From NCBI RefSeq assembly GCF_038039215.1, contig NZ_JBBPCL010000001.1, positions 4,898,001 through 4,962,000 of the forward strand: 64,000 bases of DNA, in the 5' to 3' direction. Below the pieces are notes generated by a model. It did no database searches. It was not told the DNA's origin and saw nothing but the letters and a program-made list of their open reading frames with translations. Shown here in pieces: positions 1-64,000 of this stretch. The translations under genes and the position numbers were made by a program. Each line of letters opens with the position of its first letter. Position 1 is the stretch's first letter. The DNA comes from Pseudonocardia sp. T1-2H. Lineage in GTDB: Bacteria > Actinomycetota > Actinomycetes > Mycobacteriales > Pseudonocardiaceae.

Positions 1-134
1 CGGTGGTCGAGCGGGTCTGCGGGACGATCGAGCGTCGCGTGGGAACCGTCCTCGGCAACGCCCGGACCCCCCAACGAAGCCAGCTGGCCGATCTCCTCGA
101 ACAACTCGCGAAACCCGCCGACCAGCACGTCTGA
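1..134 (+). CDS. C-terminal end of a probable MarR-type transcriptional regulator (5' end outside window)
   Basis: A frame open from base 3 ends at TGA 132-134 and gives 43 residues, finishing in LADLLEQLAKPADQHV. The preceding helix (VERVCGTIERRVGTVLGN) followed by RTPQRSQLADLLEQLA resembles the last two helices of MarR-family repressors, which form the dimer interface. The DNA-binding part lies upstream of the window, so the family call rests only on this tail. It could be another small helical regulator. Confidence 0.4.
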   Translation, partial: VVERVCGTIERRVGTVLGNARTPQRSQLADLLEQLAKPADQHV

Positions 135-209
135 CTCCCCGCACCACCCCGGAAGCGTCTCCCCTTCCCCGCCGCGGGCAGCTTCCCGGTTCAACAGTGA
201 GCCGCCGCG

Positions 210-2051
<1,842 letters not shown>

Positions 2052-2157
2052 TCAGTGATCCATTCAGCTACGGGGTCCCTCCATGGTCCCACGCCCACGG
2101 TGCACCCCGCGCACGCGGACCAGGTGTGAGCAGTCGCACCCCCGGGTACACGGCGCC

Positions 2158-3120
2158 ATGACGAAACCGGCGGACCGGACCAGCTCTTTCGACGGCGCCT
2201 CGGGCGCCCCGGCTCCCCACTCCCCCACGGACACCGGGACGTCTCCCACCGACTCGCCGACTCCGGCGGGGCACTCGACCCACCCCGGCGCCGACTCGCT
2301 CGTCGGGCACCGCGTACGCAGCCGGGAGGGCAGCTCCCTCGGGCGGCTGACGCAGGTCCTCCCCGGCCCGGACGGCACGCCTGCCTGGGGTGTGGTGAAG
2401 CCGACCTTCGGCGGGAAGCGGATGATCCCGCTCGCCGGCGGCACACCGGGCGACGGGGCCGGCGAGCTGCATCTCCCCGTGGACCGGCGGGCCTTCCGCA
2501 GCGCGCCCACCGGCGGTTCGGACGACACCGTCGAGCTGGAGCGCCATTACGCCGGCCGCGGCGCCCTCACCGCCGCCCGCGCCCAGCAGTACGAGCGCTT
2601 CGGCGGCGTCAAGATCGGCAGCGCGTTCTTCGGCTGGATCGTCGCGGTCGGGCTGACGGTCATCCTCGCGGCGATCGCGACGGGCGTCGCGGCCCTCGTC
2701 GGCGCCGGGCCGGACCTGACGAACGCGGTGAACGGCAACGGGGTCAGCGCGGACGTGCAGACCGTCGGGCTGGTCGGCGGCATCGTCGCCGTCGCCGTCC
2801 TCTTCCTCTCCTACCTCGCCGGTGGCTACGTCGCCGGCCGGCTCGCCCGCTTCGACGGCGTCCGTAACGGCGTCGCGACCTGGGTGATCGGGTTCGTCGT
2901 CACGATCGCGGCGACGATCGGGACCGCAATCGCGGGCTCGCAGGCCGGGTTCGCCGCACGGCTGCCCGGGGTCGCGTTGCCGGAGAGCACCTTCACCGCC
3001 GGCGGGCTGGTCGCGCTGGCCGTCGCGGTCGTCGTCACGCTGGTCGGCGCCGTGCTCGGCGGGAAGGCCGGCGAGCGCTTCCACAACCGCGTGGACCGCG
3101 CGGGCGAGGCCGCCCTGTAG
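2158..3120 (+). CDS. PRC-barrel domain membrane protein
   Basis: About 320 residues. The N-terminal part (roughly residues 45-115, with VGHRVRSREGSSLGRLTQVL and GKRMIPLAGG) looks like a PRC-barrel, a small beta domain that binds other proteins or RNA. Four hydrophobic segments follow (about 155-185, 200-230, 240-262, 285-310), so it is an inner-membrane protein with a cytosolic barrel. The frame is open from ATG 2083, but the extra 25 residues are Arg/Pro-rich and unlike the rest, so I chose ATG 2158. Function is unknown. It is divergent from lepA and convergent with the TauE-type permease. Confidence 0.7.
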   Translation: MTKPADRTSSFDGASGAPAPHSPTDTGTSPTDSPTPAGHSTHPGADSLVGHRVRSREGSSLGRLTQVLPGPDGTPAWGVVKPTFGGKRMIPLAGGTPGDGAGELHLPVDRRAFRSAPTGGSDDTVELERHYAGRGALTAARAQQYERFGGVKIGSAFFGWIVAVGLTVILAAIATGVAALVGAGPDLTNAVNGNGVSADVQTVGLVGGIVAVAVLFLSYLAGGYVAGRLARFDGVRNGVATWVIGFVVTIAATIGTAIAGSQAGFAARLPGVALPESTFTAGGLVALAVAVVVTLVGAVLGGKAGERFHNRVDRAGEAAL

Positions 3121-3130
3121 CCGGGCTCCC

Positions 3131-3163
3131 GCCCCGGCCCTCGGGACACGGCAGGACCGGGGC
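3131..3163. terminator. Stem-loop between convergent genes
   Basis: The segment beginning GCCCCGGCCCT pairs with AGGACCGGGGC around an 11-base loop, giving a 10-bp stem with one C-A mismatch. It lies 10 bases after the PRC-barrel gene stop and about 40 bases from the stop of the convergent permease gene, so it could end both transcripts. There is no U-tract, as is common in GC-rich actinobacteria. Confidence 0.45.
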
Positions 3164-3205
3164 ATCCCGCGGCCGAGCCCTGCGCCGGGCGGCCGGCGGG
3201 AGCAC

Positions 3206-4126
3206 TCAGCCGAGCGCGAGCCGGGTGGCGAGCGTGACGATCAGCGCCGCCACCACGACGAGGAACACCTTGCGCACGAACGCCGAGCCCCGGCTCACCG
3301 CGAGCCGGGCGCCCAGGACGCTGCCGGTCAGGTTCGCGGCGGCCATCACCGCGCCGAGGCCGACCAGCACGGCGCCCGTGGGGAGGAAGAACGCGAGAGC
3401 CCCCAGGTTGGTCGCGGTGTTGACCACCTTCGCGGACGCCGAGGCCGTCAGGAACGCGAAGCCGACCAGACCGACCAGCAGGATCACCAGGAACGAGCCG
3501 GTGCCCGGGCCGGCCAGTCCGTCGTAGAACCCGATCGACGCGCCGCCGGCGACCATCACGGCGAGCTCCGCGCCCCGCCCGTACCGCGGGGTGTGCTCGA
3601 CGCCGAGCGACGGGCGTCGCCACGTGTAGAGCCCGACGCCGACGAGCGCGACCAGCACCACGACCGTCAGGACCCGCGACGGCAGCGACGACGCGAGCAG
3701 CGCCCCGCCCAGCGAGCCGGCGAACGCGGCGGCCGCCATGGGGCCGGTGTGCGACCAGTCGATCCGCACGCGGCGCGCGTAGGTGATCGCCGCGGAGGCC
3801 GTTCCGACGACCGCGGCCAGCTTGTTCGTCGCCACGGAGAAGATCGCCTCGCCGCCGGGCAGGATCAGCAGCAGCACCGGCAGCTGGACCAGCCCGCCGC
3901 CCCCGACGATCGCGTCGACCGCGCCGGCGCAGAAGGCCGCGACGGCGAGCAGCAGCAGGGCCGCCAGGGTGACGTCGCCGAAGCCCGGCCAGCTCAGGGG
4001 GGCGGTGAGCACGGGGAACGACGCTACCCGGGCCTGCCCGACCGTCGGGGCGCGGTCCGCGCCGGCCGCTGCCGGGGCAGCGCCGGGCCGCTCCCGGTGG
4101 CCGTGACCGTCCCGGTGCACGAGCAT
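3206..4126 (-). CDS. TauE/SafE-family sulfite/anion exporter permease
   Basis: About 306 residues with seven to eight hydrophobic segments. The first helix carries the family's typical glycine-rich turn (AVDAIVGGGGLVQLPVLL) followed by NKLAAVVGTASAA. TauE/SafE permeases export sulfite, sulfoacetate or related anions, and the substrate cannot be read here. The first 35 residues are His/Arg/Ala-rich and probably not translated; a start near the VLTAPLSWPGF segment is more likely. The gene is divergent from cyanase, with 56 bp between the starts as given, so a shared control region is possible. Confidence 0.8.
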   Translation of the reverse strand: MLVHRDGHGHRERPGAAPAAAGADRAPTVGQARVASFPVLTAPLSWPGFGDVTLAALLLLAVAAFCAGAVDAIVGGGGLVQLPVLLLILPGGEAIFSVATNKLAAVVGTASAAITYARRVRIDWSHTGPMAAAAFAGSLGGALLASSLPSRVLTVVVLVALVGVGLYTWRRPSLGVEHTPRYGRGAELAVMVAGGASIGFYDGLAGPGTGSFLVILLVGLVGFAFLTASASAKVVNTATNLGALAFFLPTGAVLVGLGAVMAAANLTGSVLGARLAVSRGSAFVRKVFLVVVAALIVTLATRLALG

Positions 4127-4182
4127 CGGACCCGGCCCGCCGTCGTGCCCGTCCCGTTGCGCAGAACCTCCCGGAGGTCGCC

Positions 4183-4647
4183 ATGGCCGTCACCCCGCTC
4201 CCGCCGCCCGACCGTGCCGAGGCGGCGCGCGCCGTGCTCCTCGCGAAGAAGCGCCTCGGCCTGCGCTGGGACGCGATCGCCGAGGCGGTGGGGAAGTCGA
4301 CCGTGTGGACGACGTCCGCCCTGCTCGGCCAGCAGACCCTGACGCGGGAGCAGGCCGTGGCCGCCGGCAACCTCCTCGACCTGGAGGACGCCGAGGTCGA
4401 CGCGCTGACGGATCCGCCGGTCCGCGGCGCCTCGGCCGTCGACACGACCGACCCGCTCGTCTACCGGCTCACCGAGGCCGTGCAGGTCTACGGGGCGACG
4501 ATCTCCGAGCTCGTCCGCGAGGAGTTCGGCGACGGGATCGTCAGCGCCGTCGACTTCGAGATGGACCTCGAACGCGTCGAGGACCCGAAGGGCGACCGGG
4601 TGCGGATCACGCTGAACGGGAAGTTCCTGCCCTACCGCGTCTGGTGA
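4183..4647 (+). CDS. cynS: Cyanate hydratase (cyanase)
   Basis: 154 residues, the family's normal length. It converts cyanate plus bicarbonate to ammonia and carbon dioxide, detoxifying cyanate and releasing nitrogen. The catalytic trio of bacterial cyanase is in place: Arg95 and Glu98 in YRLTEAVQVYG, and Ser121 in GDGIVSAVDF. The N-terminal helical domain (residues about 10-75) is the degenerate HTH-like fold of the family. Start ATG 4183 has an upstream GGAGG at 4174-4178. It is the only gene of its transcript visible, since the next gene is convergent and begins 3 bases after its stop. Confidence 0.95.
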   Translation: MAVTPLPPPDRAEAARAVLLAKKRLGLRWDAIAEAVGKSTVWTTSALLGQQTLTREQAVAAGNLLDLEDAEVDALTDPPVRGASAVDTTDPLVYRLTEAVQVYGATISELVREEFGDGIVSAVDFEMDLERVEDPKGDRVRITLNGKFLPYRVW

Positions 4648-4650
4648 GCC

Positions 4651-5397
4651 CTACAGGCTCGCCCAGAACCGGTTGAGGGCCTCGGCGCCGCGCTTCGGGT
4701 CCTCGGCCATCCACCAGTGCCCGAGCCCGTCGAGGCACTCGACCCGCGCTCCGGCACGGGCGGCGGCGCGGTGGCGCTGCTCCTCGGTGCCCACCCTGAA
4801 GTCCTCCGACGGCATGATCGCCAGCCCCGGTCGCTGCGCGGCCTTCTCCAGGTCCCGGCCGGCCTCGGCGAGCGCGGGCTGGGCCGCCGAGCGGTAGAGG
4901 CGCAGGATGCTCTGCGCCATCGCCTCGTCGAAGCCCGCGGCGACCCGGTCCGCCACCGCGGGCGCCATCCCGCGGTCGGCCAGGTTCGCGGCCCGCGCGG
5001 CGACCGGCGCCGCGGCCATCTGCGCCACGGCCTGCTCGCCGACCCCGGGCTGCTGCCAGACCTGGGCGAGGTCGTGCCAGACGTACTCGGGGTCGAAGAC
5101 GCCGACGATGTCGCTCACCCAGCTGCGCAACAGGTCCGGCCGGGCCATGGCGACGTTCAGCACGTGCCCGCCGCCCCAGTCGTGCCCCACGAGATCGACC
5201 GGCCCCGCGTCGAGCGCCTCGATCTCGCCGATCAGCCAGTCCCGGTACTCGGGCATCGTGGCGCCGAAGCCCTCCGGCACCGGCGCACCGAAGCCCGGCG
5301 GGGACAGCCGGACGACCGGCGACGGCTCCAGCAGCGGGACCAGCAGGTCCCAGACGGCGGCGGTCTCGGGGTTCCCGTGGACGAGGACGACGGTCAT
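4651..5397 (-). CDS. Alpha/beta hydrolase with Asp nucleophile (epoxide hydrolase/dehalogenase-like)
   Basis: 248 residues, starting at ATG 5397 (MTVVLVHGNPET). The oxyanion motif HGNP is at residues 7-10. The nucleophile elbow reads VGHDWGG with Asp73, which is typical of epoxide hydrolases and haloalkane dehalogenases rather than Ser-type esterases. The C-terminal GLGHWWMAEDP supplies the catalytic His. The same frame is open upstream to 6285, but that stretch is antisense-like low-complexity sequence overlapping the transglutaminase gene. The substrate is unknown. Confidence 0.75.
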   Translation of the reverse strand: MTVVLVHGNPETAAVWDLLVPLLEPSPVVRLSPPGFGAPVPEGFGATMPEYRDWLIGEIEALDAGPVDLVGHDWGGGHVLNVAMARPDLLRSWVSDIVGVFDPEYVWHDLAQVWQQPGVGEQAVAQMAAAPVAARAANLADRGMAPAVADRVAAGFDEAMAQSILRLYRSAAQPALAEAGRDLEKAAQRPGLAIMPSEDFRVGTEEQRHRAAARAGARVECLDGLGHWWMAEDPKRGAEALNRFWASL

Positions 5398-5447
5398 GGG
5401 GGCACCGTAGCGACGCCGACCGACAGTCCGGAACGGCAGCGCACAGG

Positions 5448-6290
5448 TCAGGCCAGGCGGGTCATGTCGACGGTGACGTCCAGGGCCTCCGCGGACCCGC
5501 CCGAGTAGATGCCCTTGATCGGGGAGACGTCGTTGTAGTCCCGGCCAACCGCGACCCAGACGTGGCGCTCCCCGATCGGCATGTCGTTGGTCGGGTCGTA
5601 GCCCCACCAGCCGCCGGTGCGGGCCTCGATCCAGGCGTGGCTCTCCCCGCTGACCGTCTCGCCGACCGCGGTGTCCCTGCGCGGCAACAGGTATCCGGAG
5701 ACGTAGCGCGACGGGACGCCCATCTCGCGCAGCAGCACCAGGGAGAGGTGCACGAAGTCCTGGCAGACGCCCTTCCCGGCCTGCAGGGCCTCCGGCGCGG
5801 AGGTGTGCACGCCCGTCGTCCCGGCCTGGTAGGTCATCTTCTCGTGCACCCACCGGCACGCGGCGTGCACGGCGTCGACGGGCTCGTGGGCGCCCTTGAT
5901 GTCGCGGGCCACCTCGGTCAGCGCGGGGTCCTTGCTGACGTACTCGGTGAACTCGAGCATCTCGGTGTACCGGTCCCGGATCGCGACGCTCTCCAGGTCC
6001 TCCCAGGTGGCCTTGCGGACCGGCTCGACCTCGTCCCCGGTCTCCACCACCGAGGTGCCGGTGACCAGCAGCTCGGTGTGCGGCGCGTGCAGGTCGAACG
6101 CGGTGACCTGGCTGCCCCAGTAGTCCTCGTAGCGGTAGGACCGGGTGGCCGGCACGGTCTCGACGCGGTTGACGATCACGTTCTGGTGGCCGTCGCTGCG
6201 CGGGGTCAGCCGCACCTCGTTGTAGCTCTCGTGCACCGGCGCGTTGTACTGGTAGCCGGTCTCGTGCACGACCCTGATACGCCAACCCAT
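5448..6290 (-). CDS. Transglutaminase-like cysteine protease-fold protein
   Basis: 280 residues. An N-terminal beta domain (residues 1-90, starting IRVVHETGYQYNAPV) precedes the transglutaminase core, whose triad is Cys176 (AGKGVCQDFV), His218 (ESHAWIEA) and Asp232 (WGYDPTN). Such proteins act as proteases or amide-forming/cleaving enzymes on peptides. It is the third gene of an operon with the alpha-E protein (16-bp gap) and the circularly permuted ATP-grasp protein. That combination recurs in many bacteria and has been proposed to make and process an unknown peptide or amide. Start ATG 6290. Confidence 0.88.
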   Translation of the reverse strand: MGWRIRVVHETGYQYNAPVHESYNEVRLTPRSDGHQNVIVNRVETVPATRSYRYEDYWGSQVTAFDLHAPHTELLVTGTSVVETGDEVEPVRKATWEDLESVAIRDRYTEMLEFTEYVSKDPALTEVARDIKGAHEPVDAVHAACRWVHEKMTYQAGTTGVHTSAPEALQAGKGVCQDFVHLSLVLLREMGVPSRYVSGYLLPRRDTAVGETVSGESHAWIEARTGGWWGYDPTNDMPIGERHVWVAVGRDYNDVSPIKGIYSGGSAEALDVTVDMTRLA

Positions 6291-6306
6291 CAGATCCGCC
6301 AGCCCA

Positions 6307-7251
6307 TCACACGACCTCCGGTGCGGTCCACGCGACCCACGGGGCGGCGTGGAAGAACTGCAGGGACACGGCCTCGCCGACGTCCCGGATGGTCTCCTGC
6401 AGGCCCAGCAGCTGGGCGGGCAGGTCGTCGAGCAGCTCCTCCGGGCGGAGGAACTCCAGCTCGCTGCGGGCCCGGCCGAGCAGCCGCAAGGCCTCGGCGT
6501 TCGCGCCGACCCGGGCGGTGGGGCGATTGTCCAGCTGCTGCAGGCAGCTCTCCGCCTCCCGCAGCGAGTGGAACACCGACCGCGGGAACAGCCGGTCCAT
6601 CAGCATGAACTGGACGACCCGGATGGCGTCGACGGCGCCGCGGTAGGTCCGCAGGTAGGTGTCCTGCGCGCCGGCGGAGCGCAGCACGAGCAGCCAGCCC
6701 GGGGAGCTCATCCGGTCCGAGACGCGGCTCATCAGCATCCGGACGATCATGTCGACCCGCTCGACGGAGCGGCCGAGCAGGTAGAAGCGCCAGCTGTCGT
6801 CGCGGCTCATCGTGGAGGCGGCGAGGCCCGAGAACATCGCGGCGCGGTCCTCCACGTAGGAGAAGAACGCGTGCGGACCCACCCAGCGGGCGTAGCGCTG
6901 CCGCTCCGGCAGCGCGTTCCACGTCGCGTTGAGGCACTCCCACATCTCCGAGGAGACCACCTCGCGCGCGCCCCGGGCGTTCTCCCGGGCGCTGGTCAGC
7001 GACGAGACGATCGAACCGGGCGACCCGTCGGCGTAGCCGACCGCCTCGGTCAGGGAGAAGGCGTCGAGCGGGGAGTCGGTGCCGGGCTCGATGCCGAGGA
7101 CGCCGAGCAGCCGGCGGGCGGCCGCGTCGACGTCGATGGTGGCGTCCTCGAGGAGCTGGTGGACGGACACGTCGAGGATCCGGGCCGTGTCGTCGGCGCG
7201 CTCCACGTAGCGGCCGATCCAGTACAGCGACTCGGCGTTGCGGGCCAGCAT
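6307..7251 (-). CDS. Alpha-E domain protein (DUF403 type)
   Basis: 314 residues, all-helical, opening with MLARNAESLYWIGRYVERADD, the signature of the alpha-E family. The biochemical role is unknown. It is nearly always encoded between a circularly permuted ATP-grasp ligase and a transglutaminase, exactly as here. Its ATG (7249-7251) shares one base with the TGA (7251-7253) of the ATP-grasp gene, so translation of the two is probably coupled. No signal peptide or membrane segment, so it is cytoplasmic. Confidence 0.9.
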   Translation of the reverse strand: MLARNAESLYWIGRYVERADDTARILDVSVHQLLEDATIDVDAAARRLLGVLGIEPGTDSPLDAFSLTEAVGYADGSPGSIVSSLTSARENARGAREVVSSEMWECLNATWNALPERQRYARWVGPHAFFSYVEDRAAMFSGLAASTMSRDDSWRFYLLGRSVERVDMIVRMLMSRVSDRMSSPGWLLVLRSAGAQDTYLRTYRGAVDAIRVVQFMLMDRLFPRSVFHSLREAESCLQQLDNRPTARVGANAEALRLLGRARSELEFLRPEELLDDLPAQLLGLQETIRDVGEAVSLQFFHAAPWVAWTAPEVV

Positions 7252-8944
7252 CAGTGATCACGCCCCTGCTGTTGCTGTTGTTGCTGCTGCTGGCCGATCG
7301 TGAGCTCCGGGCCGTGCTCGGCCGCGGGGGCCTGCACGGGTCCGATCGCCGCGGCCAGGCCGGCCTGCCCGAGCTCGCGCTCGGCCTCCGGCGCCCGGTT
7401 CGGGGCCAGCACCCACGTGTCCTTGCTGCCGCCGCCCTGGCTGGAGTTGACCACGAGGCTGCCCTTCGGCAGCGCGACCCGGGTCAGGCCGCCGGGGAGC
7501 ACGTAGACGTCCTCGCCGTCGTTGACCGCGAAGGGCCGCAGGTCGACGTGCCGCGGGACCAGCCGGTCCTCGACGCGGGTCGGGACGGTCGAGAGCTGGA
7601 CGACGGGCTGGGCGATCCAGCCGCGCGGGTCCTCGCGGATCGCCTTGCGCGCGTCGCTCAGCTCCTTCTTCGAAGCGTCGGGGCCGAACAGGATCCCGTA
7701 GCCGCCGGAGCCCTCGACGGGCTTGAGCACCAGCTCGTCGAGCTGGTCGATGACGTGCCCGCGCTCCTCGTCGAGCCAGCACCGGAACGTCGCGACGTTC
7801 GGGATGACCGGCTTCTCGCCGAGGTAGTACTTGATCATGTCCGGGACGTAGGTGTAGACGAGCTTGTCGTCCCCCACGCCGTTGCCCACCGCGTTGGCGA
7901 TCACGACGTTGCCGGCGCGGGCGGCGTTCATGATGCCGGCGACCCCGAGGACCGAGGTGGGCTTGAACTGCAGCGGGTCGAGGAAGTCGTCGTCGATGCG
8001 GCGGTAGACGACGTCGACGCGCTGCTCGCCCTCCGTCGTGCGCATGTAGACGACGTTGTCCCGGCAGAACAGGTCCCGGCCCTCGACGAGCTCGACGCCC
8101 ATCTGCCGGGCCAGCAGCGAGTGCTCGAAGTAGGCGGAGTTGTAGACGCCGGGGGTCAGCACGACGACCGTCGGGTCCGCGACGTTCGGGGCGGCCGCGG
8201 CGCGCAGGGCGTGCAGCAGATGGGTGGAGTAGTCCCCACCGCCCGGACCCGCTGGCGGGTGAAGAGGTCCGGGAAGACGCGCGCCATGGTGCGGCGGTTC
8301 TCCATGACGTAGGAGACCCCCGACGGGTTGCGGAGGTTGTCCTCCAGCACCCGGAAGGTGCCCTCGGCGTCCCGGACCAGGTCGATCCCCGCGACGTGGA
8401 TGCGGACGCCGTTGGGCGGGTTCAGCAGGTGCGCGGAGCGCTTGAAGTGCTCGCAGCTGGTGATCAGCCGGCGGGGGAGCACGCCGTCCCGGACGATCTG
8501 CGCGTCCCCGTAGACGTCGGCGAGGAAGGCCTCGAGGGCCTTCACCCTCTGCACGATGCCGCGCTGCAGCTTGTTCCACTCGGTCGAACTGATCACCCGG
8601 GGCACGATGTCCAGCGGGAACGGGCGCTCCTTGCCCGACAGGGAGAACGTGATGCCCTGGTCCAGGTAGGCCCGGTCCAGCGCCTCGGACCGCACGGTCA
8701 GGTCCGCCGCGGCGGTGGGGGCGATCGCGTCGTGCAGGGCGCGGTAGGGGCTGCGCACCGTGCCGTCGGCGTCGAACATCTCGTCGTACGCGTCCGGATG
8801 GGGCCGATCGGGCTCCAGGTAGCCGTCGAAGAGCGCAGACTCCGCCAGATCCGTGGTCCTGGTGCGGGCGACGCCGTTGCGGCGGGCGGGGGCGCCCCGG
8901 GAGGGTCTCGGTCTGCGATCCACTGCTCGGCTCACGAGGGTCAT
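7251..8944 (-). pseudogene. Circularly permuted ATP-grasp ligase, frame broken at 8234-8237, poly-Gln tail
   Basis: The N-terminal half (from ATG 8944: [11 protein letters not shown], then [29 protein letters not shown]) and the C-terminal half ([50 protein letters not shown]) lie in different frames. They join seamlessly if the C4 run at 8234-8237 had five bases, giving ...[13 protein letters not shown]... and a protein of about 564 residues, the usual size. The family is a predicted ATP-dependent carboxylate-amine ligase. The extreme C-terminus is nine glutamines (7266-7292) encoded by mixed CAG/CAA, then GRDH. It is the first gene of the alpha-E/transglutaminase operon. I favour a sequence error over real loss because both halves are intact. 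Confidence 0.82.
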
Positions 8945-9280
8945 CTTGACCGTTCAGCGCAAGGTGGGCCATACGGACGCGTGCTACGAGCGAGTTACGG
9001 TCGGATCATCGGCCGATGCCCCCGTGACCTCCCGTCCCACATCTGGGCAGGGTGTTGCCGGCAGCGGGTCCGGGACGCCGACGGCCGTGTGTCAGGATGG
9101 GGTCGCCCCCGGCACCGCGGGAGTACCTGCACGCGGGAACGGGGCGGTGTGACCGTGCGTCTGGTGCGCTGTTAGCATGGTTGACCGAGTGCTCGGCGTG
9201 CTCGACCGGATTCCTATCACGTTCGGTGTCGCCTGGGCCCCCCGAACTGCAGGCATCTTCGACGACTCGAGGCAAAACGC
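8945..9280. other. Intergenic region between divergent ATP-grasp operon and rpsT
   Basis: 336 bases without a convincing gene. Short open frames here have no start signal or recognisable product. It must hold the promoters of both divergent transcripts. The only one I can place is the rpsT candidate at 9149-9178. No RNA-element consensus was recognised. Confidence 0.6.
9149..9178 (+). promoter_or_regulatory. Candidate housekeeping-sigma promoter for rpsT
   Basis: GTGACC (9149-9154) and TAGCAT (9173-9178) are separated by 18 bases and match the -35 and -10 boxes of actinobacterial principal-sigma promoters moderately well. Transcription would start near 9185, leaving a leader of about 95 bases before the GTG of rpsT. 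Found by eye; other placements are possible. Confidence 0.4.
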
Positions 9281-9547
9281 GTGGCGAACATCAAGTCCCA
9301 GATCAAGCGGGTCAAGACCAACGAGAAGGCGCGTCAGCGCAACAAGGCGGTCAAGTCCTCCGTGAAGACGGCCGTCCGCCGCTTCCGTGAGGCCCTCGAC
9401 GCCGGCGACGGCGAGAAGGCCCTAGAGCTGCAGAAGGCCGCGGCGAAGGCACTGGACAAGGCGGCCTCGAAGGGCGTCATCCACAAGAACCAGGCCGCGA
9501 ACCGCAAGTCGGCGCTGGCCAAGCGCGCGAAGGCCGTCAGCGCCTGA
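9281..9547 (+). CDS. rpsT: 30S ribosomal protein S20
   Basis: 88 residues, very Lys/Arg/Ala-rich, beginning [20 protein letters not shown] and containing [19 protein letters not shown], the standard S20 sequence. S20 binds the 5' domain of 16S rRNA and helps early 30S assembly. Start GTG 9281. It is a single-gene transcript ending at the strong stem-loop at 9565-9600. It is convergent with holA, its usual neighbour in actinobacteria. Confidence 0.97.
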
Positions 9548-9564
9548 CGCACGCACTGCATCCG

Positions 9565-9600
9565 CCGAAGGCGCCATCCCCACCGGGATGGCGCCTTCGG
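9565..9600 (+). terminator. rpsT terminator stem-loop
   Basis: A perfect 16-bp stem (9565-9580 with 9585-9600) around the tetraloop CACC, starting 17 bases after the rpsT stop. There is no T-run after it, as is usual in very GC-rich genomes. Stem length and position make it the clearest terminator in the window. Confidence 0.85.
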
Positions 9601-9630
9601 TGCGTTCGGGGCCGCCGCCTCCCGCCACTT

Positions 9631-9669
9631 GAGTGGCTCGAGCGTCAGCCTGCGCTGCTCGAGCCACTC
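9631..9669. repeat. Dispersed 39-bp inverted-repeat element (copy 1)
   Basis: Arms GAGTGGCTCGAGC (9631-9643) and GCTCGAGCCACTC (9657-9669) form a perfect 13-bp stem around a 13-base loop. A second copy with the same arm and loop size is at 61460-61498, and its loop resembles this one reverse-complemented (AGCG...TGAC). Both copies lie between convergent genes: here rpsT and holA, there a CoA-transferase and clpX. The context fits a REP-like element or a bidirectional terminator. Confidence 0.7.
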
Positions 9670-9715
9670 GAGCGGCGTGGTACCCGAGCAGGCCCGACGG
9701 TCGAACGGCAGGGGG

Positions 9716-10699
9716 TCAGTGGGGGTGGCGGGCCTCGACGATCGCCAGGACCGCACGCTCCAGGGCGTAGCCCGTGTCCGCGGCCGCGCCCTTCACGTCC
9801 GCGTTGACCTGCGCCGTCGCCGCGATCGCCACCGCGAGGCCCTCCGGCCGCCACGCTCGGACCTGTCCCTGGGCCTTGCGGACCTTCCAGGGCGGCATCC
9901 CGAGCGCACCGGCGAGCCGGTTGGGGTCCCCGCGCCCCGCGGCCCCGACCTTCGCCAGCGTGCGGACCGCGTCCGCCAGGGCGTCCGCCACCAGGACCGG
10001 GGCGACACCGAGCACGAGCGCCCAGCGCAGCGCCTCCAGCGCCCCCGTCCGGTCCCCGGCCACCGCCTTGTCCGCCACCGCGAAGCCGGAGGACTCGGCG
10101 CGGCCGCGGTGGTAGCGCCGGACGGCGTGCACGTCGATCGAACCACCGGTGTCCGCGACGAGCTGGCCGGTAGCCGCGGCGAGTTCCCGCAGGTCCGAGC
10201 CGACCGCCTCCAGCAGGGCCGCGACCGCGTCCCCGCTGATCGACCCGCCCGCGCGCCGGACCTCGGACCGGACGAAGTCCGCGCGGGCCTCGGCGCGGGT
10301 GATCCGGTCGCAGGTGGTGACGTTCGCGCCGCGTTTGCGCAGCTCGTCCGCCAAGGCCTTGCCCCGGGCCCCGCCGGCGTGCAGCGCGACCAGCACGATG
10401 CCGTCGGCCGGTTCGGCCGCATAGGAGGTGATCGCGGCGGCCATCTCCTTGTTCGCCTCCTGCGCGGCCTGGACGACGACCACGCGTCCCTCGGCGAACA
10501 GCGACGGGCTGAGGTATCCCGCGAGCTTCCCCGGAGTGATCTCGGAGGCGCGAAACCGGCGGATCTCCGCTTCGGGGTCCACGGCCCGGGCGGCGCGGAG
10601 CACGTCGATCACCGCGCGCTCGACCAGCAGTTCCTCCTCGCCCACGATCAGCTGCACGGGGGCGGGCGGCCGGGTGCGCGGAGAGGCTGCGGAGCTCAC
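9716..10699 (-). CDS. holA: DNA polymerase III delta subunit (clamp loader)
   Basis: 327 residues from GTG 10699, the normal HolA length. Delta opens the beta sliding clamp within the clamp-loader complex. N-terminal LIVGEEELLVERAVIDVLRAA and LSPSLFAEGRVVVVQ match the delta AAA-like fold, which lacks a working P-loop, as expected. The C-terminal PWKVRKAQGQVRAW is the conserved helical collar segment. The frame is open further upstream to 10921 but that stretch overlaps the thrC leader and looks non-coding. In mycobacteria holA follows comEA-comEC; here thrC and a 6-kb segment lie between. Confidence 0.93.
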   Translation of the reverse strand: MSSAASPRTRPPAPVQLIVGEEELLVERAVIDVLRAARAVDPEAEIRRFRASEITPGKLAGYLSPSLFAEGRVVVVQAAQEANKEMAAAITSYAAEPADGIVLVALHAGGARGKALADELRKRGANVTTCDRITRAEARADFVRSEVRRAGGSISGDAVAALLEAVGSDLRELAAATGQLVADTGGSIDVHAVRRYHRGRAESSGFAVADKAVAGDRTGALEALRWALVLGVAPVLVADALADAVRTLAKVGAAGRGDPNRLAGALGMPPWKVRKAQGQVRAWRPEGLAVAIAATAQVNADVKGAAADTGYALERAVLAIVEARHPH

Positions 10700-10846
10700 C
10701 CCTCCATCGTGGCCCACCGGGCCGGTGGATCGTGACCCGCCTCCCACATGCGGGACTCCGGCTTTCGCAGACCGAAACCCGTGCCGTAACGTCTCGGTCA
10801 TCCACGTGGCGAGGTTCGCCTTGCCCGGTGGCACAACTGCATATGG

Positions 10847-10987
10847 CTCATCCAGAGGGGTAGAGGGAACGGCCCGTTGAAGCCCCGGCAACCGGCGTCG
10901 AGCGACGATCCGCGCGAACACATCCGTGTCCGCTCGTCGACGAACCAGGTGCCAATTCCGGCCCGCGAACCACGCGGGACAGATGAG
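10847..10987 (+). promoter_or_regulatory. SAM-I (S-box) riboswitch upstream of thrC
   Basis: The leader holds the S-box signature in order. P1 5' strand CTCATC is at 10847-10852. It is followed by CAGAGGGGTAGAGGGA, GGCCCGTTGAAGCCCCGGCA, and later CAGGTGCCAATTCC. The P1 3' strand GATGAG is at 10982-10987 and is perfectly complementary to the 5' strand. This family binds S-adenosylmethionine. P1 overlaps the ribosome-binding site (GAGGAG at 10985-10990, 5 bases before GTG 10996), so SAM-stabilised P1 should hide it. That predicts translational repression. I see no separate terminator hairpin. Confidence 0.92.
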
Positions 10988-10995
10988 GAGATCTC

Positions 10996-12267
10996 GTGAC
11001 TCTCACTGCTGACATCCCTGCCGGCACGTCGTACGACCTCGGCCCCGCCCGCGCGCTCTCGTGTCGCGAGTGCGGCCACCAGATCCCGCTGGCCGCGGAG
11101 TTCGCGTGCCCCCGGTGTTTCGGCCCGCTCGAGGTGGCCTACGACTTCCCGGCCATCACCCGCGAGGCCATCGAGGCCGGCCCGAAGTCGATCTGGCGCT
11201 ACAAGGACCTGCTCCCGGTCCCGACGAACGTGCAGACGTTCCCGAATACCGAGCCCGGCCTGACCCGGCTGATCCAGGCGGACCGGCTCGCCGCCGAGCT
11301 CGGCGTCCGCAAGCTGTGGGTGAAGGACGACACCGGCAACCCGACGCACTCGTTCAAGGACCGCGTCGTCGCCGTCGCCCTCGCCGCCGCCCGCGAGCTC
11401 GGCTTCAAGGTCCTGTGCTGCCCCTCCACCGGCAACCTGGCCAACGCCGTCGCCGCGGCCGCCGCCCGCGCCGGCTGGGACTCGGTCGTGCTGATCCCCT
11501 CCTCGCTGGAGCAGGCGAAGATCACCACCACCGCGGTCTACGGCGGCACGCTGCTCGCCGTCGACGGCAACTACGACGACGTGAACCGCCTCGCCACGGA
11601 GCTGGCCGCGGAGCACGAGGAGTGGGCGTTCGTGAACGTGAACGTCCGCCCGTACTACGCCGAGGGCTCGAAGACCCTGGGCTACGAGGTCGCCGAGCAG
11701 CTCGGCTGGCGGCTGCCCCGGCAGATCGTCGTGCCGGTCGCTTCCGGCTCGCAGCTCACCAAGGTGGACAAGGGCTTCGCCGAGTTCGTGAAGCTCGGCC
11801 TGGTCGAGGACACCCCCTACACGATCTTCGGCGCGCAGGCGACGGGCTGCTCGCCCGTCGCCGCGGCTTTCGAGAACGGGCACGACGTGGTCCAGCCGGT
11901 CAAGCCGGACACCATCGCCCGCTCGCTCGCCATCGGCAACCCGGCCGACGGCCCCTACGTGCTGGACTCGGTGCGGCGCACCGGCGGCGCCGTCGGGCAC
12001 GTGACCGACGAGGAGGTCGTCGAGGGCATCCGGCTGCTCGCCCGCACCGAGGGCGTCTTCGCCGAGACCGCCGGTGGCGTCACCGTGGCGACGGCGAAGA
12101 AGCTCATCGAGGCCGGGCTCATCGACCCGGACGCCGAGACCGTCCTGCTGATCACCGGCGACGGCCTCAAGACCCTCGACGCGGTCTCCGGCCAGGTCGG
12201 CCCGACCGCGACCGTCCCGTCCACCAGCAAAGCCGTGCGCGAGGCTCTTTCCTTCCTCGACGACTGA
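10996..12267 (+). CDS. thrC: Threonine synthase (PLP-dependent)
   Basis: 423 residues. It converts O-phosphohomoserine to threonine. The PLP lysine is Lys121 in THSFKDR. An N-terminal zinc-ribbon-like set of cysteines (Cys23, Cys26, Cys38, Cys41) is typical of the longer actinobacterial/archaeal class. The phosphate loop lies in SGSQL and the C-terminus carries TGDGLKTLD. Start GTG 10996 is set by the GAGGAG ribosome-binding site, which lies inside the riboswitch P1 helix. The gene stands alone between the divergent holA and the convergent kinase segment. Its last codons and terminator are duplicated 6 kb downstream. Confidence 0.94.
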   Translation: MTLTADIPAGTSYDLGPARALSCRECGHQIPLAAEFACPRCFGPLEVAYDFPAITREAIEAGPKSIWRYKDLLPVPTNVQTFPNTEPGLTRLIQADRLAAELGVRKLWVKDDTGNPTHSFKDRVVAVALAAARELGFKVLCCPSTGNLANAVAAAAARAGWDSVVLIPSSLEQAKITTTAVYGGTLLAVDGNYDDVNRLATELAAEHEEWAFVNVNVRPYYAEGSKTLGYEVAEQLGWRLPRQIVVPVASGSQLTKVDKGFAEFVKLGLVEDTPYTIFGAQATGCSPVAAAFENGHDVVQPVKPDTIARSLAIGNPADGPYVLDSVRRTGGAVGHVTDEEVVEGIRLLARTEGVFAETAGGVTVATAKKLIEAGLIDPDAETVLLITGDGLKTLDAVSGQVGPTATVPSTSKAVREALSFLDD

Positions 12268-12375
12268 ACCCGCCCGGACCTTGTGCCCGCCCGGACCCGG
12301 AGCCCGCTCCGAGCCCGGGGCGGGCCGCATCCGCGGGGGCGGGCAGCGGGCTGCCCCGCGTCGAGCTCCGGTCCC
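12245..12375 (+). repeat. thrC 3'-end/terminator repeat, copy A
   Basis: This segment covers the last codons of thrC (CCTCGACGAC then TGA) and the following GC-rich stem-loops. It aligns with 18355-18482 over about 130 bases with small gaps. A 25-base block at 12336-12360 equals 18443-18467 exactly, and an 18-base block at 12309-12326 equals 18415-18432. The stem-loops (for example GGGCAGCGGGCTGCCC) probably end thrC transcription. The direct-repeat arrangement suggests that the sequence between the copies was inserted. Confidence 0.75.
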
Positions 12376-12413
12376 GCCACCGTGCGATCTCAGCCTCTCA
12401 GCCGGCGTTCGCG

Positions 12414-14686
12414 TCAGGCGGGTCGGCTCCGTCCGGGATGCGACCCCAGAAGCACCGTCGCATCTCGGCGTACGGGCCCCGAACCGTCGGCCGATAGGGG
12501 GATCGAACCCTCGACGGTGGTACCGGCTCCCGGCCTGGAACGGATCTCCAGCCGACCACCGACCGCGCCCATCCGGGCCAGCACGTTGCGCAGCCCGCGG
12601 CCCGGCGACCCCGGCTCTGCCCCGAGGTCGTATCCCGGCCCGTCGTCGCGCACGGTGAAGCACAGCCACTCGGCGGCCTCCGCCAGGCGCACCGCCACGG
12701 CCGCGCCAGGCGCATGCTTGTGAGCATTGCTGACCGACTCCAGGCAGCAGAAGTACACGGCGGCCTCGACGTCGGCCGGGAATCGGCGGTCGGCGACGAG
12801 GCCGCCGAAGTCCAGGGTGACCGGCGGGTGCCCACCCGACAGCTCCAGCTCCAGCGCCGCTGCCAGACCCCGTTCGGACAGCAGCAGGGTCGACACCCCG
12901 GTCACGGTGTCGGCGAGCACCGCCTCCACCGTCTCGATCTGCCCGGGCATGTCGTCGAGCTGGTTCCGGGCCTGGTCGAACTGCGCAGTGGCGACCTGGT
13001 GCTGGACCAGGCCGAGGGCGAGACGCAGGGACACCAGACGGTGCTGGGCGCCGTCGTGCAGGTCACGCTCGATCCGCCGTCGTTCACTGTCCATCTCCGC
13101 AACCGCCCGGCGCCGCGACACCGCGATGTCCTCGGCGTGCGCCACCGCGGTCCGGAGCTGGCGCTCCAGCTCGAATCCGGCCCGGCTCGCCTGTACCACC
13201 ACACCCAGGCTGTCAGCCATGTTCATCATCAGGCGACGTCGTTCCGCGTACATGCCGACGACTGCCCCGCGGTCCACGGCGATCGACCCGATGCGCTCCT
13301 CGCCGTGACACACGGGCACCTCGACCAGATCCTCGGTGCCCGGGTCGGTGCCGTCCTCGGTCCATGAGTAGCTGCGGTCGGGCAGTCCGGGCCGGACGAC
13401 GCTCAGTCTGCAGCTGGCTGCCCCCAGGCTTCGTGCGATGGCCTCGGCGACTCGTGCCAGATCCGGAGCATCCCTCGGGGTGAGGCGCGACAGTGCCGCG
13501 AGGCCGGCGAGCACGCTGTAGGGCGTCGGCCGGGTCCCGTAGAGCAGCCGGTCGACCAGCCGCTCGGCGCGCATGTGTACGGGTAGGAACGACAGCGCTT
13601 CCAGCGCCGTGGCGAGCACCGTGACCAGAACGAAACCGCCCAGGACACCGGAGACGATCGAGGCGACGAGTATCCCCTCGACGACCACGAAGCCGCCGCC
13701 GACCAGCGCCACCACCAGCGTCGTGGTCAGCGCCAGGCTCAGCACCTGCTCGGTGTTCCACAACCCCGTCCGCCGCGTCGCGACCAGCACGGCTGCGGCG
13801 ATCGCCGCCGATGCGAAGCGGGCGAACCAGAACAGCAGCGCGGTCGGCTCCCCGCTCCCGCCGCTGCCACGTGGCGTCGGATCGACGATTGTCGCGGGGG
13901 GCCAATACACCCCGGGAAACGCAACGCCAGCAGCGTGACCAATCCCAGTGCGGCCGCGATGGCGAGCACGGCCGCCAGCACCGTGAACAGCATCCGGGCC
14001 TGGCTGCGCTGCTCCATGGTCGTGCCGGGGCGGATCTGCCGCCGCGTCAGCGCGGCCAGCACGACCACCGGGACGAGAAACCCGAAGAACAGCACGGTGC
14101 CGATGCTCTCCGGGATGAGCCCGGCCCCCTCGCCGACCAGCATCAGAGCACTGACTCCCACGGCGATCAGGATCTTGCGCAATTCAGAACCCGGGCGCAG
14201 GAGCCGACCCCAGGGGAAGAGCAGCAGCCCCAGGAGATAGCTCGCGTAGGCCACGCCGCTCAGCAGAACCTGGGGCAGATTCCCTACGGGCAGGGCTCCC
14301 GCAGCCTGCACCGCGACCGCCCCGGCGTTCGCCTGCAGGTTGAACGCGCCCGCCGAGGCGACCATCGCGATCGTCAGCAGCCGGATGGGCCATTCCTGTG
14401 CGCGCGAGGCCAGCAGCATCGCGGCGATGGTCAAGTTGAGCGCACTGAACGCGTAGTCCAGCGCGGCTTGGGAGAGCGACTCGCAGCTCCGCTCCGCCTC
14501 GAGCAGCCCGCGCGCCCAGAAGTGGCCCTGCGCCCCAACTTCCAGTGCCGCTTTGATACCCGGTGCGGTATCCGCGGCCACCACCACCGCACCCAGAACG
14601 AGCGAGCCGACCGAGAGGACACCGGAGATCCCCAACAGCACGGCGAAGCCCACAGTGGCCGGCCGGGACCAGCTACGCCCCCTCAT
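12414..14686 (-). pseudogene. Membrane sensor histidine kinase (HisKA_3 type), frame broken at 13910-13913
   Basis: From ATG 14686 one frame encodes about 258 residues with six or so membrane helices. The frame starting at GTG 13910 continues with two or three more helices, a GAF-like region and the kinase core. The H-box is SERRRIERDLHDGAQHRL with phospho-acceptor His285 of the downstream piece. The N-box CLESVSNAHKHA and G-box DDGPGYDLG are intact. If the C4 run at 13910-13913 had five bases, the two join as one 757-residue NarL/LiaS-class kinase. Its ATG overlaps the TGA of the upstream partner kinase (ATGA), so they are co-translated. No response regulator is encoded nearby. It could instead be two separate proteins. 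Confidence 0.75.
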
Positions 14687-16086
14687 CGCACCTCCGCCAC
14701 GACGGTGCTCGACTCGACGAGCGGGGGCTCGAGCCGGTCGGGCAGCCAGGCCCGCACGATGACCATCCGGCCCGGTGCTGCCCCACGGGGGGTCGCGACG
14801 TCGGAGCCCGGTTCGCATGCTGCCCCCTCGGCCTCGACTGCCGGCTCGTCGGTCAGGTCGAGGTCTCCACCCAGGGCCTCGAGCCGCTCCGTGTCGCCGG
14901 CGAGTGCGTCACGCAGTTGCTCCACAGCGACGGCGGGTGCGGCGTCCTCGATCTGCACGCTCAACCGGCCCGGGGTCTGTTCGAAGTGCACCAGCAACTC
15001 GCGCTCGGCTGGCCGGCCGGCCAGTTTCTGCACCGCGCAGGCCGCGACGTAGTAGATTCCGGACTCGATCTCCCAGGCCAGCCGTCGAGTGAGGTCGCCG
15101 GTCAGCCGCACCGGCCGCGGCAGGTCCGCGGCCAGCTCGTCGAGCGCCGCCACCGGTCCCTGCTCGCGCAGCACCGCCGGGTACACCCCACGAGCAATCA
15201 CGCGGAACCGGTCGGTCAGGTCGTCCAGCCCGACGCGGGCCCGCTCCAGGGCATCTTTCACCCTGTCCGCCCGTTCCCGCCCGGGGTCGAGGTCCGCCCG
15301 CGCCTCGAGCACCTCGGTCCGTAGCGCCGCGAGCCGATCCGTCGTCGCGTGACCGAGCTCTGTGATCAAGCGGCGGCGTTCGACCTCGCGCGCCCGGGCG
15401 AGCCGCTGTCTGGACGCCTCGAGATCGGCAGCGAGACCATCGACCCGGCGGATCCGCTCCGCCACCTCGGCGTTGAGCGCGACGCAGCGCAGCAGTAACC
15501 CGGCGCCGTTCGCCATGTCCTGCACCAGCCGGTGGTCCTCCGGCGTGATCCCTGCGTCCGGCTTCTCGACGGCCAGCGCCGCGCGCAGCACCGTCCCCTC
15601 GAGTACCGGGACCACACAGCCGGTGCCCGTTCGGTCGAGCAGGACGGCGAGGTTCTCGATGGTCGGCGGTCCCGCGCCTTCGGGCGGCTGGGTGGCCGCG
15701 CTGTGCAGTTGGTCGCCGACGGCGAGCCACACCGCGGTCCGGCTGGCCCCGGTACCGTCCGCCAGCACCTTTGCGAGGCCGGGGAGAGCCTCCTCCAGGG
15801 AGGCTGCTCGCATCTGCGTCGCGGCCGCCGCCAGGGCCGAGTACGGGCTCACCTCACGGTGGTGGGTCAAATGGCCGATCAGCCGGTCGATCCGCGGCCG
15901 CAGCACACCGAGCCCGACCACGCACACTGCCGCAGCCACGAAGGGCAGCAGTACGGCGAAGGGCCCGAGTACCGGCGACTTCCGGAGCACCTCGCTGCCG
16001 ATCCGCACCACGCAGATCAGGACCGCAGCGACGCAGATACTGATCAGCAACGGCCGCGCGAGCTGCGCCACGATCGTCCGGTTCAT
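14683..16086 (-). CDS. Degenerate sensor kinase-like membrane protein (predicted pseudokinase)
   Basis: 467 residues: two membrane helices (about 10-30 and 42-62), a GAF-like region (about 85-200), a coiled coil and a DHp/ATPase-like part. The H-box of HisKA_3 kinases (ERRRIxRELHDG) here reads EVERRRLITELGHATTDRL. The phospho-acceptor position 245 is Gly, and His246 falls where Asp should be. The N-box (NAxKHA) is replaced by AACAVQKLAGRPA. It therefore probably neither binds ATP normally nor phosphorylates, and may instead modulate the active kinase encoded immediately downstream, with which it overlaps by ATGA. Confidence 0.75.
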   Translation of the reverse strand: MNRTIVAQLARPLLISICVAAVLICVVRIGSEVLRKSPVLGPFAVLLPFVAAAVCVVGLGVLRPRIDRLIGHLTHHREVSPYSALAAAATQMRAASLEEALPGLAKVLADGTGASRTAVWLAVGDQLHSAATQPPEGAGPPTIENLAVLLDRTGTGCVVPVLEGTVLRAALAVEKPDAGITPEDHRLVQDMANGAGLLLRCVALNAEVAERIRRVDGLAADLEASRQRLARAREVERRRLITELGHATTDRLAALRTEVLEARADLDPGRERADRVKDALERARVGLDDLTDRFRVIARGVYPAVLREQGPVAALDELAADLPRPVRLTGDLTRRLAWEIESGIYYVAACAVQKLAGRPAERELLVHFEQTPGRLSVQIEDAAPAVAVEQLRDALAGDTERLEALGGDLDLTDEPAVEAEGAACEPGSDVATPRGAAPGRMVIVRAWLPDRLEPPLVESSTVVAEVR

Positions 16087-17942
16087 TCCGCACCACCGGT
16101 CCCACCCGGATCCCCCGTCGGCTGGTAAGGGGACACCCTAGGCCTCCTGTCGGACGGTGCCAAGGACGCCGCACACTGCAATCACTTCGGTTCCTCGCAG
16201 TGAAGCTGCCTCCACGAAGACGAATCCCCGCCATTCCCGGCAACGAACAAAGGCTGGAGTGGATTCAATCAAGCGCCTGCGAAAAGGGGAGCCGGAGCGA
16301 GCGGCCCAAGATGCGGCAACCCCTCCTCCGGAGGCACGAGCAAGGCATCCGTGCCCGGAAGTCGAACAGCGGAAACCGTCGACGCTTTATGACGAAATTC
16401 GCCTCGAAAACCGTCATCCTGTGTTCGATTTCGTCGACGACGTTACGTACACGGCGTAGCCGAGTACGGGGATACCGTTGCCGGAGCCGGCGTGACCGAG
16501 AGAAGCTGTGTGAGGCGCTGGCGTGGGTGGTCATGGGGAGCGAACGCGTCCCCGGGCGGTGCGGTACGGGGTTGTGCCGGGGCAAAGAGGAATCAGCAGC
16601 CGACGGAGTCAGACGTTGGTCGCAATCGACGGCGAGGCGATATGACTGCTTCCTCGATTCGCGCCCGGACGGGTCGTCCGAAGAGCCGGTCCCGCTGCCC
16701 CGGTGAAGATTCGCCGATGCACAGATCAAAGCTCTCCCGGACACCACCATGAAACGATCTCCGACGGAGGAGATGTACTGGCGGAGGCCATTCCTGGCCG
16801 CCGAAGCAGGTTGTCGCGGTCGACGGTCGGGCGGATCTGGACGACCGTCGGGCTCCACCTCCACCCGCCGCAAAGGAAGCTGGTCCCGTAATGGACGAGA
16901 AGAGCCGGATCGGGCTGTGGACCGTTCGACATTGATAGTGTCGACAATTCCGGGAAATTCCCCAGCGGCGCACCACGACTACGTCGGGCACGGCATCACG
17001 ACGCTATCGGCCGCCGTCCACACGACCGGCGGGAGGTGGTCCGCTCAACCCCTCGCCGTCACCGCGCCGACGGCGTCAGTGAGTTCCTGATGAAGCCGGA
17101 CGAACTGGTGTCGGCCGACACGGACGTGCACCCTGTGAGGTGCCGGTGGCTCGCGCCCGACCGCGGGCGCATCCGCGCTTCCACAGGCACTTCATGCGAC
17201 CCGGCTCGTCCTGGCTCGACCTGGCCGAATGCCGGTTCGGGCTACTGACGGCGAGCAGCTGTTCCGTCGCGGGTTCCGCCATACCTCGAGGTCCTCGGAC
17301 ACGGCATCCGCGCCTGGGGTCAGGGTAGAACGCCGGACCGGCCCGTTCGTCCGGACAATGGCGCGACAAGACTCAGGCCCGGCTCGCCATCCATCTTGGT
17401 TGAATACCGGCACAGAGCGCTCGGTACGTAGAACTGCGTACGGTCGAGAGCGCTCTGATGCTCGTGCGGGCACCTTCCACCCGATGGTGTGGCCCGGTCC
17501 ACAGGGGGACGTCGCGTCAGCCGGCCGGACGCTGGTGGCACCCCACGGCCCGGCGAGCGGGTCCTGGGTGTGGCGCCGGGAAGATCCACGTGGACCGCTG
17601 ACCGATCAGCATTCCGGCCGCCTCTTGGAAGGCAGGTAGGGTTAACCCTCCCACGGAGGCGGGTGTCCCCCCGGCCTCCCGGGGGCGGACCCCATAGCGA
17701 CGTGAATCTGGTATGGGCACGCTCGATGGGAAGGAGTGGGCCCGGAGGCCCCCAGGAGACGACGAGCCCTGGCGAAGGTCGCCGACAACCGGCCGGTGGG
17801 GTTTACCCCAACGCGGAAGTAGGGTTCGGCCCCCATTGTTCGGGGGTGCACTCCCTCCCGTTCTCGATGCGCGGCTGGCAGTCTCATCGAGGAGATGAAC
17901 ACCGAGAAGAGGAACCCAGGCCTGGGCCCCGCAGGAGACATC
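16087..17942. other. 1.8-kb region without a convincing gene
   Basis: Between the pseudokinase start and a weak secreted-protein frame I find no protein I recognise. The open frames are short, on both strands, and lack domains or ribosome-binding sites. Base composition between about 16200 and 17000 is visibly less GC-rich than the rest of the window and third-position G/C bias is lost. One strong two-tier hairpin is at 17413-17457. The region reads like decayed foreign DNA lying inside the segment bounded by the thrC 3'-end repeats. Confidence 0.6.
17413..17457. other. Strong two-tier hairpin in non-coding region
   Basis: CAGAGCGCTC (17413-17422) pairs perfectly with GAGCGCTCTG (17448-17457). 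Inside, GTACG (17424-17428) pairs with CGTAC (17437-17441) around an 8-base loop. No gene ends within 500 bases, so it is not an obvious terminator. It could be part of a small RNA or a remnant of a mobile-element end. Confidence 0.45.
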
Positions 17943-18620
17943 ATGGCGAAGTACCTGAGCTGCTGCGAACTCAAGACCCAGCAATACATGGCGTCGCTGG
18001 TGAGGGCCTTCCTGGTGATGGCCTTGCTGGTCTCGGCCTTGCTGGTCTCGGCACCGACGGCATGGGCCACTACCGACCTCGTCGGTGCGATGAACAGCGG
18101 CGGCGTCCACGGTGCTGGCCAATCGGGCTGTGATACTCCGATATGGGTTCCTAAGCCGCCGGGCTGTCCCCCTGATGCAGCGACTGATGCTGCCGCGGCT
18201 CCGGTAGAGGCGCCCGCGGTGTGCGCTCCACCGTTCGCCGGAAGCCGCTCGACGTCGGCCTCGGTATCCCTCCGGCGGCGAGCCTGCGAAGGAGTTCGAC
18301 GCGCTGCGGCCGATCCTCGGCTGACCGGCGGAAGGCTCAGCGGTCGTTGTCAGGTGCTCTCCCTCCTCGACGACCGAACCGCCCGGACCCGGACCGCCCG
18401 GACCGTGGCCCGCCCCGAGCCCGGGGCGGGCCCCGTCTGCGTGGGGCGGGCAGCGGGCTGCCCCGCGCGACGAGCTCAGGTCCCCGGTGCGTGTCCGGAT
18501 CGGCCACGACCGCGACGTCCCCGGACTGATCCGTGCGCCGCACCGTCACCCCGGCGCGGGTCAGCGCCTCCATCAGCCCCGGGTTCGGGTGCCGGTAGCT
18601 GTTCCCCGCACCCACGCTGA
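17943..18620 (+). CDS. Possible secreted small protein, probably truncated or decayed
   Basis: ATG 17943 follows AGGAGA by 5 bases. The product begins with a plausible signal peptide: a polar start, a hydrophobic run (AFLVMALLVSALLVSAPTAWA) and an AWA cleavage site near residue 42. After about 110 residues the composition becomes Arg-rich and the frame runs through the thrC-end repeat into DNA antisense to comEC. A real gene, if any, must therefore end or have broken before about 18350. Two direct copies of TTGCTGGTCTCGGC encode the hydrophobic run. No family was recognised. Confidence 0.2.
   Translation: MAKYLSCCELKTQQYMASLVRAFLVMALLVSALLVSAPTAWATTDLVGAMNSGGVHGAGQSGCDTPIWVPKPPGCPPDAATDAAAAPVEAPAVCAPPFAGSRSTSASVSLRRRACEGVRRAAADPRLTGGRLSGRCQVLSLLDDRTARTRTARTVARPEPGAGPVCVGRAAGCPARRAQVPGACPDRPRPRRPRTDPCAAPSPRRGSAPPSAPGSGAGSCSPHPR
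18355..18482 (+). repeat. thrC 3'-end/terminator repeat, copy B
   Basis: A diverged copy of 12245-12375. It retains the codons for the Asp-Asp end of ThrC (CCTCGACGAC at 18365-18374), but the TGA has become CGA. The downstream stem-loops are kept. It directly abuts the 3' end of comEC. The intervening 6 kb holds the two kinases and non-coding DNA. Such a vestigial copy of a gene's 3' end is typical of an attachment-site duplication left by an integrating element. Confidence 0.75.
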
Positions 18621-20850
18621 CGAGGGCGGCCCGCGGCCGGACGGCGTTCAGGAACTGCAGGCTCGAGTAGCGCGACCCGTGGTGCGGGATCTTGAGGACG
18701 TCCGCCTGCAGCGGCGAGCCCGATGCGAGCAGGTCCGCCTGGGCGTCGAGCTCGACGTCGCCGGTCAGCAGCACGCTGCCCGCGGGCGTCCGTGCCCGCA
18801 GGACGACCGAGGTGTCGTTGACCTGCGTGCCGTCGTCCGGGTCGACCGAGGCCACCGGGCGCACGGGCGCCAGGACGTCGAGGACGAGGCCCGGCCAGGT
18901 CAGCCGCCGTCCGCGGTCGAGCTCGACGAGCGGCGCCCCGGCGGCCGCCGTCTCCCGCACCACCCGCTCGAACGCCCACCGGGGCTCGCGGGCCGGGCCG
19001 ACCGCCACACCGGAGACCGCGCGGCCGCGCAGCGCGCCGGTGAGCCCGCCGATATGGTCCGCATGCAGGTGGCTGAGCACGACCAGCGCCAGCCCACGGA
19101 CGCCGAGCCGGCTCAGGCAGCCGTCGATGAGGCCGTCGTCCGGCCCGGCGTCGACGAGCACGGCCCAGCCCGGCGTGCCGGTGGCGAGGACGAGCCCGTC
19201 GCCCTGCCCGACATCGCAGGCCACCACGGTCCAGCCGGACGGCGGCCAGCCCGGTTCGCGGACGCGGGTGGGGATCAGCACGAGCAGCAGCCCGACCAGG
19301 ATCGCCAGCAGCAGCGCGCGCCACCGCGGGGACCGGAAGAACACGAGCAGGACCAGCAGGATCCCGGCGAGCAGCGCGGCCCCGAGCACGCCGTCGGGCC
19401 ACGGGACGACACTGCCGGGCACCGCCGCGGCCCGGTCGGCGACGAGGATCAGCCAGCCCACGGCCGGCTTCGCCAGCCAGGCGCACGCCGTGGCGACCTC
19501 CGCGCTCAGCGGTGACAGCGTTGCCGCCAGGACCCCGAGCACCGTCGCCGGGGCAACCGCCGGCACCACCACCAGGTTCGCCAGGACGGTCACCAGGCTG
19601 ACCTGCCCGCTGAGACCCGCGATCAACGGCGCCGTCACGAGGCACGCGGCGGCCGGGACGGCCAGCGCCTCCGCGGCACCCTGCGGTACCCCGCGGCGCC
19701 GCAGCGCGCGGGCCCAGCCGGGCGCGATCAGCACCAGCGCCGCGGTGGCCGAGACGGACAGCGCGAACCCCACGTCGACGGCGAGCGCCGGATCGACCAG
19801 CAGCAGCACGAGTACCGCGACGGCCAGCGCCGGCACCGCCGAGCGGCCGCGGCCGAGCGCGAGGGCGAGCAGCGCCACGCCACCCATGACGGCCGCGCGG
19901 ACGACGCTCGGCGACGGCCGGGCCAGCACGACGAACGCGGCGATCGCGAGCCCGCTGAGCAGCGCGGCCAGCCGGGGATCGGCCTTGGCGCGGCGCAGCA
20001 GGAACAGGACGGCCCCGCCCACGATCGCGAGGTTCGCCCCGGACACCGCCGTCAGGTGGGTGAGGCCGGCGGCCCTGAAGTCCGTCTCGACCTCGGCCGT
20101 CTGGTTGCGGGTGTCGCCCACCGCGAGGCCGGGCAGCAGTCCCGCGGAGCCCTCCGGGAGGGCGCGCGCGGCCGCGTCCCGCAGGCCGTCCCGGAGCGTT
20201 CCGGCGGCGGTCTGCCAGCAGGGGGCCGGCCCCACCTCGGCGGCGGGGCCTCGGACCCGAAGGACCGCGATCGTGAGGTCCGAGCGCTGGGCCGGCACGA
20301 GCAGTCCCTCGGCGCGGACCTCCTGGCCCGGCAGCAGCTCCCGCCAGCCCTCGGCCGGGGCGATCAGCAGCACGTTCCCGCCGGACGTCCAGTTCCCGTC
20401 GCCGACGGAGACGGACACGAGCTCGGCCGCCACGAGAACCCGGTCCTCGCCCGCTGACGCGCCGTAGCCCGCGGTCGTGATCGCCCGCGGATCGTCGAGG
20501 AGGACGACGCGCATGGTCGCCGCGGACCCACGTTCGGCGGCCACCCGGAGCGGATGGCCCTGCACCTGGACCGCGTGGGTCGTGACCAGCACGCCGGCGG
20601 CGAGCGCGCAGCCAGCGGCCGCGATCAGCGCCGGCCCGGTGCGGCCGGCCCGGCGGCGCGTCCTCGCGAGGGCGCCGATCAGGCCGACGACGGCGAGCGC
20701 GGCGCCGGCGATCCCGCCGAGCGGGCCGGCGGTGATCCCGAACAGCATGACCGCCCAGGTCGCGAGCGCCGCAGGGACCAACCGCAGGTCCGGCCGGGCG
20801 CGCGGCTCCTCGTCCTGATCGTCGGCCGGCCGGGTGATGCTGGGGCTCAC
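18476..20850 (-). CDS. comEC: Competence protein ComEC/Rec2, DNA uptake channel; natural stop probably lost by a one-base error
   Basis: The protein has an N-terminal membrane region, a ComEC channel domain (GLTHLTAVSGANLAIVGG) and a C-terminal metallo-beta-lactamase domain with LSHLHADHIGG. It forms the inner-membrane channel for single-stranded DNA in competent bacteria. Start GTG 20850 overlaps the comEA stop (GTGA). As given, the frame continues to 18337 with an Arg/Gly/Pro-rich tail read from the thrC-end repeat. If the C4 run at 18482-18485 had five bases the protein would end in DPDTHRGT at 18476, about 791 residues, which I think is the true end. The actinobacterial role is unproven. 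Confidence 0.9.
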
Positions 20851-21878
20851 ACCGTCACCAGGTCCTTGAGCTGGGAGAACCGCCGCTCGCCGATCCCCTC
20901 GACCTCGCGGAGCTGGTCCACCCGGGAGAACTTTCCGCTGCGGGTGCGCCAGTCCAGGATGCGCTGTGCGGTGACCGGCCCGACTCCGGGCAGGCCGTCG
21001 AGCTGTTCCAGGGTGGCCTTGTTCAGGTCGACCTTCCCGCCCGACGCCGGGGCGGCGGCGTCCCCGGAGGCGGCAGGACCGGCGGGAGCGGCGTCGACCG
21101 CGGCCGGGACGCCGATCGACACCTGTTCACCGTCGGCGACCCGCCGGGCGAGGTTGACCGTGGCCAGGTCCGTGCCGGGGAGCGCACCGCCCGCGGCGTG
21201 GAGGACGTCCGCGACCCGGGAGCCGTCCGGGACGCGGACGAGGCCGGGCCGCCGGACCCGTCCCGCGACGCTGACGACCAGCTCGGCGGCCGGCGCCGCC
21301 GGGGTGGTGGCGGTCGCGGCGGCCAGGGGCGGCTGCGCCGAGGGCGGCGCGGACGGCACCGCGGTGTCGATCCCCACCGCCGGCAGCCCCCCGACCGGCT
21401 CCGCCTGCGGCCGCCCGCTCCACACACCGACCGCGGCGAGCACGGCCGCCACCGCCGCGACCAGCACGAGCGCGACGGCGCCGGGCCGTCCGGGGTCGAG
21501 GCGGGCACCGCGCCAGGCCTCGGGGACCCAGCGGCGGGCGAGCATCCCGAGCCGACCGGGCCAGGGCTGGGCGGGAACGGGCTGCGGCGTGTGCTCCTCC
21601 CGCTCCGGCCACGCCGCGTCCTCCCGCCCGTCCCACCTCGGCTCGACGACGGGCACCGACCTCGGCACGGGCAGCGGCAGCGGGATCGGCACCGTCGGCG
21701 GGTCCCCGGGACCTGGCGGGGCGGCCGCCACCCGCCCGGACCCCACCGCCGGGGACCCCGGCCCGGGAGCGTCGGGACCGGGGGTGTCGGCGGGGTCCGG
21801 GTAGGGGCGGCCCAGCGGCGTTCCCAGCACCGCGGCGAGCCGGGTGCCGGGATCGGGAGGAGCTGCGCGCCGGGCCAC
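20847..21878 (-). CDS. comEA: ComEA-like DNA-binding helix-hairpin-helix protein
   Basis: 343 residues. A Pro-rich cytoplasmic N-terminus (1-135) leads to one membrane helix (GAVALVLVAAVAAVLAAVGVW, about 140-160). An SLBB domain follows (VSVAGRVRRPGLVRVPDGS), then tandem helix-hairpin-helix motifs at the C-terminus (LNKATLEQLDGLPGVGP and REVEGIGERRFSQL). ComEA binds incoming double-stranded DNA outside the membrane and hands it to ComEC, encoded next with overlapping start/stop codons. Start GTG 21878. The long N-terminus is usual for actinobacteria. Confidence 0.92.
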   Translation of the reverse strand: MARRAAPPDPGTRLAAVLGTPLGRPYPDPADTPGPDAPGPGSPAVGSGRVAAAPPGPGDPPTVPIPLPLPVPRSVPVVEPRWDGREDAAWPEREEHTPQPVPAQPWPGRLGMLARRWVPEAWRGARLDPGRPGAVALVLVAAVAAVLAAVGVWSGRPQAEPVGGLPAVGIDTAVPSAPPSAQPPLAAATATTPAAPAAELVVSVAGRVRRPGLVRVPDGSRVADVLHAAGGALPGTDLATVNLARRVADGEQVSIGVPAAVDAAPAGPAASGDAAAPASGGKVDLNKATLEQLDGLPGVGPVTAQRILDWRTRSGKFSRVDQLREVEGIGERRFSQLKDLVTV

Positions 21879-22021
21879 ACCGAGGACGCTAGGTCCGCGC
21901 GGGCCCGGTTCCGGGACGAGTCGTCACGCTGTGGATGGCCGGAGCGGGGTGGGGACAACCCACCCGCGACGAGCCCGGATCCGGCAGAACCGTCGGTGCC
22001 GTGTGGCAGGCTGCGCGGGTC

Positions 22022-22876
22022 CTACCCGCGCGGCACCACGACCACCCCGAGCGCGCCGTTCCCCACGTGCGCCCCGAGCACCGCACCGACCTCGGAGACG
22101 AGCAGCCGCGACGCGCTCGGCAACCGCTCCCGCAGCCGGTCCGCCAGCTCCTCGGCCCGATGGGCCGCCCCGAGGTGGTGCACGGCGAGGTCCGCGCCCT
22201 CCCCTGCCGCCTTCACCGCGAGCTCGACGAGCCGCTGCGTGGCCCGGGCCGCGGTCCGCACCTTCTCCAGCGGCCGGATCCGCCCCTCCGCCAGGTGCAG
22301 GATCGGCTTGACGGACAGCGCGGTGCCCAGGAAGGCCGTGGCCGCACCGATCCGGCCGCCCCGGCGGAGCCGGTCCAGGTCGTCGACGCAGAAGAAGACG
22401 CGGCAGCGGGCGGCGACCGCGGTGGCGGCCTCCTCCACCGCGGCTCCGGCGCACCCGGACTCCGCGGCGCGGACGGCCGCGAGCACCGCGTACCCGAGGC
22501 CCATCGCGACCGCACGCGAGTCCACGACCCGGACCCGTCCCGGCCCGACCTCCTCCGCGGCGAGCCGGGCGGCGTCCCAGGTGCCGGACAGCTCCCGGGA
22601 GAGGTGCACGGACACCACGGACGGCGCGCCGTCCGCGAGCAGCGCGCGGTACACCTCGGCGAACGCGGCGGGCGTCGGCCGGGAGGTCTGGACGTCCAGG
22701 CTCCGGTCCGCGAGGGCCGCGCTCAGGTCTCCCGGGCCGATGTCGATGCCGTCGCGACCGGTCCGTTCCCCCATCCGGACCTCGAGCGGCACGATCGTGA
22801 TGGCGCTGCGGGCGGCGACCCCCGACGGGAGGTCCGTCGTCGAGTCGGTCACGACGGCGACGGGCGAGGGGGGCAT
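22022..22876 (-). CDS. DegV-family fatty-acid-binding protein
   Basis: 284 residues from ATG 22876. The opening VAVVTDSTTDLPSGVAA and the SRELSGTWDAARLAAEEV segment are the two conserved blocks that hold the fatty acyl carboxylate in DegV/FakB proteins. These proteins present fatty acids to acyl kinases or carriers. It directly follows octT with an 11-base gap, as in mycobacteria (Rv2417c-Rv2418c), suggesting lipid or acyl handling in the same pathway. The frame stays open far upstream only because it coincides with the frame of gpgP. Confidence 0.93.
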   Translation of the reverse strand: MPPSPVAVVTDSTTDLPSGVAARSAITIVPLEVRMGERTGRDGIDIGPGDLSAALADRSLDVQTSRPTPAAFAEVYRALLADGAPSVVSVHLSRELSGTWDAARLAAEEVGPGRVRVVDSRAVAMGLGYAVLAAVRAAESGCAGAAVEEAATAVAARCRVFFCVDDLDRLRRGGRIGAATAFLGTALSVKPILHLAEGRIRPLEKVRTAARATQRLVELAVKAAGEGADLAVHHLGAAHRAEELADRLRERLPSASRLLVSEVGAVLGAHVGNGALGVVVVPRG

Positions 22877-22887
22877 GACAGCCGACC

Positions 22888-23646
22888 CTAGCGGCCGGGC
22901 CGGGCGGGCAGCTCGCGCGCCAGGATCGACCCGAGCGCCTCGCCGACCCTCCGGTGCCCCTCCCATCCCCAGTGCATGCCGTCCGGGTTGCCGTGCCCGC
23001 CGAGCACGTGCGCCGCGACCAGCGTCGGGACGTCCAGGATCCGCGCCCCGACGTCCGCTGCCCAGTCCCGGGTGGCCCGCTCGGCGGGGACCCGCCCGGG
23101 GTGCGCGTGGCCGTAGACCGCGGCGCGGTGCACGGACGGCAGGGCCGCGACGACCGGGATCCCGGGGCGCAGCGCGAGCACCGCGTCGCGGCATCGTTGC
23201 AGGTAGGAGACGGTGAGCCGCGGTGGGAGCGCCACCGGGCCGCCGCCCGGGAGACGGGCGAACGCCCGCGAGAGGCCGGGCTGCGCGCGCAGGTAGCCGT
23301 CGCGCAGCACCCGTCGCGCGCGGGCGGGGCGGACCGCCGGGATCAGCTCGCGTAGTGCCGTCGGCAGCGGTGACGGGAGCGTGTCCATCCCGCCCGTGCC
23401 GAGCACCAGCGCGTCGATCCTCGGCATGAGGGCCCACACCCGCGGGTCGTGGGTGAGCGCGTGCCAGGCATGCCGGGCCGTCCAGCCGATCCCGGCGACG
23501 ATCTCGGCGTGCCCACCCAGCGCGGCGGCGGCGATGTTGGGCCAGAGGCGCGGATCGTCCGACGGCTCGGCCCGCTCGGGTCCGTGGAAGGTCAGCGAGT
23601 CCCCGAGGACGAGGAGCGTGGGACGGCCCGAGAAGCCAGCTGACAC
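22888..23646 (-). CDS. octT: Diglucosylglycerate octanoyltransferase (SGNH fold)
   Basis: 252 residues, with GDSL block LLVLGDSLTFHGP (Ser17) and the C-terminal Asp-His block NPDGMHWGWEGH. In mycobacteria the homologue at this exact position (between gpgP and degV) octanoylates diglucosylglycerate, an early step toward methylglucose lipopolysaccharides that regulate fatty-acid synthesis. I assign the name from sequence plus this gene order. Start GTG 23646 overlaps the 3' end of gpgP. Cytoplasmic, no signal peptide. Confidence 0.85.
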   Translation of the reverse strand: MSAGFSGRPTLLVLGDSLTFHGPERAEPSDDPRLWPNIAAAALGGHAEIVAGIGWTARHAWHALTHDPRVWALMPRIDALVLGTGGMDTLPSPLPTALRELIPAVRPARARRVLRDGYLRAQPGLSRAFARLPGGGPVALPPRLTVSYLQRCRDAVLALRPGIPVVAALPSVHRAAVYGHAHPGRVPAERATRDWAADVGARILDVPTLVAAHVLGGHGNPDGMHWGWEGHRRVGEALGSILARELPARPGR

Positions 23647-24259
23647 CGATGTTGTACCCGGACAGCCGCCAGCGCGGGTGGTCCGCGCGCCTCGCGACGA
23701 CCGCCCACTTGCAGTTGCCCATCCCGCCGATGATCGGCCACGTGGACTCGGGAAGGTCCAGCAGCCCGCACACCATCCCGGCGATCATCCCGCCGTGCGC
23801 CACGAGGAGCAGCGACTGCTCGCCGACCTCGTCCGCGTACTCCTCGTCGATCTCCTCGACGACGGGCAGCGAGCGCCGCACGACGTCGACGCGGGACTCG
23901 CCGCCGGGCGGGGTCCAGCGCGGGTCCCCGCGCCACTCGGTGATCGCGCCCGGGTAGTCGACCTCGACCTCGCCGACGCTGCGGCCCTGCCACTCCCCGA
24001 GGTGCGTCTCGCGGAGCCGCTGGTCCAGCTTGACCGCCAGTCCGGAGGCGGCGGACACCTCCTCGGCGGTGTCCACCGCCCGGGTCAGGTCCGAGCTGAT
24101 CATGCGGTCCAGGGACATCCGCGCGATGACCGGGGCCGCGCGGCGCGCCTGCTCGCGCCCCTCCTCGGTGAGGTGGGAGTCCAGGTGGCCCTGCATGCGT
24201 CCGGCCACGTTGTAGTCCGTCTGCCCGTGCCGGAGCAGGACGACCCGGCGGAGGCTCAC
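23592..24259 (-). CDS. gpgP: Glucosyl-3-phosphoglycerate phosphatase; 3' end uncertain
   Basis: Histidine-phosphatase fold: catalytic LLRHGQTDYN (His11), SSDLTRAVDTA, RETHLGEWQG and LLVAHGGMIAG. It removes the phosphate from glucosyl-3-phosphoglycerate, giving the glucosylglycerate that OctT's pathway uses. Start GTG 24259 overlaps the rsfS stop (GTGA). Homology runs to WRLSGYNIG (about 23650), but the frame has no stop there and stays open through octT and degV. A one-base shift near 23640 would end the protein at 23592 with about 222 residues, close to the roughly 223 of the mycobacterial enzyme. I used that end. Confidence 0.8.
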
Positions 24260-24663
24260 GGAGCCGTGACGGTGTCGTCGGGATCCGCCTCGACCCGGGC
24301 CTCCGGGAAGTCGATCCGCGGGCAGTCCTTCCACAGCCGGTCGAGACCGTAGGTGCTCCGCTCCTCGTTGTGCTGCACGTGCACCACGATGTCGGTGAAG
24401 TCCAGCAGGACCCAGCGGCCCTCGCGCGCACCCTCGCGGCGGGTGGGCTTCACCCCGTTCTGGCGCAGCTTCTCCTCGACCTCGTCGACGATGGCCTGCA
24501 CCTGGCGCTCGTTGGGCGCCGACGCGATGACGAAGCAGTCCGTGATGACGAGCTGGTCGGACACGTCCAGCACGGTGATGTCCTGGGCCAGCTTGTCGGC
24601 GGCGGCCGCCACGGCCACCCGGGCCATCTCGAGTGCCTCTTCTGTTGCCGCCACTGCGGTCAC
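24256..24663 (-). CDS. rsfS: Ribosomal silencing factor RsfS
   Basis: 135 residues with the RsfS core: ADKLAQDITVLDVSDQLVITDCFVIA and GREGRWVLLDFTDIVVHVQ-type blocks, ending LWKDCPRID. It binds L14 on the 50S subunit and blocks 30S joining under starvation. Start GTG 24663. It overlaps gpgP downstream and follows nadD by 123 bases, the conserved nadD-rsfS pairing. Confidence 0.95.
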   Translation of the reverse strand: MTAVAATEEALEMARVAVAAAADKLAQDITVLDVSDQLVITDCFVIASAPNERQVQAIVDEVEEKLRQNGVKPTRREGAREGRWVLLDFTDIVVHVQHNEERSTYGLDRLWKDCPRIDFPEARVEADPDDTVTAP

Positions 24664-24786
24664 GACTCCCTCTGTGCTCAGCTGCTCTCCGGCCCACCCG
24701 ATGAGAGGATGCAGCCGGGTCCAGTGTGGCAGCCGCGCCCGGCCGCTCCCGAGGCGCGGGGGTCGGCGGGCACGGGCAGGACGGAC

Positions 24787-25401
24787 CTAGGCGGGATGCG
24801 AGACGCCGACCGGCTGATCGGCGGCGTAGAGCCCCGTCTTCGAGATGTACTGGACGACGCCGTCCGGCACCAGGTACCAGACCGGGCGCCCCTCGGCGAC
24901 GCGGTTCCGGCAGTCCGTGGACGAGATCGCCATCGCCGGTACCTCGACCAGCGTCACGGAGCCCTCCGGCAGGTGCTCGTCGCCCAGGTCGTAGCCGGGA
25001 CGGGTCACGCCGACGAAGTGCGCGAGCTCGAACAGCTCGTCGACCTTGCGCCAGGACAGGATCTGGGAGAGCGCGTCCGCGCCGGTGATGAAGAACAGCT
25101 CGGCGTCGGGCATCGTGGCGGCGAGGTCCCTCAGGGTGTCCGCGGTGTACGTCGGTCCTCCTCGGTCGATGTCCACCCGGCTGGTGCTGAACCGCGGGTT
25201 CGACGCCGTCGCGATGACCGTCATCAGGTACCGGTCCTCGGCGGGGCTGACGGACTTGGCCGACTTCTGCCACGGCTGCCCGGTCGGGACGAACAGCACC
25301 TCGTCGAGGTCGAACCGGTCGGCGACCTCGCTGGCGGCGACGAGGTGCCCGTGGTGCACGGGGTCGAACGTGCCGCCCATGACGCCGATCTTGCGCTGCA
25401 T
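24787..25401 (-). CDS. nadD: Nicotinate-nucleotide adenylyltransferase
   Basis: 204 residues. It makes nicotinic acid adenine dinucleotide from the mononucleotide and ATP in NAD synthesis. The nucleotidyltransferase signature [11 protein letters not shown] is at residues 9-19 and the C-terminal [10 protein letters not shown] block binds ATP. Start ATG 25401. It heads the nadD-rsfS-gpgP-octT-degV operon. Confidence 0.95.
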
Positions 25402-25596
25402 CGACGCAGACTATGCGCCCGCGGGCGTTGCGTCCTCACCCGTTCGGCCACGTCCCGGCCGTCCGGCGCGTTCGGTCACGCGGATGTGCCGGAGGGAACC
25501 GCCGGGGCACCAGGTACCCAGACCCCTCCGCCACGACGATCGACGGCCGGCCCGGCCGGACGGGTCACCGGGAGGCGGGCTCGGGGGCCGGCGGAC

Positions 25597-26216
25597 TCAG
25601 GGGACCGGATACGCGTGGCGGAACTGGATGCTGATCCGGGCCCCGGCCGCCCGCACCTTCGGCACCGAGTGCTGCCACGTGCGCTGACACGACCCGCCCA
25701 TCACGAGCAGGTCCCCGGGCCCGGGCAGGAACCCGACCGACGTTCCGCCACCCGTCGGCCGGAGCCGGAAGGGCCGCATCTCGCCGAGCGACACCAGCGC
25801 CACCGTCGCCGTCGGGAGCTCGCGGGCCACCCGGTCCCCGTGCCAGGCCACGCTGTCCGCGCCGTCCCGGTAGAGGTTGGCGCCGACCTGGGTGAACTCC
25901 TCGCCGTAGCGGCCGGACAGGACGTCCGCCATCTCCCCCAGGATCGGCTCGGGGAGCCCGTCCGCCCGGCTCCACCGGTGGGTCAGCCGCGGCTCGGGCA
26001 GCGTGCACTCGTACATCCGGACCTCGCGGCTGCGCCACGGCGTTCCGGTGAGCAGCCGTTCGAACAGCTCGCCCGCACCGCGGAGCCACCCCGGTACGAC
26101 GTCGACCCAGGCGCCGTCGCCGAGCTCGTGCCGCCGGAGCCCGTGGAACCCGGGGTCGAGCTGGGGGCGCCGGGAGTCTCCAGGAGAGACGGCTGCCACA
26201 TCAGATCGACCAGCAT
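25597..26216 (-). pseudogene. AlkB-like 2-oxoglutarate/Fe(II) dioxygenase, frame broken at 26163-26167
   Basis: The start (MLVDLMWQPSLLE from ATG 26216, or ATG 26201) and the body (PQLDPGFHGLRRHELGDGAWVDVVPG onward) are in different frames. They join as ...PGAPQLDPGF... if the G5 run at 26163-26167 had six bases, giving about 206 residues. Iron ligands WHGDRV and the later QHSV, and the 2-oxoglutarate Arg in ARISIQFRH, are intact. The family removes alkyl groups from DNA or RNA bases. I favour sequence error. The gene is divergent from a 39-residue membrane protein. Confidence 0.82.
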
Positions 26217-26305
26217 GCCCTCGAACGTACACGGGATCGAACATCAGTTCGAGACAGTAGCCTGACAGTCCTCGACCTCGACCACGCACGGCCCCGGGAG
26301 CTGCG

Positions 26306-26425
26306 ATGACGATGATGGTGTGGATCGTGCTGGCGATCGTCGGCCTGGCCACGCTGGCCGCCGTCGTCAAGGGGCTGCAGGACCGGAGGAGGCCGCCGCA
26401 CCGGCCCGACGATCCCAATCTGTAG
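26306..26425 (+). CDS. 39-residue single-pass membrane protein
   Basis: ATG 26306 follows GGGAG (26296-26300) by five bases, and the frame ends at TAG 26423-26425. The first 21 residues form one hydrophobic helix (MVWIVLAIVGLATLAAVV). A short basic/Pro-rich tail follows (KGLQDRRRPPHRPDDPN). It would sit in the membrane with the tail inside. It lies between the AlkB-like gene and the MFS gene, 45 bases before the latter. Such tiny proteins are usually missed by gene finders; function unknown. Confidence 0.6.
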   Translation: MTMMVWIVLAIVGLATLAAVVKGLQDRRRPPHRPDDPNL

Positions 26426-26470
26426 GACGAAGTTCTCAGCATCCGATATCCATGCGTAGGGTGCCGGACC

Positions 26471-27679
26471 ATGACGACCCCGCCCGCGACCCGTGAGGAC
26501 CAGGTGCGATCCCGGCGGCGGTGGGTCGTCCTCGCGCTCGGCGTACTGGCCCAGTCCTCCGCCTGCTCGTTCGTCTACGGCATCCCGTTCCTGGTCCCGA
26601 CGCTGCGGGACACCCTGGGCCTGTCCCTCGCGGAGGCCGGCGTCTACGTCGCCGGGCCCACGGCAGGCCTGCTGCTGACCCTGATCCTGTGGGGCGCTGC
26701 CGCGGACCGCTGGGGCGAGCGGCGGGTCATCGCGTCCGGCCTCGGCATCCAGGCACTGGTCGTCGGGCTGGTCGCGTTCCTGCCACATCCCGGCACGGTC
26801 CCGCTGGTCGTTCTGCTGGCCCTGGGCGGCGCCGCAGCCGCGTCGGTGTTCGCGGCGAGCGGCCGGATGGTGATGGGCTGGTTCCCCCGGGACGAGCGCG
26901 GGGTGGCGATGGGGATCCGGCAGACCGCGCAGCCGCTGGGCGTCGGCGTCGCCGGGCTGACCCTGCCGAGCCTCGCCGCGCACGTCGGCGTGCTCCCGTC
27001 GCTCGCACTCCCGGCGGCGTTGTGCCTGCTCTCGGCGGTGCTCGTGGCCGCGTTCGCCCCTGACCCGGCCCGCCCGCCACGCGCCCCCGGGGAGGCCGGG
27101 CCAGGCTCTCCGTACGGCGCCCCGCTGCTGTGGCGGGTCCACGCGGCCAGCGCGCTGCTGGTCGTGCCGCAGTTCGCGATCGCGGCGTTCTCCACCGAGT
27201 ACCTGGTCCGCGAGCACGGCTGGGCGATCGCGACCGCCGGCGTGTTCGTGGCCGTCCTCCAGATCGCCGGCGCGGCGGGCCGGATCGGCGCCGGCTGGTG
27301 GTCGGACCGGGTCGGCTCCCGACTGCGGCCGATGCGGCAGCTGGCGGTCGGCGCGACGCTGGTCCTGCTGTCCTTCTCCCTCGGGGACCTGGTGGCGCCC
27401 TGGCTCGCGATCGCGTCGCTCGCGGTGGGCGCGGTGGTGAGCGTCGCGGACAACGGGCTGGCGTTCACGGCGGTGGCGGAGATCGCCGGCAGCTCCTGGT
27501 CCGGGCGAGCGCTGGGGATCCAGAACACCGGCCAGAACGTGGTGTCCTCGCTGGCGCCGATCGTGCTCGGCGCGATCATCGGCGGCTCCGGCTACGCCGC
27601 GGGGTTCGCCGCGGCGGCGCTCGCGCCGGTGCTCGCGATCGGCGTCACGCCGGTGCGGGACGAGCCCGCCCCCGACTGA
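26471..27679 (+). CDS. Major facilitator superfamily transporter
   Basis: 402 residues with about twelve hydrophobic segments in two six-helix halves. The loop 2-3 motif of the superfamily appears as GAAADRWGERRV (about residues 75-86), with a weaker copy in the second half (GWWSDRVGSRLRPM). FAASGRMVMGWFPRDERGVAMGIRQTAQPLG is typical of the nitrate/CynX-like branch. The substrate cannot be assigned. Start ATG 26471. It is convergent with the TetR gene 15 bases away. Confidence 0.85.
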   Translation: MTTPPATREDQVRSRRRWVVLALGVLAQSSACSFVYGIPFLVPTLRDTLGLSLAEAGVYVAGPTAGLLLTLILWGAAADRWGERRVIASGLGIQALVVGLVAFLPHPGTVPLVVLLALGGAAAASVFAASGRMVMGWFPRDERGVAMGIRQTAQPLGVGVAGLTLPSLAAHVGVLPSLALPAALCLLSAVLVAAFAPDPARPPRAPGEAGPGSPYGAPLLWRVHAASALLVVPQFAIAAFSTEYLVREHGWAIATAGVFVAVLQIAGAAGRIGAGWWSDRVGSRLRPMRQLAVGATLVLLSFSLGDLVAPWLAIASLAVGAVVSVADNGLAFTAVAEIAGSSWSGRALGIQNTGQNVVSSLAPIVLGAIIGGSGYAAGFAAAALAPVLAIGVTPVRDEPAPD

Positions 27680-27694
27680 TCGACGCGCCCCGGA

Positions 27695-28279
27695 TCAACC
27701 GACGCCCGCGTCGAGTGCCTCGGCGAGGAACCGCAGCTCACGGGTCATCTCGGCCTTCGCGGCGGACTCGTCGTCCGCGTGCCGGGCGACGGAGTGCCGG
27801 TAGCTCACGGCGGAGGCCAGCAGCAGCGCCACGGTCTCGACGCCCCTCGGGTCACCCTCCCGCGCCCCCAGGACGACGTCCCGGATCACCTCGACGAGCC
27901 GGGCGAAGCGGTCGTGCAGCGCGTCCCGGACGGCCGGGTGGGTGTCCGCCTCGCGCCACAGCAGGTGCGAGAGCGTGGCGGAGGCGCCCAGCATCCCGTC
28001 GAGCACCGTGACGAGCCGGCAGAGGCTCTCGGTGACATCCCCCGGGACGATCACCGCGTATCGGTCCACCCGCTCCTCCGGGAGCCGCTCGACCAGCGCG
28101 CTCAGCAGGTCCGGCTTGCGGGTGAAGTAGTAGTGCACGAGCCCCTTGGGGACTCCGGCGCGCTCGGCGATGCGGGAGGTGGGCGTCGCGTCGAAGCCGC
28201 GCTCGGCGAAGAGCTCCTCGGCCGCGGCGAGGATGCGCTCGCGCGCCGGGCCGCTGTCGGGGTCGAGGGGTCCGGTCAT
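27695..28279 (-). CDS. TetR-family transcriptional repressor
   Basis: 194 residues. The N-terminal HTH (about 14-60) reads ILAAAEELFAERGFDATPTSRIAERAGVPKGLVHYYFTRK in two parts, a canonical TetR DNA-binding domain. The helical C-terminal ligand domain is not diagnostic. The operator and target are unknown. The adjacent MFS gene is convergent rather than divergent, so control of it is not obvious. Confidence 0.9.
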   Translation of the reverse strand: MTGPLDPDSGPARERILAAAEELFAERGFDATPTSRIAERAGVPKGLVHYYFTRKPDLLSALVERLPEERVDRYAVIVPGDVTESLCRLVTVLDGMLGASATLSHLLWREADTHPAVRDALHDRFARLVEVIRDVVLGAREGDPRGVETVALLLASAVSYRHSVARHADDESAAKAEMTRELRFLAEALDAGVG

Positions 28280-28319
28280 CTCGGGTCCTTCACGGTGGGT
28301 CGGGATGCACGCACGCGGC

Positions 28320-28343
28320 GGCCGCGGCCAGGAGGCCGCGGCC
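28320..28343 (-). terminator. Stem-loop downstream of the SPW-repeat gene
   Basis: GGCCGCGGCC (28320-28329) and the identical, self-complementary GGCCGCGGCC (28334-28343) flank the tetraloop AGGA. On the minus strand it begins 32 bases after the SPW gene stop and precedes the TetR gene, so it probably ends the SPW transcript. Confidence 0.5.
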
Positions 28344-28375
28344 GTCGAACCGCTGGTGCAGCCTTGCGTACTGCG

Positions 28376-28747
28376 TCAGTGCGAGCCCGCCAGCCCGCGG
28401 TGGGCGGTGGTGGCGGCCGGCAGTGCGGTGGCGGCCACGAGGACCGTCAGGACACCGGCGACCCAGGACGTCCAGGACGCCCCGCCGAGGTCGCTGAAGC
28501 TCATCACCCACGGGGCGATGAAGATCAGGACGCCGAGCACGCCGTGGGTGTACTCACTGGCGACGGAGCCGGGGACGGCGAGCGACCACAGCGCGCTCAG
28601 GGCCAGCACGACCCCCAGCACGACGGTGGTCCACGCGGCACCCGTGTCCGCGTCCGTCACGAGCGGGGACAGGGCGAAGAGCACACCGATCACCAGTGCG
28701 GCCCAGTCCTGCCAGCGGGTCCACGCCTTCGCGGTCATCACGATCAC
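28376..28747 (-). CDS. SPW-repeat membrane protein
   Basis: 123 residues with four hydrophobic helices in two similar halves. W-x-x-WAALVIGVLFALSPLV recurs as GVLGVLIFIAPWVMSF, the pattern of the SPW repeat family. The function of the family is unknown. Start could be residue 1 or Met5 (MTAK). It stands between the TetR gene and a divergent S41 peptidase gene. Confidence 0.75.
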   Translation of the reverse strand: MIVMTAKAWTRWQDWAALVIGVLFALSPLVTDADTGAAWTTVVLGVVLALSALWSLAVPGSVASEYTHGVLGVLIFIAPWVMSFSDLGGASWTSWVAGVLTVLVAATALPAATTAHRGLAGSH

Positions 28748-28952
28748 TTCCTTCTTCAGAAGCTTCTTACGACAACCACAGGTCTACGCCTTGATTGGCC
28801 GGCCGGTCAAGGCGTGTTCCGACGATCACAGGCCTCCTCGGCGAGGCCACTCCCCACCGCCGCCCTGCCGGATCTCACCGGTCTGCTGCTGAGACGGTTC
28901 GGCTCGCGCCCCGCGCCGCCCACACGAGGACCGGCACCGCCATACTGACCCC

Positions 28953-29792
28953 GTGATCGGGCGGGCCGGACGGGACCGGAAGGCCGTCGAGCGGGCGCTC
29001 GACGTGGTGCAGGAGCGGGCGTTGCACAGCGACCGCGTGGACTGGCCGCAGGCCCGCGAGGAGGTCGCGGCCGCGTTCGGGGACCCGGAGGCGCTGGAGC
29101 TCGCGCTGTTCCGGATCGTCCGCGCGGCGGGCGGGCCGCACAGCGGGCTGCGCGGGCGCGCGCTGGCGCACGGGGCGCCCGAGCTGCCGGCCGTCCGGAT
29201 GGAGGGTGACGCGGCGGTCCTCACCCTGCCGGCCTGCGCCGCGCGGGACGCGCGCGAGTACGAGGCGGCCGGCCAGAAGGCGCTCGCAGGTGCGGGCGCG
29301 GCGCAGTGGGTCGTCGACCTGCGCGGGAACGGCGGCGGCTCGATGTGGCCCATGCTCGCGGTGGTGGCACCGCTGCTGCGCCCCGAGCCCGACGGGGCGA
29401 TCGGCGCGTTCGTCGACCGCACCGGCGGGTCGACGCCGTGGCGGCTCCTGGGCGGCGTGCTGCTCCTGGGGCGCCGGCCGATGGCCCGCGCGGCGCGGGA
29501 CAGCACGTCCGGGCCGGTGGCGGTCCTCATCGACGGCGCGACGGCCAGTTCCGGCGAGGCCGTCGCCGTCGCGTTCCGGGGCGCGCCGGACGTGCGCTCC
29601 TACGGCTCCCCCACCCTCGGGCTGAGTACCGGCACCGAGACGCTGCCGCTGCCGGGCGGCGTCGTCCTCACCGTCACCACCAGCCGGTTCGCCGACCGCA
29701 CCGGACAGGTCCACGGCGGCCGGATCACCCCGGACGTGCCGAGCGAGGACCCGCTCAGCATGGCCCTCTGGGACAGCCAGGGTCTGTCCTAG
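28953..29792 (+). CDS. S41-family (tail-specific/IRBP-like) peptidase
   Basis: 279 residues. An N-terminal helical cap (1-75) precedes the S41 core with VVDLRGNGGGSMW (about 120-132), a hallmark of the fold. The nucleophile motif is ATASSGEAVAVAF (Ser199/Ser200, Glu202). The usual C-terminal-processing Lys is not evident, so it may use the tricorn/IRBP-type Ser-Glu arrangement. No signal peptide was seen and no PDZ domain. Its TAG overlaps the complementary CTA stop of the convergent VWA gene by four bases. Confidence 0.8.
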   Translation: MIGRAGRDRKAVERALDVVQERALHSDRVDWPQAREEVAAAFGDPEALELALFRIVRAAGGPHSGLRGRALAHGAPELPAVRMEGDAAVLTLPACAARDAREYEAAGQKALAGAGAAQWVVDLRGNGGGSMWPMLAVVAPLLRPEPDGAIGAFVDRTGGSTPWRLLGGVLLLGRRPMARAARDSTSGPVAVLIDGATASSGEAVAVAFRGAPDVRSYGSPTLGLSTGTETLPLPGGVVLTVTTSRFADRTGQVHGGRITPDVPSEDPLSMALWDSQGLS

Positions 29793-31219
29793 ACGGGCAG
29801 CAGCGCCTCGACGACGTCCGCCAGCTGGCCGGCCGTGCGGCACTCGTGCATCGGCATGACGTCCGCGTACCGCAGCGCCGCGGAGTCCCCGCTGCCCCAC
29901 TGCCGCCGCGGCTCCGGGTTGAGCCAGTGCGCGTGCCGGGCCTGGGAGATCAACCGCCGCAGGACGGCGAGGTTCGGGTCCCGGTAGTTCGTGCGGGCGT
30001 CGCCGAGGATCAGCACCGAGCTCTTGGACGTGATGGCCTCGCCGTAGAACTCCGCGAAGCTGCCGAGGGCGCCGCCGTAGTCGCTGTGCCCGTCGAACGC
30101 GGTGAGGTCCGCCTCGCGCAGCACCCGCTGCATCACGCCCGACAGCTCGGCGCCGGGCTCGAACAGGTGCGTCACCTCGTCCGTCTTCTCGACGAACGCG
30201 AAGACCCGGACCTTGCTGAACTGCTCCCTCAACGCCTGGACCAGCAACAACGTGAAGTGGCTGAACCCGGCGACGGAGCCGGAGACGTCGCAGAGGATGA
30301 CGAGCTCGGGGCGTCCGGGCCGGCGCGTCCGGTACGCGGGCTTCATCGGGACGCCGCCGGTGGACATCGAGCGGCGCAGCGTCCGGCGCATGTCCAGGGT
30401 GCCGCGTTCGGCGTGCTTGCGGCGGACGGCGAGCCGCGCGGCGAGGCGCCGGGCCAGCGGGTGCACCGTGCGGCGGAGCAGGGTGAGCTGCTCGGCGTAG
30501 GCGGAGAGGAACTCGACCTGCTCGGCCTGCTTGGGCACCGCGGTCTTCGCCACCTGCTCGCGGCCGCGCTGCTCGGCGGTGCGGCGGCGCACCTCGTCGG
30601 TCACCATCTTGCGGAACTGGGCGATGCGGTCCCGGATCTCCCGGCGGCGCATCTCGTCGGTGAAGTCCGAGTCGTCCGGCTGGCGGAGGCCGTTCATGAT
30701 CGACGCGAGCAGGGTCTCGGGCGAGATCACCCGCAGCGCCTGGTAGGCGGACCAGCTGGGCTGCGCGCTCGACCCGCGGACGCCGGTGCCACTGGCCCCG
30801 GCCTGCCCCAGCGCGTCGACGACGGCGCGGGCGAGCGCCCGCAGCGCGTCGGTGTCGCCGTCCCGGAGCAGGTCCGCGAGGATCTCACGCAGGGCGTCGA
30901 CGTCGACCGGCCCGTCGGGGGCGTCCGGATCCTCGGCCTCGACGCGCGGGACGTCGACCTGGCCGCTGCCGGCGCCGAGCGCGGCGGGCCAGTACAGCTC
31001 GAAGAGGGTGTCGAAGACCTCGCGCTGCCCGGAGCGGCGCAGCAACGCCGCGGCCAGCCCTTCCCGCAGCTCCTCCCGGCGCAGCAGGTCCAGGGCGCCG
31101 AGGACCTCCGCGGCGTCGACGGTCTCCCCGGGGCCGACGGAGACGCCGTGGGTGCGCAGCGCCGCGACGAAGTCGACGAGGTGCCCGGGCAGGCCGTGCT
31201 CGTTCGCGGTGACCGGCAT
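29789..31219 (-). CDS. VWA-domain CoxE-like protein
   Basis: 476 residues. The C-terminal von Willebrand A domain has the metal site DVSGSV (about residues 310-315) and later FDGHSDYGGAL. The N-terminal half is helical and charged. CoxE/VWA proteins pair with MoxR ATPases as metal-dependent maturation or chaperone systems. The MoxR gene lies directly upstream (10-bp gap), so the two probably form one complex. The client is not apparent in the neighbourhood. Start ATG 31219. Confidence 0.87.
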   Translation of the reverse strand: MPVTANEHGLPGHLVDFVAALRTHGVSVGPGETVDAAEVLGALDLLRREELREGLAAALLRRSGQREVFDTLFELYWPAALGAGSGQVDVPRVEAEDPDAPDGPVDVDALREILADLLRDGDTDALRALARAVVDALGQAGASGTGVRGSSAQPSWSAYQALRVISPETLLASIMNGLRQPDDSDFTDEMRRREIRDRIAQFRKMVTDEVRRRTAEQRGREQVAKTAVPKQAEQVEFLSAYAEQLTLLRRTVHPLARRLAARLAVRRKHAERGTLDMRRTLRRSMSTGGVPMKPAYRTRRPGRPELVILCDVSGSVAGFSHFTLLLVQALREQFSKVRVFAFVEKTDEVTHLFEPGAELSGVMQRVLREADLTAFDGHSDYGGALGSFAEFYGEAITSKSSVLILGDARTNYRDPNLAVLRRLISQARHAHWLNPEPRRQWGSGDSAALRYADVMPMHECRTAGQLADVVEALLPV

Positions 31220-31229
31220 CGGGGCGCTC

Positions 31230-32106
31230 CTAGTTGAGATGCAGTTCGGCCGTGGCCTTGACCTGGTCCGACCGGTGCTTGAGGACCACGCCGAGGGTGG
31301 CGCGCACCGCGTCGTCGTCGAGGGTGTCCATGCCCAGGGCGAGCAGCGTGCGGCCCCAGTCGATCGTCTCGGCCACCGACGGGGCCTTGCGCAGCTCCAT
31401 CGCCCGCAGCACGCGGACCGTCCGGACCAGCGCGTCCGTCAGGTTCTCGGTGAGCTTCCGGGACGCGGGACAGGACGATGCGCCGCTCGAGGTCCGCGTC
31501 CGGGAAGTCCAGGTGCAGGAACAGGCAGCGCCGCTTGAGCGCCTCGGAGAGCTCGCGGGTGGAGTTGGAGGTCAGCAGCGCGAACGGCTTGCGCGTCGCG
31601 GTGACCGTGCCCATCTCCGGGATGCTGACCTGGTAGTCGGAGAGGACCTCCAGCAGCAGGCCCTCGACCTCGACGTCCGCCTTGTCCATCTCGTCGATGA
31701 GCAGGACGGTGGGCTCGTCGCGGCGGATGGCGGTGAGCAGCGGCCGCGGGAGCAGGAACTCCTCGCTGAACACGTCGTCGCGGGTCGCGTCCCAGCTCTC
31801 GTGGCCCTGGCCCGCGGTGATGCGCAGCAGCTGCTTGGCGTGGTTCCACTCGTAGAGGGCGCGCGCCTCGTCGATGCCCTCGTAGCACTGCAGCCGGACG
31901 AGCCCCGCGTCGGTCGCCTGGGCGACGGCCTTCGCGAGCTCGGTCTTGCCGACCCCGGCCGGACCCTCGACGAGCAGCGGCTTGCCGAGGCGGTCCGCCA
32001 GGTAGACCGTGGTCGCGACCGCGGTGTTGGCGAGGTAGCCGACGGCGGCGAGCCGCTCGGTGACCTCGTCGACCGAGCCGAACAACGGGGGCTGGATGGC
32101 GTTCAC
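31230..32106 (-). pseudogene. MoxR-family AAA+ ATPase, frame broken at 31458-31459
   Basis: Walker A GPAGVGKT (residues 48-55), Walker B LLIDEMDKAD and sensor LTSNSTRELSEALKRR are all present from GTG 32106. After LERRIVLSRVP the frame becomes nonsense, but the adjacent frame continues KLTENLTDALVRTVRVLRAMELRKAPSVAETIDWG to TAG 31230. Removing one base (an extra C at 31458-31459 on the plus strand) gives a normal 291-residue MoxR protein. Partner of the VWA protein downstream. Both parts look intact, so I suspect a sequence error. Confidence 0.85.
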
Positions 32107-32248
32107 CGGATCATCCTGCCTTGCGGATCCGGGCTACGCAGCCCTGAGAACCGTACGGTCGTTAAGTTGAGGTGAGGGGTGCATCACACCAGCCGCGGAT
32201 CGTCCATGGCGTCGCCCGCGCCCGTGGGTGCCGCGCCTCGACCCGGTC

Positions 32249-32776
32249 TCAGACGTCGTCCGCCGCCGGGCGCCCCGCGGACCTGCGCATCCCGACGACG
32301 AACGCCACGACCGCGAAGCCGACCGCCGGGACCCAGAGCCACCTGTTCGTCGCGGCACCGAGGCACTCGCCCTCCGCGGTGGTGCCCGCCTCGGCCGCGG
32401 CGGTGTCCAGGACCGGACCGGAGAGCCCGCCGAGGTCCTGGGCCCGCAGGGCCGCCGCCGCCACGACGCCGCTCGCCCGGCAGCGGTCCCCGGTCGGCGT
32501 GGCCTCGGAGAGGAACAGCTGCAGGGGCGTGGCGACGACGAGCGCCGCGGCGAGAGCCGCCACCCCGGACACCGCCACGAGCTGGCGACGACGCGGGGCC
32601 TCGCCCGGGGCCGGGAGGTGGAAGTACGCCGCGAGCACGGCCAGCAGCACGACGCCCGCGATCGACGCGAGCCACTCCCACGGCCCCTGTCCGCCGAAGG
32701 TCAGCGCGACGACCGCGGCCAGGGCCGCGCCGAGAAGCGCCGCACGGTCCACCTGACTGCCACCGGGCTGCTCCAC
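32249..32776 (-). CDS. Small membrane protein of unknown function
   Basis: About 175 residues from GTG 32776 (GTG 32752 is an alternative). It has four hydrophobic segments: AALLGAALAAVVALTFGG, WLASIAGVVLLAVLAAY, LVAVSGVAALAAALVVATPLQ and WLWVPAVGFAVVAFVVGM. An outside loop of about 55 residues carries two cysteines (DRCRASG and GECLG) that could pair. No family was recognised. It lies divergent from the RecQ gene. Confidence 0.55.
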   Translation of the reverse strand: MEQPGGSQVDRAALLGAALAAVVALTFGGQGPWEWLASIAGVVLLAVLAAYFHLPAPGEAPRRRQLVAVSGVAALAAALVVATPLQLFLSEATPTGDRCRASGVVAAAALRAQDLGGLSGPVLDTAAAEAGTTAEGECLGAATNRWLWVPAVGFAVVAFVVGMRRSAGRPAADDV

Positions 32777-32858
32777 GCGCCGGAGCCTGACAGACGACGG
32801 CAGCGATCGGGAGGTCCCGAGCCGGGGCGCCCGGGAACTGTCGGGGGTGCGCGCCATC

Positions 32859-34995
32859 ATGGTGGGCGTGACCACCACCGAACAGGATCTGCGCACGCGC
32901 GCCGAGGAAGTGCTGGCCACCCTGGCCGGCGAGGGCGCGACGCTGCGCGAGGACCAGTGGACGGCCATCCACGCGCTCGTCGCCGAGCACCGGCGGGCGC
33001 TGGTCGTGCAGCGCACCGGATGGGGCAAGTCCGCGGTGTACTTCGTCGCCACGGCGCTGCTCCGCGAGCAGGGCGCCGGGCCCACCGTGATCGTCTCGCC
33101 GCTGCTCGCGCTGATGCGCAACCAGATCGACGCGGCGACGCGGGCCGGGATCGTCGCGGTCACGGTCAACTCCGCGAACCTGGACGACTGGGAGCAGACC
33201 TACGCCGAGATCGACGCCGGCGAGGTCGACGTGCTGCTCGTCAGCCCGGAGCGGCTGAACAACCCGGACTTCCGGGACCGGGTCCTCCCCCGCCTCACCG
33301 CGAGCGCCGGGATGCTGGTGGTCGACGAGGCACACTGCGTCTCGGACTGGGGGCACGACTTCCGGCCGGACTACCGGCGGCTGCGCAACCTCATCGCCGA
33401 GCTTCCCGGCGGGGATCCCCGTGCTGGCCACCACGGCCACGGCGAACGACCGGGTGGTCCACGACGTCACCGAGCAGCTCGGCCTCGACCCTGCCGACGG
33501 CCGCTCCGCCGACGCTCCGCGGAGGGGGGCTCCGCTGGTCCTGCGGGGTTCGCTCGACCGCGCGAGCCTGCGCCTGTCGGTCGTCCCGATCCCGAACCCC
33601 GCGCAGCGGCTGGCGTGGCTGGCGTCCCGGCTCGACGAGCTGCCGGGCGCCGGGATCGTCTACACGCTCACGATCCAGACGGCCGAGGAGGTCGCGGAGT
33701 TCCTGCGCGAACGCGGCTACGCCGTCCGCTCCTACACCGGCAAGACCGACCCCGAGGCCCGCCTCGACGCCGAGGCGGACCTGCTCGGCAACCGGGTCAA
33801 GGCGCTGGTCGCCACGAGCGCCCTGGGCATGGGTTTCGACAAGCCGGACCTCGGGTTCGTCGTGCACCTCGGCGCCCCGGCCTCGCCCGTGGCCTACTAC
33901 CAGCAGATCGGCCGCGCGGGCCGCGCGCTGGACCGCGCGGAGGTCGTCCTGTTGCCGGGCCGCGAGGACCGGGACATCTGGGCCTACTTCGCCTCGCTGG
34001 CGTTCCCGCCCGAGCCGCTGGTACGCCAGACGCTGGCCGCGCTGTCGGAGCACCCGGTCTCGACGGCGTCGCTGGAGACCCGGGTCGATCTCTCCCGCAC
34101 CCGGCTGGAGATGCTGCTCAAGGTCCTGGACAGCGACGGCGCGGCCAAGCGCGTCAAGGGCGGCTGGATCTCCACGGGCGGGGAGTGGACCTACGACGGC
34201 GAGCGGCACCGCCGGATCGCCGAGGCCCGCAAGGCCGAGCAGCAGGCGATGCTGGACTACATCGCCACGGACGAGTGCCGGCTGGTGTTCCTGCGCCGCC
34301 AGCTCGACGACCCGGACCCCACGCCCTGCGGCCGCTGCGACGTCTGCAGCGGCACGGTCTGGTCCCCGGACGTCACCGCCGAGAGCACGGCCGCGGCGGA
34401 GGAGCGGCTGCAGAGGCCGGGCATCGAGGTCGCGCCGCGGAAGATGTGGCCGAGCGGGATGAAGGAGCTGGACGTCCCGGTGTCCGGCAGGCTCAAGGCG
34501 GACAAGCTCGCCGAGCCCGGACGGGCCGTCGGCCGGCTCTCGGACATCGGCTGGGGCACCCGGCTGCGCGAGCTGCTCGAGGGCCCGGACCGGCCCGTCC
34601 CGTCCGAGCTGCTGGACGCGGTGATCCGCGTGCTGGCCGGGTGGGGCTGGGCGGAGCGGCCGGTCGGGGTGATCGGGATCGGTTCCCGCACCCGTCCCCA
34701 CCAGCTCGAGCACCTCGCCGGGCGGATCGCGGAGATCGGCCGGCTCCCGCTGCTCGGCACGCTCCCGCCGGCCGGGGAGCGGCCGGGCGCGCACGAGAAC
34801 TCCGCGCAGCGCCTCGCGGCGGTGTGGCACGGGTTCGACACGTCCGCGCTGCCCGATCTCTCCGGGGTCGGCGGGCCGGTGCTGCTGGTGGACGACGTGG
34901 TCGACTCGGGCTGGACGATGACGGTCGCGGCGCGGGCCCTCCGCAAGGCGGGTGCCCCGGCCGTGCTTCCACTGGCCCTCGCCCAGGCCGGGTGA
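32859..34995 (+). pseudogene. RecQ-family DNA helicase with C-terminal phosphoribosyltransferase domain, frame broken at 33405-33407
   Basis: The first frame has the Q motif region, Walker A RTGWGKSAVY and Walker B VVDEAHCVSDWGHDFRPDY. At 33405 the reading frame shifts; the next frame continues IPVLATTATAND, GMGFDKPDLGFVVH and QQIGRAGRALDR. Dropping one C restores ELPAGIPVLATT and about 711 residues. A zinc site follows (CRLVF...CGRCDVC). The last 130 residues end in VLLVDDVVDSGWTMTVAARAL, a PRPP-binding loop of phosphoribosyltransferases. ATG 32859 is the likely start; GTG 32847 and GTG 32868 are also possible. Probably a sequence error. Confidence 0.88.
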
Positions 34996-35063
34996 GCGCG
35001 CCCGGATGTGGCCGGGTACCACCGGGTGGTACGCGAACCATCCCGGCGCGTCCTGCTCATGCC

Positions 35064-35351
35064 CTAGCTCGGCCCGTCCCCGAGCAGCTCCCGGATCAGC
35101 CGCTCGTGCAGCCCGTGGTCCGGCGAGCGCCAGCCCTGGTCCGCGTAGGAGTACAGCTCGCCCGCGAGGACCTCGCCGATCGGCCCGGGATAGACCTCGC
35201 GGGCCCGGCGGGCGGCCCGGCGGACCCGCACCCTCTGCTCGGGCAGCAACGGCGGCTGGCCGCCGCGGTTCGCCCACCACACGGGTCGGCTCGGGACTGG
35301 GGCGCGGGCCGGTTCCAGCCGGGCCACGACGCGGCGCTCCTGCTGCTCCAT
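35064..35351 (-). CDS. Hypothetical protein, 95 residues
   Basis: Starts at ATG 35351 (MEQQERRVVARLEPARAP). Basic N-terminal half (RVRRAARRAREVYPGPIGEVLAGEL), then SYADQGWRSPDHGLHERLIRELLGDGPS. No membrane segment or motif I recognise. Codon use matches neighbours and no better frame overlaps it, so I take it as real. It lies between the RecQ-type gene (convergent) and the isoaspartyl methyltransferase-type gene. Confidence 0.55.
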   Translation of the reverse strand: MEQQERRVVARLEPARAPVPSRPVWWANRGGQPPLLPEQRVRVRRAARRAREVYPGPIGEVLAGELYSYADQGWRSPDHGLHERLIRELLGDGPS

Positions 35352-35414
35352 GATCCACTCCTTCCGGCCCGGCCCGCGCGTGCAGGGACGGACTCGGTGG
35401 GGCGCCGCTCGGCG

Positions 35415-36687
35415 TCAACCCGCCGCCGCGACGCTCAGCCGGACGTGCTCCTTCGCCACCACCGCTCCCCCCGGGAAGCTCCGCGCCGGCCGGGGCCGCG
35501 ACGATGGCCAGGTCCGCGGCGTGCGGCCGGCCCGCGTCGACCCAGTCGGCGACCCGTTCCAGCAGCAGCGCGGCGAGCTCCCGGCCGCCCGGGCCGAACG
35601 CCTGCACCGCCGAACCGCTGACGGCCCCGCCCTCCCCGGCCGGCCCGGGCCCGCCCGGCCCCCACTCCGGCCGCGGGCGCGGTCTCGGGACGGGGGTCCG
35701 CCTCTCGGTCACCAGCGCCGCGAACCCGTCCCGACCGCCGAGCGCGACCGTCGCGCGGTCCCGCCGCACCGGGAACAGCGCGGCACCCACCCGGGAGTCG
35801 GCCGCCTCCCTCGTCGCGAGCAGCCGGAACACGGCCGGATCGCCGAGGGCCAGCCACAGCCCGAGGCCGTCCCACACGTCCACGGCGTCGAGGCCCGGAT
35901 CCGGCACGACCGGCCACGCCGGTCCGGGCTCGGCCAGCCCGGCCCGCACCGCCGCCACGTCGATCTCCGCCTCCTCGGCCATCTGCACCGACCAGCCCTC
36001 GCAGTCCCCACCCAGCGGTGTCGAGACGTCGGGTCCCGCCCCGGCGCCGCGGAGCCGGATGAACGCGCAGCTCCGTACCGACGCGCTGCGCAGCAGGCCG
36101 TCGTCGAGCGCATCGAAGGCGATCGAGAGCTGGCTGCCCCGCACGGTGAGCGGCAGCAGGATCCGCCCGTACGGCGCGAGCTGCGCCACCCACTCCGGAC
36201 GCACGTCCCAGCTGCCGACGGTCAGCACGATCCGGTCGTACGGTGCTCCCTCCGGACAGCCGAGCGCGCCGTCGCCGCAGACGACCCGTACGCCATCGAC
36301 ACCCGCGGCAGCGAGGTTGTCCTCGGCCTGTGCGACCAGCTCCTCGTCGATGTCGACCGAGGTCACGGAGCCTTCGGGGCCGACGATCCGGGCCATGAGC
36401 GCGGCGTTCCAGCCCGTCCCGGCGCCGATCTCCAGGACCCGGTGCCCGGGCCGCAGCCCGAGCTGTTCCAGCATGATGGCCACCATCGACGGCTGGGACG
36501 CGGAGCTGGTGGCGACGCCGTCGACGAACTGGGTGGCCACGGCCTCGTCCGCGTAGGCCTCGTCGAGCGGTCGTCCGGGCAGGAAGAGGTGCCGCGGTAC
36601 CGCACGGAAGGCCTGCTCCACGGCGGTACCCCGGATGCGCCCGCCGCGGACGAGATCCTCCGCGAGCCGCTCCGCCTCGATGCTCAT
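35415..36687 (-). pseudogene. Protein-L-isoaspartate methyltransferase homologue (PCMT/FxLD type), frame broken at 35467-35475
   Basis: From ATG 36687 the N-terminus VPRHLFLPG and SQPSMVAIMLEQL precede the SAM motif VLEIGAGTGWNAALMARIVG (about residues 84-103). Residues 210-420 form the C-terminal extension common in actinobacterial homologues. As given, the frame runs on antisense to the RecQ gene for 1,098 codons, which is not credible. With one base fewer in the run at 35467-35475 the product ends AGAELPGGAVVAKEHVRLS...AAAG at 35415, about 423 residues. It repairs isoaspartyl residues or methylates a peptide substrate; I cannot tell which. Confidence 0.8.
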
Positions 36688-36732
36688 CGCGCCCGAGTGT
36701 GGCGCGTCACGGCGCCCGCCGCTAGGAACCGC

Positions 36733-37851
36733 TCAGAGCAGTACCAGGTCGTCCGCGTGCACGATCTCCCGGCGGTGGTCCGGCGGCAGCTCCGTCGAGC
36801 GCTTGCCGATCAGGGCCGGGAGCTCGGCGGAGTCGTAGTTGACGACTCCACGCGCGACGACCACGCCGTACGGCCCGACGAGGTCCACCACGTCCCCGGA
36901 GACGAAGTCCCCGTCGATCCCGTGCACGCCCGCGGCGAGCAGGGACCGCCGGCGGTCGACGACGGCGGCGACCGCGCCCGCGTCGAGATCGAGGCGTCCG
37001 CGCACGTCCGCGGCGTGCCGCAGCCAGAACCGGCGCGCGGACATCCGCCGCCCGGATGCCCGGAACGCCGTGCCCACCTTCGGTCCCTCGGCCCCGCCGT
37101 CCAGGGCCTGCGCGACGTCCTCGGCGGACGCGAGCAGCACGGGGATCCCCGAGGCGGACGCCATCGCGGCGGCGGTGATCTTGGTGCTCATCCCGCCGGT
37201 GCCGAGCGCACCTTGCCCCGGCCGGGCGACGGTGACCGCGTCCAGGTCCGACGGCGCGCCGACCTCGGCCAGCAGCCGCGAGCCGGGCTTGCGGGGGTCG
37301 CCGTCGTAGAGCCCGTCGACGTCGGAGAGCAGGACCAGTGCGTCCGCGCCGACGATGTGCGCGACGAGCGCGGCGAGCCGGTCGTTGTCCCCCACCCGGA
37401 TCTCGTCGGTGGCGACCGTGTCGTTCTCGTTGACGACGGGCAGCACGTCCAGCCCGAGCAGGCGTTCGAGCGTGCGCTGGGCGTTGCGGTAGTGCGAGCG
37501 GCGGATCATGTCGTCCGCGGTGAGCAGGACCTGCCCGATCCGCTGCTCGTGCCGCAGGAACGACGCCGAGTAGGCGTGCGCGAGCAGGAGCTGCCCGACG
37601 CTCGCCGCGGCCTGCTGCGTGGCGAGGTCCCGCGGCCGCTTGACCAGGCCCAGCGGCGCGAGCCCGGCGGCGATGGCGCCGGAGGAGACCAGGACGACCT
37701 GCGAGCCCGCGGCCCGGCGGCCGGCCAGGGCGTCGACGAGGCGGTGCAGGCGGTCCGGGTCCAGCCCGCCGGCGAGGCTGGTCAGCGAGGACGACCCGAC
37801 CTTGACGACGATGCGCCGCGCCGCCCCGATCTGCCCGCGGGTCTCGCTCAC
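36733..37851 (-). CDS. proB: Glutamate 5-kinase
   Basis: 372 residues: amino-acid kinase domain ([12 protein letters not shown], then [37 protein letters not shown] and [12 protein letters not shown]) and a C-terminal PUA domain (about 285-365). It phosphorylates glutamate in the first step of proline synthesis. Start GTG 37851 lies 79 bases after the corrected end of obg. The obg-proB order is conserved in actinobacteria. Confidence 0.96.
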
Positions 37852-37930
37852 CGCGGCCGCCGGAGGCACTCGTGAGCCCGACGCCTCGCGAGACGGAGCG
37901 AAAGGGCCACAGGTGCCCCGGCGGAGGCGC

Positions 37931-39521
37931 TCATCGGGAGCTGTGGTCCTCCGAGTCGTTCCACACCTCGAGCTCGTCGTCCGGGAAGCTCGAAGGTCTC
38001 GTCCGAGACGTCGGCGTCCCCGTCGTCCGCGGCCTGCCCGCCGAAGGTCTGCTCGTACTCGTAGCTCGCGCCCGCGGCCAGCTCCGCGTCCGACAGGTGC
38101 CGGCGACGGGCGTTGCGGGCCGCCTTGCGCTCGGTCGCGCTGAGGCGGTTGCTCTCCTGCTCGAGACGCCGGTCCGTGCCGCGCCCGGACATCACCATGG
38201 CGATACCGGCGGGCGTGCTGGGCTCCCAGTCGAACGTGACGTGCCCGATCGTGACCGGGCAGCCGGGCCGCGCACCGGCCTTGGCCAGCGCGTCCTCGAC
38301 CCCGAGCCGGGCCAGCCGGTCCCCGAGGTAGCCGACGGCCTCGTCGTTGTCGAACGAGGTCTGCCGGATCCAGCGCTCGGGCAGGGCGCCGCGGACGATG
38401 AACCCGCCCTCGAGCTCCCGGTCCTCCTCGACGGTGAAGCCCTGCTCGTCGACGGCGGCGGGCCGCAGGACGATCCGCGTGGCCTCCGCGACGGGCTGGG
38501 CCGCGCGGTAGGCAGCGACCTGCTCGGCCATGGCGAAGGAGAGCTCGCGCAGCCCGCTGCGGGTGGCGGTGGAGATGGCCAGCACCGGCCAGCCGAACCG
38601 TTCCCGCAGGTCCTCGGAGACGATCTCGACCATGTCCGCCGCGTCCGGGACGTCGATCTTGTTGAGGGCGATGAGCCGCGGCCGGTCCGCGAGCTCGCCA
38701 CCGAGGGCCGGGGTGTACCTCGCCAGCTCGTCCTCGAGGGCCTGGACGTCCGCGACGGGGTCCCGGCCGGGCTCGAAGGTGGCGCAGTCCACGACGTGGA
38801 CCAGCACCGAGCAACGCTCGATGTGCCGCAGGAAGTCCAGGCCGAGCCCGCGGCCCTCCGAGGCCCCGGGGATGAGGCCGGGGACGTCCGCGACGGTGTA
38901 GATCTGCTCGCCCGCGCTGACGACGCCGAGCTGCGGGACGAGCGTGGTGAACGGGTAGTCCGCGATCTTCGGACGGGCCGCGGAGAGCGCCGCGACCAGG
39001 GAGGACTTGCCCGCGGAGGGGAACCCGACGAGGCCAACGTCCGCCATCGAGCGCAGCTCGAGGACGAGGTCACGGGTCTCCCCCGGCTCGCCGAGCAGCG
39101 CGAACCCGGGGGCCTTGCGCGCGGCGGAGGCGAGCGCGGCGTTGCCGAGGCCGCCCCGGCCGCCCTCGGCCGCGATGAACCGGGTCCCGGGACCGACGAG
39201 GTCCGCGATGATGTTCCCGGCCTCGTCGAAGACGACCGTGCCGTCCGGGACGAGCATCTCCAGGTCGTCCGCGTTCGCGCCGGCCCGGAAGCCGCCCTGA
39301 CCCTGGGTGCCGTTCCTGGCCGCGGCGTGCGGCCGGTGGTGGAAGTCGAGCAGGGTGTGCACACCCGGGTCGACGACGAGGACCACCGAGCCCCCGCGGC
39401 CGCCGTTGCCCCCGTCGGGGCCGCCCAGCGGCTTGAACTTCTCTCGATGGACCGACGCGCAGCCGTTGCCGCCCGCCCCTGCGGTGGCGTGCACCACGAC
39501 CCGGTCGACGAACCGCGACAT
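37931..39521 (-). CDS. obg: Obg-family GTPase; last residues displaced by a one-base frameshift at 37983-37985
   Basis: The Obg glycine-rich fold ([26 protein letters not shown]) is followed by the G domain with [42 protein letters not shown] and SAT-type G5. A C-terminal OCT domain follows. It links GTP level to ribosome assembly and stress and is essential in most bacteria. ATG 39521 has AGGAGAA five bases upstream. As given, the frame reads past FELP into 37848. With one base fewer at 37983-37985 it ends [20 protein letters not shown] at 37931 (about 529 residues), an acidic tail typical of the family. Confidence 0.94.
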
Positions 39522-39541
39522 CGTTCTTCTCCTGTACATGA

Positions 39542-39583
39542 GAGAACGGCGGACCCTCCCGGTAGGGACGGCCCGCCGTTCTC
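39542..39583 (-). terminator. Stem-loop between rpmA and obg
   Basis: GAGAACGGCGG (39542-39552) pairs perfectly with CCGCCGTTCTC (39573-39583) around a 20-base loop that can fold further (CCCT with AGGG). It starts 25 bases after the rpmA stop on the minus strand and ends 21 bases before the obg start. It may partly terminate the ribosomal-protein transcript and lower obg-proB expression relative to L21/L27. Confidence 0.65.
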
Positions 39584-39607
39584 GGTGCTGATCAGGGTGT
39601 GCGGGCC

Positions 39608-39865
39608 TCAGACCTGCGCCGGCACCACGTTGATGACCTTGCGGCCACGGCGGGTGCCGAACTCCACCGCGCCCTCGACGAGCGCGAACAACGTGTCGTC
39701 GCTGCCGCGGCCCACGCCGGTGCCCGGGTGGAACTTGGTGCCGCGCTGGCGGATGAGGATCTCGCCGGCGTTGACGGCCTGGCCGCCGAACCGCTTGACC
39801 CCGAGCCGCTGTGCGTTCGAGTCCCGACCGTTGCGGGAGCTGGACGCACCCTTCTTGTGTGCCAT
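39608..39865 (-). CDS. rpmA: 50S ribosomal protein L27
   Basis: 85 residues beginning [19 protein letters not shown], the universal L27 start; its N-terminal tail reaches the peptidyl-transferase centre. [20 protein letters not shown] is canonical. No cleavable N-terminal extension of the Firmicute type. Starts 12 bases after rplU and shares its promoter. Confidence 0.98.
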
Positions 39866-39877
39866 GGTGCGTCTCCC

Positions 39878-40186
39878 TTACTGGCTGATGCCGGTGACCT
39901 GGACCTTCGTCAGCGGCTGACGGTGCCCCTGACGCTTGTGGTACCCGGTCTTGTTCTTGAACTTGTGAATGCGGATCTTCGGGCCCTTGGTGTGCTCGAC
40001 GACCGTGGCGGTCACCGAGGCCTTGGCCAGCGCATCCACATCGGTGGTCAGCTGGTCGCCGTCCACGAGCAGCACGGCGGGCAGGCTGATCTCGGCGCCG
40101 GGCTCACCGTCGATCTTCTCGACGGTGACCACGTCGTCGACGGCCACCTTGTACTGCTTACCGCCGGTCTTGACGATCGCGTACAT
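39878..40186 (-). CDS. rplU: 50S ribosomal protein L21
   Basis: 102 residues from ATG 40186 ([20 protein letters not shown]), ending [13 protein letters not shown]. It binds 23S rRNA during 50S assembly. The frame is open to 40246 but the longer N-terminus does not fit the family. First gene of the rplU-rpmA-(obg-proB) cluster, transcribed from the promoter at 40296-40325. Confidence 0.98.
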
Positions 40187-40295
40187 CGTTGACGCACGAC
40201 TCCTGAATATCGGGGGACTGAGGCGCGCTGGTCGCGCGCAGGCCACCTGCCGGAGACGTCGGACGACGCCCGCCTGCCATGGCTCCTTGCATCCC

Positions 40296-40325
40296 AGGGT
40301 ACGGAAGGGTGATTCGCAGGGTCAA
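40296..40325 (-). promoter_or_regulatory. Promoter of rplU-rpmA
   Basis: On the minus strand TTGACC (40325-40320) and TACCCT (40301-40296) are 18 bases apart, a good match to principal-sigma boxes. The -35 box overlaps the TGA stop codon of rne (40322-40324), which is transcribed in the same direction. The leader to the rplU ATG would be about 105 bases. No L21-binding leader consensus was recognised. Confidence 0.65.
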
Positions 40326-43300
40326 ACCGGGTCCCCCCCGTTCGTCCCTGCCGTGTTCTCGGCGCTCACGTTCTCAGCGCTCGGGTTCTCGCTGCCTGTG
40401 GTGTCGCTGCCGGTCCCCGCCTCCACGGGCGGGCCCGCGGGTCGCGACGCCGCGCGACGGGACCGCCGTGGCCGCGTGGTGACGGCCGCAGGCTCCGGCT
40501 GGACCGGAACGGGCGCCGTGACGACGGCGACCTCACTGCCGGCGTCGACGGTACCCGTGCCGTTCGGCGTGCCGCCGGCCGGTGCGGTCAGGACGGCGGC
40601 CTCGGCGCCCGCCGGGGCGCCCGCGGACCGGGTGACCCGGGCCCGCTTGCGCCGCTCGGGCTTGGCGGGCGGCGTCTCCGGCTCGACGGTCGGGGCGTGG
40701 GAGTGCCCGTTGAGGTTCCCGTCGGTGACGGGGGCCTCGGCCGGCGCGGGGGCGTCGGGTACGGGAGCGCTCGGGGCCGCGGACTCCGCGACCTCGACGG
40801 CACCGTTCGTGGCGTCGACCGGCACCTCGGCCCGCTCCTCCCGGCGACGGCTCCGCCGCCGGCCACGCGAGGGTGCCTCCTCGGACGGGGCCTCCTCGGA
40901 AGGGGCCTCCTGCGCCTGCGCCGGAGCGACGGACGTGTCCTCGGCCGGCGTGTCCTCGACCGGCGGGACGGCGGGCGTCCCGGTCTCGACAGCGGCCGCG
41001 GCGGCCTTCTCCGTGCTGCGGCTCGCGGCGGCGACCGCCGCGGCACCGGCGACGGCGGCGACCACGTTCGGCGCGGTCACCTCGTTCACCGTGTCGACCG
41101 GCGCCTTCTCGACCGGCGCCTCCTCGACCGGGGCCGGCGTGCGGTCCTGGTCCTGGTCCCCGCCCCTGCGGCCGCGGTTCCGGCGGCGTCCGCCGACCTC
41201 GCCGCTGCCCGACCTGTTGTCGGAGCCGTTCGCCTGGCCGTTGGTCGAGCCGGGCCCGTGGTCCTGGCGCGCCTGCTCCACCGGGTCCGTCGTGATCACG
41301 ACGCCGCGACCCCGGCAGTGCTCGCAGGGCGCGGAGAAGTGCTCGAGCAGCCCGCCCCCGACCCGCTTGCGGGTCATCTGGACCAGGCCGAGCGAGGTGA
41401 CCTCGGCGACCTGGTGCCGCGTGCGGTCCCGGGCCAGGCACTCGGTGAGCCGGCGCAGGACCAGGTCCCGGTTGGCCTCGAGCACCATGTCGATGAAGTC
41501 GATGACGATGATGCCGCCGATGTCCCGGAGCCGGAGCTGGCGGACGATCTCCTCCGCCGCCTCCAGGTTGTTCCGGGTGACGGTCTCCTCGAGGTTGCCC
41601 CCGGAGCCGGTGAACTTGCCGGTGTTGACGTCGACGACGGTCATCGCCTCGGTCCGGTCGATCACCAGCGTGCCGCCCGAGGGCAGCCAGACCTTGCGGT
41701 CCAGGGCCTTGAGCAGCTGCTCGTCGATCCGGTACTCGGCGAAGACGTCCTTGGGTCCCACGTGGCGGTGCAGCCGTTCCTTCAGTTCTGGCGCGACGTG
41801 CCCGATGTAGGCCGACACGGTCTCCCAGGCCTCGTCGCCGGAGACGACCAGCGCGGTAAAGTCCTCGTTGAACTGGTCCCGCACGACCTTGACCAGCAGG
41901 TCCGGCTCCTCGTACAGGAGCGTCGGCGCCTTGGGCCTGTTCGGGCCGGTCTTCTCGGACTTCTCCTTGACGACCTCCCACTGCGCCTGCAGCCGGCGGA
42001 CGTCGCGCTCCAGCGCCTCGTGGCTGACGCCCTCGGAAGCGGTGCGGATGATCACCCCGGCCTCGCTGGGGACGATCTCCTTGAGCATGTCCTTGAGCCG
42101 CTTGCGCTCGACGTCGGGCAGCTTGCGGCTGATCCCCGCTGCGCCACCGGACGGCACGTAGACGAGGAACCGGCCGGCCAGGCTGATCTGCGTGGTGAGC
42201 CGCGCACCCTTGTGCCCGATCGGGTCCTTCGTGACCTGCACGAGGACGCTGTCGCCGCTGCTCAGCGCCTGCTCGATGCGCCGGGCCTTGCCGTTGAGCC
42301 CGGCCGCGTCCCAGTCCACCTCGCCGGCGTAGAGCACGGCGTTGCGGCCGCGCCCGATGTCGACGAACGCCGCCTCCATGCTGGGCAGCACGTTCTGCAC
42401 GCGGCCCAGGTAGATGTTGCCGACGATCGACTTGCTGGTGTTGCCGGTCTTGTCGTTCCCGCCGGAGCCGGCACTGGCCACGAAGTGCTCGACGAGGATG
42501 TCGTCCTCGAGCACGCCGATCTCGGTGCGCGAACCCTCCTGGCGGACGACCATCGTGCGGTCGACGCTCTCCCGACGGGCCAGGAACTCGGCCTCGGACA
42601 GGATCGGGACGCGGCGGCGCCCGGCGTCCCGCCCGTCCCGGCGGCGCTGGCGCTTGGCCTCGAGCCGGGTGGAGCCGCGGACGCTCTGCACGCCGTCGTC
42701 CGAGTCGTCCCGGGTGTCCCGCTCGCGGGTCTCCCGCGGCGCCCGGACCCGGGTGACGGTGTTGGGCGGGTCGTCGTCGGTGCGGTCGTCCGCCCCGTCC
42801 CCGGAGCCCTTGCGACGGCGACGGCGGCGACGGCGACGCGTGCCGCCGGCGTCCGCGCCGTCGGTCTCGTCCTCGGTGTCCTCGGAGTCGTCCGAGTCCT
42901 CGGCCTCCTGCTCGGCGGCGGCCGGCTCGGCCGCCACCCGCTCGGGGGCGTCCGCGGTGCTCTCGGCCTGCTCGTCGACGGAGTCCGGCTCGCCGTTCTC
43001 CTCGTCCTGGCCCTTGCCGCGGCCACGGCCACGGCGTCCGCGACGACGACGACGGCGGCTGTCCTCGTCGGAGTCCTGGTCCTGGTCCGCGTCCTCGGGG
43101 CCGGTGGTCGAGGGCCCCTCGGCCTCCTCCTCCGGGGCGGGGGCCGGCACGGCGGGCGTCTCGGCGGCGGGTTCCTCGACCGGCTCGGCGGCCTTGCGGC
43201 GCGAGCGGGCGGGCTTGGCCGCGGGCGGCTGGAAGACGGCGGCCGGCGGCGCGAACAGCGGCGCCAGCGGGCCGGTCTTCTCCGCGGGCGCGGCGGCGTC

Positions 43301-43636
43301 CTCCACCTCGCCGGCGGGGGCTGCAGCGGGCTCCACGACCGGCGCGGCCTCCTCGATGACCGGGTCGGCCGGGCTCTCCGCGAGGACCGGGCTCTCCGGT
43401 GCGGCGGCACCGCCGGAGTCCGGCACGAGGGCCGAGACGACCTGCTCGGCCGTCTTCCGGTCGACGCTGGACTGGGCGCTGCGCGCCGCGTTGCCGAGAT
43501 CGGCGAGCGCGGTGAGCACCTCCTTGCTCGTGCGTCCGATCAGCTTCGCGAGGGCGTGCACCCGCAGCTTCTCGGGCAGCTCGGGCAGGGGGACAGGCCC
43601 ACCGGAATCCCCGGTAGGCGCATCGTTGATCGACAT
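40322..43636 (-). CDS. rne: Ribonuclease E/G
   Basis: 1,104 residues. An N-terminal helical motif (LRVHALAKLIGRTSKEVLTALADLG) precedes about 250 residues of alternating acidic and Arg-rich low-complexity sequence. The catalytic half (about 345-790) has an S1 domain (GNIYLGRVQNVLPSMEAAFVDIG), the metal site VDVNTG and IDFIDM, and the Zn-link CEHCRGRG. A second low-complexity arm, rich in Pro/Ala/Glu, ends the protein. It initiates mRNA decay and processes rRNA; the disordered arms probably scaffold a degradosome. Start ATG 43636 with GGAGCTGAATG context. Confidence 0.95.
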   Translation of the reverse strand: MSINDAPTGDSGGPVPLPELPEKLRVHALAKLIGRTSKEVLTALADLGNAARSAQSSVDRKTAEQVVSALVPDSGGAAAPESPVLAESPADPVIEEAAPVVEPAAAPAGEVEDAAAPAEKTGPLAPLFAPPAAVFQPPAAKPARSRRKAAEPVEEPAAETPAVPAPAPEEEAEGPSTTGPEDADQDQDSDEDSRRRRRRGRRGRGRGKGQDEENGEPDSVDEQAESTADAPERVAAEPAAAEQEAEDSDDSEDTEDETDGADAGGTRRRRRRRRRKGSGDGADDRTDDDPPNTVTRVRAPRETRERDTRDDSDDGVQSVRGSTRLEAKRQRRRDGRDAGRRRVPILSEAEFLARRESVDRTMVVRQEGSRTEIGVLEDDILVEHFVASAGSGGNDKTGNTSKSIVGNIYLGRVQNVLPSMEAAFVDIGRGRNAVLYAGEVDWDAAGLNGKARRIEQALSSGDSVLVQVTKDPIGHKGARLTTQISLAGRFLVYVPSGGAAGISRKLPDVERKRLKDMLKEIVPSEAGVIIRTASEGVSHEALERDVRRLQAQWEVVKEKSEKTGPNRPKAPTLLYEEPDLLVKVVRDQFNEDFTALVVSGDEAWETVSAYIGHVAPELKERLHRHVGPKDVFAEYRIDEQLLKALDRKVWLPSGGTLVIDRTEAMTVVDVNTGKFTGSGGNLEETVTRNNLEAAEEIVRQLRLRDIGGIIVIDFIDMVLEANRDLVLRRLTECLARDRTRHQVAEVTSLGLVQMTRKRVGGGLLEHFSAPCEHCRGRGVVITTDPVEQARQDHGPGSTNGQANGSDNRSGSGEVGGRRRNRGRRGGDQDQDRTPAPVEEAPVEKAPVDTVNEVTAPNVVAAVAGAAAVAAASRSTEKAAAAAVETGTPAVPPVEDTPAEDTSVAPAQAQEAPSEEAPSEEAPSRGRRRSRRREERAEVPVDATNGAVEVAESAAPSAPVPDAPAPAEAPVTDGNLNGHSHAPTVEPETPPAKPERRKRARVTRSAGAPAGAEAAVLTAPAGGTPNGTGTVDAGSEVAVVTAPVPVQPEPAAVTTRPRRSRRAASRPAGPPVEAGTGSDTTGSENPSAENVSAENTAGTNGGDPV

Positions 43637-43817
43637 TCAGCTCCTTCGCCCCCGGGCGCCCTCGGGTCAGAAGGCGGCCGCGCAGGGGCCGTACGCGTTC
43701 TCTCCCCACGCGGTGCGGGGGAGCAATCCTGTGGACAGCTAGCCGGCGGTGCTCGACGGCGTGCCACGAGCTTCGTCACCGGCCCGGTGGCGGGCCGGCG
43801 ACGCACCGAACCGGCGG

Positions 43818-44627
43818 TCAAGCCTGGGCGGTGACCCGGCCAGGACCGAGAGGATCGGCGAGGGCACCCCGGTCGTCGAGCAGGCCCTGGGCCATCCGGG
43901 TCGCCTTCGCGGGCACCGGTGGCTTCAGCCCTGCGACAACGTCGAGTGCACCCAACACGTCGTCGGGTCGAACGGCGGGTGTCGTCTGCCGTACGACCGC
44001 TCCCAGTATCGCACATTCGGCGGACGAAGCGGCCACTCCAGGTGTGACACCGCTGTTGCCGTCGTCGTCCACCGGCCCCGTGGAGCCGTCGGAAACGGAC
44101 GCGGAGACGAGCGCCGCACGCACGTCGACCTGGCGTCTCCCGTTCGGTGTGACGCGTTCGACGATCAACGTCTCCCGCGCCAGCAAGGCGTCGAGCGCCG
44201 CGCGCGCCGCGGCCGGTGCGACGCCCGGGAGCGCGATGGACCAGGAGCTCGCGTCGATCCGGTCCGCGAGCGAGGGCGGGGTGGCGACGACGGCCTCGAG
44301 GATGTCCAGCCCGACCGGGAGTACGGCGTCCAGCGCCGACCGGACGGTCTCCGGCTCGACCGGACGGGTGAGCCCGATCTCGAAGTACTCGGCCTCGCTC
44401 GCCGATCCGGTGGGCGCGGCCCCGATCCACGAGATGCGCGGGTGCGGGCTGAAGCCGTGGGAGTGCGACACCGGGACGCCGGACCGGCGGACCGCCCGCT
44501 CGACGCTGCGGGCGACGTCGCGGTGGGACAGGAAGCGCAACCGGCCCCGCTTGGCGAAGCGCACGCGGATCCGCTGCACCGTGGGGGGTGCGGGGTTCGC
44601 GGCCTCCCCGGGCCGGACTCGTGCCAT
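43818..44627 (-). CDS. TIGR03936 (DUF2344) radical-SAM-associated protein
   Basis: 269 residues. VRFAKRGRLRFLSHRDVARSVERAVRRSGVPVSHSHGFSPHPRISW is the signature opening of the family, whose role is unknown. Members are encoded next to or fused with TIGR03960 radical SAM proteins, as here. From about residue 190 the sequence becomes Ser/Gly/Asp-rich and then Ala-rich, an actinobacterial tail. Start ATG 44627. Confidence 0.88.
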   Translation of the reverse strand: MARVRPGEAANPAPPTVQRIRVRFAKRGRLRFLSHRDVARSVERAVRRSGVPVSHSHGFSPHPRISWIGAAPTGSASEAEYFEIGLTRPVEPETVRSALDAVLPVGLDILEAVVATPPSLADRIDASSWSIALPGVAPAAARAALDALLARETLIVERVTPNGRRQVDVRAALVSASVSDGSTGPVDDDGNSGVTPGVAASSAECAILGAVVRQTTPAVRPDDVLGALDVVAGLKPPVPAKATRMAQGLLDDRGALADPLGPGRVTAQA

Positions 44628-44672
44628 GTGCTCCAGCGTACGAGCCCGGCCCGGGAGGGCGTGCGGCGGACC

Positions 44673-44864
44673 TCAGTCCCCGGGCCCGGGATCGTCGACG
44701 GGGCGGTCGGCCCGCACCGGGTCCTCGCCGGTGAGGCCCTCCCGTTCGGCCGCGACGGCGAGGACGCTTGCCCACGCGGTGGGGGATGTCCGGCGGTCCC
44801 GTGCGCCCGCGTGGAGACCGGCGCGGATCTCCGGACGCCAGGTCCGCGGTGCCCGGCTCGCCAT
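44673..44864 (-). CDS. Possible small hypothetical protein (63 residues)
   Basis: Begins MASRAPRTWRPEIRAGLHAG and ends acidic (DRPVDDPGPGD). Lies in the 280-base gap between two genes transcribed the same way. No motif was recognised and no clear ribosome-binding site, so it may be spurious. Confidence 0.3.
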   Translation of the reverse strand: MASRAPRTWRPEIRAGLHAGARDRRTSPTAWASVLAVAAEREGLTGEDPVRADRPVDDPGPGD

Positions 44865-44909
44865 CGGGAGCCGGTGCCGGTGTCCGGATGATCCGTCTCG
44901 GCGGAGAAC

Positions 44910-47381
44910 TCAGCCGGGGTGGAACTCGCCGGGGTCGAGCGCGAGGAGCGTCTCCCCCGCCGGCCGGAAACCGGCGCGCCGGTAGAACTCGAGACTGCGC
45001 GCGGTCGGGGCGAGGACGAGGCGCCGGTAGCGGCGCTCCCGGGCGTGCACGATCACGGCCTCCAGCAGCGCCTGCGGGACGCCCTGGTCCGAGAACGCGT
45101 TCAGCACGAACGCGTTGCCGACCTGGCCGACCCGGCCGCCGCGCCCGCCCGGACGCGGCATGTGCACGATCTCGACGACGTTGATCGAACCGATCGCGGT
45201 GTACCCGGAACGCTCGGAACCGACCTCGGCCAGCCAGAACGTCCGTCGCGGCTGCTCGGTGCGCCACCACTGCTCGAAGCCGGCCTCGAAGCCCGGGTCG
45301 TCGACGGGCCGGCCGGTCCGCTCCTCGACCCACACGCGGCGGAGCTGGGCGAGAGCGGCGCCGTCCCGCTCGTCCGCGACCCGGACGCCGATCGTCCTGG
45401 AGCCGGGGGCCTCACGTGCACCGGGGCCGAGCTCGGCACCCAGCTCCCGCCCGACCGGGTTCACCACCGTCAGCGGGAGCAGGGTCGTCCCGCTGGGCCC
45501 GACCTCGATGTCCGCACCGGTCGACGGGCAGACGCCGCAGTCGAAGCAGGGGGTCCAGCGGCAGTCGTCCTGCTCGTTGCCGGCCAGCGCGTCCTGCCAG
45601 TCGTCCCAGAGCCAGTCCCGCTCCAGCCCGGAGTCCAGGTGGTCCCACGGGAGGGCCTCGTCGCCGTCGCGCTCGCGAGTGGTGAACCAGGCCAGCGAGA
45701 CACCCCTCGGCTCGAGCTCGGCCGCCGCGGCGTCGATCCAGCGCTGGTAGGAGAAGTGCTCGCTCCAGCCGTCGAACCGGCCGCCCTCGCGCCAGACCCG
45801 TTCGATCACCGCGCCGACCCGGCGGTCGCCGCGGGCGAGCAGGCCTTCGATCAGCGACGGCTGGCCGTCGTGGTAGCGCATGCCGATGTTGCGGCCGATC
45901 TTCCGGTCGCTGTTGACGGCCTCGCGCAGCTTGCGCAGCCGGGCGTCGACGACGTCCGGGTGGGCCTGCGCGGCCCACTGGAACGGGGTGTGCGGCTTGG
46001 GCACGAACCCGCCGATGGAGATGGTGCAGCGGACGTCGTTGCGGCCCGACGCGGCGCGGCCGGCCTTGATCACGCGGTGCGCCATGCCCGCGATCTCCAG
46101 GACGTCCTCGTCCTCCTCGGTGGGCAGCCCGCACATGAAGTAGAGCTTGACCTGCCGCCAGCCCTGCGCGAACGCCTCGGAGACGGTGCGGATGAGGTCC
46201 TCCTCCGACACCATCTTGTTGATCACACGCCGGATCCGCTCGGAGCCGCCCTCGGGGGCGAAGGTGAGCCCGGAGCGGCGGCCGTTTCGGGAGATCTCGT
46301 TCGCGAGGTCGATGTTGAAGGCGTCCACGCGCGTGCTCGGCAGGGAGAGCGACGTGTTCGAGCCCTCGTACCGGTCCGCGAGGCCCTTGGTGATCTCGGC
46401 GATCTCGGAGTGGTCCGCACTGCTCAGCGACAGCAGGCCCACCTCGTCGAACCCGGACGCGCGCACCGCCTTGTCGACCATCTCACCGATGCCCTGCAGG
46501 GACCGCTCGCGGACCGGGCGGGTGATCATCCCGGCCTGGCAGAAGCGGCAGCCGCGGGTGCAGCCGCGGAAGATCTCGACGCTGGCGCGCTCGTGCACGG
46601 TCTCGGCCAGCGGGACCAGCGGCGCCTTCGGGTAGGGCCACTCGTCGAGGTCGCTGGTGGTGCGCTTCTGGACCGTGGCCGGGACGCGCTCGTCGGTGGG
46701 GGTGACGCTCTCGATCGCGCCGTCGTCGCCGTAGGTGACCTCGTAGAGCGACGGGACGTAGCAGCCGTCCGTGCGGCTCAGCCGGAGCAGCAGCTCGGCG
46801 CGGCCACCGGACCGTCCCTCGGCCTTCCACGCCTTGACGACGTCCGTGATGTCCCCGACGACCTCCTCGCCGTCACCCAGCACCGCGACGTCCACGAAAT
46901 CCGCAATCGGCTCCGGGTTGAACGCCGCGTGCCCGCCGGCGACGACGACGGGGTGGCTCTCGTCCCGGTCCCGCGCGTGCAGCGGGACGCCGGCCAGGTC
47001 CAGCGTCGTGAGGAGGTTCGTGTAGCCGAGCTCGGTGGAGAAGGACACGCCGAGCAGGTCGAACGCGCCGACCGGGCGGTGCGTGTCCACGGTGAAGGCG
47101 GGGACGCGGTGCTCCCGCATGAGGGCCTCGAGGTCCGGCCAGACCGCGTAGCAGCGCTCGGCGAGGGCGTCGGGACGCTCGTTGAGGACCTCGTAGAGGA
47201 TCATGATGCCCTGGTTGGGCAGGCCGACCTCGTAGGCGTCGGGGTACATCAGCGCCCAGTGGACCTCGGCGGTGTCCCAGTCCTTGGCTTGAGCGTTGAG
47301 CTCACCGCCGACGTACTGCACGGGCTTGGACACCCGGGGCAGCAGGGGCTCCAGGGCGGGGAAGACGGACGCGGGGCTCAC
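44910..47381 (-). CDS. TIGR03960 B12-binding-like radical SAM protein fused to a GNAT acetyltransferase
   Basis: 823 residues from GTG 47381. Residues 1-200 form a B12-binding-like domain (DAYEVGLPNQGIMILYEVLNE). The radical SAM cluster is Cys274, Cys278, Cys281 in FRGCTRGCRFCQAG. The usual family end (CFDCGVCP, then LLPLTVVN) falls near residue 645. In frame, after a 25-residue linker, a GNAT domain follows: VRVADERDGAALAQLRRVW, NAFVLNAFSDQGVPQALLEAV and APTARSLEFYRRAGFRPAGE. The domains are separate genes in most relatives I know of. No stop or alternate-frame junction explains the join, so I read it as a real fusion. Confidence 0.85.
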   Translation of the reverse strand: MSPASVFPALEPLLPRVSKPVQYVGGELNAQAKDWDTAEVHWALMYPDAYEVGLPNQGIMILYEVLNERPDALAERCYAVWPDLEALMREHRVPAFTVDTHRPVGAFDLLGVSFSTELGYTNLLTTLDLAGVPLHARDRDESHPVVVAGGHAAFNPEPIADFVDVAVLGDGEEVVGDITDVVKAWKAEGRSGGRAELLLRLSRTDGCYVPSLYEVTYGDDGAIESVTPTDERVPATVQKRTTSDLDEWPYPKAPLVPLAETVHERASVEIFRGCTRGCRFCQAGMITRPVRERSLQGIGEMVDKAVRASGFDEVGLLSLSSADHSEIAEITKGLADRYEGSNTSLSLPSTRVDAFNIDLANEISRNGRRSGLTFAPEGGSERIRRVINKMVSEEDLIRTVSEAFAQGWRQVKLYFMCGLPTEEDEDVLEIAGMAHRVIKAGRAASGRNDVRCTISIGGFVPKPHTPFQWAAQAHPDVVDARLRKLREAVNSDRKIGRNIGMRYHDGQPSLIEGLLARGDRRVGAVIERVWREGGRFDGWSEHFSYQRWIDAAAAELEPRGVSLAWFTTRERDGDEALPWDHLDSGLERDWLWDDWQDALAGNEQDDCRWTPCFDCGVCPSTGADIEVGPSGTTLLPLTVVNPVGRELGAELGPGAREAPGSRTIGVRVADERDGAALAQLRRVWVEERTGRPVDDPGFEAGFEQWWRTEQPRRTFWLAEVGSERSGYTAIGSINVVEIVHMPRPGGRGGRVGQVGNAFVLNAFSDQGVPQALLEAVIVHARERRYRRLVLAPTARSLEFYRRAGFRPAGETLLALDPGEFHPG

Positions 47382-47468
47382 GCCGACCCAGGGTAGCCCC
47401 GCGCCACGGCGGCTCGCCGACCGGGCGAACCAGCCACGACCACCCCGCGTGTCGGGGTCGCCCACCCT

Positions 47469-47630
47469 GCGAGTCGCGATCCCGGACCACGCGAGTCGCG
47501 ATCTCAAGCCACGCGAGTCGCGATCTCCGGCCCGGTGAATCGGACCGGGAGGGTGCCGCGCTCACCCGTCGACGTCCTCGCTCAGGCGGCCCGAGGGCGC
47601 GGCTCGCCCGGTCCCGGAGCGCGACTCGCG
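47469..47630. repeat. 22-bp-period palindrome array 1
   Basis: Three units with core GCGAGTCGCGAT begin at 47469, 47491 and 47513, exactly 22 bases apart, with a degenerate fourth at 47535. After a 50-base gap, two inverted units (cores GCGCGGCTCGCC and GCGCGACTCGCG) begin at 47597 and 47619, again 22 apart. The core is the odd palindrome CGCGASTCGCG. The array fills the gap between the radical SAM gene start and the dapA stop. The same unit recurs at 55125-55201 and 55948-56068. Confidence 0.85.
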
Positions 47631-47636
47631 GGGTCG

Positions 47637-48515
47637 TCAGGGGAGGAGGTGGGCGGCGCGGAGGGCGGCGCGAACGTCCTCGTGGTGCCACTCGTCGAGC
47701 GGGACCAGGGGGAGGCGGATGCCGTGGTCCATCAGGCCCATCTCGGCCAGTGCCCACTTCACGGGGATCGGGTTGGCCTCGACGAAGAGGGCACGGTGCA
47801 GCCCGGCGATCTCGGCGTCGATCGCGGCGGCGCCCTCGTCGTCCCCGGCGACCGCGGCCTTGCACATCCGCGCCATCGCCTCGGGCGCGACGTTCGCCGT
47901 CACCGAGATGTCCCCGTGGAAGCCCATCAGCATGCTGGCGCGGGCGGTGGCGTCGTCGCCGGAGTAGAGCGCGAAGTCGTCGAGGCCCAGCGCGACCAGG
48001 TCACGGACCCGGTCCAGGTCCCCCAGCGCCTCCTTGAGCCCGACGATGTTGGGCACCTCCGCGAGCCGCTCGACCGTCGACGGCAGCATGTCGCACGCGG
48101 TGCGCCCGGGGACGTTGTAGAGGTACTGCGGGAGGTCCACGGCCTCGGCCACGGCCTTGAAGTGCCGGTACAGGCCCTCCTGCGGCGGCTTGTTGTAGTA
48201 CGGCGTGACGAGCAGGGCGCCGTCCGCGCCGGCCTTGGCCGCCGCCTTCGTGAGGTGGATCGCCTCGGCCGTGTTGTTCGCGCCGGTGCCGGCGATGACC
48301 GGGACGCGGCCGTCCGCCACGTCGATGGTGCGGCGGATGACCTCGGTGTGCTCCTCGACGGTCAGCGTCGAGGACTCCCCCGTGGTGCCGACGGAGACGA
48401 TCGCGGACGTCCCGGCCAGGACCTGCCGCTCGACCAGCCGTTCCAGCGCCCCGTGGTCGATCGTGCCGTCCTCCCGCATCGGGGTGACCAGCGCGACGAG
48501 ACTACCGGTGATCAT
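47637..48515 (-). CDS. dapA: 4-hydroxy-tetrahydrodipicolinate synthase
   Basis: 292 residues. It condenses pyruvate with aspartate semialdehyde in lysine/diaminopimelate synthesis. The Schiff-base Lys161 lies in IVGLKEA; Thr44/Thr45 (GTTGES), Tyr107 (TPYYNKP) and Tyr133 (YLYNVPGRT) complete the active site. Start ATG 48515. No other lysine gene adjoins it. Confidence 0.93.
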
Positions 48516-48573
48516 GTGCTCGGCCCTTCGGACGCTCAGGTGGTGAGGGCCGACGGTAGCAAGTGCGACCGGT

Positions 48574-49365
48574 TCAGCCCCAGGCCAGCCGGGCCGGTTG
48601 GACCGACCGGCTCACCCGGCGGATCGTCGTCGTCACCACGACGACCAGTGCGACGACCGCCGCGACCACCACCGGCACGGGCGGGCGCGCCGCCGCGACC
48701 CCGACCAGGGCCCAGGCGACCGCGGCCGCGTACCCGACGACGGCGGTCCCCGCGTTGACGACCGCCGTCGCGATCACGGCCACGACCAGCAGGACGACGA
48801 TGGCGGCGACGTCCGCCAGTGCCCCGTCCCCCGGCAGCCCGATCCGGACGCCGGTGGCCGCCGTGCCGAGGGCCACCGCCACGGAGACCCAGCCCGTGTA
48901 CACCGAGACGGTCCCGCGCAGGACGATCCGTTCGAGCCTGCCCTCCGCGGGCTCGTGGCTCAGCCGGCCGAACACGAGCGCGAGGATCACCAGCAGCACG
49001 ATGAGCAGGATCTCGGCCAGGAACACCTCTCGGCTGCCGAAGGTGAGGATCCACAGCGGGTTCGCGACGGCCGCGGCGGCGAGCCACCACCCCGTGCGCC
49101 GGTGGACCGTGCGTGCTCGCTGGCCGGGCAGCAGCTGGTAGACGGCGTAGGCGAGGAAACCGATGTAGATCGGCCCCCAGATCGCGAACGCCCAGTTCGC
49201 GGCGAGCAACGGGGTGGCATAGGAGCGGGCGACGTCGCCGACGGGTTCGCCGACGACGCCGCTGCCACCGAGCCCGGAGAGGACGAGCTGGGCGACGGCG
49301 AGCACGGCCACCACGACACCGCGGACGAGGTCCGCCGTGGTGGCACGTGGGGTCAGGACGGTCAT
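48574..49365 (-). CDS. Membrane protein, tryptophan-rich sensory (TspO-like) type
   Basis: 263 residues from ATG 49365 with about eight hydrophobic segments. [24 protein letters not shown] and [15 protein letters not shown] resemble the Trp/Pro-rich helices of TspO-like proteins, but it is longer than the 150-170 residue family core. Function unknown. It lies between dapA and a GNAT gene on the same strand. Confidence 0.6.
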
Positions 49366-49473
49366 GGCGCCATCCTCACCCCACGGATGTGTGACGGCCA
49401 TTCGGTCCGGCCCGTCATCTGCCCGGGTGACCAGGTGGAGATCACGGGTGGCCGGGAACCCGACGGAAGCCGC

Positions 49474-49998
49474 TCAGTCCGCCAGCTGCCGCTGGAACCA
49501 GTGCTCGTCCCGGACGTCGTCCGGCCCGAGGCGCAGGGCGCCCGGGAACACGCCGACCTCGGTCCAGCCCTGCTTGACGTAGAACTCGGGCAGCCGCGTG
49601 CCGCCGCGGGTCGAGAGCAGCAGCTGCTCCAGGCCGAGGGCGCGCGCGAGATCGACGGCGCCGTCGAGCAGGGCTCGTCCGTGGCCCCGTCCCTGCAGCT
49701 CCGGGTGGACCATCAGGCGGACGACGGTGCCCCGGTGCGCGATCACCTGGCCGTCACCGGGAACGACGAAGACGACACCGCCGAGGTCGGCCGCGTCGCC
49801 CAGGACCAGCGGGTGCGCCCGGCCCGCCTCGACGTCGGCGATCGCCGCCTCCGCCTTCGCGCGGATGTCCCGTTCCGGGGCGTCGTGGGTGAAACCCACG
49901 GCACCGCCGGCGCGGGTCACCGCGAGCCAGAGATCACCGAGCGCCGCCGCCCCGGGCGCGACGCGGTGCGGGCCGGCGATCCCGGCCCCCGCCCTCAC
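49474..49998 (-). CDS. GNAT-family N-acetyltransferase
   Basis: 174 residues from GTG 49998, which overlaps the ndk stop (GTGA). The acetyl-CoA loop reads [21 protein letters not shown] and the fold ends in [27 protein letters not shown]. The substrate is unknown. The longer open frame to 50154 overlaps ndk and is not coding. Confidence 0.85.
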
Positions 49999-50405
49999 AG
50001 GTTCGGGAACCAGAGCTTGATCTCGCGGGCGGCGGACTCCGGCGAGTCCGACCCGTGGACGAGGTTGAGCTGGGTCTCGAGGCCGAAGTCGCCCCGGATG
50101 GTGCCGGGGGTGGCCTTCTCGACGGGGTCCGTGCCACCGGCGAGCTGGCGCCACGCCGCGATGGCGCGGGGGCCCTCGACGACCGCCGCCAGCACCGGGC
50201 CGGAGGTGATGAACTCCAGCAGCGACTCGAAGAAGGGCTTGCCGTCGTGCTCGGCGTAGTGCTGCGTGGCGAGCTCGCGCTCGACGGTCCGCAGTTCGAG
50301 GGCGACGAGGTCGAGGCCCTTGCGCTCGATCCGGGCGAGCACCTCACCGACGAGCTTGCGTGCCACGCCGTCGGGCTTGACGAGGACCAGGGTGCGTTCA
50401 GTCAC
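49995..50405 (-). CDS. ndk: Nucleoside diphosphate kinase
   Basis: 136 residues from GTG 50405, the standard length. It equalises nucleoside triphosphate pools through a phospho-His intermediate. Phospho-acceptor His117 is in [12 protein letters not shown] and the opening [10 protein letters not shown] is canonical. In mycobacteria it lies between rne and folC, as here. Confidence 0.97.
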
Positions 50406-50511
50406 GCCGATCAGGATATCGAGCGCCCGGACGATCTCCGTCACGGGACCTTCGCCCTGCGCATCTCGGCGCAGCGGTGGTGTGCGCAGAGCAAAGGGGC
50501 GGGAGGAGGAC

Positions 50512-50907
50512 CTACTGCCGCTGACTCGGCAGCTCGCCCCGCGCCATCTTCCCCGCGACGTCCCGGCGCATCAGCAGCAGCGTGACCCACACGAGACCGA
50601 AGATCACCCCGACGGCGGCCAGCGACACGTGGATGAACCCGCACGCGATCAGCGCCACCTGCAGGACCAGGGCGAGCGGCAGGCCCCACGGCTTCCGCTG
50701 CACCCCGCAGGCGACGACCATCAGCACCGCGAGGACCAGGACGAGCGTGAGCCCCACGCCGTTCATCGCCCCGACCGTGAACTTCGAGACGACCAGCAGC
50801 GCGAGCAGCACCACGATCGTCTCGAGCACGAGCACCGCGGCGAAGATCCCGCGAATCCCCTTCATCGGGTCCTTCGCCGGGGGCCTGATCGCAGGTTGCT
50901 CGCTCAC
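50512..50907 (-). CDS. DUF4233 membrane protein
   Basis: 131 residues with four hydrophobic helices; [23 protein letters not shown] and [17 protein letters not shown] are characteristic. The function is unknown, but the gene almost always follows folC in actinobacteria. Start GTG 50907 overlaps the folC stop (GTGA), so it is translationally coupled. Confidence 0.88.
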
Positions 50908-52436
50908 GACGGCTCCAGCCCGAACACCGACCGCGCCTCGCCGGCGGTCACCACGGAGCCCGTGACGATCACCCCGATACCGGAGTCGCCGGCCTCCTCG
51001 GCCAGCTCCCCCGCCTGCTCGATCGCCGTCCGGAGGTCGGGCTCGACGCTCACCCGGTCCCGGCCGAACACCTCGACGGCCAGCCCGGCCAGCTCGTCCG
51101 GGTCCATCGCCCGGGGAGAGGAGTTGGCCGTGATGACCACCTCGTGCACCGCCGGCTCCAGCTCCGCGAGCAGCCCGCGGGCGTCCTTGTCCTTCATGAC
51201 GCCGATGACCCCGACGAGCCGGGTGAACCGGAACTCCGACATCAGCGACGCGGCCAGGGCGCGGGCGCCGTGCGGGTTGTGTGCGGCGTCGAGCAGCACG
51301 GTCGGGGCGCCGGGACCGCCCGCGACGACCTCGAGCCGGCCCGGCGAGCGGACGGACGCGAACGCCGCCCGCACCACGTCCGGGTCGATGGGCTGTTTCG
51401 GGCCGGCCCCGATCAGGGCCTCCGCGGCGGCCAGCGCCAGCGCCGCGTTCGACGCCTGGTGCTCGCCGTGCAGCGGGAGGAACACGTCGTCGTAGCGGCC
51501 GCCGAGGCCCTGCAGCTCGAGCCGCTGCCCACCGACGGCGATCTCCCGCTCGCGGACGCCGAACTCGGCGCCCTCCCGCGCGACCTGCGCGCCCACCTCG
51601 GCGCTGCGCTCGATCAGCACCTCCGCGACGGCCTTGTCCTGGGCCGCGAGGATCGCGACGGAGCCGGGCTTGATGATCCCGGCCTTCTCCCGCGCGATGC
51701 CGAGGAGGTCCGTGCCGAGGAACTCGGCGTGGTCCAGCCCGATCGGGGTCAGCACGGCGACGTCCCCGTCGGCGACGTTGGTGGCGTCCCAGCGGCCGCC
51801 CAGCCCCACTTCGACGATCGCCGCCTCGACGGGCGCGTCGGCGAACGCGGCGAAGCCCATCGCCGTCAGCACCTCGAACTTCGAGAGCGGCACCTCGCTC
51901 CTGGCGTCCACCAGGTCCACGAACGGCGCCACGTCCCGGTAGATCTGCACGTACCGCTCCGGGGTCACCGGGCGGTTGTCCAGGTTGATCCGCTCGGTGG
52001 CCCGCTGCAGGTGCGGACTGGTGTAGCGGCCGGTGCGCAGGCCGATCTCGGTGAGGATCGCGTCGATCATCCGGGCCGTGGACGTCTTGCCGTTCGTGCC
52101 GGTCAGGTGCACAACGGGGTACCCGCGGTGCGGCTCCCCCAGCACGTCGACGAGTGCGGTGATCCGCTCCAGCGACGGCTCCATGACCGTCTCGGGCCAG
52201 CGCTTGTCCAGCACGGCCTCGACGGCCAGGAACTCCGCGTACCCGGCGACCGACGACTGCGCCGGCACGACGTCCGGGGTCTCGCCGCCGCGGATCTGCT
52301 CCAGGACCGCGGAGATCACCGCGTCCTGGACGTCGCCCTCGGGCGTCGGGACCGCGCCCTCGCCCTCCGGCAGCTCCTCGGGGTGGTCCGGGAACTCGTC
52401 CGGGTACTCGCCCCGCTCCTCGTCGTCGCGGCTCAT
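50904..52436 (-). CDS. folC: Bifunctional folylpolyglutamate/dihydrofolate synthase
   Basis: 510 residues. An acidic N-terminal extension (1-50, rich in Glu/Asp/Pro) precedes the Mur-ligase-type core with P-loop [39 protein letters not shown] and [11 protein letters not shown]. It adds glutamates to folates. Start ATG 52436 overlaps the valS stop (ATGA). The valS-folC-DUF4233-ndk order is conserved in actinobacteria. Confidence 0.95.
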
Positions 52437-55081
52437 GACTCGGGCAGCGCGGCGAGGCGGCCGGAGACCCGCTCGATCTCCGCGACCGCCGCCTCGCGGC
52501 GCGCGCGGATCCCGTCGACGACGGTCGCCGGGGCCTTCTCGGTGAACTTCGGGTTGGTGAGCTTCTTGTCCGCCTGGTCCAGCTCCTTCTGCGCGGCCGC
52601 GAGATCCCGGCCGAGGCGGGCCCGCTCGGCGGCGACGTCGATCGCGCCGGAGGTGTCCAGCTCGACGTGGACCTTGCCCCCGGCCACCGTGACGTCGACG
52701 GTGGCGGTGGGCGCGAAGTCGTCCCCGGCGGGATCCAGCCTGGTCAGGAACCGGACGGCCGCGCCGTGCGCCTCGAGCCCGGCCGCGTCCAGGCCGACGA
52801 GCCGCGCCGCGACCGAGCGCCGGTCCGGCAGCCCCTGCTCGGTGCGGAACCGGCGGACCTCGGTGATCAGCTTCTGCGCCGCCTCGACCCGCGCGACCAC
52901 ACCGGCGTCGACCGGCAGGCCGGTGTCCTCGCCGGGCCACGCCGCCGTCACGACGGTCTCGCCGCCGGTGAGGGTGGTCCAGAGGGCCTCGGTGACGAAC
53001 GGCGTGATCGGGTGCAGCATCCGCAGCAGCGCGTCCAGTGCGTGGCCGAGGACCGCGCGGGTGCCGTCCGCCGTCGCCGGGTCGTCGAACTGCGGCTTGG
53101 CGAGCTCGAGGTACCAGTCGCACAGCTCGTCCCACGTGAAGTGGTAGAGCCCCTCGGTGGCCTTGGCGAACTGGAAGTCCTCCAGCAGCGCGTCCGTCTG
53201 CTCGCGGACCTCGCGCAGCCGGCCGAGGATCCAGCGGTCCGCGTCCGTCAGGTCCTCGACGGCGGGCAGCGGCAGCGCCGGGGACGCGCCGTTGGCCATC
53301 GCGAACCGCGTGGCGTTCCACAGCTTCGTCGTGAAGTTGCGGGAGCCGGCGACCCACTCGTGCGAGAGCGACATGTCCGTGCCCGGGTTCGAGCCGCGCG
53401 CGATGGTGAAGCGCAGCGCGTCCGCGCCGTAGGCGTCGATGAGCTCGAGCGGGTCGATGACGTTGCCCTTGGACTTCGACATCTTCTTGCCGTGCTCGTC
53501 CCGGATCAGGCCGTGCAGGTACACGTCCCTGAACGGCGCCTCGCCCATCGCGTAGATGCCGAACATCATCATCCGGACGACCCAGAAGAAGAGGATGTCG
53601 TAGCCGGTGACCAGCACCGAGTTCGGGTAGTAACGCTCGAGGTCCGGCGTCTTGTCCGGCCAGCCCAGCGTCGAGAAGGGCCAGAGCCCGGAGGAGAACC
53701 AGGTGTCCAGGACGTCCTCGTCCTGCCGCCAGCCCTCGCCCGTCGGCGGCTCCTCGTCGGGGCCGACGCAGACCATCTCGCCGTTCGGGCCGTACCAGAC
53801 GGGGATGCGGTGGCCCCACCACAGCTGCCGGGAGATGCACCAGTCGTGCATGTTGTCGACCCAGTCGAAGAACCGGGACTCCATCTCGGCGGGGTGGATC
53901 GTGGTGGCGCCGGAGCGGACCGCGTCGCCGGAGGCCTTCGCGAGGGACTCGACGCGGACGAACCACTGCAGGCTCAGCCGCGGCTCGATCGGGACGCCGG
54001 TGCGCGAGTCGTGGCCGATGGAGTGGATGTAGGGGCGCTTCTCGGCGACGATCCGGCCCTGCGCGGCGAGTTCCTCACGGATGGCGACGCGCGCCTCGAA
54101 GCGGTCCATGCCGTCGAAGCGCGTGCCCGTCCCGGCGATGACGCCGGACTCGTCCATGATCGTCGGCATCGGCAGGTCGTGCCGGCGGCCCATCTCGAAG
54201 TCGTTGGGGTCGTGCGCCGGGGTGATCTTGACGGCGCCGGAGCCGAACTCCGGGTCGACGTACGGGTCCGAGATGACCGGGATGTCCCGCCCGGTGATCG
54301 GCATCCGGATGGTCTTCCCGACCAGGTGCGCGTACCGCTCGTCGTCCGGGTGGACGGCGACGGCGGTGTCCCCCAGCATCGTCTCGACCCGGGTGGTGGC
54401 GACGACGATCGCGTCCTCCCCGTCCCCGTACAGCATGGAGACGAGCTCGCCCTCGACCTCCTTGTGGTCCACCTCGATGTCGCTGATCGCGCTCTGCAGC
54501 GCGGGCGACCAGTTGACCAGGCGCTCGGCGCGGTAGATGAGGCCGTCGTCGAACATCCTCTTGAAGACGGTGTTGACGGCGCGGGAGAGCCCCTCGTCCA
54601 GGGTGAAGCGCTCGCGGGACCAGTCGACGCCGTCGCCGAGGCGGGTCATCTGGCCCAGGATCGAGCCGCCGGACTCGGCCTTCCACTCCCAGACGCGCTG
54701 GACGAACTCCGTACGGCCGAGCTCGCGGCGGCCCGGCTCACCGGCCTCGGCGAGACGGCGCTCGACGACGCTCTGCGTGGCGATGCCCGCGTGGTCCATG
54801 CCCGGCAGCCACAGCGCGTCGTAGCCCTGCATTCGGCGGCGCCGGGTCAGGATGTCGATCAGCGTGTGGTCCATGGCGTGCCCGAGGTGCAGGCTGCCCG
54901 TGACGTTCGGCGGCGGGATGACGATGCTGTACGGCGGCTTGCCGGAGTCCGGGTCCGCGGTGAAGTAGCCGTTCTCGACCCACCGCCGGTACATGCCGGC
55001 CTCTACCTCGCCCGGGTTCCACTTGGGCGGGAGGTCGGCAGTGGCGCCTCTGATCGGGCGCGGCGGAAGGGTCTCGGTCAC
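52433..55081 (-). CDS. valS: Valyl-tRNA synthetase
   Basis: 882 residues from GTG 55081. Class I signatures are [10 protein letters not shown] (HIGH) and [13 protein letters not shown] (KMSKS). The editing domain lies between ([23 protein letters not shown]). The C-terminal coiled coil ([24 protein letters not shown]) is complete. It charges tRNA-Val and edits threonine. I saw no T-box leader. Confidence 0.97.
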
Positions 55082-55124
55082 GCTGTCAAGTCTACGAGCC
55101 CGGCGCACCCCGATTCCTCGCCCC

Positions 55125-55201
55125 CGCGAGTCGCGGTCTGAGCCCGCGCGAGTCGGGATCTCAGCCCCCGCGAGTCGGGACCCGAGACCACACGAGTCGG
55201 G
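55125..55201. repeat. 22-bp-period palindrome array 2
   Basis: Four units begin at 55125, 55147, 55169 and 55191, exactly 22 bases apart. Cores read CGCGAGTCGCG, CGCGAGTCGGG, CGCGAGTCGGG and CACGAGTCGGG; spacers of 11 bases are related (for example GTCTGAGCCCG, ATCTCAGCCCC). It lies between the valS start and the stop of the C39-like gene, in the opposite orientation to array 3 on the other side of that gene. Confidence 0.85.
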
Positions 55202-55213
55202 ACCCGGCGCGGG

Positions 55214-55906
55214 TCACCTCGGGAGGAACGCCGTGTGGAGGCGGTCGAAGCCGAGGATCGGGCGGAGGCGGCGTTCGCGGATCGCGGCGGGGTCGAGGGG
55301 GCGGACGGTGGCGCTGCTCGGCTCGTACACCCGCCAGGTGCCGTCGTCGGAGATCCGCAGGGCGAGGCAGTAGTGGCGCGGGACCCCGGCTCCCACCAGC
55401 AGCGGGACCGGACGGCGGGCGCCGAGCGCGGCCTCGATCTCCCGGATCACCTGCTCGACGTCGGCGCCCGACAGGTCGTCGACGAACCGGATCCGGTACC
55501 GACCGACGCCCGGCGCGTACCTACGGAGCCAGCCCGCGAAGCCCCACGGGGTGGTCCCGAGGGCCTGCGGCCAGAGCCGGTTGGTCTGCCGGTGGACCCG
55601 CTTCTGCAGCGCGTCGTAGCGGCCGGCGAAGCCGTCCACGACCCCCGACGGCGTGGTCTCCCGGAATTCGAGCTTCTCCAGCTCCGCCGGATCGGCCCAG
55701 ATGGCGAGGGCGACGAGGACCGCGCTGCCGCACGTCGTGCCGTCGACCTGGTCGAGCCTCGCGCCCTCGTGCCGCTTCTCGCCGAGCGCGTCGGTGACGA
55801 GCGCGCGGCGGGGGCCGTTCAGGGACCGGACCGCGGCGACCGGGACCGGGGCGGCCCGGTGGAACAGCCGCTGGACGGCGCTGCCGATGGCCGAGACCGT
55901 GCGCAT
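55214..55906 (-). CDS. C39-like cysteine peptidase-fold protein of unknown function
   Basis: 230 residues from ATG 55906, with GGAGG nine bases upstream. DQVDGTTCGSAVLVALAIW places a Cys as in papain/C39 folds, VPRHYCLALRI supplies a His and WRVYEPSSATV the third strand, where an acidic residue replaces the usual Asn/Asp pattern. Activity is plausible but unproven. No signal peptide or membrane segment. The gene is flanked on both sides by the 22-bp repeat arrays in inverted orientation, which is unique in this window. Confidence 0.6.
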   Translation of the reverse strand: MRTVSAIGSAVQRLFHRAAPVPVAAVRSLNGPRRALVTDALGEKRHEGARLDQVDGTTCGSAVLVALAIWADPAELEKLEFRETTPSGVVDGFAGRYDALQKRVHRQTNRLWPQALGTTPWGFAGWLRRYAPGVGRYRIRFVDDLSGADVEQVIREIEAALGARRPVPLLVGAGVPRHYCLALRISDDGTWRVYEPSSATVRPLDPAAIRERRLRPILGFDRLHTAFLPR

Positions 55907-55947
55907 CCGGGTCCTCCGTTCGTCGGGTGCACCGTGCCACGCCGCAC

Positions 55948-56068
55948 GGCGACTCGCCGACGCGAACACGCCGACTCGGGCGGACTCAGAGCGCGACTCG
56001 CGCGGTCTCACAGCGCGACTCGCGGGGCCTCAGAGCGCGACTCGCGCGGCTTCACAGCGCGACTCGCG
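55948..56068. repeat. 22-bp-period palindrome array 3
   Basis: Six units in inverted orientation begin at 55948, 55970, 55992, 56014, 56036 and 56058, exactly 22 bases apart. The last four have perfect CGCGACTCGCG cores; the first two are slightly changed. Spacers are CGGTCTCACAG, GGGCCTCAGAG and CGGCTTCACAG. It lies between the C39-like gene start and the phoD stop. Confidence 0.9.
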
Positions 56069-56093
56069 GGCGGTCCGGTCACGAGCCGGGAGT

Positions 56094-57644
56094 TCAGGTC
56101 GTCAGCGTCGTCGCCCACAGCTCCTCGCCCCGCTGCCCGCGCAGCGTGGCCCGCAGCTCCCGCCCGCCCGGCGCGACCTCCAGCTCGCCGAAGTTCTGGA
56201 ACCCGTCGAGTGGCGAGGTGTTCTGTGCGGGCGGCGGCTGCACGAACACGGCCTCCGGGCCGAGCGAGGGATCCAGGTCGCCGGGCCCGAACGCCCCGGC
56301 GTGCAGCGGTCCGGACACGAACTCCCAGAACGGGTCGAAGTCCTGCACCGACGCGCGCTCGGGCGAGTAGTGGTGCGCGGCCGTGTAGTGGACGTCCGCG
56401 GTCACCCAGACGACGCCCCGGACCTCCCGCCGGTGCAGCCCCTGCAGCACCCCGGCGATCTCGGACTCGCGCCCGCTGGGTGCTCCCGGGACGCCGTTCG
56501 CGACGGCCTCCCAGGCGCCCTGGCCGTCCGCGACGCAGAGCCCGAGCGGCATGTCGGCCTGCACGATCTTCCAGGTCGCCCGGCTGGAGGCGAGCCCGTC
56601 GACGAGCCAGCGGGCCTGCTCGGCGCCGAGGATGTGTCCGTCCGCGCCGGTGTTCGGCCCGTTGGAGTCCCGGTAGGTGCGCATGTCCAGGACGAAGATC
56701 TCGACGTGCGGGCCGTACGGGATCCGCCGGTACACCCGCCCGTCGACGGCCCGGCGCGGGTCCAGCGGCACCCACTCGTGGAACGCCTGCGACGCGCGTG
56801 CCGCCAGGACGTCGACGCGCTTCTCCGTGTACTCCGGCAGGGTCAGGATCTCCCCGGGGTACCAGTTGTTGAGCACCTCGTGGTCGTCCCACTGGTTGAT
56901 CTGGGCGACGGACGCGGCGAACGCGCGGACGTTCTCGTCGAGCAGGTTGTAGGCGAACTGCCCGCGGTACTCCGCCAGCGTCTCGGCGACCTTCGACTTC
57001 TCGGGCGTGACGACGTTGCGCCAGGTCCGGCCGTCGGGGAGCGTGACGGTCTCCTTCAGCGGCCCGTCGGAGTAGACGGTGTCCCCGCTGTGCAGGAACA
57101 GGTCGGCGTCCCGGGCGGCCATCGCGGAGAAGATCCGCATCCCGCCGATGTCCGGGTTGATCCCCCAGCCCTGCCCGACGACGTCACCGGACCAGAGCAG
57201 CCGGACGCGCTCGTCGCCGCCCGGCTGTGTCCGGAAGACGCCCGTCAGCGGCTCGCTCGTCGTACGGCCGTCGAGATCCTCCGCGGTGACGCGGTAATGC
57301 GTGGTCCGGGCCGCGGCCGGGACGCGGACCCTGCCGGTGAGGTCCGTGTCCGGGGTCAGGACCGGGCCGGGAATCCGCCGGACGCGGCGGAACTCCGGGT
57401 TGTCCGCGATCTCGACGACCATGCGCGACGGCCGGTCGGCGCGGGTCCAGACGAGCCCGGAGCCCGGCAGCACGTCACCGGCCTGGACTCCGTGGGTGAG
57501 GACCGGCCGTGCGCCGCGGTGCACGAGTGGGGCCGCGGTGCCGAGAGACGGGAGCGCGAGCGTGGCGGTGGCCGCCGAACCGGCCACCGCGGCGGTCCGG
57601 AGGAGGGTGCGTCGGGAGAACGGGGAGCTCATGCGGCCTGACAT
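56094..57644 (-). CDS. phoD: PhoD-like alkaline phosphatase, Tat-exported
   Basis: 516 residues. The twin-arginine signal SRRTLLRTAAVAGSAATATLALP is followed by a beta domain (50-145) and the PhoD phosphoesterase core: LLWSGDVVGQGWGINPDIGG, FLHSGDTVYSDGP, INQWDDHEVLNNWYPG and VWVTADVHYTAAHHY. PhoD uses iron and calcium to hydrolyse phosphodiesters outside the cell. Start could be ATG 57644 or ATG 57632. No Pho-box was identified upstream. Confidence 0.9.
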   Translation of the reverse strand: MSGRMSSPFSRRTLLRTAAVAGSAATATLALPSLGTAAPLVHRGARPVLTHGVQAGDVLPGSGLVWTRADRPSRMVVEIADNPEFRRVRRIPGPVLTPDTDLTGRVRVPAAARTTHYRVTAEDLDGRTTSEPLTGVFRTQPGGDERVRLLWSGDVVGQGWGINPDIGGMRIFSAMAARDADLFLHSGDTVYSDGPLKETVTLPDGRTWRNVVTPEKSKVAETLAEYRGQFAYNLLDENVRAFAASVAQINQWDDHEVLNNWYPGEILTLPEYTEKRVDVLAARASQAFHEWVPLDPRRAVDGRVYRRIPYGPHVEIFVLDMRTYRDSNGPNTGADGHILGAEQARWLVDGLASSRATWKIVQADMPLGLCVADGQGAWEAVANGVPGAPSGRESEIAGVLQGLHRREVRGVVWVTADVHYTAAHHYSPERASVQDFDPFWEFVSGPLHAGAFGPGDLDPSLGPEAVFVQPPPAQNTSPLDGFQNFGELEVAPGGRELRATLRGQRGEELWATTLTT

Positions 57645-57746
57645 AACCCGTTCGAGTGATCACGTTCCGGAGCGCAGGGCGACGTCCGGGTGAACACCCG
57701 GCGACGTGATCCGCGTACCGCAGGTGGTCCGCAGTACGTTCCGGGC

Positions 57747-58184
57747 ATGTCCGAACCGAGCACCGCGGCGTTCTCCCCCGAGGTCGTCGAGTTCCTGAGC
57801 CACGGCACCCGCACCGGGAAGCTGGCCTACACCGCGTCGGACGGGCGGCCGCTGATCGCGCCGGTCTGGTTCCTGGTGGAGGACGGTGCGCTCGTCTTCA
57901 CCACCGCCACGGACACGGCGAAGGCCAAGGCGATCCGCCGCGATCCGCGAGTGGCGCTGGCCGTGGACCTGGAGGCGCCGCCGTACGCGTTCGTGCAGGT
58001 GCAGGGGGTCGCCGAGCTGAGCGAGGACCCGGACGAGCTGCTCCGCACCGCCACCGCACTGGGCGGGCGCTACATGGGTGCGGACCGCGCCGAGGAGTTC
58101 GGCAGGCGCAACGGGGTCCCCGGCGAGCTGGTCGTCCGGGTGCGGCCGACGAAGGTCATCGCCATGCTGGACATGACGGCCTGA
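57747..58184 (+). CDS. PPOX-class F420-dependent oxidoreductase
   Basis: 145 residues from ATG 57747. The split-barrel fold shows GTRTGKLAYTASDGRPLIAPVWF, then ATDTAKAKAIRRDPRVALAVD and FVQVQGVAELSED, typical of small F420 or flavin enzymes that reduce diverse substrates. The frame is open from 57690, but the extra residues are Arg/Gly-rich. Divergent from phoD. Confidence 0.85.
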   Translation: MSEPSTAAFSPEVVEFLSHGTRTGKLAYTASDGRPLIAPVWFLVEDGALVFTTATDTAKAKAIRRDPRVALAVDLEAPPYAFVQVQGVAELSEDPDELLRTATALGGRYMGADRAEEFGRRNGVPGELVVRVRPTKVIAMLDMTA

Positions 58185-58205
58185 GCCGGCCCGCACCCGG
58201 GAGGG

Positions 58206-58514
58206 TCAACCGCGGGCGTCCTGGTCGTTGGCCGGGACCCCGCGCTCGGTGTCCGCGTCCCAGCCCTCGGCGAGCTTGGACACCTTGCCCGCGTAGTCCC
58301 GCGCGGCGACGGCCGGATCGTCCGCCCGCCCCGCCGCCACCCCGATGAGGAACGCCGTGACGGGCGCCGCGGGGCGGCTGACCCCGTGCGCCACGTCCGA
58401 CGTCATGTCGAGGACGAGATCGACGCTCGCGTCGCTGTCCAGGGCCCCTTCGAGGCCGAGCTCGCGGGCCACCGCGGTGACCCATTCGGACATGGCCTTC
58501 GCATCGTCACTCAC
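58206..58514 (-). CDS. DUF6457-type protein
   Basis: 102 residues, helical and acidic: MSEWVTAVARELGLEG and VLDMTSDVAHGVSRPAAPVTAFLIGVAAG match a small actinobacterial family often found beside molybdenum-cofactor genes (none here). Function unknown. Met8 is an alternative start. Convergent with the F420 oxidoreductase gene. Confidence 0.7.
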   Translation of the reverse strand: MSDDAKAMSEWVTAVARELGLEGALDSDASVDLVLDMTSDVAHGVSRPAAPVTAFLIGVAAGRADDPAVAARDYAGKVSKLAEGWDADTERGVPANDQDARG

Positions 58515-58556
58515 GACGGGAACCTACCCGTGCGGCGCGGCTCCCATGCGCGGCGT

Positions 58557-58691
58557 TCAGCCGAAGAGCGCCGGGATCTTGATGACGAGCTGGTAGAGGC
58601 CGTAGAGGAACGGCAGCACCACCCACAGCCAGGCGATCACGACGAGCACGACCGGGGGCTTGCCGGTGGTGTCGGGGGTAGCGCTGCTCAT
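58557..58691 (-). CDS. Small subunit/partner peptide of the MFS oxalate-formate-type transporter
   Basis: 44 residues from ATG 58691, with one membrane helix (PPVVLVVIAWLWVVLPFLYGLYQLV). Its ATG overlaps the TGA of the transporter gene (ATGA). Short single-helix proteins like this follow many oxalate/formate antiporter-like MFS genes and are annotated as MFS small subunits; their role is not established. Confidence 0.75.
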   Translation of the reverse strand: MSSATPDTTGKPPVVLVVIAWLWVVLPFLYGLYQLVIKIPALFG

Positions 58692-60085
58692 GTCTGGGCC
58701 TCCGTCCTGTCCTCGGCCACGACCTCGTCCGGCTCGTGCCACTTCGTCGCGACCGGCCTGATCAGCTCGTTCGCCACGAAGCCGATCACCAGCAGGGTGA
58801 TCATGACGGCGAACGCCGGTGTGTACTTCGCCGGACCGGGGACGTCCGCGCGGGCGTCCGCGATCGCGTTGACGACGATCGGGCCGAGCACGCCCGCGGT
58901 GGACCACGCCGTCAGCAGGCGGCCGTGGATCGCGCCGACCTGGTAGGTGCCGAAGAGGTCACGCAGGTAGGCCGGGGCCGTTGCGAACCCGGCGCCGTAG
59001 AACGACAGGATCAGGATCGCGCAGACGATGAAGAGCGGCCTGCTGTGGGCGCCGACGAGCGTGATCAGCCCGTAGAGAACGGCACCCAGCCCCAGGTAGA
59101 GGCGGTAGATGTTCTTGCGCCCCACGGTGTCGGACACCGACGACCAGATGAACCGGCCGAGCATGTTGCCCAGCGAGAGGATCGAGACGAAGGCCGTCGC
59201 CGCCGCGGCGATCGCCGCACTGGGCGGCACCGTGCCGAAGAAGTCCCGGAAGATCTGGGCGGCCCGCTCCAGGATGCCGATGCCGGCGGTGACGTTGAAG
59301 CAGAGCACGACCCACAGCAGCCAGAACTGCGGCGTCCTGATCGCGTTGGCGGCCGAGACGTTGTTCCTGCTGATCATGCCGTGACTCTTCTGGGCCGAGG
59401 GCTCCCAGCCGGCGGGCTTCCAGTCGTCCGCGGGAACCCTGATCAGCAGCCAGCCGAGCGACATGAAGATCGCGTAGGCGACACCGTGGATGAGGAAGGC
59501 CAGCGCGATGCCGTGCGGGTCCACGGAGGGCGCGGACGCGGACGCCCCGAACGCGTTCAGCATGGACGCCGTCCACGGGTTCGCGATGAGCGCCCCACCA
59601 CCGAACCCCATGATCGCGATCCCGGTGGCGAGGCCCGGACGGTCCGGGAACCACTTGATCAGCGTTGACACCGGCGAGATGTAGCCGATGCCCAGGCCGA
59701 TGCCGCCGACGCCGCCGTATCCCAGGACGACCAGCCAGTACTGGCCGGTGTACACGCCCAGCGCGGCGATGAGGAAGCCCGCGGCGAAGCAGGACGAGGC
59801 GACGACCATCGCCCACCGCGGCCCGTTCGCGTCGACCTTGGTCCCGAACAACGCGGCCGACAGGCCGAGCATCACGATGCCCAGGGTGAAGGGCAGCGCG
59901 CTCGCCACGCCTCCGATGTCCATGCCCTTCTCGAGCGACGTCTTGAACGCGCTCCAGGCGTAGACCTGGCCGATCGAGAGATGGATGGCCAGGGCCGCGG
60001 GTGGGATCAGCCACCGGCTCCAACCGGGTGGGGCGACTATTCGCTCCCGCTCCAGGAATCCGGGCTTTCCGGATGCTTCTGCCAT
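58688..60085 (-). CDS. Oxalate/formate antiporter-family MFS transporter
   Basis: 465 residues from ATG 60085 with twelve hydrophobic segments. AIHLSIGQVYAWSAFKTSLEK in helix 1, GGIGLGIGYISPVSTLIKWFPDRPGLATGIAIMGFGGGA around helices 4-5 and NMLGRFIWSSVSDTVGRKNIY are typical of the OxlT family, which exchanges oxalate for formate or carries other small acids. It is divergent from a class III CoA-transferase gene, which supports but does not prove oxalate as substrate. The frame extends upstream to 60262 without family similarity. Confidence 0.85.
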   Translation of the reverse strand: MAEASGKPGFLERERIVAPPGWSRWLIPPAALAIHLSIGQVYAWSAFKTSLEKGMDIGGVASALPFTLGIVMLGLSAALFGTKVDANGPRWAMVVASSCFAAGFLIAALGVYTGQYWLVVLGYGGVGGIGLGIGYISPVSTLIKWFPDRPGLATGIAIMGFGGGALIANPWTASMLNAFGASASAPSVDPHGIALAFLIHGVAYAIFMSLGWLLIRVPADDWKPAGWEPSAQKSHGMISRNNVSAANAIRTPQFWLLWVVLCFNVTAGIGILERAAQIFRDFFGTVPPSAAIAAAATAFVSILSLGNMLGRFIWSSVSDTVGRKNIYRLYLGLGAVLYGLITLVGAHSRPLFIVCAILILSFYGAGFATAPAYLRDLFGTYQVGAIHGRLLTAWSTAGVLGPIVVNAIADARADVPGPAKYTPAFAVMITLLVIGFVANELIRPVATKWHEPDEVVAEDRTEAQT

Positions 60086-60224
60086 GGCGGCCTCCGAGGA
60101 CTCGTGACGCGCGCGAACAGTAAGCGATCTTGGGGTGCACCACCATCCGGAGGTATCCGTTCCGCCTACCGCGACCCGGCGGAGCCCCTCCGGACGTCGC
60201 GCCGGGCCGTGCTTTGCTGACGGG

Positions 60225-61418
60225 GTGACCGCTCCCCACCCCCTGCGCCCCCTCACCGGCACCCGGGTCGTCTCGTTCGAGCACGCCGTCTCCGTCCCCT
60301 ACGCCGGCCGCCTGCTGGCCGATCTCGGCGCGGACGTGATCAAGGTCGAGCGCCCGGGCACCGGCGACTTCGCGCGCGGCTACGACGCGGCCTGCGGGGA
60401 CGTCTCCTCCTACTTCGCCTGGATCAACCGGGGCAAGCGCTCGGTGGTGCTGGACCTCAAGGACGCCGACGGGCTCGCCGCCGCACACCGGCTCGTCGAC
60501 ACCGCGGACGTCGTGCTGGCCAACCTCGGCCCGGGAGCGACCGCCCGCCTCGGCCTCGACGGCGAGACGCTCCGGGCGCGCCGGCCGTCGCTGGTGACGT
60601 GCGAGCTCACGGGCTACGGCGAGGGCGGCCCGTCGGCCGGACGGAAGGCCTACGACGCGCTGATCCAGTCCGAGGCCGGGCTGCTCGAGATCACCGGCGA
60701 CGGCCCGGTCACCGCCCGGGCGGGCATCTCCGTCGCCGACATCGCGGCCGGGGTGCAGGTGCAGTCCGCGGTGCTGGCCGCACTGTTGCACCGGGAGCGG
60801 ACGGGCGAGGGCGCGACGCTGCGGATCACCCTGCTCGAGGCCCTCACCGAGTGGATGCACCAGCCGATGCTCTACGCGCTCGGCACCGGGACGGCGCCCA
60901 CGCGCAGCGGCGGGCACCACCCGTCGATCGCCCCGTACGGGCCCTTCCCCTGCGCAGACGGCGCGGTGCACCTCGCGGTGCAGAACGAGCGCGAGTGGCT
61001 GCGGCTCTGCACGGTGGTGCTCGGGGACGCCGCGGTCGCCGTCGACCCGCGGTTCACGACGGTCCGGTCGCGGGTGGAGCACCGGGAGGAACTGCACGCC
61101 CTGCTCCACGCCCGCTTCGCTCCGCTCAGCTCGGCGCACCTCGGCCGGCTGCTCGACGGCGCCGACATCGCCTGGTCCGCGGTCGGGCACGTCGGCGAGC
61201 TGCCGCAGCATCCGCAACTCGCGGCCCGGGGCCGGTTCGTGCCGGTCGCGGTGCCGGGCGGGGAGCCGGTTCCGATGACGGTGCCGCCGGTGGACTCCAG
61301 CGCCTGGCCGCCACCGTCGTCGCCCGCGGTGCCCGCCCTGGGCGCGCACACGGCGGAGGTCCTCGCCGAGCTCGGCTACGAGGACAACGAGATCGCCGCC
61401 CTGACGGCCGGCGCCTGA
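60225..61418 (+). CDS. CaiB/BaiF class III CoA-transferase
   Basis: 397 residues from GTG 60225. GTRVVSFEHAVSVPYAGRLLADLGADVIKVERPGTGDFARG is the class III opening. The catalytic Asp is expected in KAYDALIQSEAGLLEITG. It moves CoA between carboxylic acids. Next to an oxalate/formate-type transporter it could be a formyl-CoA:oxalate transferase, but no oxalyl-CoA decarboxylase is nearby and specificity cannot be read. Its TGA overlaps the first arm of the repeat at 61417. Confidence 0.85.
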   Translation: MTAPHPLRPLTGTRVVSFEHAVSVPYAGRLLADLGADVIKVERPGTGDFARGYDAACGDVSSYFAWINRGKRSVVLDLKDADGLAAAHRLVDTADVVLANLGPGATARLGLDGETLRARRPSLVTCELTGYGEGGPSAGRKAYDALIQSEAGLLEITGDGPVTARAGISVADIAAGVQVQSAVLAALLHRERTGEGATLRITLLEALTEWMHQPMLYALGTGTAPTRSGGHHPSIAPYGPFPCADGAVHLAVQNEREWLRLCTVVLGDAAVAVDPRFTTVRSRVEHREELHALLHARFAPLSSAHLGRLLDGADIAWSAVGHVGELPQHPQLAARGRFVPVAVPGGEPVPMTVPPVDSSAWPPPSSPAVPALGAHTAEVLAELGYEDNEIAALTAGA

Positions 61419-61498
61419 GTGGCTCAAGCAGCGCACGACCCTTCGCCCACCTGCTGCTGGAGTGGCTCAAGCAGCGTTCATTGACGCTTGAGCCACTC
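61417..61498. repeat. Dispersed inverted-repeat element (copy 2, with an extra arm)
   Basis: GAGTGGCTCAAGCAGCG occurs at 61417-61433 and again at 61460-61476. The second copy forms a perfect 13-bp stem with GCTTGAGCCACTC (61486-61498) around a 13-base loop. Arm and loop sizes equal those of the element at 9631-9669. It lies between the convergent CoA-transferase and clpX genes, next to a separate clpX terminator. The extra direct arm could form an alternative longer hairpin. Confidence 0.7.
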
Positions 61499-61520
61499 GA
61501 GCGGCGGGACGGGGCACGCA

Positions 61521-61557
61521 CGAACGCCCGCCCCGCACGAGGCGGGACGGGCGTTCG
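61521..61557 (-). terminator. clpX terminator stem-loop
   Basis: CGAACGCCCGCCCCGC (61521-61536) pairs with GCGGGACGGGCGTTCG, ending at 61557, around a short loop with one mismatch. It starts 13 bases after the clpX stop on the minus strand. Confidence 0.75.
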
Positions 61558-61570
61558 GGTCGTGCTCGAG

Positions 61571-62854
61571 CTACGCGGAGCGCTCGCGGCGCTCCCGGCG
61601 CGGGGGCTGCCGCGGGACGATCGTCGGGTTGACGTTCTCCTTCACGGTCTCCCGCGTGATGACGACCTTCGCGACGTCGTCCCGGCTCGGGATCTCGTAC
61701 ATGACCGGGAGGAGGACCTCCTCCATGATCGCGCGCAGGCCACGGGCGCCCGTGCCGCGCAGGATCGCCTGGTCCGCCACCGCGTCCATCGCGTCGTCGG
61801 TGAACTCCAGCTCCACGCCGTCCATCTCGAACAGCTTGCGGTACTGCTTGACCAGGGCGTTGCGCGGCTCGGTCAGGATCTTGACCAGGGCGTCCTTGTC
61901 GAGCGACGTCACCGAGGCGACGATCGGCAGGCGGCCGATGAACTCCGGGATCAGGCCGAACTTGATCAGGTCCTCGGGTAGCGTCTCGGCGAAGTTCTCC
62001 GTGGACTCCAGGTCGTTCTTGGAGCGGATCTCCGCGCCGAAGCCCAGGCCCCGCCGGCCCACCCGGTCGCTGATGATCCGCTCCAGGCCGGCGAACGCGC
62101 CCGCCACGATGAACAGCACGTTCGTCGTGTCGATCTGGATGAACTCCTGGTGCGGGTGCTTGCGCCCGCCCTGCGGCGGCACCGAGGCGGTGGTGCCCTC
62201 CAGGATCTTCAGCAGCGCCTGCTGGACGCCCTCACCGGACACGTCGCGGGTGATCGACGGGTTCTCCGACTTGCGGGCGATCTTGTCGACCTCGTCGATG
62301 TAGATGATCCCGGTCTCGGCCCGCTTGACGTCGTAGTCCGCCGCCTGGATGAGCTTGAGCAGGATGTTCTCGACGTCCTCGCCGACGTAACCGGCCTCGG
62401 TGAGCGCCGTGGCGTCCGCGATCGCGAACGGCACGTTCAGCATCTTGGCCAGCGTCTGCGCGAGGTAGGTCTTGCCGCACCCGGTCGGGCCGAGCATCAG
62501 GATGTTCGACTTGGCGATCTCGATGCCGTCGCCGTCCGCCCCGCGCCCGTTCTTGTCACCGGCCTGGATGCGCTTGTAGTGGTTGTAGACCGCGACGGAC
62601 AGCGTCCGCTTGGTCTGGCTCTGCCCGACGACGTACTGGTCCAGGAAGTCGTGGATCTCGGCGGGCTTCGGGAGCTCGTCGAGCTTCACGTCGCCGGCCT
62701 CGGCCAGCTCCTCCTCGATGATCTCGTTGCAGAGATCGATGCACTCGTCGCAGATGTAGACGCCAGGTCCGGCGATGAGCTTCTTGACCTGCTTCTGGCT
62801 CTTCCCGCAGAACGAGCACTTCAGCAGGTCACCGCCGTCACCGATGCGTGCCAT
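61571..62854 (-). CDS. clpX: ClpX, AAA+ unfoldase of the Clp protease
   Basis: 427 residues from ATG 62854 ([17 protein letters not shown]). The zinc-binding domain has Cys13, Cys16, Cys35 and Cys38. Walker A is [13 protein letters not shown] and Walker [12 protein letters not shown]; the ClpP-binding loop and sensor 2 ([14 protein letters not shown]) follow. It unfolds tagged proteins and feeds them to ClpP1P2. It has its own transcript start region (62855-63000), since a terminator lies after clpP2. ATG 62875 is a less likely start. Confidence 0.97.
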
Positions 62855-63004
62855 GAGTGCAGACCCCAGTCCCATCCGGCGCGCCCACCGAGGGCGACGC
62901 CACTTCGTGACGGTACCTGCCCGACCCGCTTCCCGGGGAGCGGTGAGTCGCTCCGGCGGACCACGTTTCGGCAGGCGGTCGAGAAACTGTTCGCGTCAAG
63001 CCGT

Positions 63005-63038
63005 GTCTCCGGCATCCACCAGGGTAGATGCCGGAGAC
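63005..63038 (-). terminator. Terminator stem-loop after clpP2
   Basis: GTCTCCGGCATC (63005-63016) pairs perfectly with GATGCCGGAGAC (63027-63038) around a 10-base loop, 21 bases after the clpP2 stop. It separates clpP1P2 from clpX transcriptionally, at least in part. Confidence 0.75.
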
Positions 63039-63059
63039 CAGAACGGCAGTACCGAAAAA

Positions 63060-63689
63060 TCAGCCGACAGCGGACAGCTTCCGGCTCTGGATGATCTCGT
63101 CGACGATCCCGTACTCCTTGGCCTCGGTGGCCGTGAGGATCCGGTCCCGCTCGATGTCGTCGTGCACCTGCTGGGACGTGCGGCCCGTGTGGTGCGCGAG
63201 CGTGGTCTCCAGCAGCGACCGCATGCGGGTGATCTCCGCGGCCTGGATCTCCAGGTCCGACACCTGGCCGTAGAAGCCCTCGGTGGCCGGCTGGTGGATC
63301 AGGATGCGCGCGTTCTGCACCGCGAGGCGACGCCCCGGGGTGCCCGCCGCGAGCAGCACCGCCGCCGCCGAGGCCGCCTGCCCGAGGCAGACGGTCTGGA
63401 TGTCCGGGCGGATGAACTGCATCGTGTCGTAGATGGCCATCAGCGAGGTGAACGAGCCACCCGGCGAGTTGATGTACATCGAGATCTCGCGGTCCGGGTC
63501 CGCCGACTCCAGGCACAGCAGCTGCGCCATGACGTCGTTGGCGGACGCGTCGTCGATCTGCACGCCGAGGAAGATGATGCGTTCCTCGAAGAGCTTGTTG
63601 TAGGGGTTGGACTCCTTGACCCCGTAGCTGGTGCGCTCCACGAAGGACGGGAGGACGTACCGGCTCTCGGGCATCTGGAAACCACTCAC
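63060..63689 (-). CDS. clpP2: ATP-dependent Clp protease proteolytic subunit 2
   Basis: 209 residues. The catalytic triad is Ser107 ([11 protein letters not shown]), His132 (RILIHQPA) and an Asp about 50 residues on. The N-terminal propeptide ([14 protein letters not shown]) is of ClpP2 type. In actinobacteria ClpP1 and ClpP2 form a mixed tetradecamer. GTG 63689 is the start used; ATG 63674 is possible. It follows clpP1 by 2 bases. Confidence 0.95.
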
Positions 63690-63691
63690 GG

Positions 63692-64000
63692 TCAGCTCCC
63701 GTTCCCGTTGGACGGCGAGCCGGCGTCGGGCAGCTGACCGGCGCGGGAGATCACCTGGTCCACGAAGCCGTACTCGAGGGCCTCCTGCGCGGAGAACCAG
63801 CGGTCACGGTCGAAGTCCGCGGTGATCTTCTCGACGGTCTGGCCGGTGTGCCCGGCGATCAGCTCCGCCATCTCCTGCTTGTGCCGCCGGAACAGCTCCG
63901 CCTGGATGCGGATGTCCGACTCGCTACCTCCCACACCGGCCGACGGCTGGTGCATGAGGATCTGGCAGTGCGGCAGCGCGTAGCGCTTGCCGGGGGTCCC
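63692..64000 (-). CDS. clpP1: ATP-dependent Clp protease proteolytic subunit 1 (5' part outside window)
   Basis: The last 102 residues of ClpP1. [22 protein letters not shown] contains the catalytic His, and [24 protein letters not shown] is the canonical C-terminal block. The nucleophile Ser lies beyond the window edge. Partner of ClpP2 encoded 2 bases downstream. Confidence 0.95.

Follow-up and report, generated by a model that had tools for sequence, protein, structure and literature searches.

Arrays of a CGASTCG core at 22-bp steps behind genes in Pseudonocardia, with a patchy distribution among relatives

The HIP1 palindrome (GCGATCGC) of cyanobacteria is short, GC-rich, and very frequent; it is not known to occur as 22-bp arrays or to be restricted to the ends of genes. 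Plasmid-encoded ParR proteins bind side by side to tandem parC-type sites that lie about two helical turns apart, in a plasmid locus adjoining their own partition genes, unlike the many chromosomal sites of the arrays considered here. REPs are reported to occur downstream of genes and in the gaps of convergent pairs (PMC3733652). Direct repeats of the heptamer TAACTGA are intergenic, abundant, and patchily distributed in Beggiatoaceae, Cyanobacteria, and Bacteroidetes, according to the abstract of PMC4679880. A search of the open-access literature returned no description of 22-bp CGASTCG arrays.

The window is the 64-kb stretch at positions 4,898,001 to 4,962,000 of the 6.6-Mb main contig of a 7.0-Mb Pseudonocardia genome, hereafter the own genome (G000). 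An earlier note on this DNA had described three intergenic arrays of an 11-bp palindrome repeated at 22-bp steps. All three arrays were recovered where it had placed them, and they lie between genes predicted by a home-made caller (Table 1). For array 1, where 3 to 4 direct and 2 inverted units had been counted, 3 direct units and 1 inverted unit are exact; the fourth direct and second inverted units are weak and came from a search with a weight matrix whose training set was DNA of this genome. The inverted side of array 1 is 8 bp from the stop codon of dapA, and array 3 lies 27 bp past the stop codon of the gene for a PhoD-like phosphatase.

Table 1. Arrays and adjoining genes in the window (positions are those of the window)
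Feature	Coordinates	Strand	Units and cores	Setting or remark
Array 1, direct side	47468..47522	+	3 units; CGAGTCG at 47470, 47492, 47514; a fourth, weak, near 47448	Flanked by a radical-SAM gene (its start) and dapA (its 3′ end)
Array 1, inverted side	47600..47630	-	Exact unit, CGACTCG at 47622; weak unit near 47600	As above
dapA (DHDPS family)	47637..48515	-		3′ end adjoins array 1
valS-like tRNA synthetase gene	52433..55108	-		Adjoins array 2; start uncertain (longest ORF to 55108, home-made caller 54994)
Array 2	55125..55201	+	4 units at 22-bp steps; CGAGTCG at 55127, 55149, 55171, 55193	Between the valS-like gene and the 3′ end (14 bp off) of gene 55214..55906
Gene without Pfam match	55214..55906	-		Array 2 on one flank, array 3 on the other
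Array 3	55948..56068	-	6 inverted units; CGACTCG at 55950, 55972, 55994, 56016, 56038, 56060	
PhoD-like phosphatase gene	56094..57632	-		3′ end adjoins array 3

Periodicity, unit anatomy, and distribution

Across the 7.0-Mb genome, CGASTCG cores at a 22-bp step numbered 258, versus 1 for the reversed pattern, and pairs of GCGASTCGCG numbered 84/77, versus 0/0. Distances between same-strand cores in 1.464 Mb of the own genome were 22 bp (70 cases), 44 (47), 66 (28), 88 (15), 110 (9), and 132 (6). All 70 neighboring same-strand cores found 20 to 24 bp apart in this DNA, which was picked without any array condition, were separated by exactly 22 bp, with none at 20, 21, 23, or 24. The signal is the periodicity and order of the cores, not the abundance of the heptamer, which alone is barely above the Markov expectation (252 and 256 observed versus 228 and 224 expected in the 1.464 Mb). 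Nor does the frequency of the 11-mer itself in the window exceed expectation (17 matches with at most one mismatch versus 21.5 expected); the excess lies in the periodicity of the 22-step pairs. A weight-matrix search trained on the same 1.464 Mb found 29 arrays of at least two units and none in the reversed sequence. A lag scan of 1.4 Mb that makes no reference to the core gave 14 clusters at lag 22; between lags 14 and 35, every other lag that is not a multiple of three gave 0 or 1.

Each unit consists of CGAGTCG followed by 15 bases, with the direction set by the central G and the spacer. The 11-bp palindrome had been put forward as the conserved element; it is replaced here by a directional 7-bp core and a largely species-specific spacer, the 11-mer being the own genome's version. 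The spacer of the own genome approximates SGNTCTGRGRCCNCG (unit profile), and the consensus is GGAGTTCCGGCACCG in P. autotrophica, TACGTTCCCGTCGCG in Actinophytocola, and GCGCTTGTGGTGGCG in a Nocardioides. The spacer of a unit departs from the consensus of its own genome at about 4 positions. In 14 genomes, spacer identity was 0.49 to 0.87 between loci of one genome versus 0.36 to 0.48 to other species, with P. nigra barely species-specific (0.49 between its own loci versus 0.44 to other species). Identity within a locus was 0.63 to 0.95, which in most genomes is above the between-locus values (0.74 versus 0.49 in P. nigra and 0.79 versus 0.58 in a Nocardioides) and in P. autotrophica and P. 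eucalypti is no higher than between loci. The CGASTCG core and the 22-bp step are nearly constant, and the spacers are largely species-specific.

The search of the whole genome and of relatives that the earlier note had recommended revealed a genome-wide family with a patchy presence over the genus. At least one match was present in 44 of 62 genus genomes and none in 18, with 0 to 371 matches per genome and low counts at the control level. Matches occurred in 108 of 249 genomes of a family sample, mostly few and at the control level; some of these genomes showed a clear excess, such as G198 (158), G091 (157), G140 (67), and G286 (52). In a phylum sample, the only one of 396 genomes to carry the 3-unit pattern was the own genome. 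Arrays were also detected in a few other Pseudonocardiaceae and in several Nocardioides, and the named matches among the loci listed are mostly from Pseudonocardia. The arrays form a family that extends through the genome and, patchily, through the genus, and that is associated with the 3′ ends of genes.

Some matches were set aside as nonmembers. Those in planctomycetes, Opitutus, Myxococcales, Eremiobacterota, Paraburkholderia, and Terrabacter look like chance perfect repeats, 11-bp repeats, or coding repeats, and they remain in the statistics on 120 loci given below. Two stretches of one 50-kb viral contig carry a perfect tandem repeat, apparently near the contig ends, at 52 to 57% GC and were judged unrelated. 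A search of plasmids with array 3 returned no match at E 1e-5.

Position relative to genes and turnover between relatives

Gene positions were taken from the home-made caller, which covers 73 to 81% of bases and therefore misses some genes. The sample comprised 199 arrays, drawn from the 120 loci listed (at least 120 matched, 80 named) and from 1.464 Mb of the own genome. The comparison of intergenic with coding DNA bore out the intergenic location proposed earlier, with 6 of the 199 arrays in called genes; 28 arrays without a neighbor on one side were left unclassed. The 108 array-bearing intergenic regions of the 120 loci listed were convergent in 44 cases, tandem in 54, and divergent in 10, versus 21.9, 58.2, and 28.0 expected from the bases in each class, and the 17 of the own genome were convergent in 7 cases, tandem in 10, and divergent in 0. 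Arrays therefore favor convergent gaps and avoid divergent ones.

Arrays in the sense of the preceding gene lie close to its end: 59 of 132 begin 2 to 20 nt past the stop codon, 20 of them at 4 to 5 nt, and TGA-CCCCG-CGAGTCG is a frequent junction. The median distance from the gene is 26 nt for same-sense arrays versus 65 nt for opposite-sense arrays. Outward-facing cores up to 60 bp apart are separated by 29 to 33 bp in 16 of 29 pairs, nine of them at 31 bp (close to three helical turns), in a count limited to pairs of which a core belongs to a 22-bp array, at loci mostly chosen for three exact units; the own genome alone gave 5 of 8 at 29 to 33 bp. One array lies within a precorrin-3B-synthase-like (CobG-like) gene (locus L147 of P. 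autotrophica; an identical protein is recorded under P. halophobica), where it encodes a linker that varies by 22 residues (3 units, 66 bp), with two copies in P0001 and one in P0002 to P0004. More distant Pseudonocardia CobG-like proteins in the same alignment are without the 22-residue repeat. The presence of an array in this variable linker indicates that arrays also arise where they are merely tolerated.

Turnover was followed between the own genome and G047, which is about 6% apart from it. Twenty sites in G047 were obtained from matches to own-genome arrays; for 17 of them, the corresponding flanks could be placed in the own genome (14 out of 17 queried, plus 3 others). All 17 orthologous sites carry an array of at least two units in both genomes, in a sample of array sites chosen by similarity to the own arrays, rather than of all gene ends. 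At least one array orientation is common to the two genomes at 16 sites and is reversed at one (L358/L373), and unit numbers differ at most of the 17. Over the 26 units compared (of 36, in 14 of the 17 pairs), identity was 72.3% in the spacer, 88.5% in nearby nonarray DNA, 93.1% in the flanks, and 97.3% in the core, the last value being inflated because an exact core was required in G047 and the alignment favors core on core.

Individual sites were compared across more genomes. At a convergent gene pair near 682 kb, cores in opposite orientation lie behind the gene in six of six genomes (G000, G047, G048, G003, G009, and G015), and the spacers, unit numbers, and interiors differ, although the flanks of G000 and G047 are 97 to 98% alike; in G015, the second gene is about 7 kb off, and only the end of the first gene is shared. 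At a pair near 543 kb, G000 and G047 carry arrays of different types, G009 has one core, and G048 has none. Among 30 loci from 30 genomes at the dapA site (own genome included), 22-step cores were found only in G000, G047, and G048. G015 and G016 are identical over 198 kb and hence uninformative for turnover.

The exactness of the step differs between the two genomes. Off-steps in the own genome number 0 of 70, or 3 of 76 when double steps are included (42, 42, and 45 bp rather than 44). At the 20 loci of G047, single steps are exact in 56 of 62 cases and 21 bp in the other 6. Of 7 double steps, 5 measure 43 or 45 bp rather than 44, which brings the off-steps to 11 in 69. In DNA beyond the arrays, substitutions outnumber indels of up to 3 bp by 21 to 1 (525/25 in 13 of the 17 pairs), and this rate, combined with about 4 spacer mismatches per unit, predicts roughly 10 to 20% off-steps. 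The deficit suggests selection on the step in the own genome but not clearly in G047. In a larger sample, 553 of 566 steps are at 22 bp, a proportion biased upward because the loci were mostly picked for three exact 22-bp units. A different family, with a 19-bp step, is present in another relative. The gene pair looked at for 22-bp and 19-bp arrays at one site is split in G010. The suggestion that a 22-bp step keeps all units on one face of the helix agrees with the invariant own-genome steps and with the outward pairs at about 31 bp, whereas the 21-bp steps of G047 and the 19-bp family speak against it.

Explanations for the arrays

The arrays may be phased sites for a putative sequence-specific DNA-binding protein acting just behind genes, a tentative reading of the sequence comparisons to which we assign a probability of about 0.42. 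It would account for the shared core and step, for spacers that vary by genome and not by site, for the persistence of sites between relatives, and for the bias toward 3′ ends. Each unit of ~22 bp would present the directional core CGAGTCG and a spacer of species-dependent preference, as if the partner protein had changed along with it. Bound side by side, such a protein could assemble into a short filament and thereby halt or insulate RNA polymerase in the gaps between neighboring, often convergent, genes. The earlier note had envisaged cooperative binding by a dimeric protein, and the arrays might be bound in this manner. Neither a binding protein nor a copying enzyme was found among the array-adjacent genes and in a search for RAYT transposases. 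Comparison of 266 array-adjacent genes gave small clusters only; the three largest had 5, 4, and 3 members, and the one of 5 is a common dehydrogenase-like family. The genes at divergent arrays appeared ordinary by eye, with no candidate binding protein, and RAYT (Y1_Tnp, PF01797) had no match in G000 and is present in 5 of 62 genus genomes. The 18 genus genomes without a match and the few arrays located within genes also count against the protein-binding reading.

Nearly as likely, and compatible with most of the same facts, is a dispersed repeat whose units are copied intact and whose presence behind genes is tolerated. Such a REP-like repeat without a cellular role would have its units copied between loci, homogenized by recombination or some enzyme, and retained where they are least harmful; the step would be nearly fixed, as units are copied whole. 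This would account for the greater likeness of spacers among the loci of one genome than to other species, for the patchy presence and widely ranging copy numbers, and for an array in the variable CobG-like linker, with one or two copies of its repeat and none in more distant species. The avoidance of divergent promoters suits tolerance as well as function, and REPs, too, are reported from positions downstream of genes and from convergent gaps (PMC3733652). The off-steps of G047 are about as frequent as mutation predicts, which takes weight from the protein-binding reading and adds it to the REP-like one. Four observations weigh against a REP-like repeat: all 17 sites are still occupied in both genomes while their spacers were replaced, once in the opposite orientation; the own genome has no off-step among 70; the distances from the stop codon peak at 4 to 5 nt; and the own genome is without RAYT.

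The protein-binding reading can be extended to a "phased insulator" system, which we regard as doubtful in this complete form. A dedicated, fast-evolving protein would assemble into filaments on the 22-bp arrays that follow many genes and would separate convergent units; its spacer preference would drift between species, with the arrays rewritten to match, and relatives may run an equivalent on a 19-bp step. If true, this would be a bacterial parallel to co-evolving pairs of satellites and their binding proteins. To our knowledge, spacer turnover with a constant core and step is unusual among bacterial repeats, and little is understood of the means by which actinobacteria terminate transcription and separate convergent genes. 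Arrays that share a core and step, but whose genome-wide spacer is replaced within a few percent of divergence, could reveal either co-evolution of a repeat and its binder or a new mode of repeat copying. Phased arrays behind genes that are stable in site and labile in sequence offer a direct way to seek the bound protein.

It is improbable that the arrays are RNA-level elements, serving as terminators or as stabilizers of mRNA 3′ ends through hairpins. Inverted array pairs are able to pair (outward junctions CGACTCGCGGG...CCCGCGAGTCG), and arrays sit behind genes, but arrays of a single orientation show no more folding than ordinary 3′ regions do: the mean z was −1.26 for arrays of at least 3 units (n = 164) versus −1.35 for array-free 3′ regions (n = 120). 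Whole convergent gaps hardly differ in folding, with a mean z of −3.50 and 48% below −2 when arrays are present (n = 33) versus −2.72 and 55% when they are absent (n = 60 of 95). Between 47300 and 56300, the window has 0 terminator-like sites with a T tract, versus 0.8 in shuffles, a weak test in GC-rich DNA, and a search of Rfam over 47000 to 57000 gave no match at the arrays and one subthreshold match at 56724 to 56769. RNA hairpins are thus unlikely to be the common denominator of the arrays.

A role as centromere-like or translocase-guiding sites for chromosome handling is very improbable; tandem ParR sites about two helical turns apart would be a precedent, but the arrays occur throughout the chromosome, run in either orientation, and often form inverted pairs at a single site. 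Least probable of all are ordinary minisatellites, each grown from chance sequence by local slippage: unit numbers that differ between G000 and G047 and spacers that in most genomes are more alike within than between loci (strongly so in P. nigra and a Nocardioides) would suit them, but the possession of one core and step by different genera largely refutes them, lag 22 is conspicuous among those that are not multiples of three, and units in P. autotrophica and P. eucalypti are equally alike between and within loci, so that slippage, which the earlier note had considered as a mode of growth, is insufficient when local and alone.

Comparison with described repeats

The arrays are not CRISPR arrays, as had already been proposed: CRISPR repeats exceed 20 bp and alternate with unique spacers of similar length, whereas the core here is 7 bp and the spacers have a common consensus within a genome. 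Nor do they resemble intrinsic terminators, which have a stable GC-rich hairpin, classically with T after it; no such site was detected in 47300 to 56300 (a weak test in GC-rich DNA), and the arrays are not more structured than controls.

Like REPs and BIMEs as described in PMC3733652, the arrays consist of many short intergenic copies with species-specific versions, located behind genes and often in inverted pairs. Their location agrees with that of REP/RAYT elements (downstream of genes, in convergent and tandem intergenic regions), given 44 convergent, 54 tandem, and 10 divergent regions among the 108. They differ in the direct tandem 22-bp step, the 7-bp core, the single arrays without additional RNA structure, and the absence of a RAYT match in G000. 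A REP/RAYT unit is a palindrome of 20 to 40 bp with a GTAG or CGTC tag; the array unit combines an odd palindrome of 7 bp with a 15-bp spacer, and neither the own-genome profile nor the units listed show such a conserved tag.

TAACTGA repeats, as summarized in the abstract of PMC4679880, resemble the arrays in being an abundant intergenic heptamer in direct repeats with a patchy distribution over lineages. However, they lie mostly just upstream of start codons, whereas the arrays have the core CGASTCG and often lie behind stop codons, and the combination seen in the arrays, a conserved 22-bp step and a species-specific spacer, is not mentioned in that abstract. By the features compared, the arrays belong neither to the REP/BIME elements nor to the TAACTGA repeats.

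Array changes between genomes and arrays near or within genes

At one intergenic site common to Pseudonocardia sp. T1-2H and its relative G047, the rows of CGASTCG cores possess three units each and lie in opposite orientation (L358 in G047 versus L373 in T1-2H). Steps of 21 bp make up 6 of the 62 steps at 20 loci of G047 (L346-L365) and 0/70 in T1-2H itself. Two other compared genomes, G015 and G016, are classed as two species and share 100% identity across 198 kb (L287-L296 versus L297-L306).

One array encodes a 22-residue linker repeat of a CobG-like protein, and the copy number of this repeat is one or two, depending on the species.

Positions of the features described in this section and the last
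Feature	Position	Setting
Gene without a Pfam match	window:55214-55906	between arrays 2 and 3 (CGASTCG arrays of the window), which are in inverted orientation
Array in coding sequence	L147:5983-6099	within a CobG-like gene
19-bp-step arrays	L266 (G008:C1:1080001-1100000), ∼11.2-12.9 kb into the locus	two within a convergent gap, one adjoining a stop codon

A long inverted repeat in G048

At the convergent gene pair near 682 kb, a long inverted repeat with CATAT and CGGCCG in its loop lies between both arrays of the compared genome G048 (L308). A similar inverted repeat was identified at L320, bringing the total to two convergent sites in G048, and the repeat may represent another dispersed element.

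A second array family with a 19-bp step

A second family of arrays, with a step of 19 bp and a unit of approximately GTGCGAACGNTGYGATCC, is found in G008, a genome that lacks CGASTCG arrays. The 19-bp-step pattern is also elevated in G019 and G031, and perhaps in G013.
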